DNA of 49,912 nucleotides, taken from a virus. The position numbers and the translations under genes are program-made. The notes beneath the pieces are model-generated. The model did not search any database. It was given only the letters and a program-made list of their open reading frames with translations, and was not told the DNA's origin. Positions 1 to 49,912 of the stretch are shown here, one piece after another. Location of the stretch: positions 1 to 49,912 of IMG/VR virus record IMGVR_UViG_3300048031_000487. One strand, written 5' to 3'. Position 1 is the first letter of the stretch. Every line of letters begins with the position of its first letter.

Positions 1-2943
1 GTCATAGATCTTCTGGCTTGTGATCGCGCCCGTGAACTCAAAGGTACTGGCGATGGGCTGGTTAAGCAACTTGGCCTGTGAACCCCCAGATGCCGCGATG
101 TCGAATCCCGCGAGAACACAGAAGTCCTCGGCAGGGGTCACATCAGCGATGAACTCCAGAGAGCCTCCCGTGAGGTCCGTACCGTCTGGGATCAACTTGA
201 TCGAGACCCGACCGCTGGAATCGCCCTCAACGACCACCTTTGGAGGAGCCGCTGTCGTCGCACCAGAAGCGTTCAACGCTGCGTTCATCTGCGTCTGGAT
301 CTCAGTCGCCAGTGTGGTGACCGAAGCATAGGTCTGTGCCGTCAGCGTTGCCGTCAGCGTTGCCGTGGTTCCGATCACAGATCCGACGTACCGGAAGTTG
401 ATGTCGTCAAACTCGTTGGCTGCAATCACCACCGGATTGAGGAACCGGGTCGCCCCCTTCATCAGAGGGAGGGTGCTCGGGTTGTACAGGACGTAGGAGT
501 CACCGCCAGCGGGGGCACCACCAATCGCGGCATCCAGAGTGAGGGTCAAGGTACCACTGTTGTAGGCCGAGACAGTACCCTCCTGACCAATCTGGGCTCC
601 GCTGGTCACCCGAAGAACCCAACCGACGTAGTAGTCGGCAATGTTGGACGCCTCAGTGTCGAGGGGAAGGATGATGTTGGTCGGGACACCCGTAAAGACC
701 AGTGCAGCACCACCGATGTCGGCGTAATCACCGAAAGCAGCACTGTTGATCCCCTGAGCATACCGTCCAATGTCCTGCAAATCAGTAGCGGCGATGCCGG
801 TCCGATCTCCAGTGTTCACCTGAGCCTGGATCAGCACACCGTCGATCTCAAAGTCGAGTGCGTTGTTGGTGGTGTCGATGCCGTACTCGGTCAGACCCGT
901 GTCCGCATCGTAAGCGACCTCACTGCCGACCAAAGCCGCCTGGAAGCCCGTGCCGTTACCCGTGGGATCAGAGAGATCCGTGGTGATCGCACCGAGGTTG
1001 TCGATGTTGATTCCCAGGTCATCACTCTGCCCGTTGACCATGTAGTAGGGGCCAGAACCCGGCACCGTGTACTTGGCGAGCGTTGCATCCTGCGAGGCGA
1101 ACGTAATGGTCACGTCCTCTTCAACTGCGCCCACGAAAGACGTAGTCACGAAGGGTGCCTCAAAACGACAGTCGGGGGCACGCTCGGAGCCACTCGGGAA
1201 TTCGACCGTCACAGTGGCGAGAGCCGCCGACTTGCTCTGGAATTGAGGGGTCAGGAGGGTCGTCCCAGCCTCGTTCTTGAGGGTGTAGGTGCCGACACCA
1301 CTGGAGCCCGCAGTGACACACTCAACGCTGTAGTCTTGATCGACCAGAGTGTTGTAGTAGAAGGTGGCGTAGACGGTTGCGCCAACAGGAACGGGCTCGG
1401 ACAGCGTGATGGTTGAAGTCGAGGACTCAACCTTCGCCACATCAACGCGACCACGATCCAGAGCGTCCTCGATGGAGTATCCCCAGTAGGCATGGACAAG
1501 ATCAGGGCGATCCGTAGGGAGATCAATCCGACCGTTCGCCACAGCGGAGTAAGTCTCGCTGCCCAGCGGGGTATCCCGACCGTTTCCGGTCGTGGGCTGG
1601 AGGGGGAGGGTGAAGTCAAGCCGGTTCTCTACCGGGGGGGAGACACTGGTGTTCACCACCGGAGCACACGCAGCGAGATACTGACGTGCATCTACCAGCG
1701 TGGCGGAAACCTGAGTGTCATCAAAGTAAACACCACCAACGGTGTACTCACCAGCCTCAACAGTGGCAGCGGTGCCCCACAGGATCTTATCGTCCTTGAG
1801 CACGAAGTCAGTGCCGCTGAGGTAGTCCTTCCGATCTGGGGTCAAACCACAAAGAGTGACCTCTGTGATCCCACGGTGGGCGAGGTAATCAAAGGTGTCC
1901 TGCCAAGAGTTGAAGTAATACTGGATCGTAATCACAGCACCGGCTTCAGGGGCAAAGGGCAACGTCACAGCGCCAGAGGCACCGTCAACCGCAGTCGGGA
2001 TCACCTGAACCCCATCCACCTTCACTGTGACGTCTGCGGGGTCCGTGGTGGTAACACCACCGTTGCTCCCATCCACAATGGGTCGCTGGAAGGCGTAAAA
2101 GACCGTGTTTCGGGCAGTAGTGGTTCCGTTGGAGAGCCCCAGAGTAGTGTTCGCGGTCCCGTTTCCGACCACAAGGTCACGATCCGCAGTCAGATAGAGG
2201 ACTGTCTGACCCAGATTGTCGATGGTAGTGGAAGCCGTCAGACTGGTACCCGTCGCGGCACTGTTGATGAAAGCAGCCACCTGAGCAGCGTTCCAACCCA
2301 CCGTCGGAGAGGGTGAAACCACGACGGTGATAGCACTCTCAGAGTCCACGGTGAACTCAAGGGTGTCATTCACACCCTCAAGGATGCTGTAGTTCTGCCC
2401 AACCTCACCATAGAGAACGGGGGCATCCGGGGTAACCTGATCGCTCACGGTATCAGTGATCAGGGTGTCAGTGCGGTTGAAGAAGTAGGTGACCTTGATT
2501 TCATCGGTGGCCTTGGGGGTCACGGATAGAGTCAGGATGCCCTTCGCGCCGTTGATCGCCAGCACCACAACCGGACTTCCGTTCACGGTGACGTTCACGG
2601 AAGCCGCGTCGGTTGCCGTGGTTCCAGTGCCGTTGCCCGTGACGATGGGGAAGTGCTTGACCTGCACCTGATTGATGGAACCATCAAAAGCACCAAGGGT
2701 CACAGCACCGGCATCACTGATGCTGACCACGGCACGACCCGACTCGTCCTCTTGAACAACGCGCTGATCGACGGAGGACGACGAGCCGCGTACCACCTCA
2801 AGAGCATCTTGAAACAGGATCTCAGAGCCCGTTCCAATCAGGAGGGGGAGGCGGACCGATGCGGCCAAACCCTGAAGGGGGTTCTCCGTGTTGGTCTGCG
2901 TGTAAACGCCGGGAGGAGCGTAAATGTTGCCGGGGAATGCCAT
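1..2943 (-). CDS. Contractile tail sheath-like protein, C-terminus outside window
   Basis: The frame is open from an ATG at 2943 to the left edge, giving 981 codons with no stop, so the C-terminus is missing. The start MAFPGNIYAPPGVYTQTN matches the PGVY-type N-terminus of myovirus tail sheath proteins, which polymerise around the tail tube and contract to drive it into the host. At 981 residues and still open it is much longer than most sheaths. The extra length includes a repeated beta-rich unit ending in a YxFN-type strand near residues 148 (VTYFFNRTDT), 340 (IQYYFNSWQDTF) and 530 (ATFYYNT). The composition is rich in Gly, Thr, Val and Asp, as expected for a virion protein. An AGG-type ribosome site lies just upstream. 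The sheath call rests on the N-terminal signature and composition; a large tail or adhesin protein is the alternative. Confidence 0.6.
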   Translation of the reverse strand, partial: MAFPGNIYAPPGVYTQTNTENPLQGLAASVRLPLLIGTGSEILFQDALEVVRGSSSSVDQRVVQEDESGRAVVSISDAGAVTLGAFDGSINQVQVKHFPIVTGNGTGTTATDAASVNVTVNGSPVVVLAINGAKGILTLSVTPKATDEIKVTYFFNRTDTLITDTVSDQVTPDAPVLYGEVGQNYSILEGVNDTLEFTVDSESAITVVVSPSPTVGWNAAQVAAFINSAATGTSLTASTTIDNLGQTVLYLTADRDLVVGNGTANTTLGLSNGTTTARNTVFYAFQRPIVDGSNGGVTTTDPADVTVKVDGVQVIPTAVDGASGAVTLPFAPEAGAVITIQYYFNSWQDTFDYLAHRGITEVTLCGLTPDRKDYLSGTDFVLKDDKILWGTAATVEAGEYTVGGVYFDDTQVSATLVDARQYLAACAPVVNTSVSPPVENRLDFTLPLQPTTGNGRDTPLGSETYSAVANGRIDLPTDRPDLVHAYWGYSIEDALDRGRVDVAKVESSTSTITLSEPVPVGATVYATFYYNTLVDQDYSVECVTAGSSGVGTYTLKNEAGTTLLTPQFQSKSAALATVTVEFPSGSERAPDCRFEAPFVTTSFVGAVEEDVTITFASQDATLAKYTVPGSGPYYMVNGQSDDLGINIDNLGAITTDLSDPTGNGTGFQAALVGSEVAYDADTGLTEYGIDTTNNALDFEIDGVLIQAQVNTGDRTGIAATDLQDIGRYAQGINSAAFGDYADIGGAALVFTGVPTNIILPLDTEASNIADYYVGWVLRVTSGAQIGQEGTVSAYNSGTLTLTLDAAIGGAPAGGDSYVLYNPSTLPLMKGATRFLNPVVIAANEFDDINFRYVGSVIGTTATLTATLTAQTYASVTTLATEIQTQMNAALNASGATTAAPPKVVVEGDSSGRVSIKLIPDGTDLTGGSLEFIADVTPAEDFCVLAGFDIAASGGSQAKLLNQPIASTFEFTGAITSQKIYD

Positions 2944-3045
2944 GTTGAACCTCGATTTTTGACTCAAGAGCAAGTGTCTTGAGAGAGTGCGAGCACAGAG
3001 ATGGTGTACAGCCCCTCAACAGGGCGTTGTCTACATGGCGGCGGA

Positions 3046-3059
3046 TATAGGAGGGGTAT
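3046..3059 (-). promoter_or_regulatory. Possible phage promoter motif (ATAxCCxTCCTATA) upstream of the sheath gene
   Basis: On the minus strand this reads ATACCCCTCCTATA. An almost identical sequence lies before the gene starting at 3492, and related ones at 4036 and 49324. It sits about 100 bases before the sheath start and downstream of the 3072-3097 terminator, where a new promoter would be useful. Promoter function is inferred only from this repeated context. Confidence 0.3.
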
Positions 3060-3071
3060 CGAGAAACAAGA

Positions 3072-3097
3072 AAAGCCCGCCTGTGTAGGCGGGCTTT
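3072..3097 (-). terminator. Rho-independent terminator
   Basis: AAAGCCCGCC and GGCGGGCTTT form a perfect 10-bp stem around a 6-base loop. On the minus strand the stem is followed by TTCTTGTTTCTC. It lies just after the stop of the gene ending at 3118. A second perfect 9-bp hairpin (3101-3122, AGTAGTGCT/AGCACTACT) overlaps that stop codon, so two hairpins stand in tandem. Confidence 0.75.
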
Positions 3098-3117
3098 CAA
3101 AGTAGTGCTTGAGAGCA

Positions 3118-3492
3118 CTACTCCAGGTAGAGGAAGTCGTCCAGTTCTGGCTCGTCACCGTCAAACACCAGCATATCAGCACGCTCCCCAACCCGAAGGG
3201 GCTCGGGCCACGTTGCGGTATCCACCACCTCGTAAGAGATGTACTTGCCGCCAAGACCATCCTCAACCCAGCCGTCCTTGGACACCTTGACCAGTGCGTA
3301 CTCCCTGCCACCGTAGGAGTAAGGCATACGGAACACGTCGCCTCTCTTGGGGGTGTACTCGTGAATTGAAACCTTGCGTCCTGCCTTCTTCAGTCCAGCC
3401 AGAATCGCCTTCCGCTCAGGAGAGCCGACAGGCATGGTGCTCGCCAAGCGAATCAGCGAACGGCGGTCAGAGGCGGTCAGGGTACGGGACAT
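3118..3492 (-). CDS. Small protein with N-terminal LIRLAS module
   Basis: The ATG at 3492 is preceded by a good GGAG site, giving 124 residues. Residues 4-40 carry the recurring module LIRLASTMPVGSPERKAIL, also found in the protein starting at 11667 and four times in the one starting at 40659. The rest (YTPKRGDVFRMPYSYGGREY onward) is a small beta-rich domain with an acidic C-terminus (DEPELDDFLYLE). I do not recognise this domain. It lies between an FmdB-type gene and the tail sheath and is followed by a terminator, so a late or virion role is likely. The module looks like a shared tag rather than an enzymatic part, which is inference. Confidence 0.85.
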   Translation of the reverse strand: MSRTLTASDRRSLIRLASTMPVGSPERKAILAGLKKAGRKVSIHEYTPKRGDVFRMPYSYGGREYALVKVSKDGWVEDGLGGKYISYEVVDTATWPEPLRVGERADMLVFDGDEPELDDFLYLE

Positions 3493-3524
3493 GTTGTTCT
3501 CCAGAGAGATTTTCTTACCGGGAG

Positions 3525-3538
3525 TATAGGACGGATAT
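3525..3538 (-). promoter_or_regulatory. Possible phage promoter motif before the gene starting at 3492
   Basis: The minus strand reads ATATCCGTCCTATA, matching the motif at 3046-3059 at 12 of 14 positions. Its TATA end is 33 bases from the ATG, a distance suited to a -10-like element with a short leader. CCCGGTAAGAAAA follows it, resembling the leader motif described elsewhere. Confidence 0.3.
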
Positions 3539-3544
3539 TGATGG

Positions 3545-4006
3545 CTACTTTTTGTCTTTTGCCTGCGCCGTCGCCGCCTGCGAAACCTTGAAGGCGGCGG
3601 AACGGTGCTCATTGACGTACTTCCTCTCAGGTTCCGTGATCACCCGGTAGCCCCCTTCCCGCGTCTTCACGAGATGATCACGAGTGATCCCACGCCCCTT
3701 CTTAGCCTCGTCATGGACGATCTGATCCTTCTTCGCACCTTCCTTGTGGATCTCGCCCCACCGCATCTCAGCATCCCTGCCAATCGCCTTGTCGAAGTTC
3801 CAGTCGTCTGAAGTCCCCGTGTTCGGGGGGGCCATCCCTCGGGTCTGACTCGGGGGGTGCTTGAAAGCGAAAGACGCCGCTGAGACTTCTCTTTTTCCAG
3901 GGGCTCCACAGGAGGTGCAGGGAAACTCCTTTGCCGTGCTGATCTTTCGAAAAAGTTTTTCAAAACGGAGTCCACAGGACTGACATGTGAATTCGTAAAT
4001 CGGCAT
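3545..4006 (-). CDS. FmdB-type zinc-ribbon protein
   Basis: The 153-residue protein starts MPIYEFTCQSCGLRFEKLF and has a second CTSC pair near residue 33. The pattern CxxC-(~20)-CxxC after MPxYxF is that of the FmdB/CxxC_CXXC_SSSS regulatory-type zinc ribbon. The remaining ~110 residues are charged and end in an Ala/Lys-rich tail (AATAQAKDKK). I do not recognise that part. The start is chosen from the family N-terminus and a GGGGGA site before 4006; a longer upstream frame exists but crosses the divergent gene. A second FmdB-type gene with a different tail lies at 37004-37393. Such proteins are common next to phage structural genes; their exact role is unknown. Confidence 0.85.
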   Translation of the reverse strand: MPIYEFTCQSCGLRFEKLFRKISTAKEFPCTSCGAPGKREVSAASFAFKHPPSQTRGMAPPNTGTSDDWNFDKAIGRDAEMRWGEIHKEGAKKDQIVHDEAKKGRGITRDHLVKTREGGYRVITEPERKYVNEHRSAAFKVSQAATAQAKDKK

Positions 4007-4035
4007 GAGATCCCCCAAGGGTGAGATTTTCACTT

Positions 4036-4048
4036 TACCCTCCCTATA
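4036..4048 (+). promoter_or_regulatory. Possible phage promoter motif before the plus-strand gene at 4076
   Basis: The sequence TACCCTCCCTATA lies 28 bases before the ATG at 4076, in the divergent gap between two genes. It resembles the minus-strand motifs at 3046 and 3525, particularly the CCTATA end. The following TATAGATCCC adds to the likeness. Function is inferred. Confidence 0.3.
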
Positions 4049-4075
4049 GATCCCTTTAGGGGAGGAGATCCCAGG

Positions 4076-4423
4076 ATGACACAGCGAGAGATAGATCGTT
4101 TCCTTATGACGGACTCTTTCCGCCAACGGATCGTTGAGGCAGACCATTACGCGGAGAAGAAAAACCTCGACCGATGGGCCACTCGGGTTCTCTGGGTATC
4201 CCTCACCTGTAATGTACAAGTGGCACACAGATATGCCCAAAGAAGGGCAAATTTCAGGGTGTCAAAGGCTTGGGATCGCCTGACCCGGTTTCTGGACCGC
4301 AATTGGGGAAGTCTCAATCCCGAAGGAATCTACGAAACCTGGAAGGGGAACCATGCCTGGGAGGAATTCCCGCTCAAGTGGTTTGACCTTGTTGTGGAGG
4401 ACATCACCAGTGACCATCTTTGA
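4076..4423 (+). CDS. Hypothetical protein, first gene of plus-strand pair
   Basis: This 115-residue frame starts at an ATG preceded by GGGGAGGAG. The product is rich in aromatic and charged residues (for example RFLDRNWGSLNPEGIYETWK) and has no membrane segment or metal motif. I do not recognise it. The next gene starts inside its end, so the two form a coupled pair transcribed against the surrounding minus-strand genes. A promoter-like motif at 4036-4048 could drive the pair. Confidence 0.7.
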   Translation: MTQREIDRFLMTDSFRQRIVEADHYAEKKNLDRWATRVLWVSLTCNVQVAHRYAQRRANFRVSKAWDRLTRFLDRNWGSLNPEGIYETWKGNHAWEEFPLKWFDLVVEDITSDHL

Positions 4424-4637
4424 TCACATTGAAATCTGTGAGGGTATCAAAGACCCCCCCGGTGACACACCCGAGGAACAAAAGACTGCTTACTATGCCT
4501 CGTGGCAGCACCTCATCAACACCGGGCTGGCGTTCAGCCTGCAAGATCGACTCGGACGTGTAGCCATGCACCTGATCGAGCATGGCTTCTGCACCGTCGC
4601 TCAACCCCCCGATCTCAACTTGAGCAAGGTCACCTGA
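4410..4637 (+). CDS. Hypothetical protein, second gene of plus-strand pair
   Basis: The proposed start is GTG at 4410, 14 bases inside the previous gene, with GGAGG seven to eight bases upstream. This gives 75 residues (VTIFDHIEICEGIKDPPGDT onward). The product looks helical and has no recognisable domain. Its 3' end overlaps the end of a minus-strand frame (4601-4738), so the two transcription units converge here. The ATG at 4353 in the same frame lies deep in the preceding gene and is less likely. Confidence 0.65.
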   Translation: MTIFDHIEICEGIKDPPGDTPEEQKTAYYASWQHLINTGLAFSLQDRLGRVAMHLIEHGFCTVAQPPDLNLSKVT

Positions 4638-4738
4638 ATACAATCATCAGGGTCATTGGGATCAGGCGCGTATGCCAGATCCTCAAACGACCACTTCTCC
4701 AACCCCCACGACTTAGCCCAAGTCGTCCAATGATACTG
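4601..4738 (-). other. In-frame continuation beyond a UGA of the gene starting at 4921
   Basis: Directly after the TGA at 4739-4741 the same frame stays open for 45 codons to a second TGA at 4601-4603. Its product (QYHWTTWAKSWGLEKWSFED, then LAYAPDPNDPDDCIQVTLLK) looks like ordinary protein. No usable start codon with a ribosome site is visible in this segment. The next base after the stop is C, the leakiest UGA context in bacteria. It could be read through, or a TGG codon may have mutated to TGA, or the base may be a sequence error. Confidence 0.4.
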
Positions 4739-4921
4739 TCAATCAGGAGCGAGGCGAGTGCCGTCGTACCTCCTCTCTGTGATCTTCGTCGCTTCAACGA
4801 AGACCTCTGAGTCCAGTTCCATGCACCCGTGATGGTGTTTTGGGTATGGGGGGTGCCCACAGGAGTACCGTGTACACTCATGCGGCACAAGGGATCTCAG
4901 GATCATCTCTGCTGGTGTCAT
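4739..4921 (-). CDS. Hypothetical Cys/His-rich small protein, possibly ended early by UGA
   Basis: An ATG at 4921 with AGAGGG upstream gives 60 residues, including HECTRYSCGHPPYPKHHHGC, a Cys/His-rich stretch that could bind a metal. The frame ends at TGA but continues open to 4601 with protein-like sequence (see separate entry). If read through, the full product would be 106 residues. A TTG start at 4963 overlapping the previous stop is an alternative. I do not recognise the protein. It lies in a run of small genes after the 2H phosphoesterase. Confidence 0.55.
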   Translation of the reverse strand: MTPAEMILRSLVPHECTRYSCGHPPYPKHHHGCMELDSEVFVEATKITERRYDGTRLAPD

Positions 4922-4959
4922 GCCCTCTAATAGAGGAAACCACCCAAGACGCACCCCCC

Positions 4960-5118
4960 TCAAACCTCAAAATCTACGATCACGAAACCCGGATCGGGAA
5001 GGCCCGGATCCGGGTTCTCTTTTGGTGGGGGAGGGGGGATTCGTGCCCCCTCCCTCCGACGCTCTCGTTCGCGCTCCCGATCTCGATGGATACGGTCAAT
5101 GATGAACGAGTCCAGCAC
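4960..5118 (-). CDS. Small basic/proline-rich protein (52 aa)
   Basis: A GTG at 5118 preceded by GAGAGG at 5-base spacing opens a 52-residue frame: VLDSFIIDRIHRDRERERER, then a PPPPP stretch and NPDPGLPDPG. It begins 9 bases after the stop of the 2H phosphoesterase gene, fitting the tight operon spacing. The Arg/Glu run could be a charged helix and the Pro-rich part a linker. I do not recognise it. The inverted repeat at 4986-5016 falls within this frame and encodes the PDPG repeat, so it need not be a terminator. Confidence 0.5.
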   Translation of the reverse strand: MLDSFIIDRIHRDRERERERRREGARIPPPPPKENPDPGLPDPGFVIVDFEV

Positions 5119-5127
5119 CAGAACCTC

Positions 5128-5610
5128 TCATGTACCCTTGTCGTAGATCGTGCCCCTGAGATCAAAGACCTCGCTCCCCTTTGTTCCCTTGTATCCAACT
5201 CGACCACGCAGAGTACCGGAGGCTCGGTTCCAACCACGACTCAGGAGTTCATTGGAATACACCGGGGAGATACCGTTCATTGCCACGGACACATGAGGAA
5301 TCCGATTGGTGCTTGAGATGCCCTGTGGCTCAACCACGATGGTTTGACCCTTATCGTCTGCGGCCCAACCGACGATCCGCAACTTCACCGGGGCACCAAT
5401 TGGAAGCCGGGTGACTTCTTCAGGGTTTGGTTTGAACTTGATCGTCATGTGGTGAGCAAACACTCTTGGGTGAAGAGGGATGCCCGTCTCTTCGGCCCAC
5501 CAGTCAAGGAGTTCATTGGGGTCATCCAAGATCACAGCCGTGTATACCGCCTTTTCAGGCTTCTTTCCGGCGAGGAGGCTCCGCACAGCATCTCTACGAG
5601 GGTCCATCAT
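5128..5610 (-). CDS. 2H phosphoesterase-like protein (candidate cyclic-nucleotide or RNA phosphodiesterase)
   Basis: This 160-residue protein carries the two HxT/S motifs of the 2H phosphoesterase superfamily: H54-M-T56 in FAHHMTIKFKP and H106-V-S108 in IPHVSVAMNG. Each lies at the end of a predicted beta strand and the spacing of about 50 residues is typical. Family members cleave 2',3'-cyclic or 2'-5' phosphodiesters. In phages they include the anti-CBASS protein Acb1, which destroys cyclic-nucleotide alarm signals, and RNA-repair enzymes. Which of these applies cannot be told from motifs. The start has AAGGAG five bases before ATG-ATG, so initiation at either ATG is possible. It follows the lysin gene, in a late-looking cluster. 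Confidence 0.7.
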   Translation of the reverse strand: MMDPRRDAVRSLLAGKKPEKAVYTAVILDDPNELLDWWAEETGIPLHPRVFAHHMTIKFKPNPEEVTRLPIGAPVKLRIVGWAADDKGQTIVVEPQGISSTNRIPHVSVAMNGISPVYSNELLSRGWNRASGTLRGRVGYKGTKGSEVFDLRGTIYDKGT

Positions 5611-5686
5611 CGTTTCTCCTTTTCAACTTGAAGACGCATGCGGAGACGTCGTTCGGACAGTAAACGCCAAAAAAGATCCTTCCCGA

Positions 5687-6502
5687 TCAAAACCACTGAT
5701 CCATCAGCGTGTACGTGAAGGTTTCCCTGCCCGTCTTGTCCCGTTGCATGTACGCCAACTCCATCATCTGCTCAAACCCCTTCTGAGAGGCGTGAACCTG
5801 ACAGCCCGCCGACCACTTGTTCACCTCCGTCGAGACACCGCCCTCGATCTGAGTTGCGGCGTGGAGATTGATTCCGAAGTAGCCCGTGGTGATGGTGCTG
5901 GGATCAAGATCGATCTTGTCGTCCATCGTGTTGTCCCGATAGACCGACACCTCTCCAGCCCTCTGGCAGATTGCGTAGTATTTGCCCCCGTGGAGATCAA
6001 TCTTATAGGTGTCGAGGTACTGGTTGGGGACCAGTACCGCACAGCCCTTACTGTTCGTCGGGTGGAGCAGGTAGTAGGATCCTGGGTCAGTGGTTCCCGG
6101 CCAATACTTCACATTCCACATGCCGTCGTCGTCAACCCACGCACAACCCAGAGTGTCGTCAAAGGTGTTGGCATTACGGATGGGGGCACGGATGCCGAAC
6201 AGCCACAAGCGGTTCTTGTCTCCCCAGATCTCGTGTCCGAGGCTCTTGGCGTGTTGAAGCACCAGTGGAAGAGGACCGGGTGCCGGGGTGCCGGGGGAGT
6301 CTTCCAGCAGAGCCGTCCACGTCGCCGGACCCACGATCCCGTCAGCGTCCAGACCGTGATCCTTCTGGAACGCCTTGACCTGAGCCTCGGTGTTCTTGCC
6401 AAAGATCCCGTCAGTGGAACAGGAATACCCCTGCTCCTTCAACGACTCCTGACACAGCAAAACGTCGGGGCCTCGGGATCCAACACGAATAGTAGACGGC
6501 AT
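5687..6502 (-). CDS. Endolysin-like protein: peptidoglycan-binding domain plus C-terminal H...SAGC domain
   Basis: Residues 5-67 form a classic PG_binding_1 domain (GSRGPDVLLCQESL; DGIFGKNTEAQVKAFQ; DADGIVGPATW). The C-terminal domain contains GINLHAAT (H214) and VNKWSAGCQV (Ser231, Cys234). This pattern recalls YkuD-like L,D-transpeptidase/hydrolase folds and a phage family with the signature 'NKWSAGCQ'. It probably binds and modifies or cuts host cell-wall peptidoglycan at lysis or entry. No signal peptide or membrane segment is seen, so export would need a holin. The start has GGGAG upstream. The total length is 271 residues. Confidence 0.75.
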   Translation of the reverse strand: MPSTIRVGSRGPDVLLCQESLKEQGYSCSTDGIFGKNTEAQVKAFQKDHGLDADGIVGPATWTALLEDSPGTPAPGPLPLVLQHAKSLGHEIWGDKNRLWLFGIRAPIRNANTFDDTLGCAWVDDDGMWNVKYWPGTTDPGSYYLLHPTNSKGCAVLVPNQYLDTYKIDLHGGKYYAICQRAGEVSVYRDNTMDDKIDLDPSTITTGYFGINLHAATQIEGGVSTEVNKWSAGCQVHASQKGFEQMMELAYMQRDKTGRETFTYTLMDQWF

Positions 6503-6568
6503 TGCTCACTCCCTCGGAGGTGATTCACCAAAGGAAGGGGATAAAAAAACTACCGAGGCCCGATCAAC

Positions 6569-6859
6569 TCAGAGGGATGCCGTGGAGGATTCCCCCTCAA
6601 GAACTGAAATCAGGGAGGCATAGTTGATGTACTCGTCAGGCAGACCGTTGGGTGGGGTGATCTCAGGGTCGCGCTGACATTGAAGGGCAAACAGGAGCAG
6701 GACATCCGTGATGTCCTCAGAGGAGAAACCCTCCTCTGAGAGCATGTTCACGAAAGGCTGAGTGTTTGCCGCCGCTGCCTGTGAGTACAAGGTCGCGCCT
6801 TTGAGGTTGGCGATGTACTGCCCCCACCCCTCTAAGGTGACGGGATCCATGATAGCCAT
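6569..6859 (-). CDS. Hypothetical small protein (96 aa)
   Basis: The gene begins 3 bases after the stop of the SNF2-type helicase gene and has CAGGAG before its ATG. The product is mostly helical and acidic (for example EGFSSEDITDVLLLFALQCQ) with no metal or nucleotide motif. I do not recognise it. A run of seven T on the coding strand about 20 bases after the stop may help end transcription, but no clear stem precedes it. Small acidic helical proteins in this position are often virion or chaperone-like, which is only a guess. Confidence 0.75.
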   Translation of the reverse strand: MAIMDPVTLEGWGQYIANLKGATLYSQAAAANTQPFVNMLSEEGFSSEDITDVLLLFALQCQRDPEITPPNGLPDEYINYASLISVLEGESSTASL

Positions 6860-6862
6860 CGG

Positions 6863-9800
6863 TTACTCCTGATCGCCAAGATGAGAGGCGTAGGGTGAGA
6901 GGGACCGCTCAAGCATCTTCCGGCTCACATCATGGAGGAGGGAACGCTCGCGCTTGGTGCCCTCCCAAGCCTCGCCAAGACGCTCGCCCTGAGCCTGAAT
7001 CACGACCTCATTAAAAAGGGTGTCATCCATCTTCTGCATGATGCCTCGGATTTTGTCCAAAGTCAGATCAGCGTCCACGTCTGCGGTCGGTGTGGTGTAC
7101 ACCGTGTCCAAGGTGAATTCGTTGACTGACTCATTCTGGCCTGCTCGCCATGCACGGGCTGACCGCTGCTTCATGGTTTCGTTCGACCATGTGTCCCGAT
7201 CCAGATGAATGACGTTGGAAAAGGACTGAAGGTTCTGGCCCGTGGCATAAGTGCTGGTCAGCACCAAAGAGTCAATGGTGGGGTCATTCTGCACCAGCCG
7301 CAAGACGATCACCTTCCAATCGCTCTTCTTCGCCAGAGCAAACCCCGTGATCTCGATGTTTGCGTTCTTCTTCACGGACACCCGACCTCCCGTGGTTTCC
7401 AAGACGTAACCCTTGCCATACGGCTGAGGGCGGTTCGGATCGGGATACCGTCGGGGGGTGTAGCGGACCTCATCCCCGACCACCGGGGAAACCCGGATCT
7501 GATCAGCCAGCCCGAGAGCAACCCCCTTTGCGGGAATATCTTGCAACTCCCCATAAGTGTCCGCTGCCATCCCAGGTGAATCCGTGAACAGGAGGGTGCG
7601 ACCAGGAACACGGCTCAGGATCCTCTTGGCCTCTTTGATCTTCGGATTTGGTAAACCCGGAAGCACCTGATTGGGAGTGTCGCTCAGTTGCGTGAGACGC
7701 GCCAGTAATGGTCTCAAGGTGACCTTCGCACGGTCCACCGCGAGAGCATACGCCTTCTCACGGTCGCCACTGACGACACGTTCGCGCAAGTTTCTCTTCA
7801 CCACTTCGTCCAAAGCAACGGCGACCTCTCCCATGGTCTGCTTGTACATTGCCTCCACCTGTGGGTCCATGTTGACCGCGATAGGTGACACCTTGTTCAA
7901 AGGGGGGAGTTTCCGGCCCTCCTCATCGAGAACGTCTCGCTTATCCGCGAAGAAGAGGTTCTGCTTGACCCAGGTGTTGAAGTCACGGGTAGTTGCGACA
8001 TCGGGGGCTCCCGACCACTGCCGGAAGGGAACGACCTCCTTCCCCTCTGCACGCTGGGTGGTGGCCCACAAGTCGTATCGTGGACGGCTCCGATCCACCC
8101 GCTTGATCCCAACCACACGACCACCAACCTTCTCTGCGTATCTCTTGAGGAAGACTCGGAGATCCTTTCTGCCCTCCCGCGTGTTCAGGTCAATCCCATT
8201 CGCAAGGCTGCTCAAGGTGTAGACCTCCGCAGGGGAGCGCACCATCGGGGAAGCGGTCAAAAAGATCTTCCGCTTCGCCTTACACTTCGTGACTGCCTTG
8301 TACGCCTTCGCACGAGGGTTCTTGAGCGTTTCATGGGCCTCATCAAAGAAAATCGCAGCGTAGTCGTCGGCAAAAGTCGGATCCGAGGGCGGACGAGTCT
8401 TGGTCCCAATGACCCTGCGGCTGAACTTGGTATAAGACTCCACATCCACGAGGGCATCCAACTCTTGAGCCGTCTCCTTTCCCTTAATGAACTTGCGGAT
8501 CTCTTTCCTGATGTTTCCCGCCAGGGATCCCTTGCACACGAACAAGAACCGACCATTGCCCTCACTCATTAGGGACTCATTGCGGCGAAGGTTCTGCATG
8601 GTGGCGATAGCAGTGCCCGTCTTACCCACGCCCGTATCCAGAGCACAGATGCCCTTGTTGCCATTTGCGTCCAGCCATGCCACTGCCTGAGCCTGCTGAC
8701 GGCGAAGAGAAGTCCGAAGACCCAACCGCTCCGAGGAGTACCGGACCAGATTGGCATCCTCAGTGGCACGCTGAGCCTTAGCCAACTTGTCGAAGTATGC
8801 CTGGAGTACCTTGGAGGCAGTGTTCGACAGAGCCAATGCACCAATCCCATCGCGGACGGAATCAAAGTCCTTGGGCTCCATAAGGAAAGCCGTCTTCCGG
8901 GATCCCGGCACCTTCTTCATTGAAGGAATCAACGAGGAGAGGCTATCCAGAGCATCACGGATGTACTGCGCGTCCGTGTTGTTCTTCTTGGCTGATACCG
9001 TGATCAGCAGTTTTCCTTCTGGGGTCACCGTGATGTATGGCTCAGTCACCGGGTTAACGATGAAATTCCCTTGCTCGTCGTACCCCTCACGACGGTCCAA
9101 CTCGCCCGTGGCAGGATTGTAGTACGTCTGACTTCCTTCAATCAAACGGCCAGCCGCGTTGATCAGGTCATCCACAAAGAAGCCCTTGAAGCGTCCCGTG
9201 GTGATGACTTGCCGACCCCGGAAGTTCTTGACGGGGTAGATCTTCGTCAGTGCTGTGGACTTGTTGGGGTCATCGGAGAGTGAGACAAAAGCATCTGGCT
9301 TCGGGCGGACTCCAAACTGTGACTCAAAATACTCCAGGGGCATCTTCCGGACCTGATCCAGATCGATGTAGGAATACTTCTGCGACCCTCTGCCACGCTT
9401 CCGCACGAACGCATTGATCTTGCCCAAACGGTTAATCGCTGCATTTTGCTTTTTGAGATCAGCAGAGAACTGAGACATGTCTTGAACACTCCCGTCCTCC
9501 GCGTAGGTGGAAACCACCCCAGCAGGCAACGACCGTAGGACATCGCGATCACTGAGATTCACCAGAACCTCGTCGCGAGTCATCTCAGTCACTTGCTCAC
9601 GCCACTCACGCACCCCTTCTGCATTGACCACACGACTTCGACGGATCACGGGAACCATGTCGGGAATCAACTGAGGGTCCACGCCGACCATGACGGTACG
9701 ACCACGAATGAACGCCTTGGCGGGAATCAGACCCTCCCGAGTGATACGAAGAGAGATGCGCTGATTGATCACAGCCCGCTGCTGATCCGACTTCATCATG

Positions 9801-10282
9801 TGCTGATAGAGCGTGGGGTCATCCCTACGGATCCGCTCGACCTTTTGCTCTTTGGGGGAAGCATTTCGAAGAGCAACCCATCGAACGCCATTCCGGCTGG
9901 GGCGGATACGGGGGGAGTAGAATAGATCCCTCTCCGCAGCAGCAACCGTCCGAATCATATCGGAGTAATTCTCCGCGATACGATTCCAGAGCATGTTGGA
10001 GGCGGAACCCCGGAGGACCAAATTCTGAAGGGCGCTATCCACGAGGGGAGCCTTCGCGGCCAATGCAATCACCGAAAGTTCATTCTCTGCGATGGACTCC
10101 ATGTGACGCACGGCATTGCGGAAACGCCGAAGCGCATCATCGGGCAGGGCACCACCATCAAGAGTCTCCGCCAACTGGAGGTACAGATCAACGAAGTCGT
10201 TGACAAACGTATTGCCGCGACCGAAGTTCTGAAGGTACTTCCGATAAGCGCGATCAGACATCGCAGGAATCAAATCAGCCAT
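6863..10282 (-). CDS. SNF2/superfamily 2 helicase with long unknown N-terminal region
   Basis: The ATG at 10282 has AGGAG seven bases upstream; a TTG two codons earlier is in frame but less likely. The 1139-residue protein has helicase motifs in its second half: motif I ALDTGVGKTGTAIA (~547), motif II FFDEAHETLKN (~644), motif III LTASP (~665) and motif VI QRSARAWRAGQ (~1039). These are SNF2-like, implying an ATP-driven dsDNA translocase or remodeller. A small beta insert beginning VVGDEVRYTPRRYPD sits between the helicase halves. The first ~540 residues match nothing I know. The gene lies among late genes after a Dps-like protein and overlaps it by 8 bases, so it may be packaged in the virion rather than act in replication. 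Confidence 0.8.
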   Translation of the reverse strand: MADLIPAMSDRAYRKYLQNFGRGNTFVNDFVDLYLQLAETLDGGALPDDALRRFRNAVRHMESIAENELSVIALAAKAPLVDSALQNLVLRGSASNMLWNRIAENYSDMIRTVAAAERDLFYSPRIRPSRNGVRWVALRNASPKEQKVERIRRDDPTLYQHMMKSDQQRAVINQRISLRITREGLIPAKAFIRGRTVMVGVDPQLIPDMVPVIRRSRVVNAEGVREWREQVTEMTRDEVLVNLSDRDVLRSLPAGVVSTYAEDGSVQDMSQFSADLKKQNAAINRLGKINAFVRKRGRGSQKYSYIDLDQVRKMPLEYFESQFGVRPKPDAFVSLSDDPNKSTALTKIYPVKNFRGRQVITTGRFKGFFVDDLINAAGRLIEGSQTYYNPATGELDRREGYDEQGNFIVNPVTEPYITVTPEGKLLITVSAKKNNTDAQYIRDALDSLSSLIPSMKKVPGSRKTAFLMEPKDFDSVRDGIGALALSNTASKVLQAYFDKLAKAQRATEDANLVRYSSERLGLRTSLRRQQAQAVAWLDANGNKGICALDTGVGKTGTAIATMQNLRRNESLMSEGNGRFLFVCKGSLAGNIRKEIRKFIKGKETAQELDALVDVESYTKFSRRVIGTKTRPPSDPTFADDYAAIFFDEAHETLKNPRAKAYKAVTKCKAKRKIFLTASPMVRSPAEVYTLSSLANGIDLNTREGRKDLRVFLKRYAEKVGGRVVGIKRVDRSRPRYDLWATTQRAEGKEVVPFRQWSGAPDVATTRDFNTWVKQNLFFADKRDVLDEEGRKLPPLNKVSPIAVNMDPQVEAMYKQTMGEVAVALDEVVKRNLRERVVSGDREKAYALAVDRAKVTLRPLLARLTQLSDTPNQVLPGLPNPKIKEAKRILSRVPGRTLLFTDSPGMAADTYGELQDIPAKGVALGLADQIRVSPVVGDEVRYTPRRYPDPNRPQPYGKGYVLETTGGRVSVKKNANIEITGFALAKKSDWKVIVLRLVQNDPTIDSLVLTSTYATGQNLQSFSNVIHLDRDTWSNETMKQRSARAWRAGQNESVNEFTLDTVYTTPTADVDADLTLDKIRGIMQKMDDTLFNEVVIQAQGERLGEAWEGTKRERSLLHDVSRKMLERSLSPYASHLGDQE

Positions 10283-11108
10283 TATCAATCTCCTGTAGCC
10301 ATAAAGCCATGCGTGACCGATTCACTCTCGCAGCGCGATCAGCATCCCAATCTTCGGAATCTATGACAAGCCTGTTCAACGTGCTGACGGATTTGCCCCC
10401 AGGCTCCGATGCAATCTCCGTCGGGGTGGGTGGGGATTCCTCTGCCTCTGTGACAGCCTGAGCAACGGAGATATCGAGTTCCGCTGCTGCTGCGGCAGCA
10501 ACCTCGGGGCTGTTGCTGATGGCCCCGGTTTCCGCGAACTCCAGCACTTCCTTCTTCTCAGGGTTGTCGAAGAAATAGCCCTCGGCGGTCGGTGCGCCAG
10601 ATGCCTGCTTCTGCCCCGGAACCGGAGTCAACGCCTGCTGGAGCAGGTACTCGTTCTCCTCGTGGGCGTTTGCCGTAGCCATGATCCAGTCGTCCAGACC
10701 AAGGGTCATGGCGTTGACCTGCTTGATCCCCTCGTAGGCACGCTTGAGCGCCTGCTGGAGTTCGACCTCTGACTGCAAGCCCCGCTTGTGGTGGCAGTCG
10801 ATCTGCGACCACCGCATCACGTACCCGGCGATGTGCTTGATCTGGTGGTCGAGGCCAACGACCTCACGACCGAGGTAGCCGACCAACTTCTCGGCCAACT
10901 CGTCTACCTGCTTCTGCACCGACTCGTAGAGGCGGGCGAACAGGAGGTGGTTGCCGTAGAAGGAACCACCGATGACCTGCCAGTGGCTCGTCTGGTACGA
11001 GAGGTAGGAAGCCCGCAGACACGCCAACACGTCACACAGGCGTTGCCGTACCACTTCCCGTTGCATGGGGGTGGCGTTCATATACGCCTGTTTGTCGCGT
11101 TGGCTCAT
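10275..11108 (-). CDS. Dps/ferritin-like protein with C-terminal extension
   Basis: Residues 20-170 resemble the Dps four-helix bundle. The intersubunit ferroxidase residues line up: H42 (SHWQV), H54 (GNHLL), D69 and E73 (QVDELAEKL). Dps proteins oxidise iron and protect or compact DNA. The ~110-residue C-terminal extension is Ala/Glu/Pro-rich and looks disordered, unlike the short tails of typical Dps (about 160-190 residues in total). The ATG at 11108 follows the previous stop by one base (TGAGATG) with AGGGG upstream. Its position between two virion-like genes suggests it protects or organises DNA in the particle, or counters host oxidative killing. Both are inferences. Confidence 0.7.
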   Translation of the reverse strand: MSQRDKQAYMNATPMQREVVRQRLCDVLACLRASYLSYQTSHWQVIGGSFYGNHLLFARLYESVQKQVDELAEKLVGYLGREVVGLDHQIKHIAGYVMRWSQIDCHHKRGLQSEVELQQALKRAYEGIKQVNAMTLGLDDWIMATANAHEENEYLLQQALTPVPGQKQASGAPTAEGYFFDNPEKKEVLEFAETGAISNSPEVAAAAAAELDISVAQAVTEAEESPPTPTEIASEPGGKSVSTLNRLVIDSEDWDADRAARVNRSRMALWLQEIDNG

Positions 11109-11109
11109 C

Positions 11110-11667
11110 TCAACCCCTAATCCGAGGAGGTCTGCCGAACTCCTGCTTGAAGTCATCCATAGCACTCTCCAAGGCGGGAAGAATAGAGTCCTCAATCTCT
11201 TGTTGCACAGCACCCTCGTAGCCGACGTCTGCCCACCCCTTGTCAATCATCTGACTCAGATCGTGCTCGGCTTCCTCGATAGCGGTTTCCAAACCGTAGA
11301 AACCGCTGTCTGTCAGTTCGTCGTAGAAGTCCTTGTAGTCAGACTGAAGGATCAGTCGGTTGATATCCCCGATGCCGTCCCGCATCCGACCCAGAGCCTT
11401 TTCAAAGGCTCCGAGTTGGTCGTAAGCCTTACTCAAATCATTGAGATAGAACTTCCCTGCTGCCTTATCCCATTCGCGCACACCATCCGCGATCCAGTTT
11501 TTGAGCAACTCGTAGGTTTCCTTATTCACGGCAGTGCGGTCACCAAGTGGGTGACCAGACGTTTTGCTCAACCCCACGAGTACAGCACGACGTTCGTCTG
11601 ATCCTACGGGCATGGCCGAAGCCAACCGAATGAGGGCGCTACGGTCTTGTTTGCTGATCTTGATCAT
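11110..11667 (-). CDS. Protein with N-terminal LIRLAS module and helical body
   Basis: The 185-residue protein begins MIKISKQDRSALIRLASAMP and continues VGSDERRAVLVGLSK, the recurring module. The rest is helical and acidic with repeated aromatic/charged segments (KFYLNDLSKAYDQLGAFEKA; SDYKDFYDELTDSGFYGLET). I do not recognise the fold. GAGGA lies nine to ten bases before the ATG. That ATG overlaps by 4 bases the second, downstream TGA of the frame of gene 11757-13046, so translation of that extended frame would couple directly to this gene. The module suggests it is targeted to the same place as the proteins starting at 3492 and 40659, possibly the capsid interior. Confidence 0.85.
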   Translation of the reverse strand: MIKISKQDRSALIRLASAMPVGSDERRAVLVGLSKTSGHPLGDRTAVNKETYELLKNWIADGVREWDKAAGKFYLNDLSKAYDQLGAFEKALGRMRDGIGDINRLILQSDYKDFYDELTDSGFYGLETAIEEAEHDLSQMIDKGWADVGYEGAVQQEIEDSILPALESAMDDFKQEFGRPPRIRG

Positions 11668-11756
11668 GTCTCATCTTCCTCGATTGTGGGATTCCAGTCG
11701 TCAATGTCTTCGGGGTGGGGATGGGAGTGTGGGAGCGACCGCTCCTCGCCATCCAG
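11664..11756 (-). other. In-frame continuation beyond the UGA of gene 11757-13046
   Basis: After the TGA at 11757-11759 the same frame runs 30 more codons (LDGEERSLPHSHPHPEDIDD onward, ending WNPTIEEDET) to a TGA that overlaps the next ATG as ATGA. That overlap is the usual gene junction in this genome and suggests the longer frame was, or is, the functional one. The base after the first TGA is C, a leaky context. Read-through, a TGG-to-TGA mutation and sequence error are the three explanations. Confidence 0.4.
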
Positions 11757-13046
11757 TCAGGCACGGCGGTTGACGCTGCCGACTTCCCACTCCAGCCAAC
11801 CGTCCACCGAGTCAGGCACGAACGCCTTGCGGAGCATCTGGTCGGAGGTAGAAGCGGTGCGGAAGGACTTGATCACGGTGCCCATGCCACCGTGGCCGAG
11901 GGATACGCCGGACTTGCGCTTGAACAGCGTGTACTTCGCCCGACCACGCTTGACGGGGTTCCCGTCCTCGCCCACTGGGTAGAGGGTCTTGGAGTACACG
12001 TCGTACTTCTTGGAGTAAGTGGTGCGCCCAACGACGAACTCCCTCTCGCTCCCTGTAGAGCCGTAGCCCGTGGAGAGATCCATGTAGACGCGGTCGCCGG
12101 GACGAAGCGCGTCGTACTGCTGGTCAGTGATGCTGACGGAAGCACTCTTGTCCCACGGGTACTTCTCGTCCCCTGCCCAAGTCAGGCGAGCACGGCGAGG
12201 AGTCATCCGGGCTGCGTTGGCCTTCTGGCGGTCAGCGTCGGCCTCCCCCGCAGCAAACGCCTTCTCCAAGGTAGCAAAGGCTCCTACACGCTCACGGTCA
12301 ATAGTGAGGGTGTACCACCCTCTTTTGCCTGTGATCATCGCCATCTTGCGGTCGTCTCGGTACAACCCCCATGTGCCATCACCGAGGCGAGACCAATCGC
12401 TACGGTGCTTCTTCCCACCGTCACCGATGCCGGACCTTCGGGTATCACTACCCTCCTTCATGCGAGCGGCGTCGGCCTTCTGGCGGTCAGCATCGGCCTG
12501 TGCCTCGTTGGCTTCGGCCTCGGCCTCATACTTCTCAGCCTGCTGCTCGGACGCGGCACGCATACCCAGAGCACGGAGTCTTTTCTCTGCGGGGCGATAC
12601 CACACAGCATCCATGACCTGAAGACCCTCGTGACCGCGTTGACGGAGAAGCCGAACTGTCCGATCTGCTTCCGCAACATCATCGTAAATGATGTCGTCAA
12701 ACCACTTGCCACCTTTCTTGGTGTCCACGATCACGAACATTTGACCGGGGCGTACTTCCGCTGCCTTCATGTGGGAGGCACCACGACCACGACGAACCAA
12801 AACGAGGTGCTCAGGCTTATGCCGAATGTTTCTGGTTTTGTGCTCCCAGTCTACCACGGGGAAACCCGCAGCCCAGCCACGATCCACGAGCCGCACGACC
12901 TTTCCGTACAGAGTCTCATCTGAGATCATCCCGGTCTTTCGGATCCAATCATCGGAATACCGCACCGTGTCGCCAACCTGGAAAGCGGTCGTTGCGGCAC
13001 GGGAGGGAGGCGAGGGTACGAGTCGTTCGATGGGGAGTGTAGTCAT
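11757..13046 (-). CDS. Hypothetical late protein with internal repeats (429 aa)
   Basis: The ATG at 13046 has TGGAG upstream. Residues 20-90 form a beta-rich segment beginning FQVGDTVRYSDDWIRKTG, of the 'VGDxVRY' small-barrel type; a similar short segment is inserted in the SNF2-type protein. A helical, Ala/Glu-rich stretch holds two copies of ADADRQKA(D/N)AARM (about residues 185 and 270), also repeated at DNA level. The C-terminal part ends DGWLEWEVGSVNRRA before a UGA. The frame remains open for 30 codons beyond that stop (separate entry). No enzyme motif is visible. Its neighbours suggest a virion or late role. Confidence 0.8.
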   Translation of the reverse strand: MTTLPIERLVPSPPSRAATTAFQVGDTVRYSDDWIRKTGMISDETLYGKVVRLVDRGWAAGFPVVDWEHKTRNIRHKPEHLVLVRRGRGASHMKAAEVRPGQMFVIVDTKKGGKWFDDIIYDDVAEADRTVRLLRQRGHEGLQVMDAVWYRPAEKRLRALGMRAASEQQAEKYEAEAEANEAQADADRQKADAARMKEGSDTRRSGIGDGGKKHRSDWSRLGDGTWGLYRDDRKMAMITGKRGWYTLTIDRERVGAFATLEKAFAAGEADADRQKANAARMTPRRARLTWAGDEKYPWDKSASVSITDQQYDALRPGDRVYMDLSTGYGSTGSEREFVVGRTTYSKKYDVYSKTLYPVGEDGNPVKRGRAKYTLFKRKSGVSLGHGGMGTVIKSFRTASTSDQMLRKAFVPDSVDGWLEWEVGSVNRRA

Positions 13047-13094
13047 TGAAATCTCCAGTCACCCCCACGGGGGGATAGAATCTTTACCGGGGGA

Positions 13095-13523
13095 TCAGAC
13101 GAACACGTCGAAGCCAACTGACCCGGTAATGGTTGAGCCCGCTTGGATGGTGAACCCGAGAATGGTCTTGTTTGTGATGCGGAAGGGAGCGAACACGTCG
13201 CTCGTGAACTGCACCCGGTACGAGGTGTCAGCGAATGCCTCCACGAACGTGACGGTCTTCTCGGTTTCAGCGGTGAAGGTGAGAGTGCCGTTGACGGCAG
13301 AGGTGAGTGCCAAGATAGTCTCCACGGAGGACATCGCAGAACTGATGTCTGCGGTCACGCTTTGAGGGATCTGGGTGTATGGGGAGATCACGAACCCATA
13401 CGGGTCTTGAATGTCCCTGACGGAGATGCTCCCCTGCGAGTCGGAAACGATGGTGAACGTGTAGATATCAGGGCTGGTGCCTGATCGATACACGAACTCA
13501 GCCTGTGCCAGCGAAACCGGCAT
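13095..13523 (-). CDS. Hypothetical beta-rich, structural-looking protein
   Basis: The 142-residue product is Ser/Thr/Val-rich with alternating hydrophobic residues (SPDIYTFTIVSDSQGSISVR; GSTITGSVGFDVFV at the end) and very few Lys, typical of phage virion beta proteins. It starts at 13523 where TGATG joins it to the previous gene's stop, so it is translationally coupled. I do not recognise a family. It could be a tail, fibre or decoration component. Confidence 0.75.
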   Translation of the reverse strand: MPVSLAQAEFVYRSGTSPDIYTFTIVSDSQGSISVRDIQDPYGFVISPYTQIPQSVTADISSAMSSVETILALTSAVNGTLTFTAETEKTVTFVEAFADTSYRVQFTSDVFAPFRITNKTILGFTIQAGSTITGSVGFDVFV

Positions 13524-13843
13524 CAGAAGACCCCGCTGGTTTCGAACCCGAATTTCTGAAGGGCCTGTTCCAAGGCCATCAGCCCTTCTCTGTCGCTGGA
13601 CCGCAAGACCACATGATCGAACTCAGGCCGCACGCCGAGATCCGCAACAGGCTCAACACTCGCGATCTTGACCTTCCCGTCCCGAAATGACCTGAGCATC
13701 GCGGGTAGGTTCAGCGTGGAGTACCGACCGGTGCATTGATACACAGACAATCGGTATTCGGGCCTGCCGTGTTGAGACAGCCAATCAAGGGCAATCTTTT
13801 TCGCCATGGCAACCCGTCGAACGGACATGTCTTTTGAAGCCAC
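13523..13843 (-). CDS. Hypothetical basic protein (106 aa)
   Basis: The start is a GTG at 13843 with GGGGGA eight bases upstream; the ATG five codons later lacks a ribosome site. The product begins VASKDMSVRRVAMAKKIALD and is basic at the N-terminus, then contains alternating beta and alpha segments (FDHVVLRSSDREGLMALEQA). I do not recognise it. It is coupled to the next gene through TGATG and follows a 53-base gap after the sigma-like gene. That gap has no clear terminator, so it may be the tail of the transcription-factor operon or the start of the late block. Confidence 0.75.
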   Translation of the reverse strand: MASKDMSVRRVAMAKKIALDWLSQHGRPEYRLSVYQCTGRYSTLNLPAMLRSFRDGKVKIASVEPVADLGVRPEFDHVVLRSSDREGLMALEQALQKFGFETSGVF

Positions 13844-13896
13844 GTTGATTTTCCCCCTCTATGTAGGAGAAAGATCATAGACCAACTAACGGGTGC

Positions 13897-14505
13897 CTAA
13901 ATCAGTGCGTACACGACGGGGTCTGACCACGCTGACCGGTGCGTTTCTTTCAGAATATTCAGGTTCGCCGCCACATGCTCAAACATTTGAACGTAGGTTT
14001 CCATCCCCCGCATCTTCTTGAGCCGATCTATGGTGCGAAAATAACGATGGCGGACAAATCCTTGAGTCACTCCTATTTCCTGAGCGACCTCAGACTGACA
14101 CGTTGTGCGGAGCATCCCCAGCATGATCTTGATGTCCACCTCGTCGGTCAAGACACCTCGGAGATCCTGCTCCAACAGCCACACGTCGTGCGTGGGCATG
14201 TCCAAGATATACCGGATCCGTGCCGCTGCACGCTGAAGTCTGTAACAGACCGTGGGCTGAGAGAGATTGAACAACTGCGCAATGGCGGTCTGCCGCACAC
14301 GGTTGAAGTAATACAGTTCAACGAAGTCCGCCTCTCGTGCAGGAATCTGACTCAACACGGATCGGACCCTCACCATGGCTTCTGCGGAATCTTCCGAAAG
14401 TTCGTCATGCGAGGAAGGGTACTGAGAAAGGCCATCCTCGTTGGAAAACATACGCTCCATGTCAGAGGGGTCAATGACAACGTGACTGCACCAGTATGTG
14501 TTCAT
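13897..14505 (-). CDS. Sigma-factor-like protein with two region-4 type HTH segments
   Basis: Two helix-turn-helix segments are visible. Residues 60-97 (DFVELYYFNRVRQTAIAQLF, then NLSQPTVCYRLQRAAARIRY) match the sigma-70 region 4 pattern; residues 136-165 (SEVAQEIGVTQGFVRHRYFR) form a second, similar one. No clear region 2 for -10 recognition is seen, so it may be a degenerate sigma factor or a DNA-binding regulator that redirects host RNA polymerase. Its ATG overlaps the stop of the NusG-like gene by 4 bases (ATGA), so two transcription proteins are translated together. It is a candidate for turning on late genes. Confidence 0.7.
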   Translation of the reverse strand: MNTYWCSHVVIDPSDMERMFSNEDGLSQYPSSHDELSEDSAEAMVRVRSVLSQIPAREADFVELYYFNRVRQTAIAQLFNLSQPTVCYRLQRAAARIRYILDMPTHDVWLLEQDLRGVLTDEVDIKIMLGMLRTTCQSEVAQEIGVTQGFVRHRYFRTIDRLKKMRGMETYVQMFEHVAANLNILKETHRSAWSDPVVYALI

Positions 14506-15038
14506 GCTTTATCTGTGGGGTGGAGGAAAAAAGAAGGGAAGTTCTTGATCACGTTAAGAGACCGCATTGTCACCAACACGGACACATGCTCCCCGTCTAT
14601 TTCTACTACCTGACCTACAACACCTAACAACGCGCCGTCAATAACTTTGACCTCCATACCCTCTTTTAACTCAGCACCAACCATCTGATTCAAAGACCTC
14701 TGAAGATCCCTGATATGCTGTTGAGACACTGTGCTGAAGGTGCGTCGAAAACCCTCTCCAGCGGAGAGGATCTTTTTCACATAGGGAGATCCCTCAATCC
14801 GTGAGACTGATCCCTGGTCCACACCGGAGGAGACGAACGCGTAGCCTTCAAGCGCGGTGAACGAAACCGTCGTGCCTTGAAAGGTATAGGACGTGCGCGG
14901 TATGAAGACGGGGCAGTCAAAGGGTAGGCGAGCGGTCACCCTAATACTGTTCTCTAAATCGCCCGAGTTCATCGCGGACTCGCCTAAAGGAGTCAGTTCA
15001 AGAACCAGCCATGTAGCGTCATCTCTTGGATCCCCCAC
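14502..15038 (-). CDS. NusG-like transcription elongation/antitermination factor
   Basis: The 178-residue protein has the two-domain layout of NusG. An NGN-like domain spans residues ~9-115 (ATWLVLELTPLGESAMNS; CPVFIPRTS; ALEGYAFVSS; SPYVKKILSAGE). A KOW motif follows at 126-158 (EGMEVKVIDGALLGVVGQVV). NusG-family proteins bind the RNA polymerase clamp to raise processivity, and specialised versions (RfaH, LoaP) act as antiterminators on chosen operons. The proposed GTG start at 15038 overlaps the end of dnaX by 20 bases, with GGGAG upstream. Being next to a sigma-like gene, it probably helps the phage control long transcripts. Confidence 0.75.
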   Translation of the reverse strand: MGDPRDDATWLVLELTPLGESAMNSGDLENSIRVTARLPFDCPVFIPRTSYTFQGTTVSFTALEGYAFVSSGVDQGSVSRIEGSPYVKKILSAGEGFRRTFSTVSQQHIRDLQRSLNQMVGAELKEGMEVKVIDGALLGVVGQVVEIDGEHVSVLVTMRSLNVIKNFPSFFLHPTDKA

Positions 15039-16368
15039 CCTTCACACTCCCCCGAAAAGAAGCCTGAAAGATGGCACGAAAGGTACTCGCATCCAGACCC
15101 GCAACGTGTACGGAATCACCCGAAGTGCCGCGATCTCCAGGCCCCCTACCAATCCCACGAGGGTCCACATACACGGACGCGGGAGGCAAAGAAGATGTCG
15201 TAGGCACGGGTACGGGTGAAACATGGCGGATTGTACCCACTGGATCCTGCTTTGTGGGGTTTGTCTTTGACTCAACCACAAGGGCTTGATCTACGCCCTG
15301 TGAAACTACATTGAACAAGTGGTGTGCAGATGCCGTGTCCAGCATCAAAGTATGCCCGGTCGGCCTATGCGGGGGAGCAGCATACCTCTGTGCCACATTG
15401 AGAATCTTTTCCCCACGCTCAGCCATCGCAGTGATTCGCTTTTGATCCCACTTGAGGGGTACCCGTCCAACACCCAGATGAACGCGGTAGATCAACAGTG
15501 CCGCCTCAGCCAACCGACTATACGCGGCGGAAGGGCTCATTGTACGTGCAAGATCTTCCGCTGCCTGGATCGCAGAAGGGAGATCCTGACCCAGTGCCGA
15601 GATCAAGTCCAACACCTGATGGTTTGAACCCAGATGGAGATGCTTGGACGTGTTTGCCTGCGTCAAACCACCCATCATGGAAACGCTCTCCACCATCTTG
15701 ATCGCGTCCCTGATATGGGATCCCGATTGCTCCGCGACCAGCATGAGAGCGTCCCGTTCATGGGGGATGTTCTCCTGGTCACAGATGTGACCCAAGCGGT
15801 CGGCGATCTGCTCCATTGGAGCAGATCGGATCACGAAGGCGGGAGCACACCGGGAGAAAATCGTGTTCACCATCCTCTCAGGCTCAGTCGTACAGAAGAT
15901 GCACACCAGCCGCTTGTTCTCGCTGCCCGGTACGTTGTCCTCCATCGGCTTTAAGAGGATGTCCAACGCCTGCTTGGAGAGCCTATGCGACTCATCCAGG
16001 AGGTAGATCTTCTGCTTCCCACTCACCGTTGAGTACGTGGTGTCCTCAACAATCTGGGCGAGGTCCGACTTTCCTGACTTCGTGGCGGCATCCATCTCCA
16101 CGAAGCACTCATGGGGATTACCGTGCAAAAAAGTCAGGCATGACTCGCATTGGTCACAGGGTTCCCCCTCTACAGGGGCATCACACAACAACGCTCGGGC
16201 AAGAATCCTGCCCAGCGTCGTCTTCCCTGAGCCGTGCTGACCACAGAACACGTAGGACTGGTGGAAGCCGCGACCCTCAACAACGTACCGTTTGAGGACC
16301 GACACGGAGTCCTCTTGACCAAGGACGTCCGAGTACCGCTGAGGACGGTAGCGTGTATCAAGAGCCAC
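15019..16368 (-). CDS. dnaX: DNA polymerase III clamp-loader subunit gamma/tau (DnaX-like)
   Basis: The 449-residue protein shows the DnaX order of motifs. These are RYRPQRYSDVLGQED at the start, Walker A GQHGSGKTT (43-51), a zinc site with C62, C71, C74 and C77 (CDAPVEGEPCDQCESC), Walker B IYLLDESHRL (Asp125-Glu126), a TTEPE sensor (160-164) and the SRC arginine-finger motif (172-174). It is the ATPase motor that opens the sliding clamp. The C-terminal part (~360-449) is Pro/Gly/Ser-rich and probably disordered, so it looks more gamma-like than full-length tau. Delta' and delta homologues at 43656-45280 and a beta-like clamp at 21115-22269 complete a bacterial-type loader set. Confidence 0.93.
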   Translation of the reverse strand: MALDTRYRPQRYSDVLGQEDSVSVLKRYVVEGRGFHQSYVFCGQHGSGKTTLGRILARALLCDAPVEGEPCDQCESCLTFLHGNPHECFVEMDAATKSGKSDLAQIVEDTTYSTVSGKQKIYLLDESHRLSKQALDILLKPMEDNVPGSENKRLVCIFCTTEPERMVNTIFSRCAPAFVIRSAPMEQIADRLGHICDQENIPHERDALMLVAEQSGSHIRDAIKMVESVSMMGGLTQANTSKHLHLGSNHQVLDLISALGQDLPSAIQAAEDLARTMSPSAAYSRLAEAALLIYRVHLGVGRVPLKWDQKRITAMAERGEKILNVAQRYAAPPHRPTGHTLMLDTASAHHLFNVVSQGVDQALVVESKTNPTKQDPVGTIRHVSPVPVPTTSSLPPASVYVDPRGIGRGPGDRGTSGDSVHVAGLDASTFRAIFQASFRGSVKGGGSKR

Positions 16369-16376
16369 GTTACCTC

Positions 16377-16853
16377 CTACTCGCTTTCTGACTTGGCCCC
16401 GAACATCTGCTCCACCGGGGTCGGTCCCTTGTCCTTCTCGTCAGGCTTCGGGAACCACATACCGTACCGGTCAACGTTCTCACGAAATGCCGTGATGTCG
16501 GGCTTGGCGACCGTACACTTGACCTCACCTGACTTCGGATCCTCTTCGCACCGGCACGCAGTGAGGAGGTGATCCAGCAGGGCCTCACGCTGCCTGCTCG
16601 TCAGTTCATGCTCCCACTGATCAGCCGCCAACTCGATCACGAACTTGTAGTCGGTGTTCCCGATGGCGTTTGCCAGAGCCGCCACCTTCTTGCTGTTCCC
16701 AAGTACGACCTGACCCCCTGACTTGCCTGCCTTCTCCCGGAAGACCACGACGATCTCCTTGGAGACCAGAGCCAGATCAGGGTGGTACTGACCAATCAGA
16801 GTGTTCATCTGAGCATGGATTTCTGTGCTTGCTTTCCAAATAGCCGTAGGCAT
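16377..16853 (-). CDS. Phage metallopeptidase-fold protein with degenerate HExxH
   Basis: The layout matches the 'putative phage metallopeptidase' family: an N-terminal beta segment (KEIVVVFREKAGKSGGQVVL), the helix QWEHELTSRQREALLDHLLT and the terminal block PDITAFRENVDRYGMWFP. In the family the core reads HELCH. Here it reads H95-L-L-T-A99, so the catalytic Glu and the second zinc His are both lost. The protein is therefore probably not an active protease and may be a structural or regulatory descendant. It lies 8 bases upstream of dnaX. The family assignment rests on memory of the flanking pattern. Confidence 0.6.
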   Translation of the reverse strand: MPTAIWKASTEIHAQMNTLIGQYHPDLALVSKEIVVVFREKAGKSGGQVVLGNSKKVAALANAIGNTDYKFVIELAADQWEHELTSRQREALLDHLLTACRCEEDPKSGEVKCTVAKPDITAFRENVDRYGMWFPKPDEKDKGPTPVEQMFGAKSESE

Positions 16854-16861
16854 GTGCCCCC

Positions 16862-16915
16862 CTATGTTGTTCGCTTAGGGATACCCCGAAGCAGGAGGTT
16901 CTTGACCCCCCTCAC
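16862..16915 (-). CDS. Possible 17-residue peptide gene
   Basis: A GTG at 16915 overlaps the primase-like gene's stop as GTGA, the junction type used throughout this operon. It opens an 18-codon frame (VRGVKNLLLRGIPKRTT). The stop lies 8 bases before the next gene's ATG. The same bases contain the recurring GGGGGGTC...GGGTA leader motif, so they may be regulatory and not coding. This is a weak call. Confidence 0.2.
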   Translation of the reverse strand: MRGVKNLLLRGIPKRTT

Positions 16916-17637
16916 AGGTGAAAAACTTCACGGAGCCAAGAAGTACCCCCGTCTTCCCATATCTCACCGGGGTCTTTCCCTCCCCGGTACCGGACGACCC
17001 GAGATCTCAGCCCCATGCGGGACAACCTCTCATGCACCCCCCAGACTCGCTTCCCGGTATCAGGATGCTCGTAGCCATGGGCCATTTTCTGACCCGTCTC
17101 GTCCATATCAAAGACGACATTAACCCGAGCCCGAGGAACCAAGAACCGCTGTAAAAACAGGAGTTGAGATTGGGTGGCTTTCGCACCCTCACAGGACAAC
17201 ACCACGTCCTTCTCCGGTACGGCATGTGCCAGAGCGAGGTCAAAAGCCCCCTCCACCAACCATACGTCGGCACCGTTCCAGATCCGGTACAGCGAGGAAG
17301 GCACCATGCCCCCAAACACGGGCACCCATGAGGCTTCAGGGAGGTGGAACTTGGAGACCTCTTTTACCCCATCCCACCGACGGAAGAGCACTCCGACTAC
17401 CCGACCCCGTGGTGACCACAGAGGAAAGGAAAGCCACCCCATATTTCGTTGACCGTGATCCCCATGTCTTTCCGTGAAAAGGGGATCGGGACAGGGTTCC
17501 TCTGAACCCTCCCATAAGCCCACACCCATTTCGCGCAGCAAGGGAAAGGGAATCCCCCTACCAAGGAGGTAGCCCTCTGCCTCTTCCGTCAAGGCTGAGG
17601 AGGCTTGGAGCAGGGAGTGGGTCAACCATTCACGCAT
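16912..17637 (-). CDS. DNA primase-type TOPRIM protein
   Basis: The 241-residue protein carries a TOPRIM domain: VWLVEGAFDLALAHA (E129, D133) and the metal-binding VNVVFDMDETGQ (D177, D179). The N-terminal ~100 residues resemble the RNA-polymerase subdomain of DnaG-type primases (YLLGRGIPFPLLREMGVGLW; SFPLWSPRGRVVGVLFRRWD; SKFHLPE). There is no zinc-binding domain and no helicase domain, so it is a minimal primase core. The neighbouring gene at 17650-18108 encodes a zinc protein that could supply template recognition. A primase activity is likely but not certain; other TOPRIM enzymes of this size exist. Confidence 0.8.
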   Translation of the reverse strand: MREWLTHSLLQASSALTEEAEGYLLGRGIPFPLLREMGVGLWEGSEEPCPDPLFTERHGDHGQRNMGWLSFPLWSPRGRVVGVLFRRWDGVKEVSKFHLPEASWVPVFGGMVPSSLYRIWNGADVWLVEGAFDLALAHAVPEKDVVLSCEGAKATQSQLLFLQRFLVPRARVNVVFDMDETGQKMAHGYEHPDTGKRVWGVHERLSRMGLRSRVVRYRGGKDPGEIWEDGGTSWLREVFHL

Positions 17638-17649
17638 ACCCTGTATTAC

Positions 17650-18108
17650 TCAAGGGAAGGGAATCCCGACCCCCTTCTTTCTCTGCCTATGGCGATGCCG
17701 TGCATTTTTGTTGGAACAGGTGCGAGAGCAGTATTTGGAGTTGTGTCGGGCGCTCTTCAGGCAACTTTCCCAAGCACATCGACCAGACAGAACAATCAGT
17801 TCCTCCTGCCGCCTGATCTCCTCTTGCCGTGCTGCCTCAACCGCACGCCTGATCTCCTCTTGCCGCGCTTCCTCAGCGGCGTGTTCACGTTCACGCCGTT
17901 CCTGCTCACGTCGCGCACGGTCTACTTCCAGTGCCTCCTCAAACGCCTTCTTCTGCTGTATCGCTTTGCGAGCCAGTTCAACCGCAGGCTCCCCGATCTT
18001 CTGCAACCCACAGGACACGCACTGGAACGTGACGTTCATGGGATACGCAACCCGCATAGTGTTCTCATGGAACCCTGTATTCAAACCCCTGCACTTTGGA
18101 CAAGGCAT
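17650..18108 (-). CDS. Protein with two zinc-finger sites and charged coiled-coil linker
   Basis: The start is ATG at 18108, one base after the ThyX-like stop. The N-terminus MPCPKCRG pairs with CVSCG about 27 residues later to form a zinc ribbon. The C-terminus has a second site, CAWESCLKSARHNSKYCSRT plus CSNKN, followed by a basic tail (RHRHRQRKKG). Between them lies a highly charged helix in which ARQEEIRR is repeated; the DNA behind it is a direct repeat (CGCCTGATCTCCTCTTGCCG, twice). It is directly upstream of the primase core, so it may bind template DNA for it or recruit other proteins. The exact family is not recognised. Confidence 0.7.
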   Translation of the reverse strand: MPCPKCRGLNTGFHENTMRVAYPMNVTFQCVSCGLQKIGEPAVELARKAIQQKKAFEEALEVDRARREQERREREHAAEEARQEEIRRAVEAARQEEIRRQEELIVLSGRCAWESCLKSARHNSKYCSRTCSNKNARHRHRQRKKGVGIPFP

Positions 18109-18109
18109 C

Positions 18110-19462
18110 CTAAACCGCACGCGACACTCCCAGCAGATCCAGGGCAGTCTTGGCGTGCCCCTGGTATTCAAAGTTCGCCCCATGTGCGTTGGCACGGAGT
18201 TCAAGGGCGTAGATCACGTCCCGGTATCCGCCGACACCAGAGAGGCGCACCCGTGTACCAAAGGGCAACGCCAACGCTGCTCTCTGGGTATCCCGAGCCT
18301 TGAGATACTGATAGTATTTTTCGGTGCTGAGCCGCCATAAATCCCCAGATCTATGGCGGGCCGTCTCTGACCTCGGCCCATAGCCGTCAGCCAGGGTCAA
18401 GTTCCCCTTGTCCCGTGCGGTGACCACAACACCCAGGTCCATTGGATACATCGTCCGATGTCGGTGCCAGTCCCGTGCCGCCGCCAGGGAACACTCCAGA
18501 CGAAGGTGTACGCGGGTGTCGCGGTTACGCCACGGGTCGTGGTACTGCCGCGCACGCGACCTCTCAGGGGGGCTGACCCACATATCATTGTAGGCTGACC
18601 CCGACAGGACATGTACGCTGACGGCTTCTCGCATCTTGGTCAAAGGGGAAAACATTGCCCCCCAATGAGCCGGGGTTGGACCCTCTGCCACAACGTCATT
18701 CAGTGCATGACACGCAATTCCAGGAGTGGACTTCTTGTAGCCTTCAATGATTTCGTGCCACACAGGCTGAGGCGGACTCAGAGCATAGCCGTATCGGAGA
18801 ACCCGTGATCTCTCCCTGAGATCAGAGGTGAAACACGCACCCGTGGAAACCGTGCCCGGAAGTGCCCACCGAGCCCGATCCAGTGCGGGACGAAAAGGTT
18901 CCTTGTCCGAGATCCCGTGTGCCTCCCTGTTCTTGGATTCCGAGAAATAATCCCGCCACCAATCAACCTCAGCGTTGAAAATCTCCATCCACCCTTGGTG
19001 CAACTCAGTGAAGTCTCCCCCCGCACACTCGCGAGCCATCGGCCAATCTTTGTGGCGGACGGCACGGGTACTGAACTCCTGACCCTTCACCAAGGGTGAG
19101 TCGAACAACAGCCACGCGGTGTACCAAGAGATCCCCTCGATATAGACTGCGGGATCTCCCGTCTGCTCTTGGATGCTGGAGTGCCCGTACATGCCCACGA
19201 ATTTGTCGAAGAAGGACTGGACGCGGGGATGGAGAGGGTAAGTCGTCAACCGATCTTCAGCCTGCTCTACTCCACCAACCCCGAAGTGACCCGCATCTGC
19301 ACAGAGCCCCTCGTAAACGGCTTCGACTACCTGGGCGTACCTCGCCTTGATCCCACCAGCAGGAAGACGAGAAGCCATGGAGGCCATCATTGCCTTGACC
19401 TCTGGGGTCAGCCGGTGATCAAGGTGATAAATGCCGGGTCCAACCTCGTGTAGATACTTCAT
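18110..19462 (-). CDS. thyX: ThyX-like flavin-dependent thymidylate synthase family protein
   Basis: The 450-residue product has the signatures of the long ThyX-like family: MYGHSSIQEQTG (~92-102), GISWYTAWLLFDSPLVKGQE (~110-129) followed by FSTRAV, and the flavin/nucleotide motif ARDWHRHRTMYP (~332-343). Classical ThyX is about 220-250 residues with RHRxxSxNExSxR; this is about double that length and the motif is divergent, so activity is not certain. The expected reaction is dUMP to dTMP using methylene-THF and FADH2. The start overlaps the previous gene by 4 bases (ATGA). Together with class I ribonucleotide reductase on the right it points to phage-controlled dNTP supply. Confidence 0.75.
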   Translation of the reverse strand: MKYLHEVGPGIYHLDHRLTPEVKAMMASMASRLPAGGIKARYAQVVEAVYEGLCADAGHFGVGGVEQAEDRLTTYPLHPRVQSFFDKFVGMYGHSSIQEQTGDPAVYIEGISWYTAWLLFDSPLVKGQEFSTRAVRHKDWPMARECAGGDFTELHQGWMEIFNAEVDWWRDYFSESKNREAHGISDKEPFRPALDRARWALPGTVSTGACFTSDLRERSRVLRYGYALSPPQPVWHEIIEGYKKSTPGIACHALNDVVAEGPTPAHWGAMFSPLTKMREAVSVHVLSGSAYNDMWVSPPERSRARQYHDPWRNRDTRVHLRLECSLAAARDWHRHRTMYPMDLGVVVTARDKGNLTLADGYGPRSETARHRSGDLWRLSTEKYYQYLKARDTQRAALALPFGTRVRLSGVGGYRDVIYALELRANAHGANFEYQGHAKTALDLLGVSRAV

Positions 19463-19983
19463 CCTTTCAAAACCACCATGCCCCTTGAAGGGTTGTGAAC
19501 CAGAGCACCCGCATACCCTTCCCCAAACAAGTAAGCCGTGCCTACATATTCCCGAGAAGGGACCAACACAGCCCATGTCGGAGGAAGCCACCCTACGGGA
19601 CTCCGTGACAAATCAGGGGCTATTGAGATGTCAAAGGCTCCCCCATACAGCAGACAGGTTGTAGTCAACCCGTAGTAGTGTAGATGAGCCATCCCCTCAA
19701 TGACTCCGGACTTCGTGGCGGGTTGAACATTCCCCCACTGATGTTCCTCACCCGCCCCAACCACAGCGTTGACAACCTCCCTTGAGAGAGTGTCCAGATT
19801 TACGTTGCGCACCGCGACACGCAAAAAGCCGCCGGGGAATGCACGGGGCACCCACACCACAGACTTGCTGGAGGACACCAAAAAGGGTCCAGCGTCAGGG
19901 TTCTCAGGGGCGGGAACACGGTCCAGCATCACAGGACGATTCTTGATTGGGTATTCGATCAAGGAAAGCAAGTGCGAGTTCAT
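19459..19983 (-). CDS. Hypothetical protein (174 aa)
   Basis: The ATG at 19983 overlaps the previous stop as ATGA and has AGAGG eight bases upstream; an upstream start at 20004 is also in frame. The product is beta-rich, with segments such as SVVWVPRAFPGGFLRVAVRN and THLHYYG-like hydrophobic stretches, and an apparent Gly/Tyr-rich C-terminus (EYVGTAYLFGEGYAGALVHN). I do not recognise a family. It sits between a hypothetical gene and the ThyX-like gene in a tightly overlapping operon, so it is probably expressed early with the replication genes. Confidence 0.75.
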   Translation of the reverse strand: MNSHLLSLIEYPIKNRPVMLDRVPAPENPDAGPFLVSSSKSVVWVPRAFPGGFLRVAVRNVNLDTLSREVVNAVVGAGEEHQWGNVQPATKSGVIEGMAHLHYYGLTTTCLLYGGAFDISIAPDLSRSPVGWLPPTWAVLVPSREYVGTAYLFGEGYAGALVHNPSRGMVVLKG

Positions 19984-20483
19984 CTGAACAACCTCTGCCA
20001 CCATGACTTCTTGACCAAAGGCATCTCCGGGGTGAGAACGGGAACCACAGTGACCCCGCTCTTCACCAAGGTGCGCCCCTTGCCTTCCTGGGGGGTCATG
20101 GGTTCCGAGGGTTCTGGCTCGCGTGTGGCGGCTTCCACGATTTTATCGATCAAATCCCGTGCCACGTTGGCTTCCTCCTCCGAGTCAGCCCACAGCATGA
20201 CTCCACCCATGCGACCAACAAGCCATCCATCAGGAGGGGTGACCACAACAGGCTGATTAGGTTGCTCTCCCAAAGCCCACATGAGTGCTGCCACGTCGGG
20301 GAAGTCCTTGGCGATAACATGGACGGGAGAACTGGAAAAAAACTCACGGTACTTGCCCTTGATCCGATCTACCTCATCTTTCGGCCAAACCTCACCGGTC
20401 GGGAACCGACTACACAACACACGCTTCACATGGCGGAACTGCGCCTGCTTGATCTTGCGTCGGATCTCACCCTCGGACTTCAC
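19980..20483 (-). CDS. Hypothetical protein (167 aa)
   Basis: The start is a GTG at 20483 that overlaps the previous stop as GTGA, with GGGAGGG upstream. The first ~110 residues contain a basic helix (MKSEGEIRRKIKQAQFRHVK), an alpha/beta region (SSSPVHVIAKDFPDVAALMW) and VMLWADSEEEANVARDLIDK. The last ~50 residues are Pro/Glu-rich and end in a basic tail (KKSWWQRLFR). I do not recognise it. Its place directly after the C-terminal half of the Rad50-like ATPase suggests a recombination or DNA-binding partner, which is inference. Confidence 0.75.
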   Translation of the reverse strand: MKSEGEIRRKIKQAQFRHVKRVLCSRFPTGEVWPKDEVDRIKGKYREFFSSSPVHVIAKDFPDVAALMWALGEQPNQPVVVTPPDGWLVGRMGGVMLWADSEEEANVARDLIDKIVEAATREPEPSEPMTPQEGKGRTLVKSGVTVVPVLTPEMPLVKKSWWQRLFR

Positions 20484-21127
20484 AGTGCCCTCCCTACCTT
20501 ACGGAAAGAGGCGACACCAGCCGTGTTGGTGATCCTGTAGGCTGTAGTAGAAGCCTCAACCAACGCGGGATTGTGAGACACGGCGAGAACGTCCAGGCCC
20601 ATACGCTCAGACAAAAGAGACAAGAATTGCCCCACTCGCGGGACATAGTGATCCGCAACTGCCGCGAGGGATTCATCCAACAGCAGCATGGGGCGAAGCC
20701 CCCGTCTGTTCAAGACTACGATGCGGAGCAGCACCGACTCCACGGTGGCTACAGATCCACCGTAGGCATCAATGCTTGAGCCCTCCGTCACGGAGCCGTC
20801 TGAGTGCTTTTGAACCGTGATCAGATCCACGGCGACTTTGCCCCGCTGAACCTCGACCTCAGAGCGCACCGACAAGTCGAGGTCATCAAAGACTGCCTGC
20901 AAGCCCTCGGTAAGAAGGCTCTCAACAGTCCTCGCGTTGTCGATGACTTCACGGTCAATCAAAAGGCGGAACAGATCTGCAACCCGCTCCAGCACTTCCA
21001 CCTCTGCCTCCAGAGTACAGACCTGCACCTCAGCCTTGCGAAGTGCGGCTTGTGCCGACCCCCGCAAGACTTCGATATGATCAAGGTCTTTGACCAAACT
21101 CTGGTATGCCTGATTCAGTTTCGCCAC
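20480..21127 (-). CDS. C-terminal half of a split Rad50/SbcC ATPase
   Basis: This 215-residue protein has a ~60-residue N-terminal coiled coil followed by the C-lobe of an SMC/Rad50 ATPase: signature motif AYGGSVATVESVLLR (~121-135), Walker B MLLLDES (147-153, Asp151-Glu152) and the H-loop AVSHNP (182-187). It has no Walker A and no zinc hook. Those are in the separate gene at 26967-28184, so the two products should join to form one nucleotide-binding head pair. The GTG start overlaps the clamp gene by 13 bases. Its SbcD/Mre11 partner is at 23637-24638. Such a split is unusual for phage gp46-type proteins. Confidence 0.8.
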   Translation of the reverse strand: MAKLNQAYQSLVKDLDHIEVLRGSAQAALRKAEVQVCTLEAEVEVLERVADLFRLLIDREVIDNARTVESLLTEGLQAVFDDLDLSVRSEVEVQRGKVAVDLITVQKHSDGSVTEGSSIDAYGGSVATVESVLLRIVVLNRRGLRPMLLLDESLAAVADHYVPRVGQFLSLLSERMGLDVLAVSHNPALVEASTTAYRITNTAGVASFRKVGRAL

Positions 21128-22269
21128 AGAATTACGGTGTAGTAGCGGTTGCCAGAATAATCAGCATCATCCTCAGACCCCTCGTCGTGGAAGAATGAAA
21201 CATACCCCCCGCGCCCACGCTGATGAACACCCAGCGTCAAAGTCTCCAGGCTGAGAAGATCAGCCAACGTCTTGAGGTAGGAGTAGTCCAAGGTAAAGGT
21301 CTGGTCTTCCAGACCGGACTCCGAGGACAGAATCATCGGGTACTCGTCGTGCCCGCCCGCCTCTGAGGGCATGGACAGGACCAAGCCACCCTGCTGACTG
21401 GAGAAAGTCACAGCCCCATGACCCTTCGGAGCCGACGCCAAAAGAACGTCAATCGCGCCCATGAACTCTTCAATGTTCAAAGACACGGACACGCTGCTCT
21501 CACTCTCGATGTCCAAGGTGAGAGCAGGCAGCGGTGTGACCGGGCGACTGACCCCCACATAGGAGCGGTCGGGACGATGGAAGACCACGGCGGAACCACC
21601 ACCCGAACCATCGGGACGAGTTGCCTCTCGGATCGAGATCTTGCCCTCCAGAGTCGTCTTGTCGCTCAGGAACTTCAACACCGTGGAGATATCCTTCCCC
21701 AGAATACGGAGGGACACCGGAAGGTCACGGATCAGGACGTCGGAAACCGCTCCACGGTTCGTCGCCTTGAGAGAGCCCTCAATGGCTTCCGCCTGACACA
21801 ACTCAGGGCGGTTGGTTTCGTCCGAGGACACGAAGTGCTTGGTCATGTTCAACGCTCGGTGCAGCACACTGGGATCAATAAGACCCGTGTCCGTTGCACC
21901 ACCCATGAGCCCATCCCAAAAAGGAAACCGGGAGGCATCGAGGCTGCGCAACTTGATGCGGCTTCGCGGACCCTTCGCGATCACCTCACCCTTCGTGTCG
22001 CACATCAACGTAAGAACACCATCGCCAACGGATGAAACCCACTTGTCCAAACGCCATGCCTCAACGGTGAACGCATCACCCTCATTCCCCTGTGTGTTGG
22101 AGATCATCGGGGAGAGAGAGAAAACACGCATGTTGTAAGACAACACCTGTGTTGTCCCGTCATGGACCCGAAAGAGGTAGTGTGAGGACAGGTCTGAGCC
22201 GGAACCCACGGTAAGGGAAACCACCTTGAGGGCGGCTACCAGATCACTTTTTGCAACTTCGATGTTCAC
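21115..22269 (-). CDS. Sliding clamp (DnaN/beta-like)
   Basis: The 384-residue length equals that of bacterial beta clamps. The start (MNIEVAKSDLVAALKVVSLT) and the middle and C-terminal blocks (TLDIESESSVSVSLNIEEFM; DQTFTLDYSYLKTLADLLSL; YYTVILWRN at the end) follow the three-domain beta-clamp pattern, including the NAKYLLD-like strand-helix and the usual C-terminal hydrophobic strand. Similarity by eye is weak to moderate. The call is strengthened by the DnaX, delta and delta' homologues in the same window. It would tether the replicative polymerase to DNA. The gene overlaps both neighbours (4 bp upstream, 13 bp downstream). Confidence 0.7.
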   Translation of the reverse strand: MNIEVAKSDLVAALKVVSLTVGSGSDLSSHYLFRVHDGTTQVLSYNMRVFSLSPMISNTQGNEGDAFTVEAWRLDKWVSSVGDGVLTLMCDTKGEVIAKGPRSRIKLRSLDASRFPFWDGLMGGATDTGLIDPSVLHRALNMTKHFVSSDETNRPELCQAEAIEGSLKATNRGAVSDVLIRDLPVSLRILGKDISTVLKFLSDKTTLEGKISIREATRPDGSGGGSAVVFHRPDRSYVGVSRPVTPLPALTLDIESESSVSVSLNIEEFMGAIDVLLASAPKGHGAVTFSSQQGGLVLSMPSEAGGHDEYPMILSSESGLEDQTFTLDYSYLKTLADLLSLETLTLGVHQRGRGGYVSFFHDEGSEDDADYSGNRYYTVILWRN

Positions 22270-22553
22270 AGAATCTCCATGTAGGGGGATAAGGCTTTTT
22301 GAGCCTTCTTCACGGCTTCCTCAAAAGAAGAAACCTCCTGAGCGTATGCGGTCTCAAGGGTTGAGAGTGTCTGATCAAGAGTGGCGGGATCCAACTTACG
22401 CTCTCGGATCTCAGCCTCAACTTTTTTCAGGGTTTTCTCAGCGGCTTCTTTACGCCCTGCAATCCGCTGGGCCTCCTGGGAAAGCCGGTCACGCAAGGCA
22501 AGGGCTACCTGCAACCGCTGGTCAAGATCGTCCTTTACCACGGGCACCTCCAT
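22266..22553 (-). CDS. Small coiled-coil protein (95 aa)
   Basis: Nearly the whole product is predicted alpha-helix with heptad-like hydrophobics (QRLQVALALRDRLSQEAQRI; EKTLKKVEAEIRERKLDPAT). It overlaps the clamp start by 4 bases (ATGA) and lies between the Cas4-like nuclease and the clamp gene. It has no catalytic motif. As the Rad50-like ATPase is split and its C-terminal piece has a short coil, this protein could be an additional coil segment or an assembly partner. That is speculative. Confidence 0.75.
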   Translation of the reverse strand: MEVPVVKDDLDQRLQVALALRDRLSQEAQRIAGRKEAAEKTLKKVEAEIRERKLDPATLDQTLSTLETAYAQEVSSFEEAVKKAQKALSPYMEIL

Positions 22554-22593
22554 GCTTTCTTATACGCAGAACGCCCGTGAAACGACCCCCTAA

Positions 22594-23544
22594 TCAGAGG
22601 GAAAAATCACTGAAACCATCTGAGTTGGTGATCACATCCAAGTTCTTCGAACGACGGGGGCCGCGCTTCGCTGCGTTGGCTGCACGCTGCTTCTGACGCT
22701 CCTTACAGATACTCTCGTAATCACAGAACCGACAAATCTTAGGCTTCGGAGTCGCTGCAAACTTCTCTTTCCACATGCCCTTCTTGGCGTCCAGAGCACG
22801 CTGAGCCACGAGCCGAAGATCCTCTTCCTTGAACTCGACCCACTCAACCCCCGACTCCGTGACCTCATTGCCCTGATCATCCTGAGACACCATCCCGTGA
22901 GGAAAACGAAACCACACGAAGCCCAAGCGATCAGGCATCTTTCGGTACGCCAGTTTGAACAGCAGCGCGTACCACAGCAGTTGATCGGGATCCGTGTACT
23001 TCATCTTGTGCTTGGTGTTCTTCCCGTCAAGAATCGTGATCCCGCTGTCATCCCGACGGATCAGCATATCGACACGTCCTGCGATGGGGTTCCACTTATC
23101 GATCCAGCCGCGTATGTCGATCTCGGACTTTGCATATGGACCCAAGAACCGATGTGCCTTCATCGTCGTCAGGTATCCCGAGATACCTTCCCGGACCGTC
23201 TGGAGCATCTCCGAACGAGTCAGGTTGTGGATCTTGTCGTAGTCCATCCGATTCCGTGACTTGGACTCTTGACGGCAGAACTCACTCTCACCGATCTCCA
23301 ACATCACGCGACGAAGATTCATGGGATCACGGTACAACTCATCGTTGTACATTCTCTCGATGGCGTACTGGATCGCCGTGCCCATCACCGCATGGTGCTT
23401 CGGCTCTTGCGAGGGGTTGGGTCGAGGGTTGCCTGGACCATACCCGAGGTCAATCTGATCCCAACCTTTCCTCCAAAGGAACTGTTGAGGGCACTCCTCG
23501 TACATCTTCAAATGTGACCAATAGAGTGTACTGGATTTGTTCAT
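22594..23544 (-). CDS. PD-(D/E)XK nuclease of Cas4/RecB type with likely 4Fe-4S cluster
   Basis: The core GRVDMLIRRDDSGITILDGK contains the PD-(D/E)XK pattern (Asp...Asp-Gly-Lys), followed by the QxxxY-like DPDQLLWYALLF. Cys18 (YEECPQQFLW) and C271, C274 and C280 (ICRFCDYESICKE) match the four Cys that hold a 4Fe-4S cluster in Cas4, AddB and Dna2-type nucleases. It probably trims DNA ends during recombination with SbcCD and RecA. The start at 23544 has a perfect AAGGAG; a GTG at 23640 overlapping sbcD as GTGA is in frame. I prefer 23544 because the region between holds the recurring GGGGGACTC...GGGTACGG leader motif. Confidence 0.85.
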   Translation of the reverse strand: MNKSSTLYWSHLKMYEECPQQFLWRKGWDQIDLGYGPGNPRPNPSQEPKHHAVMGTAIQYAIERMYNDELYRDPMNLRRVMLEIGESEFCRQESKSRNRMDYDKIHNLTRSEMLQTVREGISGYLTTMKAHRFLGPYAKSEIDIRGWIDKWNPIAGRVDMLIRRDDSGITILDGKNTKHKMKYTDPDQLLWYALLFKLAYRKMPDRLGFVWFRFPHGMVSQDDQGNEVTESGVEWVEFKEEDLRLVAQRALDAKKGMWKEKFAATPKPKICRFCDYESICKERQKQRAANAAKRGPRRSKNLDVITNSDGFSDFSL

Positions 23545-23562
23545 CGGGTGCTCCTTCGGGAG

Positions 23563-23590
23563 CACCGTACCCACAGGTGTGAGTCCCCCT
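23563..23590 (-). promoter_or_regulatory. Recurring leader motif upstream of nuclease gene
   Basis: The minus strand reads CAGGGGGACTCACACCTGTG then GGTACGGTG just before the AAGGAG site. The layout of a G-run with TC, about 15-25 bases, then a GGTAC core and the ribosome site recurs before several other genes here. Confidence 0.3.
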
Positions 23591-23636
23591 GAAGCACCTA
23601 CGTCGAATAGTTGATCCCCGCGCAGAAGTCGGATCT

Positions 23637-24638
23637 TCACGCGCCCTCCAAGTAGGAGAGAGCCCTCTCACGGATCTCGTTGGGAACGTCACCCATACCC
23701 GTCACGGCTTCGGCCAGTGTCTCTCCTTCCTTCGCAGGCTGGAGCGCATCGCGGATCGCGGTGACGAACGAATCCATCTCCACTTGCCGCTTGACCTGAC
23801 GCTGGCGTCCCTCCACATCGAAGACCTCCTCGGCGGGACGGACGTTGAGCGGTACAACCTCGATCTCTACGCCCTTCTCGGTGCAGCGGAGCACCGCCGC
23901 AGACGGAATCCTGTCCATGTTGTCCTGCGAGAGTGATCCCCGAGTCAGGCTCCCGATGTTCACGAACTGCTTGCCGCCGATCTCCTCGACGCCCTGATCC
24001 TTGTGCCAGTGGCCGAACAGGTACACGTCGGGAGCCGTGTCCACGAGGTCGGCGTACTTGATGATGTCCTCCCCCTCAAACATGGTGCCGCCCTTGTGGG
24101 AGGCGAGCACATGGGCCACACAGATCAAGATGTCCTCGTCGCCCTTCTCAATGCTTGTGAACCGCTCCATGTCGTAGGTGGTGCCGTGGTACGGGATGCC
24201 GACCACACGGACGGTGAACCCCATCGACTCTGACAAGTGTTCGGGGTGACGGTCACTCGGAACGATGAACACAGCCTCATGCTCGTCGTAGAGCCGCTTG
24301 TAGACTCCAGTGGAGTACAGGACGCCCAAAGGCTGCTGAGGAAGGAACGAGTAATCGCCGTACACGGCGTCGTGGTTCCCCGGTGTGCAGTAGACCGGGC
24401 AAGGGTAGTTGGCGTGGTGTTCTGCCGTCCGGTGAACCAGAGAATGAGAGTTTCGGCCAGGGGACTTGATGTGGAAGAAGTCACCGCCGTCGATGATCGC
24501 AGATGCGTTGACCTCACGGGCGAGATCACGAACCTGACCCAACTTGTCGAACACGGCGTCGGCCCAGTCGTCAGTACGGCTGGAGGGGCCACGGTCAGCG
24601 AGGTGAACGTCGGTTCTCCAGACGAGGTTGATGCTCAT
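23637..24638 (-). CDS. sbcD: SbcD/Mre11-like nuclease subunit
   Basis: All metallophosphoesterase motifs are present: RTDVHLAD (D10, H12), IIDGGDFFH (D53), TPGNHDAV (87-90), CVAHVL (H176) and LFGHWHK (H210, H212). These bind two Mn ions in Mre11/SbcD/T4 gp47 nucleases, which process DNA ends together with a Rad50-type ATPase. The ATG at 24638 has GGGGAG upstream and overlaps the previous stop by 4 bases (ATGA). The C-terminal ~60 residues form the helix-rich segment expected to bind the Rad50 coil. The partner ATPase is split between 26967-28184 and 20480-21127. Confidence 0.92.
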   Translation of the reverse strand: MSINLVWRTDVHLADRGPSSRTDDWADAVFDKLGQVRDLAREVNASAIIDGGDFFHIKSPGRNSHSLVHRTAEHHANYPCPVYCTPGNHDAVYGDYSFLPQQPLGVLYSTGVYKRLYDEHEAVFIVPSDRHPEHLSESMGFTVRVVGIPYHGTTYDMERFTSIEKGDEDILICVAHVLASHKGGTMFEGEDIIKYADLVDTAPDVYLFGHWHKDQGVEEIGGKQFVNIGSLTRGSLSQDNMDRIPSAAVLRCTEKGVEIEVVPLNVRPAEEVFDVEGRQRQVKRQVEMDSFVTAIRDALQPAKEGETLAEAVTGMGDVPNEIRERALSYLEGA

Positions 24639-24982
24639 GGCGTCTCCCCAATACACTGGTTGTCGTGGTCATCGTCGTGGTCGTGCCCGAATCGCTGGTT
24701 GTGGTTTTTGCTGTTGTCATACCACCTCAGACCAACCTCGACGGAGACCTGACCGTGCTCAAAGGTCACCTTCACGTCGGTGTCGAGGTGCGAGACTAAG
24801 AGGTCCATGATCTCGTCGGCAGTTGGAGCGTGTGCCGCCTCGTACTCCGCGACAGCGGCGTCGTAGGCGTTCTGCTCGTCGTAGTACCGCCACCCGGTGT
24901 AGTCAGGGACGTTCTGTTTGGCGCGGTCAAGGGCACCTTTCGCCGCGATCAAGGCGAACAGCGCATCGGATCGGCGGCTCAC
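24635..24982 (-). CDS. Hypothetical protein with His/Asp-rich tail
   Basis: A GTG start overlaps the preceding stop as GTGA. The 115-residue protein has a helical first half (ALFALIAAKGALDRAKQNVP), a short beta segment (VKVTFEHGQVSVEVGLRWYD) and a tail HNQRFGHDHDDDHDNQ that could bind metal ions. I do not recognise it. It is coupled to sbcD by a 4-base overlap, so it may be a partner of the Mre11-like nuclease or merely co-expressed. Confidence 0.7.
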   Translation of the reverse strand: MSRRSDALFALIAAKGALDRAKQNVPDYTGWRYYDEQNAYDAAVAEYEAAHAPTADEIMDLLVSHLDTDVKVTFEHGQVSVEVGLRWYDNSKNHNQRFGHDHDDDHDNQCIGETP

Positions 24983-25206
24983 AGGTCACCCCCCGACCGC
25001 GCGGCTGCGCGATTTTCGGCTTTGTACGTGGCAACACCGACGTCTTCTGCGGTGTATTCGAGCAGATCCCAGCAGCACATGGCGATAGCGCGGGCGTGCT
25101 CCGAGACGCGTGCGGTCGGTCCCGCATCGAGGCGCATTCGCAGAGCGCGTACATGCCCCTCAATCTGCTCAGCCTTGTCGTGGTATTTATCGAGGTTGCT
25201 GCTCAT
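24979..25206 (-). CDS. Hypothetical helical protein (75 aa)
   Basis: The ATG at 25206 overlaps the stop of the small membrane protein gene (ATGA), and its own stop overlaps the next start (GTGA). The product is helical and charged (MSSNLDKYHDKAEQIEGHVR) with two adjacent Cys (MCCWDLLEY). No family is recognised. It belongs to a run of four very small coupled genes before sbcD, typical of accessory early genes in large phages. Confidence 0.7.
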   Translation of the reverse strand: MSSNLDKYHDKAEQIEGHVRALRMRLDAGPTARVSEHARAIAMCCWDLLEYTAEDVGVATYKAENRAAARSGGDL

Positions 25207-25370
25207 TTCTCACCCCCCGACCATGCGGATTGAATCTTGCGCCGCACCCAGTGGTACGTCCACAGAGCGACCAGACCCGCGAAAGCGATCAGGAACAAGA
25301 CCATCATCGCCGCGACTGACCCCGCGAACTCCGCGAGAGGGCGGGTGAACCACATCCAAAACTCACTCAT
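25203..25370 (-). CDS. Small single-pass membrane protein (55 aa)
   Basis: The ATG at 25370 overlaps the previous stop by 8 bases and has a GGTGAC site. The product MSEFWMWFTRPLAEFAGSVA continues as AAMMVLFLIAFAGLVALW, an evident transmembrane helix, then a basic segment HWVRRKIQ. A longer frame from 25541 is Ser/Thr/Arg-rich and is an antisense artefact of the previous gene. The orientation is probably N-out/C-in given the positive charges after the helix. The role is unknown; holin-like, superinfection-exclusion and envelope-anchoring roles are all possible. Confidence 0.7.
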   Translation of the reverse strand: MSEFWMWFTRPLAEFAGSVAAMMVLFLIAFAGLVALWTYHWVRRKIQSAWSGGEK

Positions 25371-25608
25371 TGAGGTCACCGTCGATACGGCGTTCCACGA
25401 CCTCGATCTGGTAGGTGATCTCAGTGACCACCTTGAGGTTGCTGCCGTCGATCTCGTCCGACCCCTCGTCGGGATGGTCGAGCCAGATGACATCGAGCAA
25501 GTTCCCCGGCTCGACACGGGGGCTGTGCTCACCACCGACAACGGTGCCGAACAACCCGTGACTGGAGAGGTTGGGGTTGCTGCAAACGACTCGGATTGGC
25601 TGATTCAT
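25363..25608 (-). CDS. Hypothetical beta-rich protein (81 aa)
   Basis: A strong AGGAGG site lies before the ATG at 25608. The acidic 81-residue product consists of short predicted strands (PIRVVCSNPNLSSHGLFGTV; NLLDVIWLDHPDEGSDEIDG; KVVTEITYQIEVVERR). It contains no catalytic motif and I do not recognise it. It is the first gene after a ~60-base gap with the recurring leader motif (25627-25665), so it may begin a separately controlled unit of small genes leading into sbcD. Confidence 0.75.
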   Translation of the reverse strand: MNQPIRVVCSNPNLSSHGLFGTVVGGEHSPRVEPGNLLDVIWLDHPDEGSDEIDGSNLKVVTEITYQIEVVERRIDGDLNE

Positions 25609-25626
25609 GGAACCTCCTGCTCTGTA

Positions 25627-25665
25627 GTACCGGGAACGGTGGGATCACGGACCCCCCGGTAGCCC
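25627..25665 (-). promoter_or_regulatory. Recurring leader motif with ACCGGG/CCCGGT stem
   Basis: On the minus strand, ACCGGGGGGTCCGTGATC is followed by CCCGGTACTACAGA and then the AGGAGG site of the gene at 25608. ACCGGG and CCCGGT can pair. The same order of elements is found at 26497-26530 before another gene. Confidence 0.35.
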
Positions 25666-25668
25666 TAA

Positions 25669-25902
25669 TCACTCTGTTTTCCGTGGCGGCTTGACGTTGC
25701 ACTCAGGGCAAGGTCGTTCTTTGAGATGCAACCTGCCCACGCCCTCCGTCGAGCACGCGCAGTGCCACGCTCCGATGTCACGCCGAACCCAGCGACCCGT
25801 TCCCTCGCGCTGCACGTCGAGATAATCTTGACTCTGAGGTTGAAGGATAGAGCCCTCAACCCGAATGACGGTGTATCCCGCGTTTTTGTAAACCTTGTCC
25901 AT
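25669..25902 (-). CDS. Small Cys-containing protein (77 aa)
   Basis: The preferred ATG at 25902 has AGGGGAC upstream; an ATG at 25935 with GGGGGT is an alternative that adds 11 residues. The product includes VYKNAGYTVIRVEGS, GAWHCACSTEGVGRLHLKER and CPECNVKPP. The C-x-C and C-x2-C pairs are about 22 residues apart and could form a zinc ribbon. Another minus-strand frame overlaps the region but looks non-coding (Arg/Ser-rich). It starts about 100 bases downstream of the GGAAATTTCC palindrome cluster, so it may be controlled by it. Confidence 0.65.
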   Translation of the reverse strand: MDKVYKNAGYTVIRVEGSILQPQSQDYLDVQREGTGRWVRRDIGAWHCACSTEGVGRLHLKERPCPECNVKPPRKTE

Positions 25903-26005
25903 GTCGTCCCCTGCTCTGAGGTAGGTGCGCGGCATTGCGCACCCCCATCTATTGCACGGGACGTGCCACCCAAAAAACGAGCAAAAGGGAGGTTGTATGG
26001 CACTT

Positions 26006-26052
26006 GGAATTTCCATATGGAAATTTCCAAAAGAAATTTCCTGGAAATTTCC
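26006..26052. repeat. Cluster of four GGAAATTTCC-type palindromes
   Basis: Within 47 bases lie GGAATTTCC (26006-26014), GGAAATTTCC (26019-26028), GAAATTTCC (26033-26041) and GGAAATTTCC (26043-26052). Each full copy is a perfect 10-bp palindrome. They occupy the gap between the gene ending at 26067 and the one starting at 25902. Such phased AT-centred palindromes look like an operator for a dimeric repressor, or a replication-origin iteron array. Two winged-helix proteins are encoded directly upstream. Confidence 0.6.
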
Positions 26053-26066
26053 AGGGGTTTAGGGCT

Positions 26067-26477
26067 TCACTGGTGGTCCACCCCAAAAAACGACAACGTG
26101 TCCGCCTGCCCCTCATCATCGGGAATACCCAGATCCCGGCGCAAGACCATGATGATCTTGTCGAGGGTGGACTCCCCCACTTCTTTCATCGCGCTTCGGA
26201 TCCACTGACCCTTCAGGTCAACCAGAGACTTCGGTGGACGCTTACTGACGTCCACCCCTACTACAGCAACCCGGACGGTCGCCTTGTTGCCGGTTCGGGT
26301 CAGGCGGCACTCACAGGTGTCCACCAATGCGTTCATGCGGCTGAGTTCACCACGAACAGCACTCACAGTCTGGTGAGACAAACTGAGTGCTTCCTCTGTC
26401 TCCTCATCCGTGGCACCCTGCTTCCCACGGGAAATAATGTAGTCGTAAATGCGGACACGGTTTGGGGTACGGGACAT
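26067..26477 (-). CDS. Winged-helix DNA-binding protein, paralogue of 26527-26970
   Basis: The 136-residue protein begins MSRTPNRVRIYDYIISRGKQ and continues GATDEETEEALSLSHQTVSA, which fits a winged helix-turn-helix: helix, GATD turn, recognition helix with HQTVSAVRGELSRM. The next gene upstream has the same pattern (GATDDEVINAGLIPHQSM), so the two are tandem duplicates. The second half (STLDKIIMVLRRDLGIPDDE) is helical and could dimerise. AGGAGGAG lies before the ATG. The palindrome cluster at 26006-26052 begins about 15 bases after its stop and is an obvious candidate binding site for one of the pair. Confidence 0.75.
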   Translation of the reverse strand: MSRTPNRVRIYDYIISRGKQGATDEETEEALSLSHQTVSAVRGELSRMNALVDTCECRLTRTGNKATVRVAVVGVDVSKRPPKSLVDLKGQWIRSAMKEVGESTLDKIIMVLRRDLGIPDDEGQADTLSFFGVDHQ

Positions 26478-26496
26478 GTGCTCCTCCTACTTTTCT

Positions 26497-26530
26497 GTAC
26501 CGGGTAGAAGCAAGCCCCGGACCCCCTTAT
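26497..26530 (-). promoter_or_regulatory. Recurring leader motif with CCGGG/CCCGG stem
   Basis: The minus strand reads AATAAGGGGGTCCGGGGC, a short spacer, then ACCCGGTACAGAAAAG and the AGGAGGAG site of the gene at 26477. CCGGG and CCCGG can pair. It closely resembles 25627-25665 and 35066-35095. Confidence 0.35.
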
Positions 26531-26970
26531 TCCAGAAACGAATACAAGAATTCACTCTCGTCGTAGGTGTAATCTTGCCGCGTACTCGTCTTCTTTTCAG
26601 GGGTTCCGACGAACGAACGGAGTTCAGAGAGAGTCATTTCTTTGACCTTCTTCCGTGCAGCCGTGAGCAACCGATCTCGCTCAGTCTTCAGGGGGGCCTG
26701 AAGCACATCTACACCGGGAACTGCCCGATACACCGAAGCGGGGCTACCTGTAACGGTTTCCCGCTTCACCCCTGTTTTGACCAGGGCACCCAACCGCATC
26801 AACTCCAGCCGAGTTCCACCCATCGACTGATGGGGGATCAGCCCCGCATTGATCACTTCGTCGTCAGTTGCTCCGTGCTCCCCTTTGGAGAGTAGGAAAC
26901 GGTAGACCCGAGACCGCTTCTCCGGACCTGTCAGTTTGGATTTTTCAAAAGCGATGCTGCTGTTGTTCAC
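26527..26970 (-). CDS. Winged-helix DNA-binding protein, paralogue of 26067-26477
   Basis: A GTG start overlaps the preceding stop as GTGA with AAGGGG upstream. Residues 18-65 (KRSRVYRFLLSKGEHGATDD onward, then PHQSMGGTRLELMRLGALVK) show the same winged-helix pattern as the next gene. The C-terminal ~70 residues differ (TLSELRSFVGTPEKKTSTRQ) and end acidic/aromatic. The tandem arrangement directly after the Rad50-like gene, and close to the palindrome cluster, suggests local regulation or origin binding. No ligand site is apparent. Confidence 0.75.
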   Translation of the reverse strand: MNNSSIAFEKSKLTGPEKRSRVYRFLLSKGEHGATDDEVINAGLIPHQSMGGTRLELMRLGALVKTGVKRETVTGSPASVYRAVPGVDVLQAPLKTERDRLLTAARKKVKEMTLSELRSFVGTPEKKTSTRQDYTYDESEFLYSFLE

Positions 26971-28184
26971 GCGAGATCCCCTTCATGGAGGGTGTTGCAA
27001 GTAGGGCACACACCCAGATGTCCCAAAAGGTCTTTGACCTGATCCTGTGCCTGAGCCAGATCACGGATCGAACATTCTTGCGCGAAGGTGACTTCTTGGG
27101 TCAAGGCAAGGGCTTTGATGTGCCTGTCCCGAAGTTCAGACACCTGTGCCATGACCTTCGTGATCTTCCGAAGACGGTCATCACCGGGGAGTGGTGCCAC
27201 GGGAAGGTCTATATAAAAGGACACCTCTTCAAAGGCACCCTTCCTTAGTTTCACCAGACCCTGGAGCGCGGATATCTGGCTCGCCAAAGCAGTGATCATC
27301 TGACCGCTTGGGGGGGTATGCGCCTCAAAACCTGAAAACTGCTGCACTTTCTTCTCCTCCTCTGTATGCCTGTCGTGAAACCCCCGAATTACTTGGAGGG
27401 CACGCATGATCCGAGTCACCTGATCAGAGGAAGGGATCACGGAAGGGTCAAAGCCCTCCAGCAGCCACGCCTCATGTTGCGCATGCTGGTGTCGAACACG
27501 CAGTCTCCGGGCCTCCTCAAGACGGTGCTCCTGTGCTGCCAACTGATCCAGAACCGCCTGTAGACCCGTGATTTGATCCGCCACGGGATCAAGACCGTCA
27601 TACCGGGACACCTCCTCCTTGTAGGAGGAGACATCCTTCCGACGCACCTTCAACTCAGCGTTGGCGGATCTCCGGTCCTTCTCTGAAGATTTAAGAGCCG
27701 AAGTCAACTTCCCGACACGCTCGACATCCGAAAGGGCTTCTGCCACGGCTGAACCCGGACGGTCCACCAAGAACAGAGCCCCACCAAACTGATTTGCGAT
27801 CTGAGGCCACACGGACGCGGATGCCGCTTGAACCGAACGGACACCCAAAGCCTCAACCTCTGGAGGGACTCCTCGACCCACGGTTCCGATCTTCTTGCCG
27901 TTGATCGTGTACTGGTTGATCGTCTTGCCTTTTTTACCGGGCTTCTCCCACCCCTTCTCCCACTTGAGCGTGGTGCCGTCATGGAAGGTCAAGGTCACGG
28001 TAAGATGGGCGCACCCATGACGAACAAGAGCACCCGCAGGAGCGTTGGTAAACACTCCCCGGATCGCCCTCATCACAGCGGTCTTGCCCGAGTTGTTGGT
28101 CCCCGTGATGACGGTCAACCCGTCAATACTAAGAGCCTGATCCAGAATGCTCTGGAAGTTTTGAACCCTCACTTGAAAACCCAC
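26967..28184 (-). CDS. N-terminal half of a split Rad50/SbcC ATPase, ending in zinc hook
   Basis: The GTG at 28184 has GGGGGT upstream and gives 405 residues. Residues 4-35 (VRVQNFQSILDQALSIDGLT, then ITGTNNSGKT) carry the Rad50/RecF-type N-lobe and Walker A (28-35). A Q-loop-like region and a long coiled coil follow. The protein ends LLGHLGVCPTCNTLHEGDLA, so the CxxC zinc hook (C393, C396) lies 10 residues from the C-terminus. Signature motif and Walker B are absent and are supplied by the gene at 20480-21127. The break is therefore exactly at the hook. The SbcD partner is also present. GTGA coupling links it to the winged-helix gene. Confidence 0.85.
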   Translation of the reverse strand: MGFQVRVQNFQSILDQALSIDGLTVITGTNNSGKTAVMRAIRGVFTNAPAGALVRHGCAHLTVTLTFHDGTTLKWEKGWEKPGKKGKTINQYTINGKKIGTVGRGVPPEVEALGVRSVQAASASVWPQIANQFGGALFLVDRPGSAVAEALSDVERVGKLTSALKSSEKDRRSANAELKVRRKDVSSYKEEVSRYDGLDPVADQITGLQAVLDQLAAQEHRLEEARRLRVRHQHAQHEAWLLEGFDPSVIPSSDQVTRIMRALQVIRGFHDRHTEEEKKVQQFSGFEAHTPPSGQMITALASQISALQGLVKLRKGAFEEVSFYIDLPVAPLPGDDRLRKITKVMAQVSELRDRHIKALALTQEVTFAQECSIRDLAQAQDQVKDLLGHLGVCPTCNTLHEGDLA

Positions 28185-28200
28185 GCAACACCCCCGGTGA

Positions 28201-28236
28201 TCACCGTACCGAAGAGGGGGGTGAAGCACCCCCCTT
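28201..28236 (-). promoter_or_regulatory. GC hairpin plus recurring leader motif after recA
   Basis: GGGGGGTG and CACCCCCC (28216-28223, 28227-28234) form an 8-bp stem with a 3-base loop just after the recA stop. TTCGGTACGGTGA follows on the minus strand before the GTG start at 28184. The stem could act as a weak terminator or attenuator; only a short T-poor tail follows it. Confidence 0.4.
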
Positions 28237-28242
28237 TAAATT

Positions 28243-29505
28243 TCAACCCGGCTTCTCTTCCGCGCCCTCACCAGAATCACCCTTCTCCATCTCATCGAAC
28301 AGAGCATCCAGATCCGCGTTCGTAGCCGGAAGGGCGACACCATCGCCATCTTCGTCTTCGTCTACATAGGCGTCTGCCGCACCAGCACCGAACAGAGGGA
28401 CTACACGGTCACGGAGAGCAAGATAGTGATCTTCGTTTTCCATAAAGTGCTTCCGCAACTTTTCCTTGCCCTGCACCTTGAGCGGTCCACCGGGGCAATC
28501 CTCCCAGGTCATCCAAGCAGAGCCCTTGATGACCCCGTGGGCCTTGGCAACCTCAATGATCGTCCGCACGTTGTCGATCCCCTCACCCCACCTGATATAG
28601 AAGACCTCTTCGCGACCCTGTGAGCGGGACAACTTGCACTTGACGGCCTTGACCTTGATGATCCCGCCGACCACTCGTTCCTCGGACTTGTGGGTGATAG
28701 CGTTGTGCTCCTTGGCCTTTTCATTCTTCACCCGCCGCAGTTCCAGACGGACACTGGCGTAGAACTTCCAGGCGTTACCACCTTGAGGCTTCGTGGTCTT
28801 GGCTCCCGGCATCGTAGCCAGCGTGGAACGGATCTGACTGATCCCAATGATCGCAGTCCCGCTCTTGGCGATCACCTTCTTCAAGTTCGGCAACTCCTGT
28901 GACCACACAGACTGGAGTTCTGCGACCTTCGCCTGCTCGGCCACGTCGAGGGCATCCCGCTCTGCGATCCGGCGTGGAACAGCGGCTCCCACGGAGTCGA
29001 ACACGATCACGTCAACGCCTGCCGTGGCGTATGCCATCGCGTACTTGATCCCATCCTCCAAGGTTTCGGGCTGAAGCAACTCAAAGCGATCCTGATCCGT
29101 GACGGGAATCCCCAGAGCGGCTGCGTAGTCCGGGACGATGTCGTTCTCCCAGTCGATGTAGACTGCCGTACCACCAGCCTGACAGACAGCCGCGACAGTC
29201 TCCAGACAAAGAGTCGTCTTGCCTGCTGACTCATGGCCCCACACCTGGGCCACGCGGCCACGAGGCCAGCCTGGACACGGTGCGACACCGAATGAGTTGG
29301 GGGTGCCTCCGATCAGGTGATCTACCACGTCGGCTCCTGTGGTCACATGAGGAAGGGACTCCTTCAGTTGCTCGTCATCGAGAACCACACGAATATCGGT
29401 AAACTCCTTCCCCTTCTTCTTGGTCAGGTATCCCCGAACCGCTGCCAAAGGGCTTGCTGAATTGGTGAGCGACTTTGAGTTTTCACCCTTACTTTTTCTC
29501 GGCAT
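28243..29505 (-). CDS. recA: RecA/UvsX-type recombinase
   Basis: The 420-residue protein has Walker A WGHESAGKTT (89-98), the catalytic-Glu region IDWENDIVPD (~118-127), Walker B VDVIVFDSVGAA (~164-175), and the L1/L2 area with IIGISQIRSTLATMPGAKTT followed by the Gln-Gly-Gly-Asn signature (KPQGGNAWKFYAS). This is a bacterial-type RecA that pairs homologous DNA strands. The C-terminus is strongly acidic (DEDEDGDG), as in RecA and UvsX. A GGGAG site precedes the ATG, which lies 17 bases inside the RuvC-like gene. It is followed by a GC hairpin. With SbcCD, Cas4-like nuclease, RecD2 and RuvC it makes a full recombination pathway. Confidence 0.93.
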   Translation of the reverse strand: MPRKSKGENSKSLTNSASPLAAVRGYLTKKKGKEFTDIRVVLDDEQLKESLPHVTTGADVVDHLIGGTPNSFGVAPCPGWPRGRVAQVWGHESAGKTTLCLETVAAVCQAGGTAVYIDWENDIVPDYAAALGIPVTDQDRFELLQPETLEDGIKYAMAYATAGVDVIVFDSVGAAVPRRIAERDALDVAEQAKVAELQSVWSQELPNLKKVIAKSGTAIIGISQIRSTLATMPGAKTTKPQGGNAWKFYASVRLELRRVKNEKAKEHNAITHKSEERVVGGIIKVKAVKCKLSRSQGREEVFYIRWGEGIDNVRTIIEVAKAHGVIKGSAWMTWEDCPGGPLKVQGKEKLRKHFMENEDHYLALRDRVVPLFGAGAADAYVDEDEDGDGVALPATNADLDALFDEMEKGDSGEGAEEKPG

Positions 29506-30166
29506 CCACGTCTCCCTGGTCCTTCAACAAGGACCATCTAAAGAAGCGTTCATCCTCACGAAAGATGACACCCTTCTTGATTGTCTTCCCAGCCTTCTTA
29601 CCTCTCTGGTAAGTATGGACTGCTGTAAAATAGCGGTTTTCAGTCGGAGTTAGCCCCCCCTCTTTGAGCCCCCCCGTGTAAAACTCCCAGAAACGACCGG
29701 ACAGAACAGCAACGAGGTAAGCATCTGCTTCGTTGTGGTTCCACCGTCCTGATCCCGCGTCCTTCTTTGAGGCTTCCACCATATCCACTTTGTCCATCTT
29801 CCAACCCTTTGGTCGGTCGAGGGTGTCGCGGGCATGGGCCTTGGCTTGCAGGGGTGACCAGAACACCGCGTCCATGTGCTCAGAACGAAGAGCCTCACAG
29901 GTGTACAGGAACAGACCCCACATGCCCTCCGAATACATGGCGTTCATGATCGGGTACTCGACCCCCACCTTGTCGGGCTGATGCTCCTGGATCAAGGCAC
30001 GGAGGGATTCCCGCATGGTCATGTAGCGGGTGACGAACTCCATGCGAGACTTGGTTTGGAATCGACCTCGGGCAACGCACCGACGAGGGTCACCCACGGG
30101 GAACGAGTTGTCATGTAAAGCCCAACCGTAGTTGGACAAAGAGGGATCAAGACCAAGTATTCTCAT
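29489..30166 (-). CDS. ruvC: RuvC-like Holliday junction resolvase
   Basis: The first residues MRILGLDPSLSNYGWA give the RuvC/RNase H first catalytic Asp (D7). The second acid is E70 (KVGVEYP) and the C-terminal active site is WNHNEADAYLVA (H144, E146, D148). The 225-residue length exceeds E. coli RuvC (173) because of a basic C-terminal tail (RGKKAGKTIKKG). It probably cuts Holliday junctions or branched replication intermediates before packaging. GAGG precedes the ATG, and a strong terminator for the upstream SSB-like gene ends about 18 bases before it. Confidence 0.85.
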   Translation of the reverse strand: MRILGLDPSLSNYGWALHDNSFPVGDPRRCVARGRFQTKSRMEFVTRYMTMRESLRALIQEHQPDKVGVEYPIMNAMYSEGMWGLFLYTCEALRSEHMDAVFWSPLQAKAHARDTLDRPKGWKMDKVDMVEASKKDAGSGRWNHNEADAYLVAVLSGRFWEFYTGGLKEGGLTPTENRYFTAVHTYQRGKKAGKTIKKGVIFREDERFFRWSLLKDQGDVDAEKK

Positions 30167-30183
30167 CTACACCTCGTAAAAAA

Positions 30184-30213
30184 GCCTCTTGTGGAAGGGG
30201 ATCCACAAGAGGC
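30184..30213 (-). terminator. Strong rho-independent terminator after the SSB-like gene
   Basis: GCCTCTTGTGGA and TCCACAAGAGGC form a perfect 12-bp stem around a 6-base loop. On the minus strand the stem is followed directly by TTTTTT. It ends the transcript of the SSB-like gene, which is expected to be highly expressed, while the ruvC-recA unit begins just beyond it. Confidence 0.85.
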
Positions 30214-30235
30214 AACGTGTCAAGACGCGAAGCCC

Positions 30236-30958
30236 TTACAGCACGTCGTCCAGCAGAGCATCCACGTTTTCTGAGGTGTGGGATCCCGTGGGGGAGGGAG
30301 CGTCCTCACCCAACTTCTCACGAACCTCCGACACCGACAGGTCACGAGCCAGATCACGCTTCAGACCCTTGGAGATCTGTCGAGCCTGAGCAATGATGTC
30401 CAGACCCGCCTTGCGGAGACCCGCGTCCTTCGCGTTGAGGTACTTGAGAAGGAGGTTCTCACCTTCAGGGGTGAAGGTCATCTTCTGGAACTGAGCGTCC
30501 GTGCAGGACAGACTCAGATCATGCCTGATGAGGGGGAACCGCTTGTTGTTCTTGCCGATAGTGTGGTACTTGTCCGGAGAGAACGTCCAGGGCTGAACCT
30601 TCCAGCCCTTGCCCTTCTTGTACTCGTGGATGTCGAGTTCCCCATCGCGATCCGTCGGCCACACGCAGATCACGGTAGCGACCTGCTGCTTGGGCTTACC
30701 TCCAAGCAGGTCAAGCATCGCCTGACGGTTGCTGTTGTTGATCAGAACGTACCCGACCCCCTGCTTGTAGAGCCGCTCACAGCCAGTGAAGGCGACGTTG
30801 GCGTCCTCGCCAATCGTGCCATCCTCCTTGTAGTCGGTGAACCACACGAGGGTAGTGCGGTAGGTGCGATCCTTCTCAGCCTTGAACCGCTTGCTATTCC
30901 CGCCCCCGACGGTGGCGTCACCACTGCCGAAGGTGAAATCCATAAATCCATCACTCAT
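30236..30958 (-). CDS. Single-stranded DNA-binding protein-like
   Basis: The 240-residue product has a core rich in aromatic and basic residues (YRTTLVWFTDYKEDGTIGED; WPTDRDGELDIHEYKKGKGW; FSPDKYHTIGKNNKRFPLIR), then a helical linker and an acidic tip (NVDALLDDVL). An acidic, hydrophobic C-terminal tip is the protein-docking tail typical of SSB and T4 gp32-like proteins. No Cys-based zinc site like that of gp32 is seen. Its own terminator and its place between RecD2/recombination genes support the role. The assignment is by architecture and context, not by a strong signature. GGAG lies before the ATG. Confidence 0.65.
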   Translation of the reverse strand: MSDGFMDFTFGSGDATVGGGNSKRFKAEKDRTYRTTLVWFTDYKEDGTIGEDANVAFTGCERLYKQGVGYVLINNSNRQAMLDLLGGKPKQQVATVICVWPTDRDGELDIHEYKKGKGWKVQPWTFSPDKYHTIGKNNKRFPLIRHDLSLSCTDAQFQKMTFTPEGENLLLKYLNAKDAGLRKAGLDIIAQARQISKGLKRDLARDLSVSEVREKLGEDAPSPTGSHTSENVDALLDDVL

Positions 30959-31076
30959 TTTCTCTTCTCCAGGAAGGCGCGGTTTTTAGTCAGTGCTTGT
31001 TAAGCGGTGTTGTTGAAGTGCGCCTGATTACTTCTACCGAGTGGGGGGAGAATGAGCCCCCCCCATGGGAACTTTT

Positions 31077-31853
31077 TTAGAGATCCAACCCGTCAAGCAG
31101 ATCCTCAATCGGGGTCAGTGCGGACGTGGCCTGTATTGGGGGCACGATTGCGTTCAAGAACTCATCTGCCTCATCGTCCTGAGTCACAAAAACATCGGGT
31201 GTCTCTGTACTCGGAACAGAAACGCCCACAGCAGGAGCCTTGGGATCCTGCGTGTCCGTACCCTGAAACATCTTGTGCAGGTCGTTGAGGGTCTTCTTCT
31301 CAGGGTTGGGGGAGGCATCCAGGTCAGGAAGGGGTCGCGGCTTAACCTTTCCCCAACGTCCACCCAGTCCGATTTCTTCCTGGCAGAGTTTGATCTGATC
31401 CCGAATTCGACCCTGTACGTCCTTGAGATCTGACCTCTTTGCTTTGATCACGGTGAGCATGGCTTCCAGATCAGATTGCGTCTGCTCCATCACAGAGAAG
31501 GCACGAACCTGATCCCGCAACTTCATCGTTGCAAGGGCATCACGATCTGCGACGTTCCGCCCCGAGCGTACTTCGGGGTCGTTCGCGAGAAGATGCTTCT
31601 TCCCAATTTCCAGTTCAACCCCTTGGGTTCGAATCGCCGCCCGGTACTTCTGGAGCCAGTGACTCACCTTGAGGAAGACACCCTCACACTCTGTAAGTAG
31701 ACCGCGTGCCGCAGCGATCTTGCCGTTCAACCTCTGAGGCCCGAACTCCAAGGGGTTCGGGTCAAGATGAACCTCCATACGGGAGAGCAGGGCGAACACG
31801 GCATCTACCGATTCCGTTGTGATCTCAGGAAGCGTTGCTTCTTCAACCGTCAT
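31077..31853 (-). CDS. Hypothetical helical protein next to SSB-like gene
   Basis: An AAGGAG site precedes the ATG at 31853. The first ~160 residues are helical (DPNPLEFGPQRLNGKIAAAR; LANDPEVRSGRNVADRDALA; LEAMLTVIKAKRSDLKDVQG); the rest is Pro/Thr-rich and ends in an acidic, hydrophobic tip (PIEDLLDGLDL). That tip resembles SSB-type tails that recruit partners. I do not recognise the family. Its location between the RecD2-like and SSB-like genes suggests a recombination mediator or helicase-loading role, comparable to UvsY, but this is inferred from context alone. After its stop there is a ~118-base gap with a G6/C6 hairpin. Confidence 0.75.
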   Translation of the reverse strand: MTVEEATLPEITTESVDAVFALLSRMEVHLDPNPLEFGPQRLNGKIAAARGLLTECEGVFLKVSHWLQKYRAAIRTQGVELEIGKKHLLANDPEVRSGRNVADRDALATMKLRDQVRAFSVMEQTQSDLEAMLTVIKAKRSDLKDVQGRIRDQIKLCQEEIGLGGRWGKVKPRPLPDLDASPNPEKKTLNDLHKMFQGTDTQDPKAPAVGVSVPSTETPDVFVTQDDEADEFLNAIVPPIQATSALTPIEDLLDGLDL

Positions 31854-31862
31854 AGTGACTCC

Positions 31863-32282
31863 TTATGCCGCAGCGACTTTGGCTCGTGCTTCATCCACAG
31901 GAATGATCCGAGACAAGTGGGCCAGCGTGTTTCTCTTCACGACCTTGGTCTTGGCATCATATTCGGCCATGGATATCACACCTTCGGACAGAGCAGCGCG
32001 CCACGCCCCCAGCGCAGCCTCCATTGAAAGAAGCGTCTGGGCCACCTGGGACTCCTCAATGCTCATTGAGTTGAAGGATCCCTCGACCGCATCCATGGGA
32101 TGATCACCACGACCACCGGAATCATCTTGAAAGGTGTCCCAGGCAGCAGTCATACCGCAAAAAAAGTCACCCTTACGGGTCTTGACCGAACGGGTTGCGG
32201 TGATCTTGGTCACACGCATTTTGCTCCGGGTGGTTGTGACCACCTCTCTCAACTGATCCAACCGATCTTGATCCACAGCCAT
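31863..32282 (-). CDS. Hypothetical helical protein (139 aa)
   Basis: The ATG at 32282 has AGAGG upstream and its stop lies 9 bases before the next start, so the two are in one operon. The product is helical (DQDRLDQLREVVTTTRSKMR; QTLLSMEAALGAWRAALSEG) with a central Gly/Asp-rich loop (FQDDSGGRGDHPMDA). No motif is recognised. Both this and the following gene lie between the RecD2-like and SSB-like genes and may form a small complex with them. Confidence 0.75.
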   Translation of the reverse strand: MAVDQDRLDQLREVVTTTRSKMRVTKITATRSVKTRKGDFFCGMTAAWDTFQDDSGGRGDHPMDAVEGSFNSMSIEESQVAQTLLSMEAALGAWRAALSEGVISMAEYDAKTKVVKRNTLAHLSRIIPVDEARAKVAAA

Positions 32283-32327
32283 CTTTGAAGCCTCTTTTTT
32301 GTCCCACCCCCAATCCAGGGGGTTGCT

Positions 32328-34610
32328 TTAGAGTACCGGGTCTACGTGGTTGCCAACCCCCCCGGACTCCATCAATTCCCGGATCCGGTCTGCCAGCAGC
32401 GTGTTCCGCTGATCCGCACGGTCATTCTGAACTGCTCGGGTGACGGCGCTGGCCTCACCGACCAAAAACACGCGCTTCTTCGCACGAGTGATCGCGGTGT
32501 AGAGCAAGTTCCTCTGCAACTGCCTACCGAAAGAGCGAAGCACCGGAACTACAATTACATCGTACTCCTGACCCTGAGACTTGTGGACCGTCTGAGCATA
32601 CGCAAGGCGGATCGCAGGAACACCCTTCGTCAAGTCATACCGGACCTCTTGTTGTGGTTGACCCGGCATCCCAAAAATCCGAATCACAAGAGTCTTTGTC
32701 TGGTGGTTGATGTCAGACACTTTGCCCACGTCACCATTGTAGATCCCTTTCTCGTAGTCATTCTTGACGACCATGATCCGGTCACCAACACGAATCGGAG
32801 TCCCGGACACACGCCACTCAGAAAGTCCCGGCATCGCTGGGTTGATCGTGGTCCGTATGATCTCGTTGAGGGAGGTGACCCCGGCATCCCCCTTATGGCG
32901 AGGAGAGAGTACCTGAAAGTTGCTTCTGCGGTCATACAGTCGTGCTGAGATTTTGCGGATAATCTCAGCAGCCCGGTCGCCGTTATCACAGGGGATCAAC
33001 TTAAAGTCAGGCTGTGTCAGATCAGGAGTCCGACCACCATGGACGTCATGGGCTGCGAGAACGATTCCTGACGTGTCACTCTGACGAAAGATCTCATGCA
33101 GATGGTTGTGGGCGAACCGTCCACAAGTAGCCAAGTCCCGAAGCACGTCACCAGCCCCGACACTCGGCAACTGGTAAGGATCCCCGACGAAGATCATCCG
33201 ACAAGTGTCTCGGGTTCCCTGCAACAGCCGGTACAGCATGTGCAGGTCCAGCATCGAGGACTCATCTACAATGACCACATCAGCCGGATGCGGGTTGTGG
33301 GGTCCGTACTCCCACTCCTCCGTGCGGGTATCTCGACCACCGGTAGAGGTGTTCCCCCCCACCACCCCGACATAGGTGGACTCACGATCCCCATCGGTGT
33401 CCCAACCCTTCGCGGAGAAAGCCCTGTGGACCGTTGCCGCGTTCATCCCTGTGAGAGCCTCCATTCGTTTAGCGGCGATTCCGGTGGGGGCGACAAGAAG
33501 CACATGGGCATGGCAATCGTTGAGGACGCTCACCACCGCTTGCAGCGTAGTCGTCTTCCCCGTGCCGGGGAGTCCTGTGATCACGCCTATGGGTTGAGTA
33601 AGAGCGGTCAAAGCGGCTTCCTTCTGCGCGTCGGCCAAAGAAACCTGCCGACCTTCAGCCCACTTCTCCAACTCATGCTCTGCCTGAGCACGGGGAACTC
33701 CGGTGCCCTTGCTCATGGACCTCTCATACAAGGTCTGGGCACAAGCCGTCTCCATCTGTGCAACCCACGGCTCATACAACGCGATGGGTCCACCCTCATA
33801 TTCGCGCTTGGCGACAAGTTGGCGCTCTGAAATCAGAGTCTTGATCCCAGCAGCCACGTCTGAAGTAACCACCGCTCCGGGAAGCATCCTCTTGATGTGC
33901 TGGACCACCTGTCCCGTCAGGGCATAGATATGACCCTCTTTGGCAACCTGCTGAACAGCGGTCAGCACCGCGCCTTGAACACGACCGGGATTATCCAAAG
34001 GCACACCCAGACGAAGGGCTACTTCATCGGCTTCCTTGAAGGAGACACCAGCAACCCGGACCAGAATCCATGGATCTGAGGTCACCTTCTCTTCCAGTTC
34101 CTCCCCGAGCACGGACCAGACCTTACTGATCACCTTTGGTCGGAGCCCCGCGTCGGACAAGAACTGAGCCGCGTCAAGATGAGTTCGAAGAACTCCCCAA
34201 CGACTCAGGACGTGGTTCTGTGTGTCGGGGTCGAGGACGCCCCCTTGAAGATCACCGGAATCCAGAAGGTCTTTCAAAGACAGACCCTTGTACCCGGCGA
34301 GGATCTTGAGGAGGCCCCGAATCTGAGGACCGACATTGTGAGCGGACAATGCGGACAAAACCCGGTCATCCGTCCAGTTGGAGACGGTGATCGGGCTACG
34401 AGTCACGCTCAACTGTTTGCCGTATTTCGGGTGCTTCTTCCACACAGCCTCAAAAGCCAACCAGGATCCAATCCGAACCTGCTGACCCGGAAAGTGACCC
34501 TCCACGGTCACGGGGTGGTTTTTACCGTCCGGGATAAACTTCAGCACATGGAAGGACTGGCTTTGGTAAAGCACTCGTGAAACGCGACCACTGCACTCTT
34601 CTGAACTCAT
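32328..34610 (-). CDS. RecD2-like superfamily 1B helicase
   Basis: The 760-residue protein has an OB-like N-terminus (HPVTVEGHFPGQQVRIGSWL) and helix-hairpin-helix-like repeats, as in RecD2. The helicase motifs are Walker A VITGLPGTGKTTTLQA (~341-356), DExx VVIVDESSMLD (~443-453), the motif V/VI region TVHKSQGQEYDVIVVPVLRS (~670) and YTAITRAKKRV (~702). RecD2/Dda-type enzymes unwind DNA 5'-3' and act in recombination or replication restart. The ATG overlaps the previous stop as ATGA. A BC-type nuclease subunit is absent, as usual for RecD2. Confidence 0.92.
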   Translation of the reverse strand: MSSEECSGRVSRVLYQSQSFHVLKFIPDGKNHPVTVEGHFPGQQVRIGSWLAFEAVWKKHPKYGKQLSVTRSPITVSNWTDDRVLSALSAHNVGPQIRGLLKILAGYKGLSLKDLLDSGDLQGGVLDPDTQNHVLSRWGVLRTHLDAAQFLSDAGLRPKVISKVWSVLGEELEEKVTSDPWILVRVAGVSFKEADEVALRLGVPLDNPGRVQGAVLTAVQQVAKEGHIYALTGQVVQHIKRMLPGAVVTSDVAAGIKTLISERQLVAKREYEGGPIALYEPWVAQMETACAQTLYERSMSKGTGVPRAQAEHELEKWAEGRQVSLADAQKEAALTALTQPIGVITGLPGTGKTTTLQAVVSVLNDCHAHVLLVAPTGIAAKRMEALTGMNAATVHRAFSAKGWDTDGDRESTYVGVVGGNTSTGGRDTRTEEWEYGPHNPHPADVVIVDESSMLDLHMLYRLLQGTRDTCRMIFVGDPYQLPSVGAGDVLRDLATCGRFAHNHLHEIFRQSDTSGIVLAAHDVHGGRTPDLTQPDFKLIPCDNGDRAAEIIRKISARLYDRRSNFQVLSPRHKGDAGVTSLNEIIRTTINPAMPGLSEWRVSGTPIRVGDRIMVVKNDYEKGIYNGDVGKVSDINHQTKTLVIRIFGMPGQPQQEVRYDLTKGVPAIRLAYAQTVHKSQGQEYDVIVVPVLRSFGRQLQRNLLYTAITRAKKRVFLVGEASAVTRAVQNDRADQRNTLLADRIRELMESGGVGNHVDPVL

Positions 34611-35056
34611 CGTACCACCTTCCGAAGCCGCTGTAAGAGAGCCGACATGTCTGCCGCCTCCTGCATCAACCCACCGACTGACTCACCATGAGGGGGAGCC
34701 TGAAGAAAATCTAAATCAAGGACGAAAAGACGACCTCGATGACCTGACATGACGCCCAACCCCAAAAGGTCATCCCCGACCTGTGGGGGATTCCACGCCA
34801 GAACTCCATCAACTTGTTGATGGAAGAGCCAACCGGGATTCTCCTGATGCCCGTGCGGGCAGTATCCGTTCCACATACAAGAACCACCCCCCGGCAAAGA
34901 GGGGTCAGCAGGATCAAGGGGTAGATGGTGAAGGTGTGCCTCCACCTTCTTGCCCACCCATCCCGAGAGTTCGGTCTGCAAACAGACCTGACCGGTGTCG
35001 GTGTGGACGAGTAACTGATCGAAAAGTCCTTCCACGAGGAACAGGGGAGATGCCAT
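34607..35056 (-). CDS. Hypothetical Cys/His-containing protein (149 aa)
   Basis: The ATG at 35056 (MASPLFLVEGLFDQLLVHTD) is proposed; a GTG three codons upstream is an alternative and neither has a strong ribosome site. The middle holds a His/Cys-rich segment (EAHLHHLPLDPA; GSCMWNGYCPHGHQENP) that could bind a metal. The C-terminal part has a beta strand (GRLFVLDLDFLQAP) and a helix. No known family is recognised. It overlaps recD2 by 4 bases and lies just after a leader-motif copy, so it probably starts the RecD2 operon. Confidence 0.65.
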   Translation of the reverse strand: MASPLFLVEGLFDQLLVHTDTGQVCLQTELSGWVGKKVEAHLHHLPLDPADPSLPGGGSCMWNGYCPHGHQENPGWLFHQQVDGVLAWNPPQVGDDLLGLGVMSGHRGRLFVLDLDFLQAPPHGESVGGLMQEAADMSALLQRLRKVVR

Positions 35057-35065
35057 GTGCGCCAC

Positions 35066-35095
35066 GTACCGAAAAGGAGTTGACCCGAACCCCCT
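35066..35095 (-). promoter_or_regulatory. Recurring leader motif before the RecD2 operon
   Basis: The minus strand reads AATAAGGGGGTTCGGGTC, then a spacer and TTTTCGGTACG, just before the gene starting at 35056. AATAAGGGGGT(C/T)CGGG is shared with the copy at 26497-26530. Confidence 0.35.
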
Positions 35096-35098
35096 TAT

Positions 35099-35338
35099 TC
35101 AAGTGGTATGGATCAAGGTCTTCATTGCACGGATAGCCTGCACAAAGGACATGGCGGAAACCTTCCCGGTGCCTGAAAAATACGACTTCTTCAGATACGG
35201 TACCGAACCCTCTCCGAGATCCTCAAACAGAAAGTACACCTGGGGGCCTTCACGAAGGGCACCCTTGAAAGGCACTCCAGCCACCTGTAGGAAAGCCGCG
35301 TAGTAGAGATCCTTGGTGCGGTAGTAAGAAGAAGACAT
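35099..35338 (-). CDS. DUF5659-like small protein (79 aa)
   Basis: The pattern YYRTKDLYYAAFLQVAGVPF, then VYFLFEDLGEGSVPYLKKSY and a final helix FVQAIRAMKTLIHT, matches the DUF5659 family of small phage and bacterial proteins of unknown function. The ATG at 35338 is preceded by GGAGCCTTTTT. The GGAG ribosome site is part of the 3' arm of the terminator hairpin at 35342-35377, so ribosome access on any read-through transcript would be reduced. Translation might therefore need a transcript starting inside the hairpin or an RNA rearrangement. Confidence 0.75.
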   Translation of the reverse strand: MSSSYYRTKDLYYAAFLQVAGVPFKGALREGPQVYFLFEDLGEGSVPYLKKSYFSGTGKVSAMSFVQAIRAMKTLIHTT

Positions 35339-35341
35339 AAA

Positions 35342-35377
35342 AAGGCTCCGGGTAAGTGTGATCTTACCCGGAGCCTT
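35342..35377 (-). terminator. Strong terminator after virion protein gene, overlapping a ribosome site
   Basis: A perfect 15-bp stem (AAGGCTCCGGGTAAG with CTTACCCGGAGCCTT) has a 6-base loop and ends in TTTTTAT on the minus strand. It closes the virion-protein unit ending at 35405. The stem's last bases GGAG also serve as the apparent ribosome site of the next gene. Confidence 0.88.
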
Positions 35378-35404
35378 GAGAGTTGAGAGTCGGACCCGCT
35401 CTGA

Positions 35405-36061
35405 TTAGAGGGCGACTCCAGAGGCGTCGTACACGGAAACCGCAGCACCAGCAACACCACTGTAGGTGAAGGTCGCGGCAGAGTAGGTCGCGAGATCACC
35501 GTAGCCCAGAGACAGGTTCACAGAGCCACTGGCGTAGATCTGACGGTAGCCAGCATCGTTGAAGGAACCACCGTTGAGGGGAGCAGCGAGCCCACCCACA
35601 ACAGAGCCCGAAGGAAGCGTGTAGGATCCACCAGCGAGGATCTTCAGAACCTCAGTGAGAGAGCCGTTGCTGCCAGCGGCGTTGGTCAGGGTGGTGCCTG
35701 CGCCTGCTCCACCAGCGGTGACCATCGCACCGTTGATGTCGATGTTCCCGCCCGCATCAGCCTGAGCGATGAAAGCAATGGCAGCGGCGTTCGCGACGGT
35801 GACGGTGATGGTCACGCCGGAAACTTGGTCGATGACATGATCGATAAGGTATGCAGCCAGCCCCATGTACTCAGCGGTGGTTGCGTTGGCGGCAAGAGCA
35901 GCCAGAGTGTCGTTCTCGACGCGCTGACCGAGGTAGCCCGACTGACCAGCCTTCTCGTAGGGGAAACTCCGACGCGAGGTATTCGGCTTGAGATCGGTGA
36001 TCTGCAACAGACCCTCGGGAAGATCGGTGCGAACACGGCAGATGTAGACTTCGTTTGCCAT
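35405..36061 (-). CDS. Putative abundant virion protein (218 aa)
   Basis: The product is Ala/Gly/Ser/Thr-rich with long beta-type stretches (SGVTITVTVANAAAIAFIAQ; GGSYTLPSGSVVGGLAAPLN; AATFTYSGVAGAAVSVYDAS). Lys is very scarce after residue 40, as in major phage structural proteins. An AGGAG site and a following strong terminator suggest high expression. It might be a decoration, tail-tube or capsid-associated protein. I cannot assign it to a family, and no chaperone or protease motif is seen. Its neighbours (36118-36801 and the 1072-residue module protein) also look virion-related. Confidence 0.75.
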   Translation of the reverse strand: MANEVYICRVRTDLPEGLLQITDLKPNTSRRSFPYEKAGQSGYLGQRVENDTLAALAANATTAEYMGLAAYLIDHVIDQVSGVTITVTVANAAAIAFIAQADAGGNIDINGAMVTAGGAGAGTTLTNAAGSNGSLTEVLKILAGGSYTLPSGSVVGGLAAPLNGGSFNDAGYRQIYASGSVNLSLGYGDLATYSAATFTYSGVAGAAVSVYDASGVAL

Positions 36062-36117
36062 TTTGGTACTCCTAACAGGAAGGTTGGACTCTCTTTTAGA
36101 AGAGCCTTATTGAATGA

Positions 36118-36801
36118 TTATCGAAGACCGCTGATTACCGACGCGGTAAGTCGAAAAGGCACGGCTGCACCACTGCGCAGGTAAATGGCTGTGCCGCCAA
36201 AGGCCAGGATCATTGGAGTGATGTTGGTCCCAGTCGGAACCTCGATCTCAGGAACCCCGGCACCCAAGGAAACAAAGATCGAGGCACCACCACCATCGTT
36301 GTAGATGCGGAGATCATCACACATCCGGGGCAACACAATCACCATCGAGCCCGTTGGAGGCAGTCCTGTGCTGGCCGGGGCCACGTTGGGCGTCGTGCCC
36401 GACAATGTGAGGGTCCGATGAGGCGACGTGAAAAAGTCGGCGGGGGGCACTACCAAGATCGGACCCACGTTGAGAACTGCACCCGTGGAGTCAATCTCAC
36501 TCACACGGACGAAGTTGATCCCCGTATCCCCGTGAATCGTGGCAGCGGCGTAATCCGTGAAGTCTACATGAGCGACGGTCGAGCCACGGTAAACCTGCCC
36601 AACACGACTCAGGGAACTGCGGCGAAGGGTCGGGGATCGAAAGGTCGCCCCGCTGGGCACGTCGAACATCGTCGTCACACCAGCAAAGGCCACATTCAAC
36701 GTGTTCGCCGCCCCGAAGCGGTACGCGGCGACTCCAGGACGATTCGCCAGGATAAACTCACTGACGCCGGGGGCACGCTCGCCAAGATGAGGGGTTGCCA
36801 T
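36118..36801 (-). CDS. Putative virion protein (227 aa)
   Basis: The 227-residue product is beta-rich and Thr/Gly/Pro-rich (FILANRPGVAAYRFGAANTL; RTLTLSGTTPNVAPASTGLP; GGGASIFVSLGAGVPEIEVP), a composition typical of decoration or tail proteins. CGGAG precedes the ATG. The gap of 56 bases to the next gene carries only a weak hairpin, so both virion genes can share a transcript. No enzymatic motif is visible and the family is not recognised. Confidence 0.75.
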   Translation of the reverse strand: MATPHLGERAPGVSEFILANRPGVAAYRFGAANTLNVAFAGVTTMFDVPSGATFRSPTLRRSSLSRVGQVYRGSTVAHVDFTDYAAATIHGDTGINFVRVSEIDSTGAVLNVGPILVVPPADFFTSPHRTLTLSGTTPNVAPASTGLPPTGSMVIVLPRMCDDLRIYNDGGGASIFVSLGAGVPEIEVPTGTNITPMILAFGGTAIYLRSGAAVPFRLTASVISGLR

Positions 36802-36840
36802 GTTGATCTCCGTAATGACTTCAGGAGATCAATAGCCTGA

Positions 36841-37011
36841 CTAACGAGCCTCTATGTCGATCACACCACGCCGTTGACGCATCCGATCACGGACCCGGAA
36901 GTACAACCGTGAAAAAACGGCAACCACCAGAACCGTAAACACGGCAGTCTTGATGAACGACTCACGGAACGCACCCGAAGGGGTCAAGGTCGTGTGTGGC
37001 CTCTCAGCCAT
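36841..37011 (-). CDS. Small membrane protein (56 aa)
   Basis: The ATG at 37011 overlaps the FmdB-like stop by 8 bases and has a perfect AAGGAG. The product has one transmembrane helix (FIKTAVFTVLVVAVFSRLYF) followed by a strongly basic segment (RVRDRMRQRR), suggesting N-out/C-in topology. A longer frame from 37110 is not needed. It may be a holin-like or membrane-anchoring protein; the basic tail is also compatible with DNA or lipid contact. The function is unknown. Confidence 0.75.
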   Translation of the reverse strand: MAERPHTTLTPSGAFRESFIKTAVFTVLVVAVFSRLYFRVRDRMRQRRGVIDIEAR

Positions 37012-37393
37012 TGTTCTCCTTACGGGCCAGCCTCTCATACCCACTGGTATCCTTGCCCTTTGACGACGCGAGTTTGGCGGCATCCGACCAGGACTCAACC
37101 CGCTGACCATCCACGTTCGGGGTCAGGCGAACACCACCGGAGCCACTCTGGGTGCGATCCTTTTGCTTCGCATCGAGCCGCTGGTTCTTCTTCCGCATCT
37201 GACCACGGACTCTGTTGTTCTTGCCCGCCCAGCCATCACCCCTCAGAATGAAACCGGAACCCGCTGTGATTCGCTTCTTCGCAGGCCCAGCACCACAGTC
37301 AGGACATTTTTGTGGATCCCGAAAGCGGGACATCGGCAGGATCTTGTCGAAGTCCAGATTACAGGATCCACAGCGGTAAGAATATGTGGGCAT
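37004..37393 (-). CDS. FmdB-type zinc-ribbon protein (second copy)
   Basis: The 129-residue protein begins MPTYSYRCGSCNLDFDKILP and has KCPDCGAGPAKKRI, the CxxC-(~20)-CxxC zinc ribbon of the FmdB family. The body is basic and low in hydrophobics (GKNNRVRGQMRKKNQRLDAK), ending ERLARKENNG. Only the N-terminal ribbon is shared with the protein at 3545-4006. The start has GGGGA six to seven bases upstream, inside a hairpin (37396-37428) that could block ribosomes. It is followed by a coupled membrane protein gene. Confidence 0.85.
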   Translation of the reverse strand: MPTYSYRCGSCNLDFDKILPMSRFRDPQKCPDCGAGPAKKRITAGSGFILRGDGWAGKNNRVRGQMRKKNQRLDAKQKDRTQSGSGGVRLTPNVDGQRVESWSDAAKLASSKGKDTSGYERLARKENNG

Positions 37394-37395
37394 AT

Positions 37396-37428
37396 CAGTT
37401 CCCCGTGAGTGATCTCGTCGGGGAACTG
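37396..37428 (-). promoter_or_regulatory. Hairpin covering the FmdB-like ribosome site
   Basis: CAGTTCCCC and GGGGAACTG form a perfect 9-bp stem around a 15-base loop immediately before the ATG at 37393. The GGGGA ribosome site is in the 3' arm on the mRNA, so the stem would hide it. No T-run follows, so it is not a typical terminator. A GGGTACAG element precedes it, as in other leaders here. Confidence 0.45.
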
Positions 37429-37440
37429 TACCCGCCTGTC

Positions 37441-40400
37441 CTACGCCTGCTTCAAATCTCCAGCGGCCATGCGGAGGATGGTCTTGCGCTCGTCTGATCC
37501 CACAGGGAGTGCAGCAGCGAGGCGAACCAGCGCGGCCTTCTTGCTGCTGTGATGGGGCACGATGGCGGACACAGCCTCGGCCAACCACGCATCCCGCGAG
37601 GGACGCTGGATGCGAAGACCCTTCGCAGGAAGACCCGGACCCTCCACAAACTGACCGTGAATGGCGTACTTGTCATTCCCGATCATGATGGCGTTGCTTG
37701 AGACGGAACCCTTCGCCTTGACACCCTTCTTCCCCAATGCGGCGACGAGAGCATCACGCAAGTCTTCGACCTCGCCTCGCTCGGGCTTGTACGCGGCCTT
37801 CTTGCTCTTGAGGAAGTCGGGCTTCGGCTCGTTGGTCTTGCCGTCGCCGTCCTTGTCGTTGCCCTTCGGGTTCGGGTTGTCCTCGGAGGTGAACTGGTGC
37901 TTCTTGAGAGCGTCGGGCACGTCGCCCTTGCCTGCCGTCTTGGAGGCAACAATATGGGCGATGTCTTCGTAGTGCTTCTTCTCGGGCTTGTAGTGCTTCA
38001 TAATCGCAACGGTGTCGGCGTAGGACACGGGTGTGAACACGACGCTGTAGGTCTTCCAACCCTTGGTCTTCCGCACGGAGAACTTGCCGCGAACCTCGTT
38101 CTTGTCGAGCGACTTCACGAAGTCCTTCGCCTTGTCCTTGCTGGAGAAGATGAGGTGTCGAGCACGCTCCGCAGCCTTCTTCTTCTCAAATTTCTTCGCG
38201 GTCTTGGCCTTGTTTCCGATGGCTTCGCCAGCCATCTTCTCGTGGGGAGAGGTCCAGTTGACCAAGCCCTTATTCAAGGCTTGAGCGGTCGCCGGGAGAT
38301 CCTTCTCGTTGATCACGGGCATGTCCGAACGGTCGGGTGCCCACGAAGGCACAGCCTTGCTCACAGCACCGATGTTCTCGGACATCTTCGCGATACCCTC
38401 CTCCACGGAGCCTCCAAGACGGGTCAGCGCCTCCCTCACCTCGTCCGTCGAGAGATCGTAAGCGCCCTTCTCGACCATCTCACGGAGCGCCTTCTTGGTG
38501 TTCGCCGGGGTGTACGCCTTGATGTCGCCGCTGCCGGGGTTCCCCCTGTTCCGTTTGAACATGCCCTTGGTGACGATGTTCAGCACCTTGAGGAGATCGG
38601 CACCCTTCAACTTGGCCTTGTACCCACCCACGGAGACACCGGGACCAGCAGCCGCAATCGAAGCACTCCAGCGATGGTGACCGTCGAGGATGTGGTTGTC
38701 CGCCGAGATGATGGCACCGAGGTCACCACCGGGACCAGACGCAAACGGAGACTTGCCGAGGATCATCTTGAGCGCCATGCCGAGAGTCTTCGGCAACTGC
38801 ATCGTGGTCTGGGAGGGCTTCAACTTGCCCGCAGATTCGGTAGCCTTGCCCATCGGGATCACATCGTCCCTCAGATCGCCATCATCATGCCCCGACACCA
38901 CAATGTACTCGGCAAGTACCGGGTCCACACCGCTCAGGGTCTTGGCCTTGTTGATGTCCCGCTGGGTGATCTTCATGTCGCGTGCCGTGCGGAGGATGAC
39001 CTTGCGTCCGTCTGATCCCTTGGGGAGAGATGCTGCGAGGCGAACCAGCGCATTACTGGTGTTGGAGAGGTCTCGTTGGGACGCGAGCCGCTTCATCCTC
39101 ATGTAGAAGTCGCTGTAGGTGTCGGGGATGCCGAACTCTCTGGTCATGTCGAAGATACCGTCTTTGCTGACGCCGATATCTTCCAGGTACTCCGTGACGT
39201 CGCTCTTGTGCGGTGAGCGCATCCGAATCTTGACTCCGGGCTTTCGTGGGTCGCCCATGGTGATCACGTAGCGGTCACCCGCCTTGTGAATCACAAACAT
39301 GTGGCGCTCGATCTTCTTCCGTGGGTTCTCACGAGCCTTCTTGTCGGAGGCACCCTCTTCCTTCTTCTTCTCGCAGTTGTCCCGCATCGGACCCTCGGGC
39401 AACTTCTCGCAACCCGCGAGGATTGCTCGACGCTCCTCTGATCCCACGGGAAGGGATGAAGCCAACCGAATCAGAGCACGGCGCTCAAGTGCAGCGCGGC
39501 GTCCTCGGACATCCTCGTGGTAGAGGGAACGGATGCCGGGATCACTGATGTTCGACCCAGGACCAACGCGCTTGCTTCGGGGAGTCTTCTCCAAAGCCAA
39601 CTCCTTCGCAGCCGCGATCAACTTCGGGGAAACCTTGCCCCACAGTTGACCATAGCGACGGGCAGACTGAATCGAAGTACCCGGCGAAGCGTTCTTCTTG
39701 AGCCACTTCACGAAAGCCGACTCGCTCAGTGTAAGGGTGTCTTTGTTTGCCTCACCCTTCCCCGGCTTGAACAAGGGGCTTCCGCTGCTGTCCCAGTAGT
39801 CCACGTCAGCCGCCGCATCGATCAGGAGATCCATCATTGCTTTTTGGGCGGGGGAAGAACTCAGGTTGGCTCTTTGGATGATCTCCCCCAAGTACACGGG
39901 GTCGTTCAGCACAAGAGCAGCGTCTCCAGCACTGACGAACTCTTGAACCTCAGCGAGATCAGGACCGCTGTCAAGGAGGTCACTCTTGGCGCGGGTCAGA
40001 CGCAACCAGTTCTTCGCCACCCCCTTTGTGCGAGCACCCATGGACTTCGCGAGATTTGAAACGGTGTCACCTTGGGACTCAAGGAACTTTCCGGGCTTCT
40101 GCCCGACGAGGACGGGCAGAGAAACGCCCTTCAACATGGGGGTGTCTCTGTTGGGTGCATCAACACCGGGGTACAGAATCGACTGGACCAGATCCTCAGC
40201 GGTGGCCTTGTCCATGCCCTTCACACCAGCAGCCTGAGAAACCATGCGGTTGTAGATGTACGTGGTGCGATCTCGGGGGGAAACCTTGGCCCGAAGAAGA
40301 CCCGCCGCAACCTGCTTGAGCCTCTCGTCTCGGATGAGTGTCTGAAGCACCTTCTCACTGGCAGCGGCAACTGCCTTGTTCCTCTGGTTCTTGGGGAGAT

Positions 40401-40659
40401 TCTGTTCGTAGATGGACTTCAACTCGGACTTGATCTCCTGCTCGTAGACAGGCAAAACGCGGTTCATCGTTGAGAGAGCGGTCGTAGGATCAACCTTCGC
40501 CTTCCCGGCCTCGTAAAGAGCCGCGATTGTGAAGTCGTCCACGGAGGCTTGCTTACGCAGGTGGGCCAGAATCGCACGACGCTCTTCGGAGCCTTTGGGA
40601 AGTGTGGAAGCCAACCGCGTGAGGGATGCGCGATCCGAGGAAGTCAAGAGGCGGGGCAT
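37441..40659 (-). CDS. Multi-module virion-type polyprotein with four LIRLAS modules and a ParB-like motif
   Basis: The ATG at 40659 (AGGAG upstream) gives 1072 residues. Four copies of the LIRLAS module lie at residues ~7-33, ~392-414, ~536-555 and ~1040-1063; the last is 9 residues from the C-terminus. They separate unlike segments: a helical part (40-380), a basic Lys/Glu linker with a small MFVIHKAGDRYVITMGD domain, a ParB/sulfiredoxin-like segment (AIISADNHILDGHHRWSASI, ~650-670), then Lys-rich and Pro/Asp-rich linkers (NPNPKGNDKDGDGKTNE). The DGHHRW motif is that of ParB-type CTPase/nuclease domains. The layout looks like several proteins joined by a shared tag. No protease domain is seen within it. 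Its place at the head of the virion block suggests an internal virion protein. Confidence 0.8.
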   Translation of the reverse strand: MPRLLTSSDRASLTRLASTLPKGSEERRAILAHLRKQASVDDFTIAALYEAGKAKVDPTTALSTMNRVLPVYEQEIKSELKSIYEQNLPKNQRNKAVAAASEKVLQTLIRDERLKQVAAGLLRAKVSPRDRTTYIYNRMVSQAAGVKGMDKATAEDLVQSILYPGVDAPNRDTPMLKGVSLPVLVGQKPGKFLESQGDTVSNLAKSMGARTKGVAKNWLRLTRAKSDLLDSGPDLAEVQEFVSAGDAALVLNDPVYLGEIIQRANLSSSPAQKAMMDLLIDAAADVDYWDSSGSPLFKPGKGEANKDTLTLSESAFVKWLKKNASPGTSIQSARRYGQLWGKVSPKLIAAAKELALEKTPRSKRVGPGSNISDPGIRSLYHEDVRGRRAALERRALIRLASSLPVGSEERRAILAGCEKLPEGPMRDNCEKKKEEGASDKKARENPRKKIERHMFVIHKAGDRYVITMGDPRKPGVKIRMRSPHKSDVTEYLEDIGVSKDGIFDMTREFGIPDTYSDFYMRMKRLASQRDLSNTSNALVRLAASLPKGSDGRKVILRTARDMKITQRDINKAKTLSGVDPVLAEYIVVSGHDDGDLRDDVIPMGKATESAGKLKPSQTTMQLPKTLGMALKMILGKSPFASGPGGDLGAIISADNHILDGHHRWSASIAAAGPGVSVGGYKAKLKGADLLKVLNIVTKGMFKRNRGNPGSGDIKAYTPANTKKALREMVEKGAYDLSTDEVREALTRLGGSVEEGIAKMSENIGAVSKAVPSWAPDRSDMPVINEKDLPATAQALNKGLVNWTSPHEKMAGEAIGNKAKTAKKFEKKKAAERARHLIFSSKDKAKDFVKSLDKNEVRGKFSVRKTKGWKTYSVVFTPVSYADTVAIMKHYKPEKKHYEDIAHIVASKTAGKGDVPDALKKHQFTSEDNPNPKGNDKDGDGKTNEPKPDFLKSKKAAYKPERGEVEDLRDALVAALGKKGVKAKGSVSSNAIMIGNDKYAIHGQFVEGPGLPAKGLRIQRPSRDAWLAEAVSAIVPHHSSKKAALVRLAAALPVGSDERKTILRMAAGDLKQA

Positions 40660-40759
40660 GAGAGGGCTCCTGTTTTTATGTGAAGAGGGCTTTACTGAGT
40701 CATTCGTATTGAACACATATTGAAACCGAAGATCCGGACTTTTTTAGTCCGAACCCCCA

Positions 40760-40783
40760 ATAAAAAACCCCCGGAAGGGGGTT
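40760..40783 (-). terminator. Rho-independent terminator on minus strand
   Basis: AACCCCC-GGAA-GGGGGTT forms a 7-bp GC-rich stem followed on the minus strand by TTTTTTATTGG. It would stop antisense transcription coming from the 41949-42248 gene through the sigma-like gene, shielding the virion operon. It touches the -35 box of the plus-strand promoter. Confidence 0.5.
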
Positions 40784-40810
40784 GACACAGCAACCCTCCT
40801 GTTTTATGCT
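40782..40810 (+). promoter_or_regulatory. Host-type sigma-70 promoter for the sigma-like gene
   Basis: TTGACA (40782-40787), a 17-base spacer and TATGCT (40805-40810) make a good sigma-70 promoter, about 65 bases before the ATG at 40875. The perfect -35 box and standard spacing suggest early transcription by unmodified host RNA polymerase. Confidence 0.7.
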
Positions 40811-40874
40811 TCTCTGGTCACGACCTGCACCGCTTCGTAAGAGCACCTTGCCTCGTCCCGACCACGGAGAAAAA

Positions 40875-41957
40875 ATGAAAGACCCAAACCGCACCCGCTG
40901 TGTGCTGTCCCTCCTCGCAGACCTCGACACCGCAGCAGATCTGGAAGGTCAGATCCGAGACTGGATTTCCCACCGCTGCACGGAGACGGGTCAGCCCCGG
41001 TCTCGTGTTGGTCGCGATCTGATCCACCGCAATGGCTACTCTGGTATCGCTGACCTCGCAGAAGCACTCAAGGCTGCGCTGAGCGGTGATCTGAGCAAGG
41101 TGCTGAGCCACACCCGCCTTCAGGACCAGGAAGAGGTCAGGACTGCCCTGGAAGCCCTGACCTCCGATCCCGCAGCCCCCACCAGTAAGGAGTGGTGCGA
41201 GCCTCGGATCAATAAAATCCTGGGCTGTGTGGTGTCGGCTCACGTCGCCCGTACTGGCGCGGACTACTCAGAGACACTGGGTCAGGCGGGCGAGTGGCTT
41301 ACCCTGATGATGGCGCGTGGCTATTTTGATGCGCTGCTTAGCGATATCGGGACCGTCCCAAAAACGATCCTGCGGAACTCGTTTTTGCACTTTACCACGA
41401 AAGCACGACAGCGGAGTGCTCAGGATGCCCTGCACCGGGACCGGGGAGCACGAACCGCCACGGAGATCACAAGACGACGGTCTTCTGGGCAGGAGGATTA
41501 CATCATGCACGGTGCGGAGCAGATCCCGGTCCACGGGCACAAGGCAATCTCCCACAAAGAGGCCGACTCGGGACGAATCACATACGAATTCGTGAGTGCC
41601 CAAAAAAGTGCCGAAGATCACCTCCTCCGTGAAGAGCGTATCAAGGAAGCCGAGAGGCTGATCTCAGCCCGTCACCGGGGATCAGCGGATCGCTATTGTC
41701 ATGTCTTCCGCTTAATGTCCAAGGGGCTGGACAAGCGCGAGATTGCCGTGCAACTCGGTGTGGCTGAGTGCCGTGCCTCGACCCTGATGTCTCGCGTCCG
41801 AAAGGCTCTACAGAGCGGAGAGGTCACCCGCCGTCAGGCTGACCGGGTACTCCGCATGGTCGCGGAAGGGGTCACGGATCGTGACGTGCAACAAAAGGCA
41901 TTGCGGATCGACCGACCCGAGATGCGAAAGATTCTCGCGTACCTCGATCTACTCTGA
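40875..41957 (+). CDS. Sigma-70-like regulator (360 aa)
   Basis: The ATG at 40875 has CGGAG upstream. The middle of the protein resembles sigma region 2 (ETLGQAGEWLTLMMARGYFD; ILRNSFLHFTTKARQRSAQD then ALHRDRG). Residues ~273-310 (YCHVFRLMSKGLDKREIAVQ, LGVAECRASTLMSRVRKAL) form a region 4/LuxR-type helix-turn-helix, and a second helical repeat follows (QADRVLRMVAEGVTDRDVQQ). It is best described as a divergent phage sigma factor; a two-domain DNA-binding regulator is possible. It stands behind a host-type promoter and so could be an early switch for later genes, perhaps for the TCCTATA-type motifs. It is divergent from the virion operon. Confidence 0.65.
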   Translation: MKDPNRTRCVLSLLADLDTAADLEGQIRDWISHRCTETGQPRSRVGRDLIHRNGYSGIADLAEALKAALSGDLSKVLSHTRLQDQEEVRTALEALTSDPAAPTSKEWCEPRINKILGCVVSAHVARTGADYSETLGQAGEWLTLMMARGYFDALLSDIGTVPKTILRNSFLHFTTKARQRSAQDALHRDRGARTATEITRRRSSGQEDYIMHGAEQIPVHGHKAISHKEADSGRITYEFVSAQKSAEDHLLREERIKEAERLISARHRGSADRYCHVFRLMSKGLDKREIAVQLGVAECRASTLMSRVRKALQSGEVTRRQADRVLRMVAEGVTDRDVQQKALRIDRPEMRKILAYLDLL

Positions 41958-42248
41958 GATCTCCGGTTGCGTTGAGATCGGCGAGAGGGGGGAAGAGACC
42001 GGGCTACGGTCCTCCTCAACCACAGACAGCCCCTCGACAAGAACCCCAAGGGTCACCAAACCTGACGGGTCGTAGACCAGCAGGGATCCACCCATCCATT
42101 CCACGTTGCGGGCTGACAGCAACGCGGAACCAAAACCCCGCACGATACCGCCCGCGAACGAGAGGGCTTCCTCTGCGTCGGGTAAGGAATCAACCAAGCG
42201 GGTTGGTTTGAGGGTTTTGACCTCTACTACCCAAACACGGTAGCCCAT
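41949..42248 (-). CDS. Hypothetical protein (99 aa)
   Basis: The ATG at 42248 has AGGGG upstream. The product MGYRVWVVEVKTLKPTRLVD then SLPDAEEALSFAGGIVRGFG looks like a compact alpha/beta domain, with an acidic Ser/Pro-rich tail. No motif is recognised. It converges on the sigma-like gene with a 9-base overlap. A terminator 1.1 kb downstream at 40760 is the first clear stop on its strand. Confidence 0.65.
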   Translation of the reverse strand: MGYRVWVVEVKTLKPTRLVDSLPDAEEALSFAGGIVRGFGSALLSARNVEWMGGSLLVYDPSGLVTLGVLVEGLSVVEEDRSPVSSPLSPISTQPEISE

Positions 42249-42548
42249 GGTGTCACCCCTATCGGTTTGCGTCAGCCTCTTGGCTTGAGTACAAGATACC
42301 CGAAGGTTGGCCCGATGAGGGTCAAAGTCTTGATCCTCAAGGTCATTTCGGCCCCCTCCCCAAAAGGGGTGAGCCGTCTGAACCAACAGGAGTCAAGATC
42401 GGGGAAACCCGAAGGTCAAGGAACAGCCTCTCCTTCACGTTCTTTCCCAGCAACGGAACTTACAAGGGTTAGCCCCCACCCCCCTGTGACCCCCTCGACT
42501 GACAACCGAGGATCAGGACACAGAGGGACGGGCTCTCGGAACCAACTC

Positions 42549-42630
42549 TGGTCGGCCCTCTTGGTTCACCTTCTGATCTATCTCAATCTGGGAGAGGGAT
42601 TCAGGAACCAAGAGGAAGGCACGCTGACCA
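42549..42630 (+). ncRNA. Candidate structured RNA element (long hairpin)
   Basis: CCTCTTGGTTC (42557-42567) pairs perfectly with GAACCAAGAGG (42605-42615). Outside this, TGGTCGGC (42549-42556) pairs with GCTGACCA (42623-42630) with one G-U. The two stems total 19 pairs around a 37-base loop and an asymmetric 7-base bulge. It lacks a T-run and has no tRNA features. The strand is uncertain as the stem exists on both. Confidence 0.35.
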
Positions 42631-42758
42631 AGCGGTCGGGTTCTTCAACCGCGAGACAATCCTCCACCTCTTCTTCGCTTTGGGTATCAGAAGAAGATCT
42701 AAGAATTCTTAGTAGGAGGGAAACCGAAGGTTGACCGATTTAACAATCAGACAACGAC

Positions 42759-42851
42759 GACTACTTCTCCTACAACTACTTCTCCTACTCCTACGACTAC
42801 TTCTTCTACGACTACCAGTACAAGTAAGACCAAGACGACAACCAAGACGAC
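42759..42851. repeat. Imperfect short tandem repeats (GACTACTTCTCCTAC type)
   Basis: GACTACTTCTCCTAC, AACTACTTCTCCTAC plus TCCTAC, and GACTACTTCTTCTAC follow one another (42759-42809). ACCAAGACGAC is then repeated at 42829 and 42841. The top strand is almost free of G in the first part, giving a strong strand bias and a 3-base rhythm. One frame is Thr/Ser-rich, one Leu-rich, one Tyr/Phe/Asp-rich; only the Leu-rich frame has a possible start (TTG at 42731). Confidence 0.6.
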
Positions 42852-42904
42852 CTGGATAGATACTCTATCTTAGAGATACCTATGTCTAAGGAGGAGCCTC
42901 AATT

Positions 42905-43417
42905 ATGGGTCGTGCTGACTACCGTGGGGGGAAAGCCCCTATTAGAACGGCTGTGGAGTTGAGCCAGATCCTCCCGATCCCCCTGTTCCTCTTGGTAGAG
43001 GGCTACGCCAGTAAGATCTTCCCCACGACGAATCCTGCCAGCCCCTCTGTGGCTGCGGGGATTATCGCCGGGAAAACGATCCCTGCTACGTTGAGACCCC
43101 AGATGAGGAATGTCCTCCCTGTCTGGATTCATTGGACTCAGTGGCGTGATGTCGTTGTACCGTTGTTAGAGGATGAGCGTGTCACCTCATGGAAAGGGGT
43201 CTTGATCGCCTTGGGTGATCTCTTGGATCTCCCCGCTGACGTGTATGGACCTGATGGGGTCATCGTCTTCAACAAGGGTGCTCCGGTAGGCTTCTCCTCT
43301 GGGTCGAGTAAGACACCAAGCAACCTGTATGCCCCCATCTGTGGGAAGAAGGCACAGCAGTTGATCGAACAGTACAGCCTCTTGATTCTTGAGAGGGCTC
43401 AAACCGCAGGGTACTGA
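42905..43417 (+). CDS. Hypothetical protein (170 aa)
   Basis: A strong AAGGAGGAG site precedes the ATG. The product contains ELSQILPIPLFLLVEGYASK, VAAGIIAGKTIPATLRPQMR and WTQWRDVVVPLLEDERVTSW, giving a mixed alpha/beta protein without a clear membrane segment. The VAAGIIAGKTIPATLRPQ part recalls the turn of a helix-turn-helix, but I do not recognise a family. It is the first gene after the long non-coding region and is followed by a small zinc protein and the delta' and delta genes, so it may belong to the replication operon. Confidence 0.75.
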   Translation: MGRADYRGGKAPIRTAVELSQILPIPLFLLVEGYASKIFPTTNPASPSVAAGIIAGKTIPATLRPQMRNVLPVWIHWTQWRDVVVPLLEDERVTSWKGVLIALGDLLDLPADVYGPDGVIVFNKGAPVGFSSGSSKTPSNLYAPICGKKAQQLIEQYSLLILERAQTAGY

Positions 43418-43455
43418 AACCGGGGGGTCTTCCACCTTCTTGTTTGGGTACTCTC
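43418..43455 (+). promoter_or_regulatory. Recurring leader motif on the plus strand
   Basis: ACCGGGGGGTCTTCC, a spacer and GGGTACTC precede the AGGAG of the gene at 43477. This is the same order of elements seen on the minus strand before several minus-strand genes, so the motif follows gene direction. Confidence 0.35.
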
Positions 43456-43476
43456 TTCTCATAGGAGAGTCCTAAA

Positions 43477-43656
43477 ATGAAAAGGGTATCTAAAGCAGGC
43501 GACAAGGTATGGGTCTCCTGTCGAGCCTCTTCCGCCTGTGAAGGGACTCAGGCTGAGTTGTTGATCAAGGCGAGGATTCCACCCACTTCGGGTGGGGGAA
43601 CCGCCCTGCACTACAGATGCCTGAAGTGCAAGAAGCGATTCTTGGTGCGTTACTGA
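43477..43656 (+). CDS. Small zinc-ribbon-like protein (59 aa)
   Basis: An ATG with AGGAG upstream opens a 59-residue frame: MKRVSKAGDKVWVSCRAS, then ACEG, and near the end HYRCLKCKKRF. Cys15, Cys21, Cys48 and Cys51 can bind one zinc. The final stop overlaps the next ATG (TGATG), so it is coupled to the delta'-like gene. The compact beta layout (VWVSC...LHYRCLKC) resembles zinc ribbons used in nucleic-acid binding. The function is unknown. Confidence 0.75.
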   Translation: MKRVSKAGDKVWVSCRASSACEGTQAELLIKARIPPTSGGGTALHYRCLKCKKRFLVRY

Positions 43657-44276
43657 TGCCGAGCCCTGTCCTGCTTCATGGACCCCAAGCCAGAGCAACC
43701 GCTGTCGCACTCGCCCAGAAGATCGGAAGGCTGATTTCTGACCCTTTCGGAGATCAGGGACTCAAGGCTGACGATTCCCGTAAGATCGTTGTTCTTGCCG
43801 GAAACGCGGGTGTGGGTGATCTCCCCCCCGTGGTTATCGTTGGTCCTCTGGATCGTGCGACACCGGAAGCGGGTGACGCTCTACTCAAGACCCTTGAAGA
43901 TCTCTCATCCGGGCCTCTCAAAATCATCTTGTGGGCGGACTACTCTGGAGGGGTCATCGGAACGATCCGATCCCGTGCCCTTGAGCAGTGGTGTCCCCCT
44001 GATGAAAGATGGGTCAGTCCCTTCATGGATAGTGCCGCAGAGGCTCTGTACGAAGCCTGGGTCCAACGTGACCCCTTATCCTGCATGGGCACTCTCCGAG
44101 AGCACTCCCGCGACTGGATGCCCCTCCTACAAGGCTTCTGTGAGTTCCTTGCGGAGCGTCAAGTCAGCGACCCCTTGACGGCATCTATCTGGGATACCGT
44201 TCGACCTCTCCTAAACGGCAAAGGCTCATATCTGTCCGCTGTCTCCGCAATTCTTGAAGTCTTGGAGCAGAGATGA
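43656..44276 (+). CDS. holB: Clamp-loader delta'-like subunit
   Basis: The ATG at 43656 (TGATG coupling) gives 206 residues starting MPSPVLLHGPQARATAVALA. It carries the delta' hallmarks PPVVIVGPLDRATPEAGDAL followed by LKTLEDLSSGPLKIILWADY and TIRSRALEQW, that is the Walker B-like region, ALLKTLE, and the SRx motif. The P-loop is degenerate (GPQARAT), as in delta' subunits that do not hydrolyse ATP. It would form the clamp loader with DnaX and delta. At 206 residues it is short for HolB (about 330) and lacks most of the C-terminal collar domain. Confidence 0.75.
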   Translation: MPSPVLLHGPQARATAVALAQKIGRLISDPFGDQGLKADDSRKIVVLAGNAGVGDLPPVVIVGPLDRATPEAGDALLKTLEDLSSGPLKIILWADYSGGVIGTIRSRALEQWCPPDERWVSPFMDSAAEALYEAWVQRDPLSCMGTLREHSRDWMPLLQGFCEFLAERQVSDPLTASIWDTVRPLLNGKGSYLSAVSAILEVLEQR

Positions 44277-45280
44277 AGATCCCATGGTCCACCAAAGGAC
44301 CACCTCCTGTCTTGATGGTTTCGGGAGACAACTACTATCTGAGGAAACGCCTGATCCGGTACTGGGTTGAAGGTGCCCGCAAAAATCAGTACGAAGTGAT
44401 CACGGCGTCGTCAGATGGTGATGTGATCACGGGGGTTTCGATGGGAGGAACGTTTGGTACGCCGACACTGATTCGGATTCAGGCTTCCGAGGTCTCACTT
44501 GAAATCGTCCAGGAGCACCTGACCGAATCCCCCTCTAAGATCTGTTTACTGATCGAGATTGGGGGCTTGGTGAAGACCAAGCATCACAAGGCATTGGTGG
44601 CTCTGGTTCCAGCAAAGCAGCACACCACGTACCAAATCCCTGCTAAGAAGGCAGACCGTCACACTCAGGGTGTTTCATTCCTCCGTAAAGAGTCCGACAG
44701 GCTTTTTCAGAAGAAGGACACACTGAACAAGAAATTCGCTCAGGCAATCGTGTCGGCTGTCGGGGATGACCTCGGTGTGCTGGCATTTGAGGTAGATAAG
44801 TATGCGACTCTTGCCCGTTCTCGGGGCGTGACGGAGATCAAGATCGAGCACATCAAGGCACTGATCCGCCCCTCTTCCGATACCGACATGCAGCCGCTCC
44901 GGGATGCGTTTGCACGAGCAGATGTGAAGGGCACGGCACGGGCATTGGAGAAAATCCACAGGAAGATGGTAGGTGACCCCACCATGCTCCTCTTGAGAGC
45001 CCGAGGTGGACCCGCTGACCTCGCGTTCCAATGGCTTCAGGCTGCGACCCTCTTGGAGCAGGGTGCCCGTGCGGACGATATCGCCATGACTATTGGCTCT
45101 CCTACGTGGGCCGTTGAGCGAAACATTATTCCTGCGGCAAAGCGTTGGAAGAAAAAGAACCTGATGATCTTGATCAAAGATCTGGCTCGTGTTGATCGCG
45201 GGGTTTTTACCGGGGTTCCTTCCCCATGGGTAGCGTGTACGAGCGCCCTCTTGAAAGGATGTCTGTCGGTAGCCCGTTGA
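44273..45280 (+). CDS. holA: Clamp-loader delta-like subunit
   Basis: The 335-residue length fits HolA. The N-terminus (PPVLMVSGDNYYLRKRLIRY) matches the 'hGxexyLxxxhl' start of delta. It continues with the typical delta segments LAFEVDKYATLARSRGVTEI (the ELxKL helix) and IKIEHIKALI, and the C-terminal collar helices (FQWLQAATLLEQGARADDIA; RNIIPAAKRWKKKNLMILIK). Delta is the subunit that opens the clamp. It overlaps holB by 4 bases (ATGA) with GGAG upstream. The assignment is by architecture, supported by the adjacent delta' gene. Confidence 0.75.
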   Translation: MKIPWSTKGPPPVLMVSGDNYYLRKRLIRYWVEGARKNQYEVITASSDGDVITGVSMGGTFGTPTLIRIQASEVSLEIVQEHLTESPSKICLLIEIGGLVKTKHHKALVALVPAKQHTTYQIPAKKADRHTQGVSFLRKESDRLFQKKDTLNKKFAQAIVSAVGDDLGVLAFEVDKYATLARSRGVTEIKIEHIKALIRPSSDTDMQPLRDAFARADVKGTARALEKIHRKMVGDPTMLLLRARGGPADLAFQWLQAATLLEQGARADDIAMTIGSPTWAVERNIIPAAKRWKKKNLMILIKDLARVDRGVFTGVPSPWVACTSALLKGCLSVAR

Positions 45281-45369
45281 TTGCTACAGACATGAGGGCA
45301 GTATTTCCGGCATCTGCTAAGGCAGAGGTTTTGGTGCCTTCAAAAACAAAGAAAAAAGAGGTGTGGGCC

Positions 45370-47229
45370 ATGCGTTTTGAGGTGAGTGAAAACCAATCCC
45401 CCTTGAGCCTTGATCCCAGTCCTTACCCCGGTGACACACCCGAGGAATCTTTAAAGTCAACTTCGTACCACGGTATTCATCTTGACTTGTCACGCGATCA
45501 GCAGATCACACCCTTCGCGATGAGCCTTCTTCGGGCGTACTACATGAAGGAGAAAGACACCTCACCGCAGGAATCCTTCGCCCGTGCCGCCATTGCCTAC
45601 TGTGACGGGGATTTGGACTTTGCCCAGCGCATCTATGACTACGCCAGCAAAGGCTGGTTTATGTTCTCGTCCCCCGTTCTGTCGAACGCAGTGCTTCCCG
45701 GCGAGGTGTGGAAGGCGCTACCGATCTCGTGCTTCTTGGCTTACGTCCCAGACACGCTGGAAGGGCTGATCACACACTCCTCTGAACTGCGGTGGCTGAG
45801 TGTCAAGGGTGGAGGGGTCGGAGGTCACTGGTCTGCCGTGCGGTCGGTCAGCGGCAAGAGCCCCGGACCGATCCCGTTCCTGAAGACCGTCGATGCCGAC
45901 ATGACAGCGTACCGTCAGGGCACCACCCGCAAGGGTTCCTACGCGGCGTACCTCGATGTCTCGCATCCCGACGTGCTGGAGTTCCTTCAGATGCGGCTCC
46001 CGACGGGAGGTGATCCCAACCGCAAGTGCTTGAACCTGCACAACGCGCTGAACATCAGCGATGACTTCATGGAAGCCTGCATTGCGGGCAAGGAATGGCA
46101 CCTCCGTGATCCCGCTGATGGTGAGATCCGAGACACGATGCCCGCCCGCGAGTTGTTTGAGCGCATCCTTGAGGTCCGGTCCCGTACAGGTGAGCCGTAC
46201 TTGAACTTCATCGACGCTGCGAACCGGGGGCTCCCACAGCCCTTGAAGGATCTGGGGCTCAAGATCAACGGCTCAAATCTGTGCAATGAAATTCACCTCC
46301 CCACTTCAGAAGACCGCACAGCGGTTTGCTGCCTGTCGAGCCTGAATCTGGCCCTCTACGATGAGTGGAAGGACACCTCGCTGGTTCGTGATCTCATCAA
46401 GATGCTGGACAACGTACTGGAGGTCTTCATTCAGCAGGCCCCTGACGACCTCTCGCGGGCCAAGTACAGCGCGACCCGTGAGAGATCTCTGGGGTTAGGT
46501 GCGATGGGATTCCATGCGTACCTCCAGAAGAACAGGATCCCGTGGGAAAGTGCCATGGCGAAGGGTCAGAACCTTCAGATGTTCCGGCACATACAGGCTG
46601 AAGCGGAGGCTTCCACAAAGATGCTCGCCACCGAGAGGGGTGAGTATCTGGACGGCATCGGCTCAAACCGCCGGAACGCCCACCTCCTCGCCATCGCCCC
46701 CAATGCGAACTCGTCCATCCTGCTGAATATCAGCCCCAGCATCGAGCCGTGGAAGTCCAACGCCTACACGCACAGAACGAGAGCCGGATCCCACCAAGTG
46801 AGGAACCCTGCTCTCGTTTCCCTTTTGACGGAGCGGATTTCTGATCCCATCGAGCGGGAAAAAGTCTGGTCGAGCATCACAACCAACGCAGGATCCGTCC
46901 AGCACCTCGATGATGACCTCCTGAGCGAGTGGGAGAGGGAAGTCTTCAAGACCGCTTTTGAGATCGATCAGCGGTGGGTCGTCGGTCACGCGGCTGACCG
47001 TCAACCGTACATCTGCCAGGGGCAGAGTGTGAACCTGTTCTTTCCTGCTGGTGTTGACCGACACTATGTCCTTCAGACACACATCAAGGCATGGAAGGAA
47101 GGACTCAAGGGTCTTTACTACCTCCGCACCACCGCTGGGGTAGATGCAGACAAGGTGAGCGCGAAGATCGAGCGTGTCGCCCTCAAAGATTACGTCGAAG
47201 ACGAGGAGTGCCTTTCATGCCAGGGTTGA
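45370..47229 (+). CDS. nrdA: Class I ribonucleotide reductase, large (alpha) subunit
   Basis: The proposed ATG at 45370 has GAGG upstream (619 residues); an in-frame ATG at 45292 is possible. Key residues are present: the first redox Cys (ISCFLAY), the active-site Asn-Cys-Glu (NGSNLCNEIHLP), the second redox Cys (TAVCCLSSLNLA), the radical-transfer Tyr pair (LKGLYYLRTT) and the C-terminal CLSC pair (C614, C617) that exchanges with thioredoxin or glutaredoxin. The N-terminal ATP-cone regulatory domain is missing, so allosteric activity control may be lost, as in several phage enzymes. It reduces ribonucleotides to make dNTPs. nrdB overlaps by 13 bases. Confidence 0.93.
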   Translation: MRFEVSENQSPLSLDPSPYPGDTPEESLKSTSYHGIHLDLSRDQQITPFAMSLLRAYYMKEKDTSPQESFARAAIAYCDGDLDFAQRIYDYASKGWFMFSSPVLSNAVLPGEVWKALPISCFLAYVPDTLEGLITHSSELRWLSVKGGGVGGHWSAVRSVSGKSPGPIPFLKTVDADMTAYRQGTTRKGSYAAYLDVSHPDVLEFLQMRLPTGGDPNRKCLNLHNALNISDDFMEACIAGKEWHLRDPADGEIRDTMPARELFERILEVRSRTGEPYLNFIDAANRGLPQPLKDLGLKINGSNLCNEIHLPTSEDRTAVCCLSSLNLALYDEWKDTSLVRDLIKMLDNVLEVFIQQAPDDLSRAKYSATRERSLGLGAMGFHAYLQKNRIPWESAMAKGQNLQMFRHIQAEAEASTKMLATERGEYLDGIGSNRRNAHLLAIAPNANSSILLNISPSIEPWKSNAYTHRTRAGSHQVRNPALVSLLTERISDPIEREKVWSSITTNAGSVQHLDDDLLSEWEREVFKTAFEIDQRWVVGHAADRQPYICQGQSVNLFFPAGVDRHYVLQTHIKAWKEGLKGLYYLRTTAGVDADKVSAKIERVALKDYVEDEECLSCQG

Positions 47230-48191
47230 CCGAATACAGCATGGCTTTTCGACCTTTTCAATACCCGTGGGCGATGGACGCTGCTGAAGCACATGAGAAG
47301 ATCCACTGGGGCAGTTGGGAGGCAGATCTACAGGAAGACGTGAAGCAGTGGAAATCCGGTGATCTCACCACGACCGAGAAGGCCCACATCACACAGATCC
47401 TCCGGTTGTTCACCCAGAGCGATGTACAGGTCGGCGGGAACTACTGCGACCTGTTCATCCCGAGGTTCAAGAACAACGAGATCCGGAACATGCTCCTGAG
47501 TTTCGCCAACCGTGAAGGCGTCCACCAACGGGCCTACGCCCTGCTCAACGACACCCTCGGACTCCATGAGCGGGAGTATTGGGCGTTCATGGAGTACGAA
47601 GAACTCGCCTCCAAAATCCTGTTCATGCAGGACAACGACGTGAGCACCCTCTCAGGACTGGGTCGTGCCCTCGCGCAGTCGGTCTGCAACGAGGGCATGA
47701 GCCTGTTCAGCGCGTTCGTCATGCTGCTCAACTACCAGCGGTTCGGGAAAATGAAGGGCATGTGTACCGTGGTCGAGTGGAGCATCAGGGACGAAACCCT
47801 GCATGTCAAAGGAATGGCTCGACTGTTCAAGACGTTCTGCGAGGAACACCCCCGCATTGTCCGTGACGACTTCAAGAGGTCCATCTACACGATGTATGAG
47901 ACTGCCGTGGTGCTGGAAGACAAGGTGATCGACCTCGCCTACAAGGTGGGTGATGTCGAGGGACTGACCGCAGACGAGATGAAGGCGTACATCCGGTACA
48001 TGGCAGATCGCCGACTCAACCAGTTGGGCATGAAGGCCATCTTCAACGTCGAGGACAACCCGCTACCGTGGCTCGACTGGGTGCTCAATGGCGACACCAT
48101 GTCGAACTTCTTTGAGAAGCGGGTGACCGACTACTCGGCGTCAGGGCTTGCGGGATCATGGGGCTGGGACGGCGAAGCCGCTGCAAAGTAG
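47217..48191 (+). CDS. nrdB: Class I ribonucleotide reductase, small (beta) subunit
   Basis: The ATG at 47217 has GAGGAG upstream and lies inside the end of nrdA. The 324-residue protein has the di-metal ligands in order: D69 (FTQSDVQVG), E100 and H103 (REGVHQRAY), E159 (CNEGMSLF), E193 and H196 (RDETLHVKG). Tyr107 (QRAYALL) is in the position of the radical tyrosine, so it looks like a standard Tyr-radical beta subunit. The C-terminal peptide (GSWGWDGEAAAK) is expected to dock into NrdA. It ends 2 bases before the convergent metallopeptidase gene. Confidence 0.93.
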   Translation: MPGLTEYSMAFRPFQYPWAMDAAEAHEKIHWGSWEADLQEDVKQWKSGDLTTTEKAHITQILRLFTQSDVQVGGNYCDLFIPRFKNNEIRNMLLSFANREGVHQRAYALLNDTLGLHEREYWAFMEYEELASKILFMQDNDVSTLSGLGRALAQSVCNEGMSLFSAFVMLLNYQRFGKMKGMCTVVEWSIRDETLHVKGMARLFKTFCEEHPRIVRDDFKRSIYTMYETAVVLEDKVIDLAYKVGDVEGLTADEMKAYIRYMADRRLNQLGMKAIFNVEDNPLPWLDWVLNGDTMSNFFEKRVTDYSASGLAGSWGWDGEAAAK

Positions 48192-48192
48192 A

Positions 48193-49299
48193 TCAGAAGA
48201 TCGACCGTAGTGCAGCCGTGTGCTCTGGCCCGAGACTCCCGAAGGCGTCCGAGGCCACGGCTTCGCAGAAGTGTTCCTCCGCGTTCTTAGCCGAGTACGC
48301 GGTCGGAAACCGCAACTCGTCACCCATGGTCTCTCTGCGGAACTTGAGGAGCCGGTACTTGCTGATCTCGGATTCACTTCCGTCAGGCCGCGCAAAGGTG
48401 TACGCCGATTCCTTGATCTCCTTGATCACGGGACGCCAGCCTCGGGGGGCACCCTTGATCCGAACAGGAAGCGCCTCGCCCACCTCGGGGGGTGGGATTT
48501 CCACCTTCTTGTAGGAGGTCTTGCGGTGATGCTTTTCCCACAACGCCTTCGCCTCACGGGACATGAACTTCCGCCAGTACCGGTGAGTGAGTTCGTGTAC
48601 AAGTGCGAAGGATTCATCAAACCCCCACTTCGCGTTAGCCACACGGCAATACACAACGTCCTCTTGGATGTTGTACCACGCAGCCGTCCGGGCCTTGTTT
48701 AGTTGCCCTGCCAAGTAAATGTCCCCGTAGAGAACCTTCCGCAGACCGGGCACGTCCTTGTCGGCCTTCACCTTGTTGGTGGCTGTCACCAGCATCTTCT
48801 TGAAGGCTTCCAGTTTCGCGCCAGAGGCTCCGGTGGTGTTGTGGACCGTGAACGGGCCGAGTCGGAACAGCGCGTCTGTGCCTTCTTGTTTCTCGGGCCA
48901 CGTCTTTGCCGCTGCTATGGTCAGCAGAATCCGCTTCTCGTTGGTTTTCCACCACTTGTAGACATTCTTCGGCATCTTCCGGCTTCGTGCGTAGAGCCGG
49001 TAAGCCATCTCCAGCCCTTTGGCTTTACGGGCAGGAATCTCACGGGTTCCTAAGATGCCGTCGGCGATCTTGTAGCCCTTATCCATGAGTTCAACCCATG
49101 GGAGATTGGCCCGTTGCCGCACGACGTAGTTGTCACCGGAGATACCTCGTGCCAATCCGTCCTCAACAGCCTTCTTGAAGGCGGCATGCGCCCTTTCAAA
49201 CGGCACGATGTTCTGAGCAATGTCTTGCTCAGAACCCGCTGCGAGCACATTACGTGCGACTATATGCCGTTGGGCTACGCGGAAGGCAGAGGGTCGCAT
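48193..49299 (-). CDS. HExxH zinc metallopeptidase-like protein
   Basis: The ATG at 49299 has AAGGAG upstream (368 residues). The core FALVHELTHRYW (H235-E236-x-x-H239) is a gluzincin/zincin active site, and a candidate third ligand lies in NAEEHFCEAVASDAF near residue 345. The preceding part is helical and basic (RKAKGLEMAYRLYARSRKMP). The N-terminus MRPSAFRVAQRHIVARN looks like an amphipathic basic segment and may be a targeting tag. There is no signal peptide, so it acts in the host cytoplasm or inside the particle. It may process virion proteins, but this is only a possibility. Confidence 0.75.
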   Translation of the reverse strand: MRPSAFRVAQRHIVARNVLAAGSEQDIAQNIVPFERAHAAFKKAVEDGLARGISGDNYVVRQRANLPWVELMDKGYKIADGILGTREIPARKAKGLEMAYRLYARSRKMPKNVYKWWKTNEKRILLTIAAAKTWPEKQEGTDALFRLGPFTVHNTTGASGAKLEAFKKMLVTATNKVKADKDVPGLRKVLYGDIYLAGQLNKARTAAWYNIQEDVVYCRVANAKWGFDESFALVHELTHRYWRKFMSREAKALWEKHHRKTSYKKVEIPPPEVGEALPVRIKGAPRGWRPVIKEIKESAYTFARPDGSESEISKYRLLKFRRETMGDELRFPTAYSAKNAEEHFCEAVASDAFGSLGPEHTAALRSIF

Positions 49300-49310
49300 C
49301 AAAGTCTCCT

Positions 49311-49346
49311 TACTCAGTGGGTGTCCTATAGAATATCCACTGAGTA
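49311..49346. promoter_or_regulatory. Inverted repeat operator in a divergent promoter region
   Basis: TACTCAGTGG (49311-49320) and CCACTGAGTA (49337-49346) form a perfect 10-bp inverted repeat separated by 16 bases, centred between two divergent starts (49299 and 49356). The spacer contains TCCTATAGAATAT, which fits a promoter-like motif. It could be a binding site for a dimeric regulator or a hairpin in either leader. Confidence 0.5.
49324..49330 (+). promoter_or_regulatory. Possible promoter motif TCCTATA before the gene at 49356
   Basis: TCCTATA lies 26 bases before the ATG at 49356, between the arms of the 49311-49346 inverted repeat. It matches the core of the motifs at 3046, 3525 and 4036. 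Promoter activity is inferred. Confidence 0.3.
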
Positions 49347-49355
49347 GGGAGACCC

Positions 49356-49706
49356 ATGGGGAAAAGCAGGTTCGACACCGCTCGCTTAGTTGTTGAGGTC
49401 AAACAGCGCCTTTCGGACGGTGCCTTGTTTACCTCACATCGGTATGCCACTCCGGGAGATAAAAACCGTGCCTCAAAGTGGCCCTCGGGAGGACTTGTTC
49501 AGGTCGCACATGCACTGCTCATCGAATATTTACGACGAGAAGCCTATGTCATGGCGATTACCATGATCTCTCAAGGTCGTGACCCCAAAGGCATCACGAC
49601 CCGCGACCTTGAGGAACGGGTCAAGATGCAAATAATCAAAATGGTGGATCAGTTCTCTGAAGGGGCTGTGGAAGAAGCCCTTCAGAGGATCAACTCACAG
49701 GGATGA
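49356..49706 (+). CDS. Hypothetical protein (116 aa)
   Basis: AGGGAG precedes the ATG. The product is alpha-helical and moderately basic (RLVVEVKQRLSDGALFTSHR; VAHALLIEYLRREAYVMAIT; DLEERVKMQIIKMVDQFSEG). No motif is recognised. Its promoter region contains the perfect inverted repeat 49311-49346, so it and the metallopeptidase gene may be regulated together. Its 3' end overlaps the SWIM-type gene on the other strand by 17 bases. Confidence 0.75.
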   Translation: MGKSRFDTARLVVEVKQRLSDGALFTSHRYATPGDKNRASKWPSGGLVQVAHALLIEYLRREAYVMAITMISQGRDPKGITTRDLEERVKMQIIKMVDQFSEGAVEEALQRINSQG

Positions 49707-49912
49707 GACTTCTGATCTCATCCACGAGACGCTCAAACTGACTTCGGAGTTTTGCGTTCTCGTCCTCGATCATGTTCCCTTGCTCAACAGCAAGGGCTTT
49801 GATGTGACGGCACGGCTTCTGGTCAGGACAAGAGCACCAAGACCAGCCCGGAAGTTTGATCTCTGTTTCAAACTCGTCGTCACGGTCGTCAACCGTCACC
49901 GCTTCCACACCC
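49690..49912 (-). CDS. SWIM-type zinc-finger protein, N-terminus outside window
   Basis: The frame is open to the right edge and ends at 49690, with ~74 codons visible. GWSWCSCPDQKPCRHIKALA contains the SWIM zinc motif C-x-C-(~6)-C-x-H. A coiled-coil helix follows (ENAKLRSQFERLVDEIRSLI). SWIM domains bind DNA or proteins and often occur in helicases and transposases of the SNF2 or MuDR type. What domain precedes it cannot be seen. A GTG at 49908 is an internal candidate start, but the upstream frame remains open. Confidence 0.7.
   Translation of the reverse strand, partial: GVEAVTVDDRDDEFETEIKLPGWSWCSCPDQKPCRHIKALAVEQGNMIEDENAKLRSQFERLVDEIRSLIPVS

Follow-up and report, generated by a model that had tools for sequence, protein, structure and literature searches.

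A conserved peptide module carried by otherwise unrelated proteins of large phages is probably a removable prohead-targeting tag, that is, a capsid-targeting propeptide that would be cut off by the head protease, its cargo then being delivered with the DNA. Beneath this reading lie computed facts: the copies of the module and their positions, the enrichment and direction of a K/R-x-A site, the swapping of tags on homologous cargo and the co-occurrence with one family of MCP and protease. Docking, cleavage, packaging and delivery of the tagged proteins are steps that we infer from precedents in phages T4, SPN3US and P1.

The sequence under study, hereafter the window, is a 49,912-nt fragment of a phage genome (IMG/VR record IMGVR_UViG_3300048031_000487, one strand). 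A six-frame profile scan of the window recovered exactly six module copies, all in plausible genes on the minus strand and scoring 77–80, and no seventh; the runner-up stretch scored 29 and the maximum in three shuffled windows was 33. This bore out the first-pass annotation, which had placed one copy each in the proteins that begin at 3492 and 11667, and four in the one that begins at 40659. Its module length of ~25 residues proved too short: because TASDRSA ahead of LIRLAS and AGLKK behind it are also conserved, the conserved unit spans ~37 residues, with the consensus M.(K/R)(T/S)LTASDRSALIRLASTLPxGSxERKAILAGLKK.

Four of the copies lie in a 1072-aa multi-domain protein (37441..40659, minus strand, as are the following features), the translation of which agrees with the earlier description. 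Copy 1 forms its N-terminus (40546..40659, residues ~6–35; profile match E 1e-22) and is followed by the listed joint site KQA↓S (nt 40546–40554; the arrow marks the predicted cut). Copies 2 (39397..39495, residues 392–417; E 7e-20) and 3 (38971..39066, residues 536–560; E 9e-18) are internal and are preceded by RRA↓A (nt 39493–39501) and RLA↓S (nt 39082–39090), respectively. Copy 4 is C-terminal (37450..37554, residues 1039–1065; E 3e-19); its site, KKA↓A (nt 37534–37542), falls at the module start, and the copy was counted as lacking a separate upstream site in the strict upstream [KR].A count. The other two copies are N-terminal on small open reading frames: copy 5 (3379..3492; E 2e-22) on a 124-aa protein (3118..3492), with KKA↓G after the module (nt 3382–3390), and copy 6 (11554..11667; E 6e-23) on a 185-aa protein (11110..11667), where the junction reads KTSG and the closest K/R-x-A is RTA at 11530–11538.

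The first unit of the 1072-aa protein has family members in several other module carriers (blastp; hhalign 96%, E 1e-9), residues ~569–806 match ParB-like-containing proteins of contigs G004 and G011 (blastp), and there is a weak match to phrog_2859. The idea that the first unit is a sigma factor was dropped, having no Pfam support, a model of medium confidence (pLDDT 68) and no convincing PDB or BFVD match. Elsewhere in the window, the large gene at 1–2973, which adjoins the 3492 gene, may encode a tail sheath, judging by its N-terminal sequence. A Ferritin/Dps-like protein (10275–11120; Pfam Ferritin E 3e-5, just below the cut-off) is encoded next to an SNF2-type helicase gene (6863–10282). 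A probable related multi-domain protein without the module (11757..13046, minus strand) shares LPIER, AEANEAQADADRQKADAARMKEG and KAFVPDSVDGWLEW, by eye, with G006_131, G016_045 and G011_272. These four are mosaic proteins in which the segments LPIE(R/T)A, AEANEAQADADRQKADAARMKEG, KHQFTSEDNPNPKGNDKDGDGKTNE and KAFVPDSVDGWLEW recur and in which a DKDGDGKTNE part looks like a calcium-binding loop; K/R-x-A sites are enriched in the latter three.

The copies had also been described as similar in their DNA and, on that ground, as moving as a unit or being under strong constraint. The stretch CGGTTGGCTTC is indeed common to three of the six window copies, and codon identity at shared residues clearly exceeded expectation for copies 3 and 4 (12/15 versus 4.9) and for the 11667 copy against copy 2 (9/15 versus 4.4), but most other pairs stayed near the codon-usage expectation. 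With a clear excess in two pairs only, some copies look recently duplicated, yet constraint acts mainly at the protein level; recent DNA duplication is thereby ruled out as the main source of the similarity, and movement as a DNA unit gains little from the test.

An AlphaFold2 model predicts that the module folds as a two-helix hairpin (helices 6–18 and 24–36, high confidence) with a flexible joint behind it, where model confidence is low. No PDB sequence matched the module up to E 1, nor did any Pfam or PHROG profile match it in the window proteins, save a sub-threshold Pfam Med12 hit (E 0.013) touching copy 3.

In IMG/VR, a pattern scan returned 64 loci with the module. Whole-record searches gave 25 copies in G011 (a 297-kb contig, of which G012 is apparently a near-copy), 12 in G004 (288 kb) and 1–20 in the others. 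To place the copies within proteins, six related contigs were taken whole, genes were called by a simple script and the module profile was iterated. Across all loci, the distinct copies number 92: about 60 N-terminal (starting within 14 residues of the N-terminus), 10 C-terminal (ending no more than 12 residues before the C-terminus) and the others internal, at the joints of long multi-domain proteins. Most copies sit on single small proteins. As the first-pass annotation had held for the flanking domains, protein comparison within the set found the tagged bodies mostly unrelated to each other or to anything else in it, so the module resembles a T4-type capsid targeting sequence (CTS) in being a short terminal peptide on several unrelated proteins of one phage. 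When the first 42 residues of all proteins were clustered without bias, with pairs of related bodies removed, the module came out as the biggest group in most contigs (15, 6, 6 and 4 members), compared with at most 3 members for random internal windows. Recognizable cargo includes ParB-like segments, a YdcK-like beta-solenoid and a protein with a weak match to WGR. Of 98 replication proteins, not one was tagged (P 0.023). One tagged protein, G011_282 (L105:5824–7254), has a domain with similarity to fusellovirus VP2 (PF25632, E 1e-7, above the cut-off).

In the collections searched, the module is restricted to phages. Queried with the consensus, tblastn found no match in 50,697 phage records, cultivated phages included. 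Among 84,980 bacterial and archaeal genomes (one per species), scanned with a tighter module alignment that diverged host copies may escape, it occurred in two contigs only, both from one actinomycetotal MAG. Both contigs hold phage-like genes, and one combines the module with two other tag types within 17 kb; as far as tested, the module is therefore a phage feature. The first-pass annotation had set its virion reading against a module found mostly in host proteins or in non-virion proteins of known fold, and the genome scan led to nothing but these two phage-like contigs. In the open-access literature searched, we found no paper on 'LIRLAS' or 'LLPLLK' in a phage context and no account of tags of this kind.

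On the evidence of their head-protein sequences, the carriers form a clade of large phages related to the cultivated Tunturiibacter phage Tunturi_5, to the 485-kb metagenomic phage LR745208 and to Bacillus phage G; the G011 MCP is 84% identical to that of LR745208, 50% to that of Tunturi_5 and 41% to that of phage G. Gene order in G011 runs terminase, portal (phrog_16240), a tagged protein encoded directly 3' of the portal gene, further genes, head maturation protease, an acidic protein that we read as the scaffold from its gene position and composition, and MCP (phrog_2522). The G010 homologue of the protease matches phrog_18299. Protease and MCP profiles matched 14 of the 19 tagged contigs and did not match 201phi2-1; the five tagged contigs without a match include fragments, among them the 49.9-kb window itself, in which neither gene was found. 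The module is absent from Tunturi_5 and LR745208, which have the same MCP family, and first-42-residue clustering found no recurrent N-terminal tag in Tunturi_5. The head protease genes of G009, G019 and G024 carry an in-frame intein at the same place (L267:734–3406, L268:599–3295 and L269:540–3272) that matches Intein_splicing and Hint and, in two of the three genes, LAGLIDADG as well; an intein within a prohead protease could delay protease activity. In the C-terminal part of the protease alignment, the module-bearing clade conserves LVRVASS, which resembles the module core and is possibly a self-cleavage site.

The joints next to the modules share a short motif with the head proteins. Within 16 aa on the cargo side, [KR].A was present at 37 of 55 N-terminal modules against a 15% background in the same proteins, the other 18 having none in the 16-aa joint, and 8 of 10 C-terminal modules had it ahead of the module, which is likewise the cargo side (background 15%); the P values for these joints are nominal binomial ones and too small, since the copies are related and not fully independent. 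By sequence counts, this motif is enriched in scaffold and protease. The scaffold is dotted with 'EAKGKKA', 'SKKKAS' and 'KKA', and [KR].A[SA] occurred 35 times in four scaffolds (7.1 expected), 17 times in four proteases (4.6 expected) and 34 times in other head-cassette proteins (9.2 expected). There was no such enrichment in terminases (1 versus 2.9), portals (2 versus 2.0), 98 replication proteins (58 versus 56.9), ten tail-like proteins (10 versus 12.5) or the MCP.

Composition does not explain the enrichment, because the mirror motif was far rarer than [KR].A[SAG] in the head cassette (scaffold 39 versus 6, protease 22 versus 4, other head-cassette proteins 40 versus 11); in replication and tail proteins the two were equally common. 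The [KR].A pattern also occurs in the ejection protein and scaffold of Tunturi_5, and five aligned head proteases share an invariant K.A.A close to the N-terminus. As the motif is enriched and directional in head proteins and K.A.A is invariant in the proteases, the head protease would appear to prefer K/R at P3 and A at P1. Close to its N-terminus the MCP has a putative KLA↓A site, which phage G lacks. Inside the tagged bodies, a general [KR].A enrichment vanished under the mirror control and only [KR]TA stood (27 versus 4).

The module is one of several such tags. LR745208 uses a tag of its own, M.TLRSKLIRLAHENPALRPHLLPLLKEA, which occurs 11 times, and the recurrent tag LRSKLIRLAHENPALRPHLLPLLKEA stands at the N-terminus or at joints in many proteins of huge phages (LR745208.1 L150 and L153–L163; loci L165–L230). 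This LLPLL tag ("LLPLLKEA"), found in this analysis and not a named family, occurred at 66 IMG/VR loci, including contigs that carry the module, and 13 of its 17 N-terminal occurrences had [KR].A behind them; phage G, which has the same MCP family, gave no match to the LLPLL profile, the sole tag profile applied to it. Like the module, the LLPLL tag of LR745208 is N-terminal, begins LIRLA and ends KEA/KTA, and its phages have the same MCP and protease families; the second half, however, differs in sequence, and profile comparison aligned 15 columns (probability 59%, E 9e-5). PSPxRVASR[YWF], a very short N-terminal pattern, begins about 13 unrelated G011 proteins, and the window gene at 48193..49302 (minus strand), with MMRPSAFRVAQRH, may by its N-terminal pattern carry this second class of tag. 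LRxILAxEGL, often followed by KxA[GS], recurs at N-termini in G004 (8 or more proteins), G010, G011 and G014.

The strongest result of the analysis is that homologous cargo bears the module in one phage and the LLPLLKEA or LRxILAxEGL tag in another. The beta-solenoid protein is tagged with the module in L108, L043, L058, L071 and L232 and with the LLPLL tag in L204, with homology beginning a few residues from the K/R-x-A site. The WGR-like protein has the module in G004 and the LLPLL tag in L227, and in G010 lies behind an ILxxEGL-type tag and an extra domain; its junctions read 'VKTA↓HRPVLVTPK' and 'RKVA↓HRPHFVTPK'. ParB-like cargo is joined to either the module or the LLPLL tag. Of 78 pairs with unlike upstream parts, 32 had homology that started at [KR].A on both sides, compared with 4% at control positions; the 78 pairs represent 13 cargo clusters, 7 of which show such a start. 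These natural swaps are suggestive of a tag that alone may carry a foreign protein into the head.

Known head-targeting peptides offer the nearest parallels. The T4 CTS is a short N-terminal peptide on IPI–III and Alt, proposed to mediate entry into the prohead core and removed by gp21 (PMC7411985). The module is likewise a short peptide common to several unrelated proteins, and by analogy may likewise serve head entry and be cut by the protease; however, the T4 CTS is ~10–20 aa long and N-terminal, whereas the module is a predicted hairpin of ~37 aa that is also C-terminal and internal and reaches 25 copies per genome. T4 cleavage sites end in E, whereas the site predicted here is K/R-x-A, and the module joints have no recurrent x-x-E. 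In the SPN3US/phiKZ group, gp245 cuts at AXE, a motif reported as T4-like (PMC7411985); head proteins have N-terminal propeptides of 20–254 residues with several cuts each, the protease has a C-terminal propeptide, and Ser is preferred at P1' (PMC10052503, PMC7411985). Those propeptides are long or protein-specific, in contrast to one portable unit on many proteins, and their motif is AXE rather than the predicted K/R-x-A; nor was a chimallin homologue found in eight module-carrier records. In P1, the N-terminal residues of DarB direct a head-packaged defence protein and can take a reporter into the capsid (PMC9024508), a targeting sequence described for one protein, unlike the module with its family of interchangeable tags. 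Our data thus point to, without proving, a module that works like capsid-targeting propeptides but lacks the E at P1 of T4-type sites. The capsid-targeting or processing signal proposed in the first-pass annotation gains support in direction from the terminal positions, the cargo-side site, the scaffold and protease enrichment, the swaps and the MCP/protease co-occurrence; its packaging and cleavage components we infer.

We propose that the tag would form a short hairpin of two helices and dock its cargo into the assembling prohead core, where the head maturation protease would cleave the flexible joint that follows it (GL.K.A↓). It would probably also cut at RLA↓S and ER(K/R)A↓I, both conserved within the module itself, which would let the protease chop up the module in the way described for SPN3US propeptides (PMC10052503). 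The cargo would be freed in the head and delivered to the host with the DNA. Long multi-module proteins may be polyproteins or cargo with serial tags, and these same sites would be where they are cut. Against this proposal stand the third of N-terminal joints without [KR].A, the enrichment of [KR]TA alone inside tagged bodies, the MCP and portal without enrichment, the missing KLA↓A of phage G, and the absence of the module from Tunturi_5 and LR745208 despite their shared MCP family.

Each rival explanation leaves a main fact unexplained. The hairpin could be a docking domain that binds a partner (scaffold remnant, portal, another virion protein or a cytoplasmic hub protein) and stays uncleaved on the mature protein, [KR].A being a linker feature. 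A compact, well-predicted fold and the third of N-terminal joints without [KR].A are what one would then expect, but the motif keeps to the cargo side in both orientations, is directional and common to scaffold and protease, and often marks the point where swapped-cargo homology starts; we consider such a domain unlikely. It is distinctly improbable that modules merely part the units of polyproteins cut by a phage protease in the infected cell, with no role in packaging: internal copies in multi-copy proteins do have [KR].A around them, but the majority of copies are on single small proteins, which have no units to part, and the site class is that of head-cassette proteins.

Very unlikely, too, is an ejection signal or a tag that directs proteins to some place in the cell outside the head, for example to a phage nucleus, a vesicle, a membrane or a site of replication. 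Such a role would suit a short helical tag that looks amphipathic and recurs on many unrelated proteins, but replication proteins are untagged and the joints have head-type protease sites; import into a phage nucleus was rejected when a search with one query, 201phi2-1 gp105, found its positive control and no homologue in eight carrier records, although a very diverged chimallin could escape it. The excess of shared codons in some window copies would also suit a selfish in-frame peptide element spreading as DNA, like the palindromic elements of Rickettsia. We give this hardly any credence: RNA and DNA at the module show no unusual folding or hairpin (z −0.7 to +1.7), positions are termini and joints instead of arbitrary ones, conservation is mostly at the protein level and different tags replace the module on the same cargo.

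Beyond the removable prohead-targeting tag itself, the module may possibly belong to a portable address code, a broader idea that we put forward tentatively. Several unrelated or diverged tags (the module, LLPLL, RVASRY and ILAxEGL) would share a K/R-x-A release site, and cargo units would recombine freely. Each phage would sort dozens of proteins into its head for delivery to the host, and a different tag could stand for a different address in the particle.

If the prohead-targeting reading is true, the new N-termini predicted after K/R-x-A offer it a cheap and sharp test, and a defined peptide would be available with which to load proteins into the heads of phages. For uncultivated huge phages, virion cargo would then become predictable from sequence by tag and K/R-x-A site. 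Such cargo consists mostly of proteins without a known family, and the prediction would point to proteins delivered at the start of infection.
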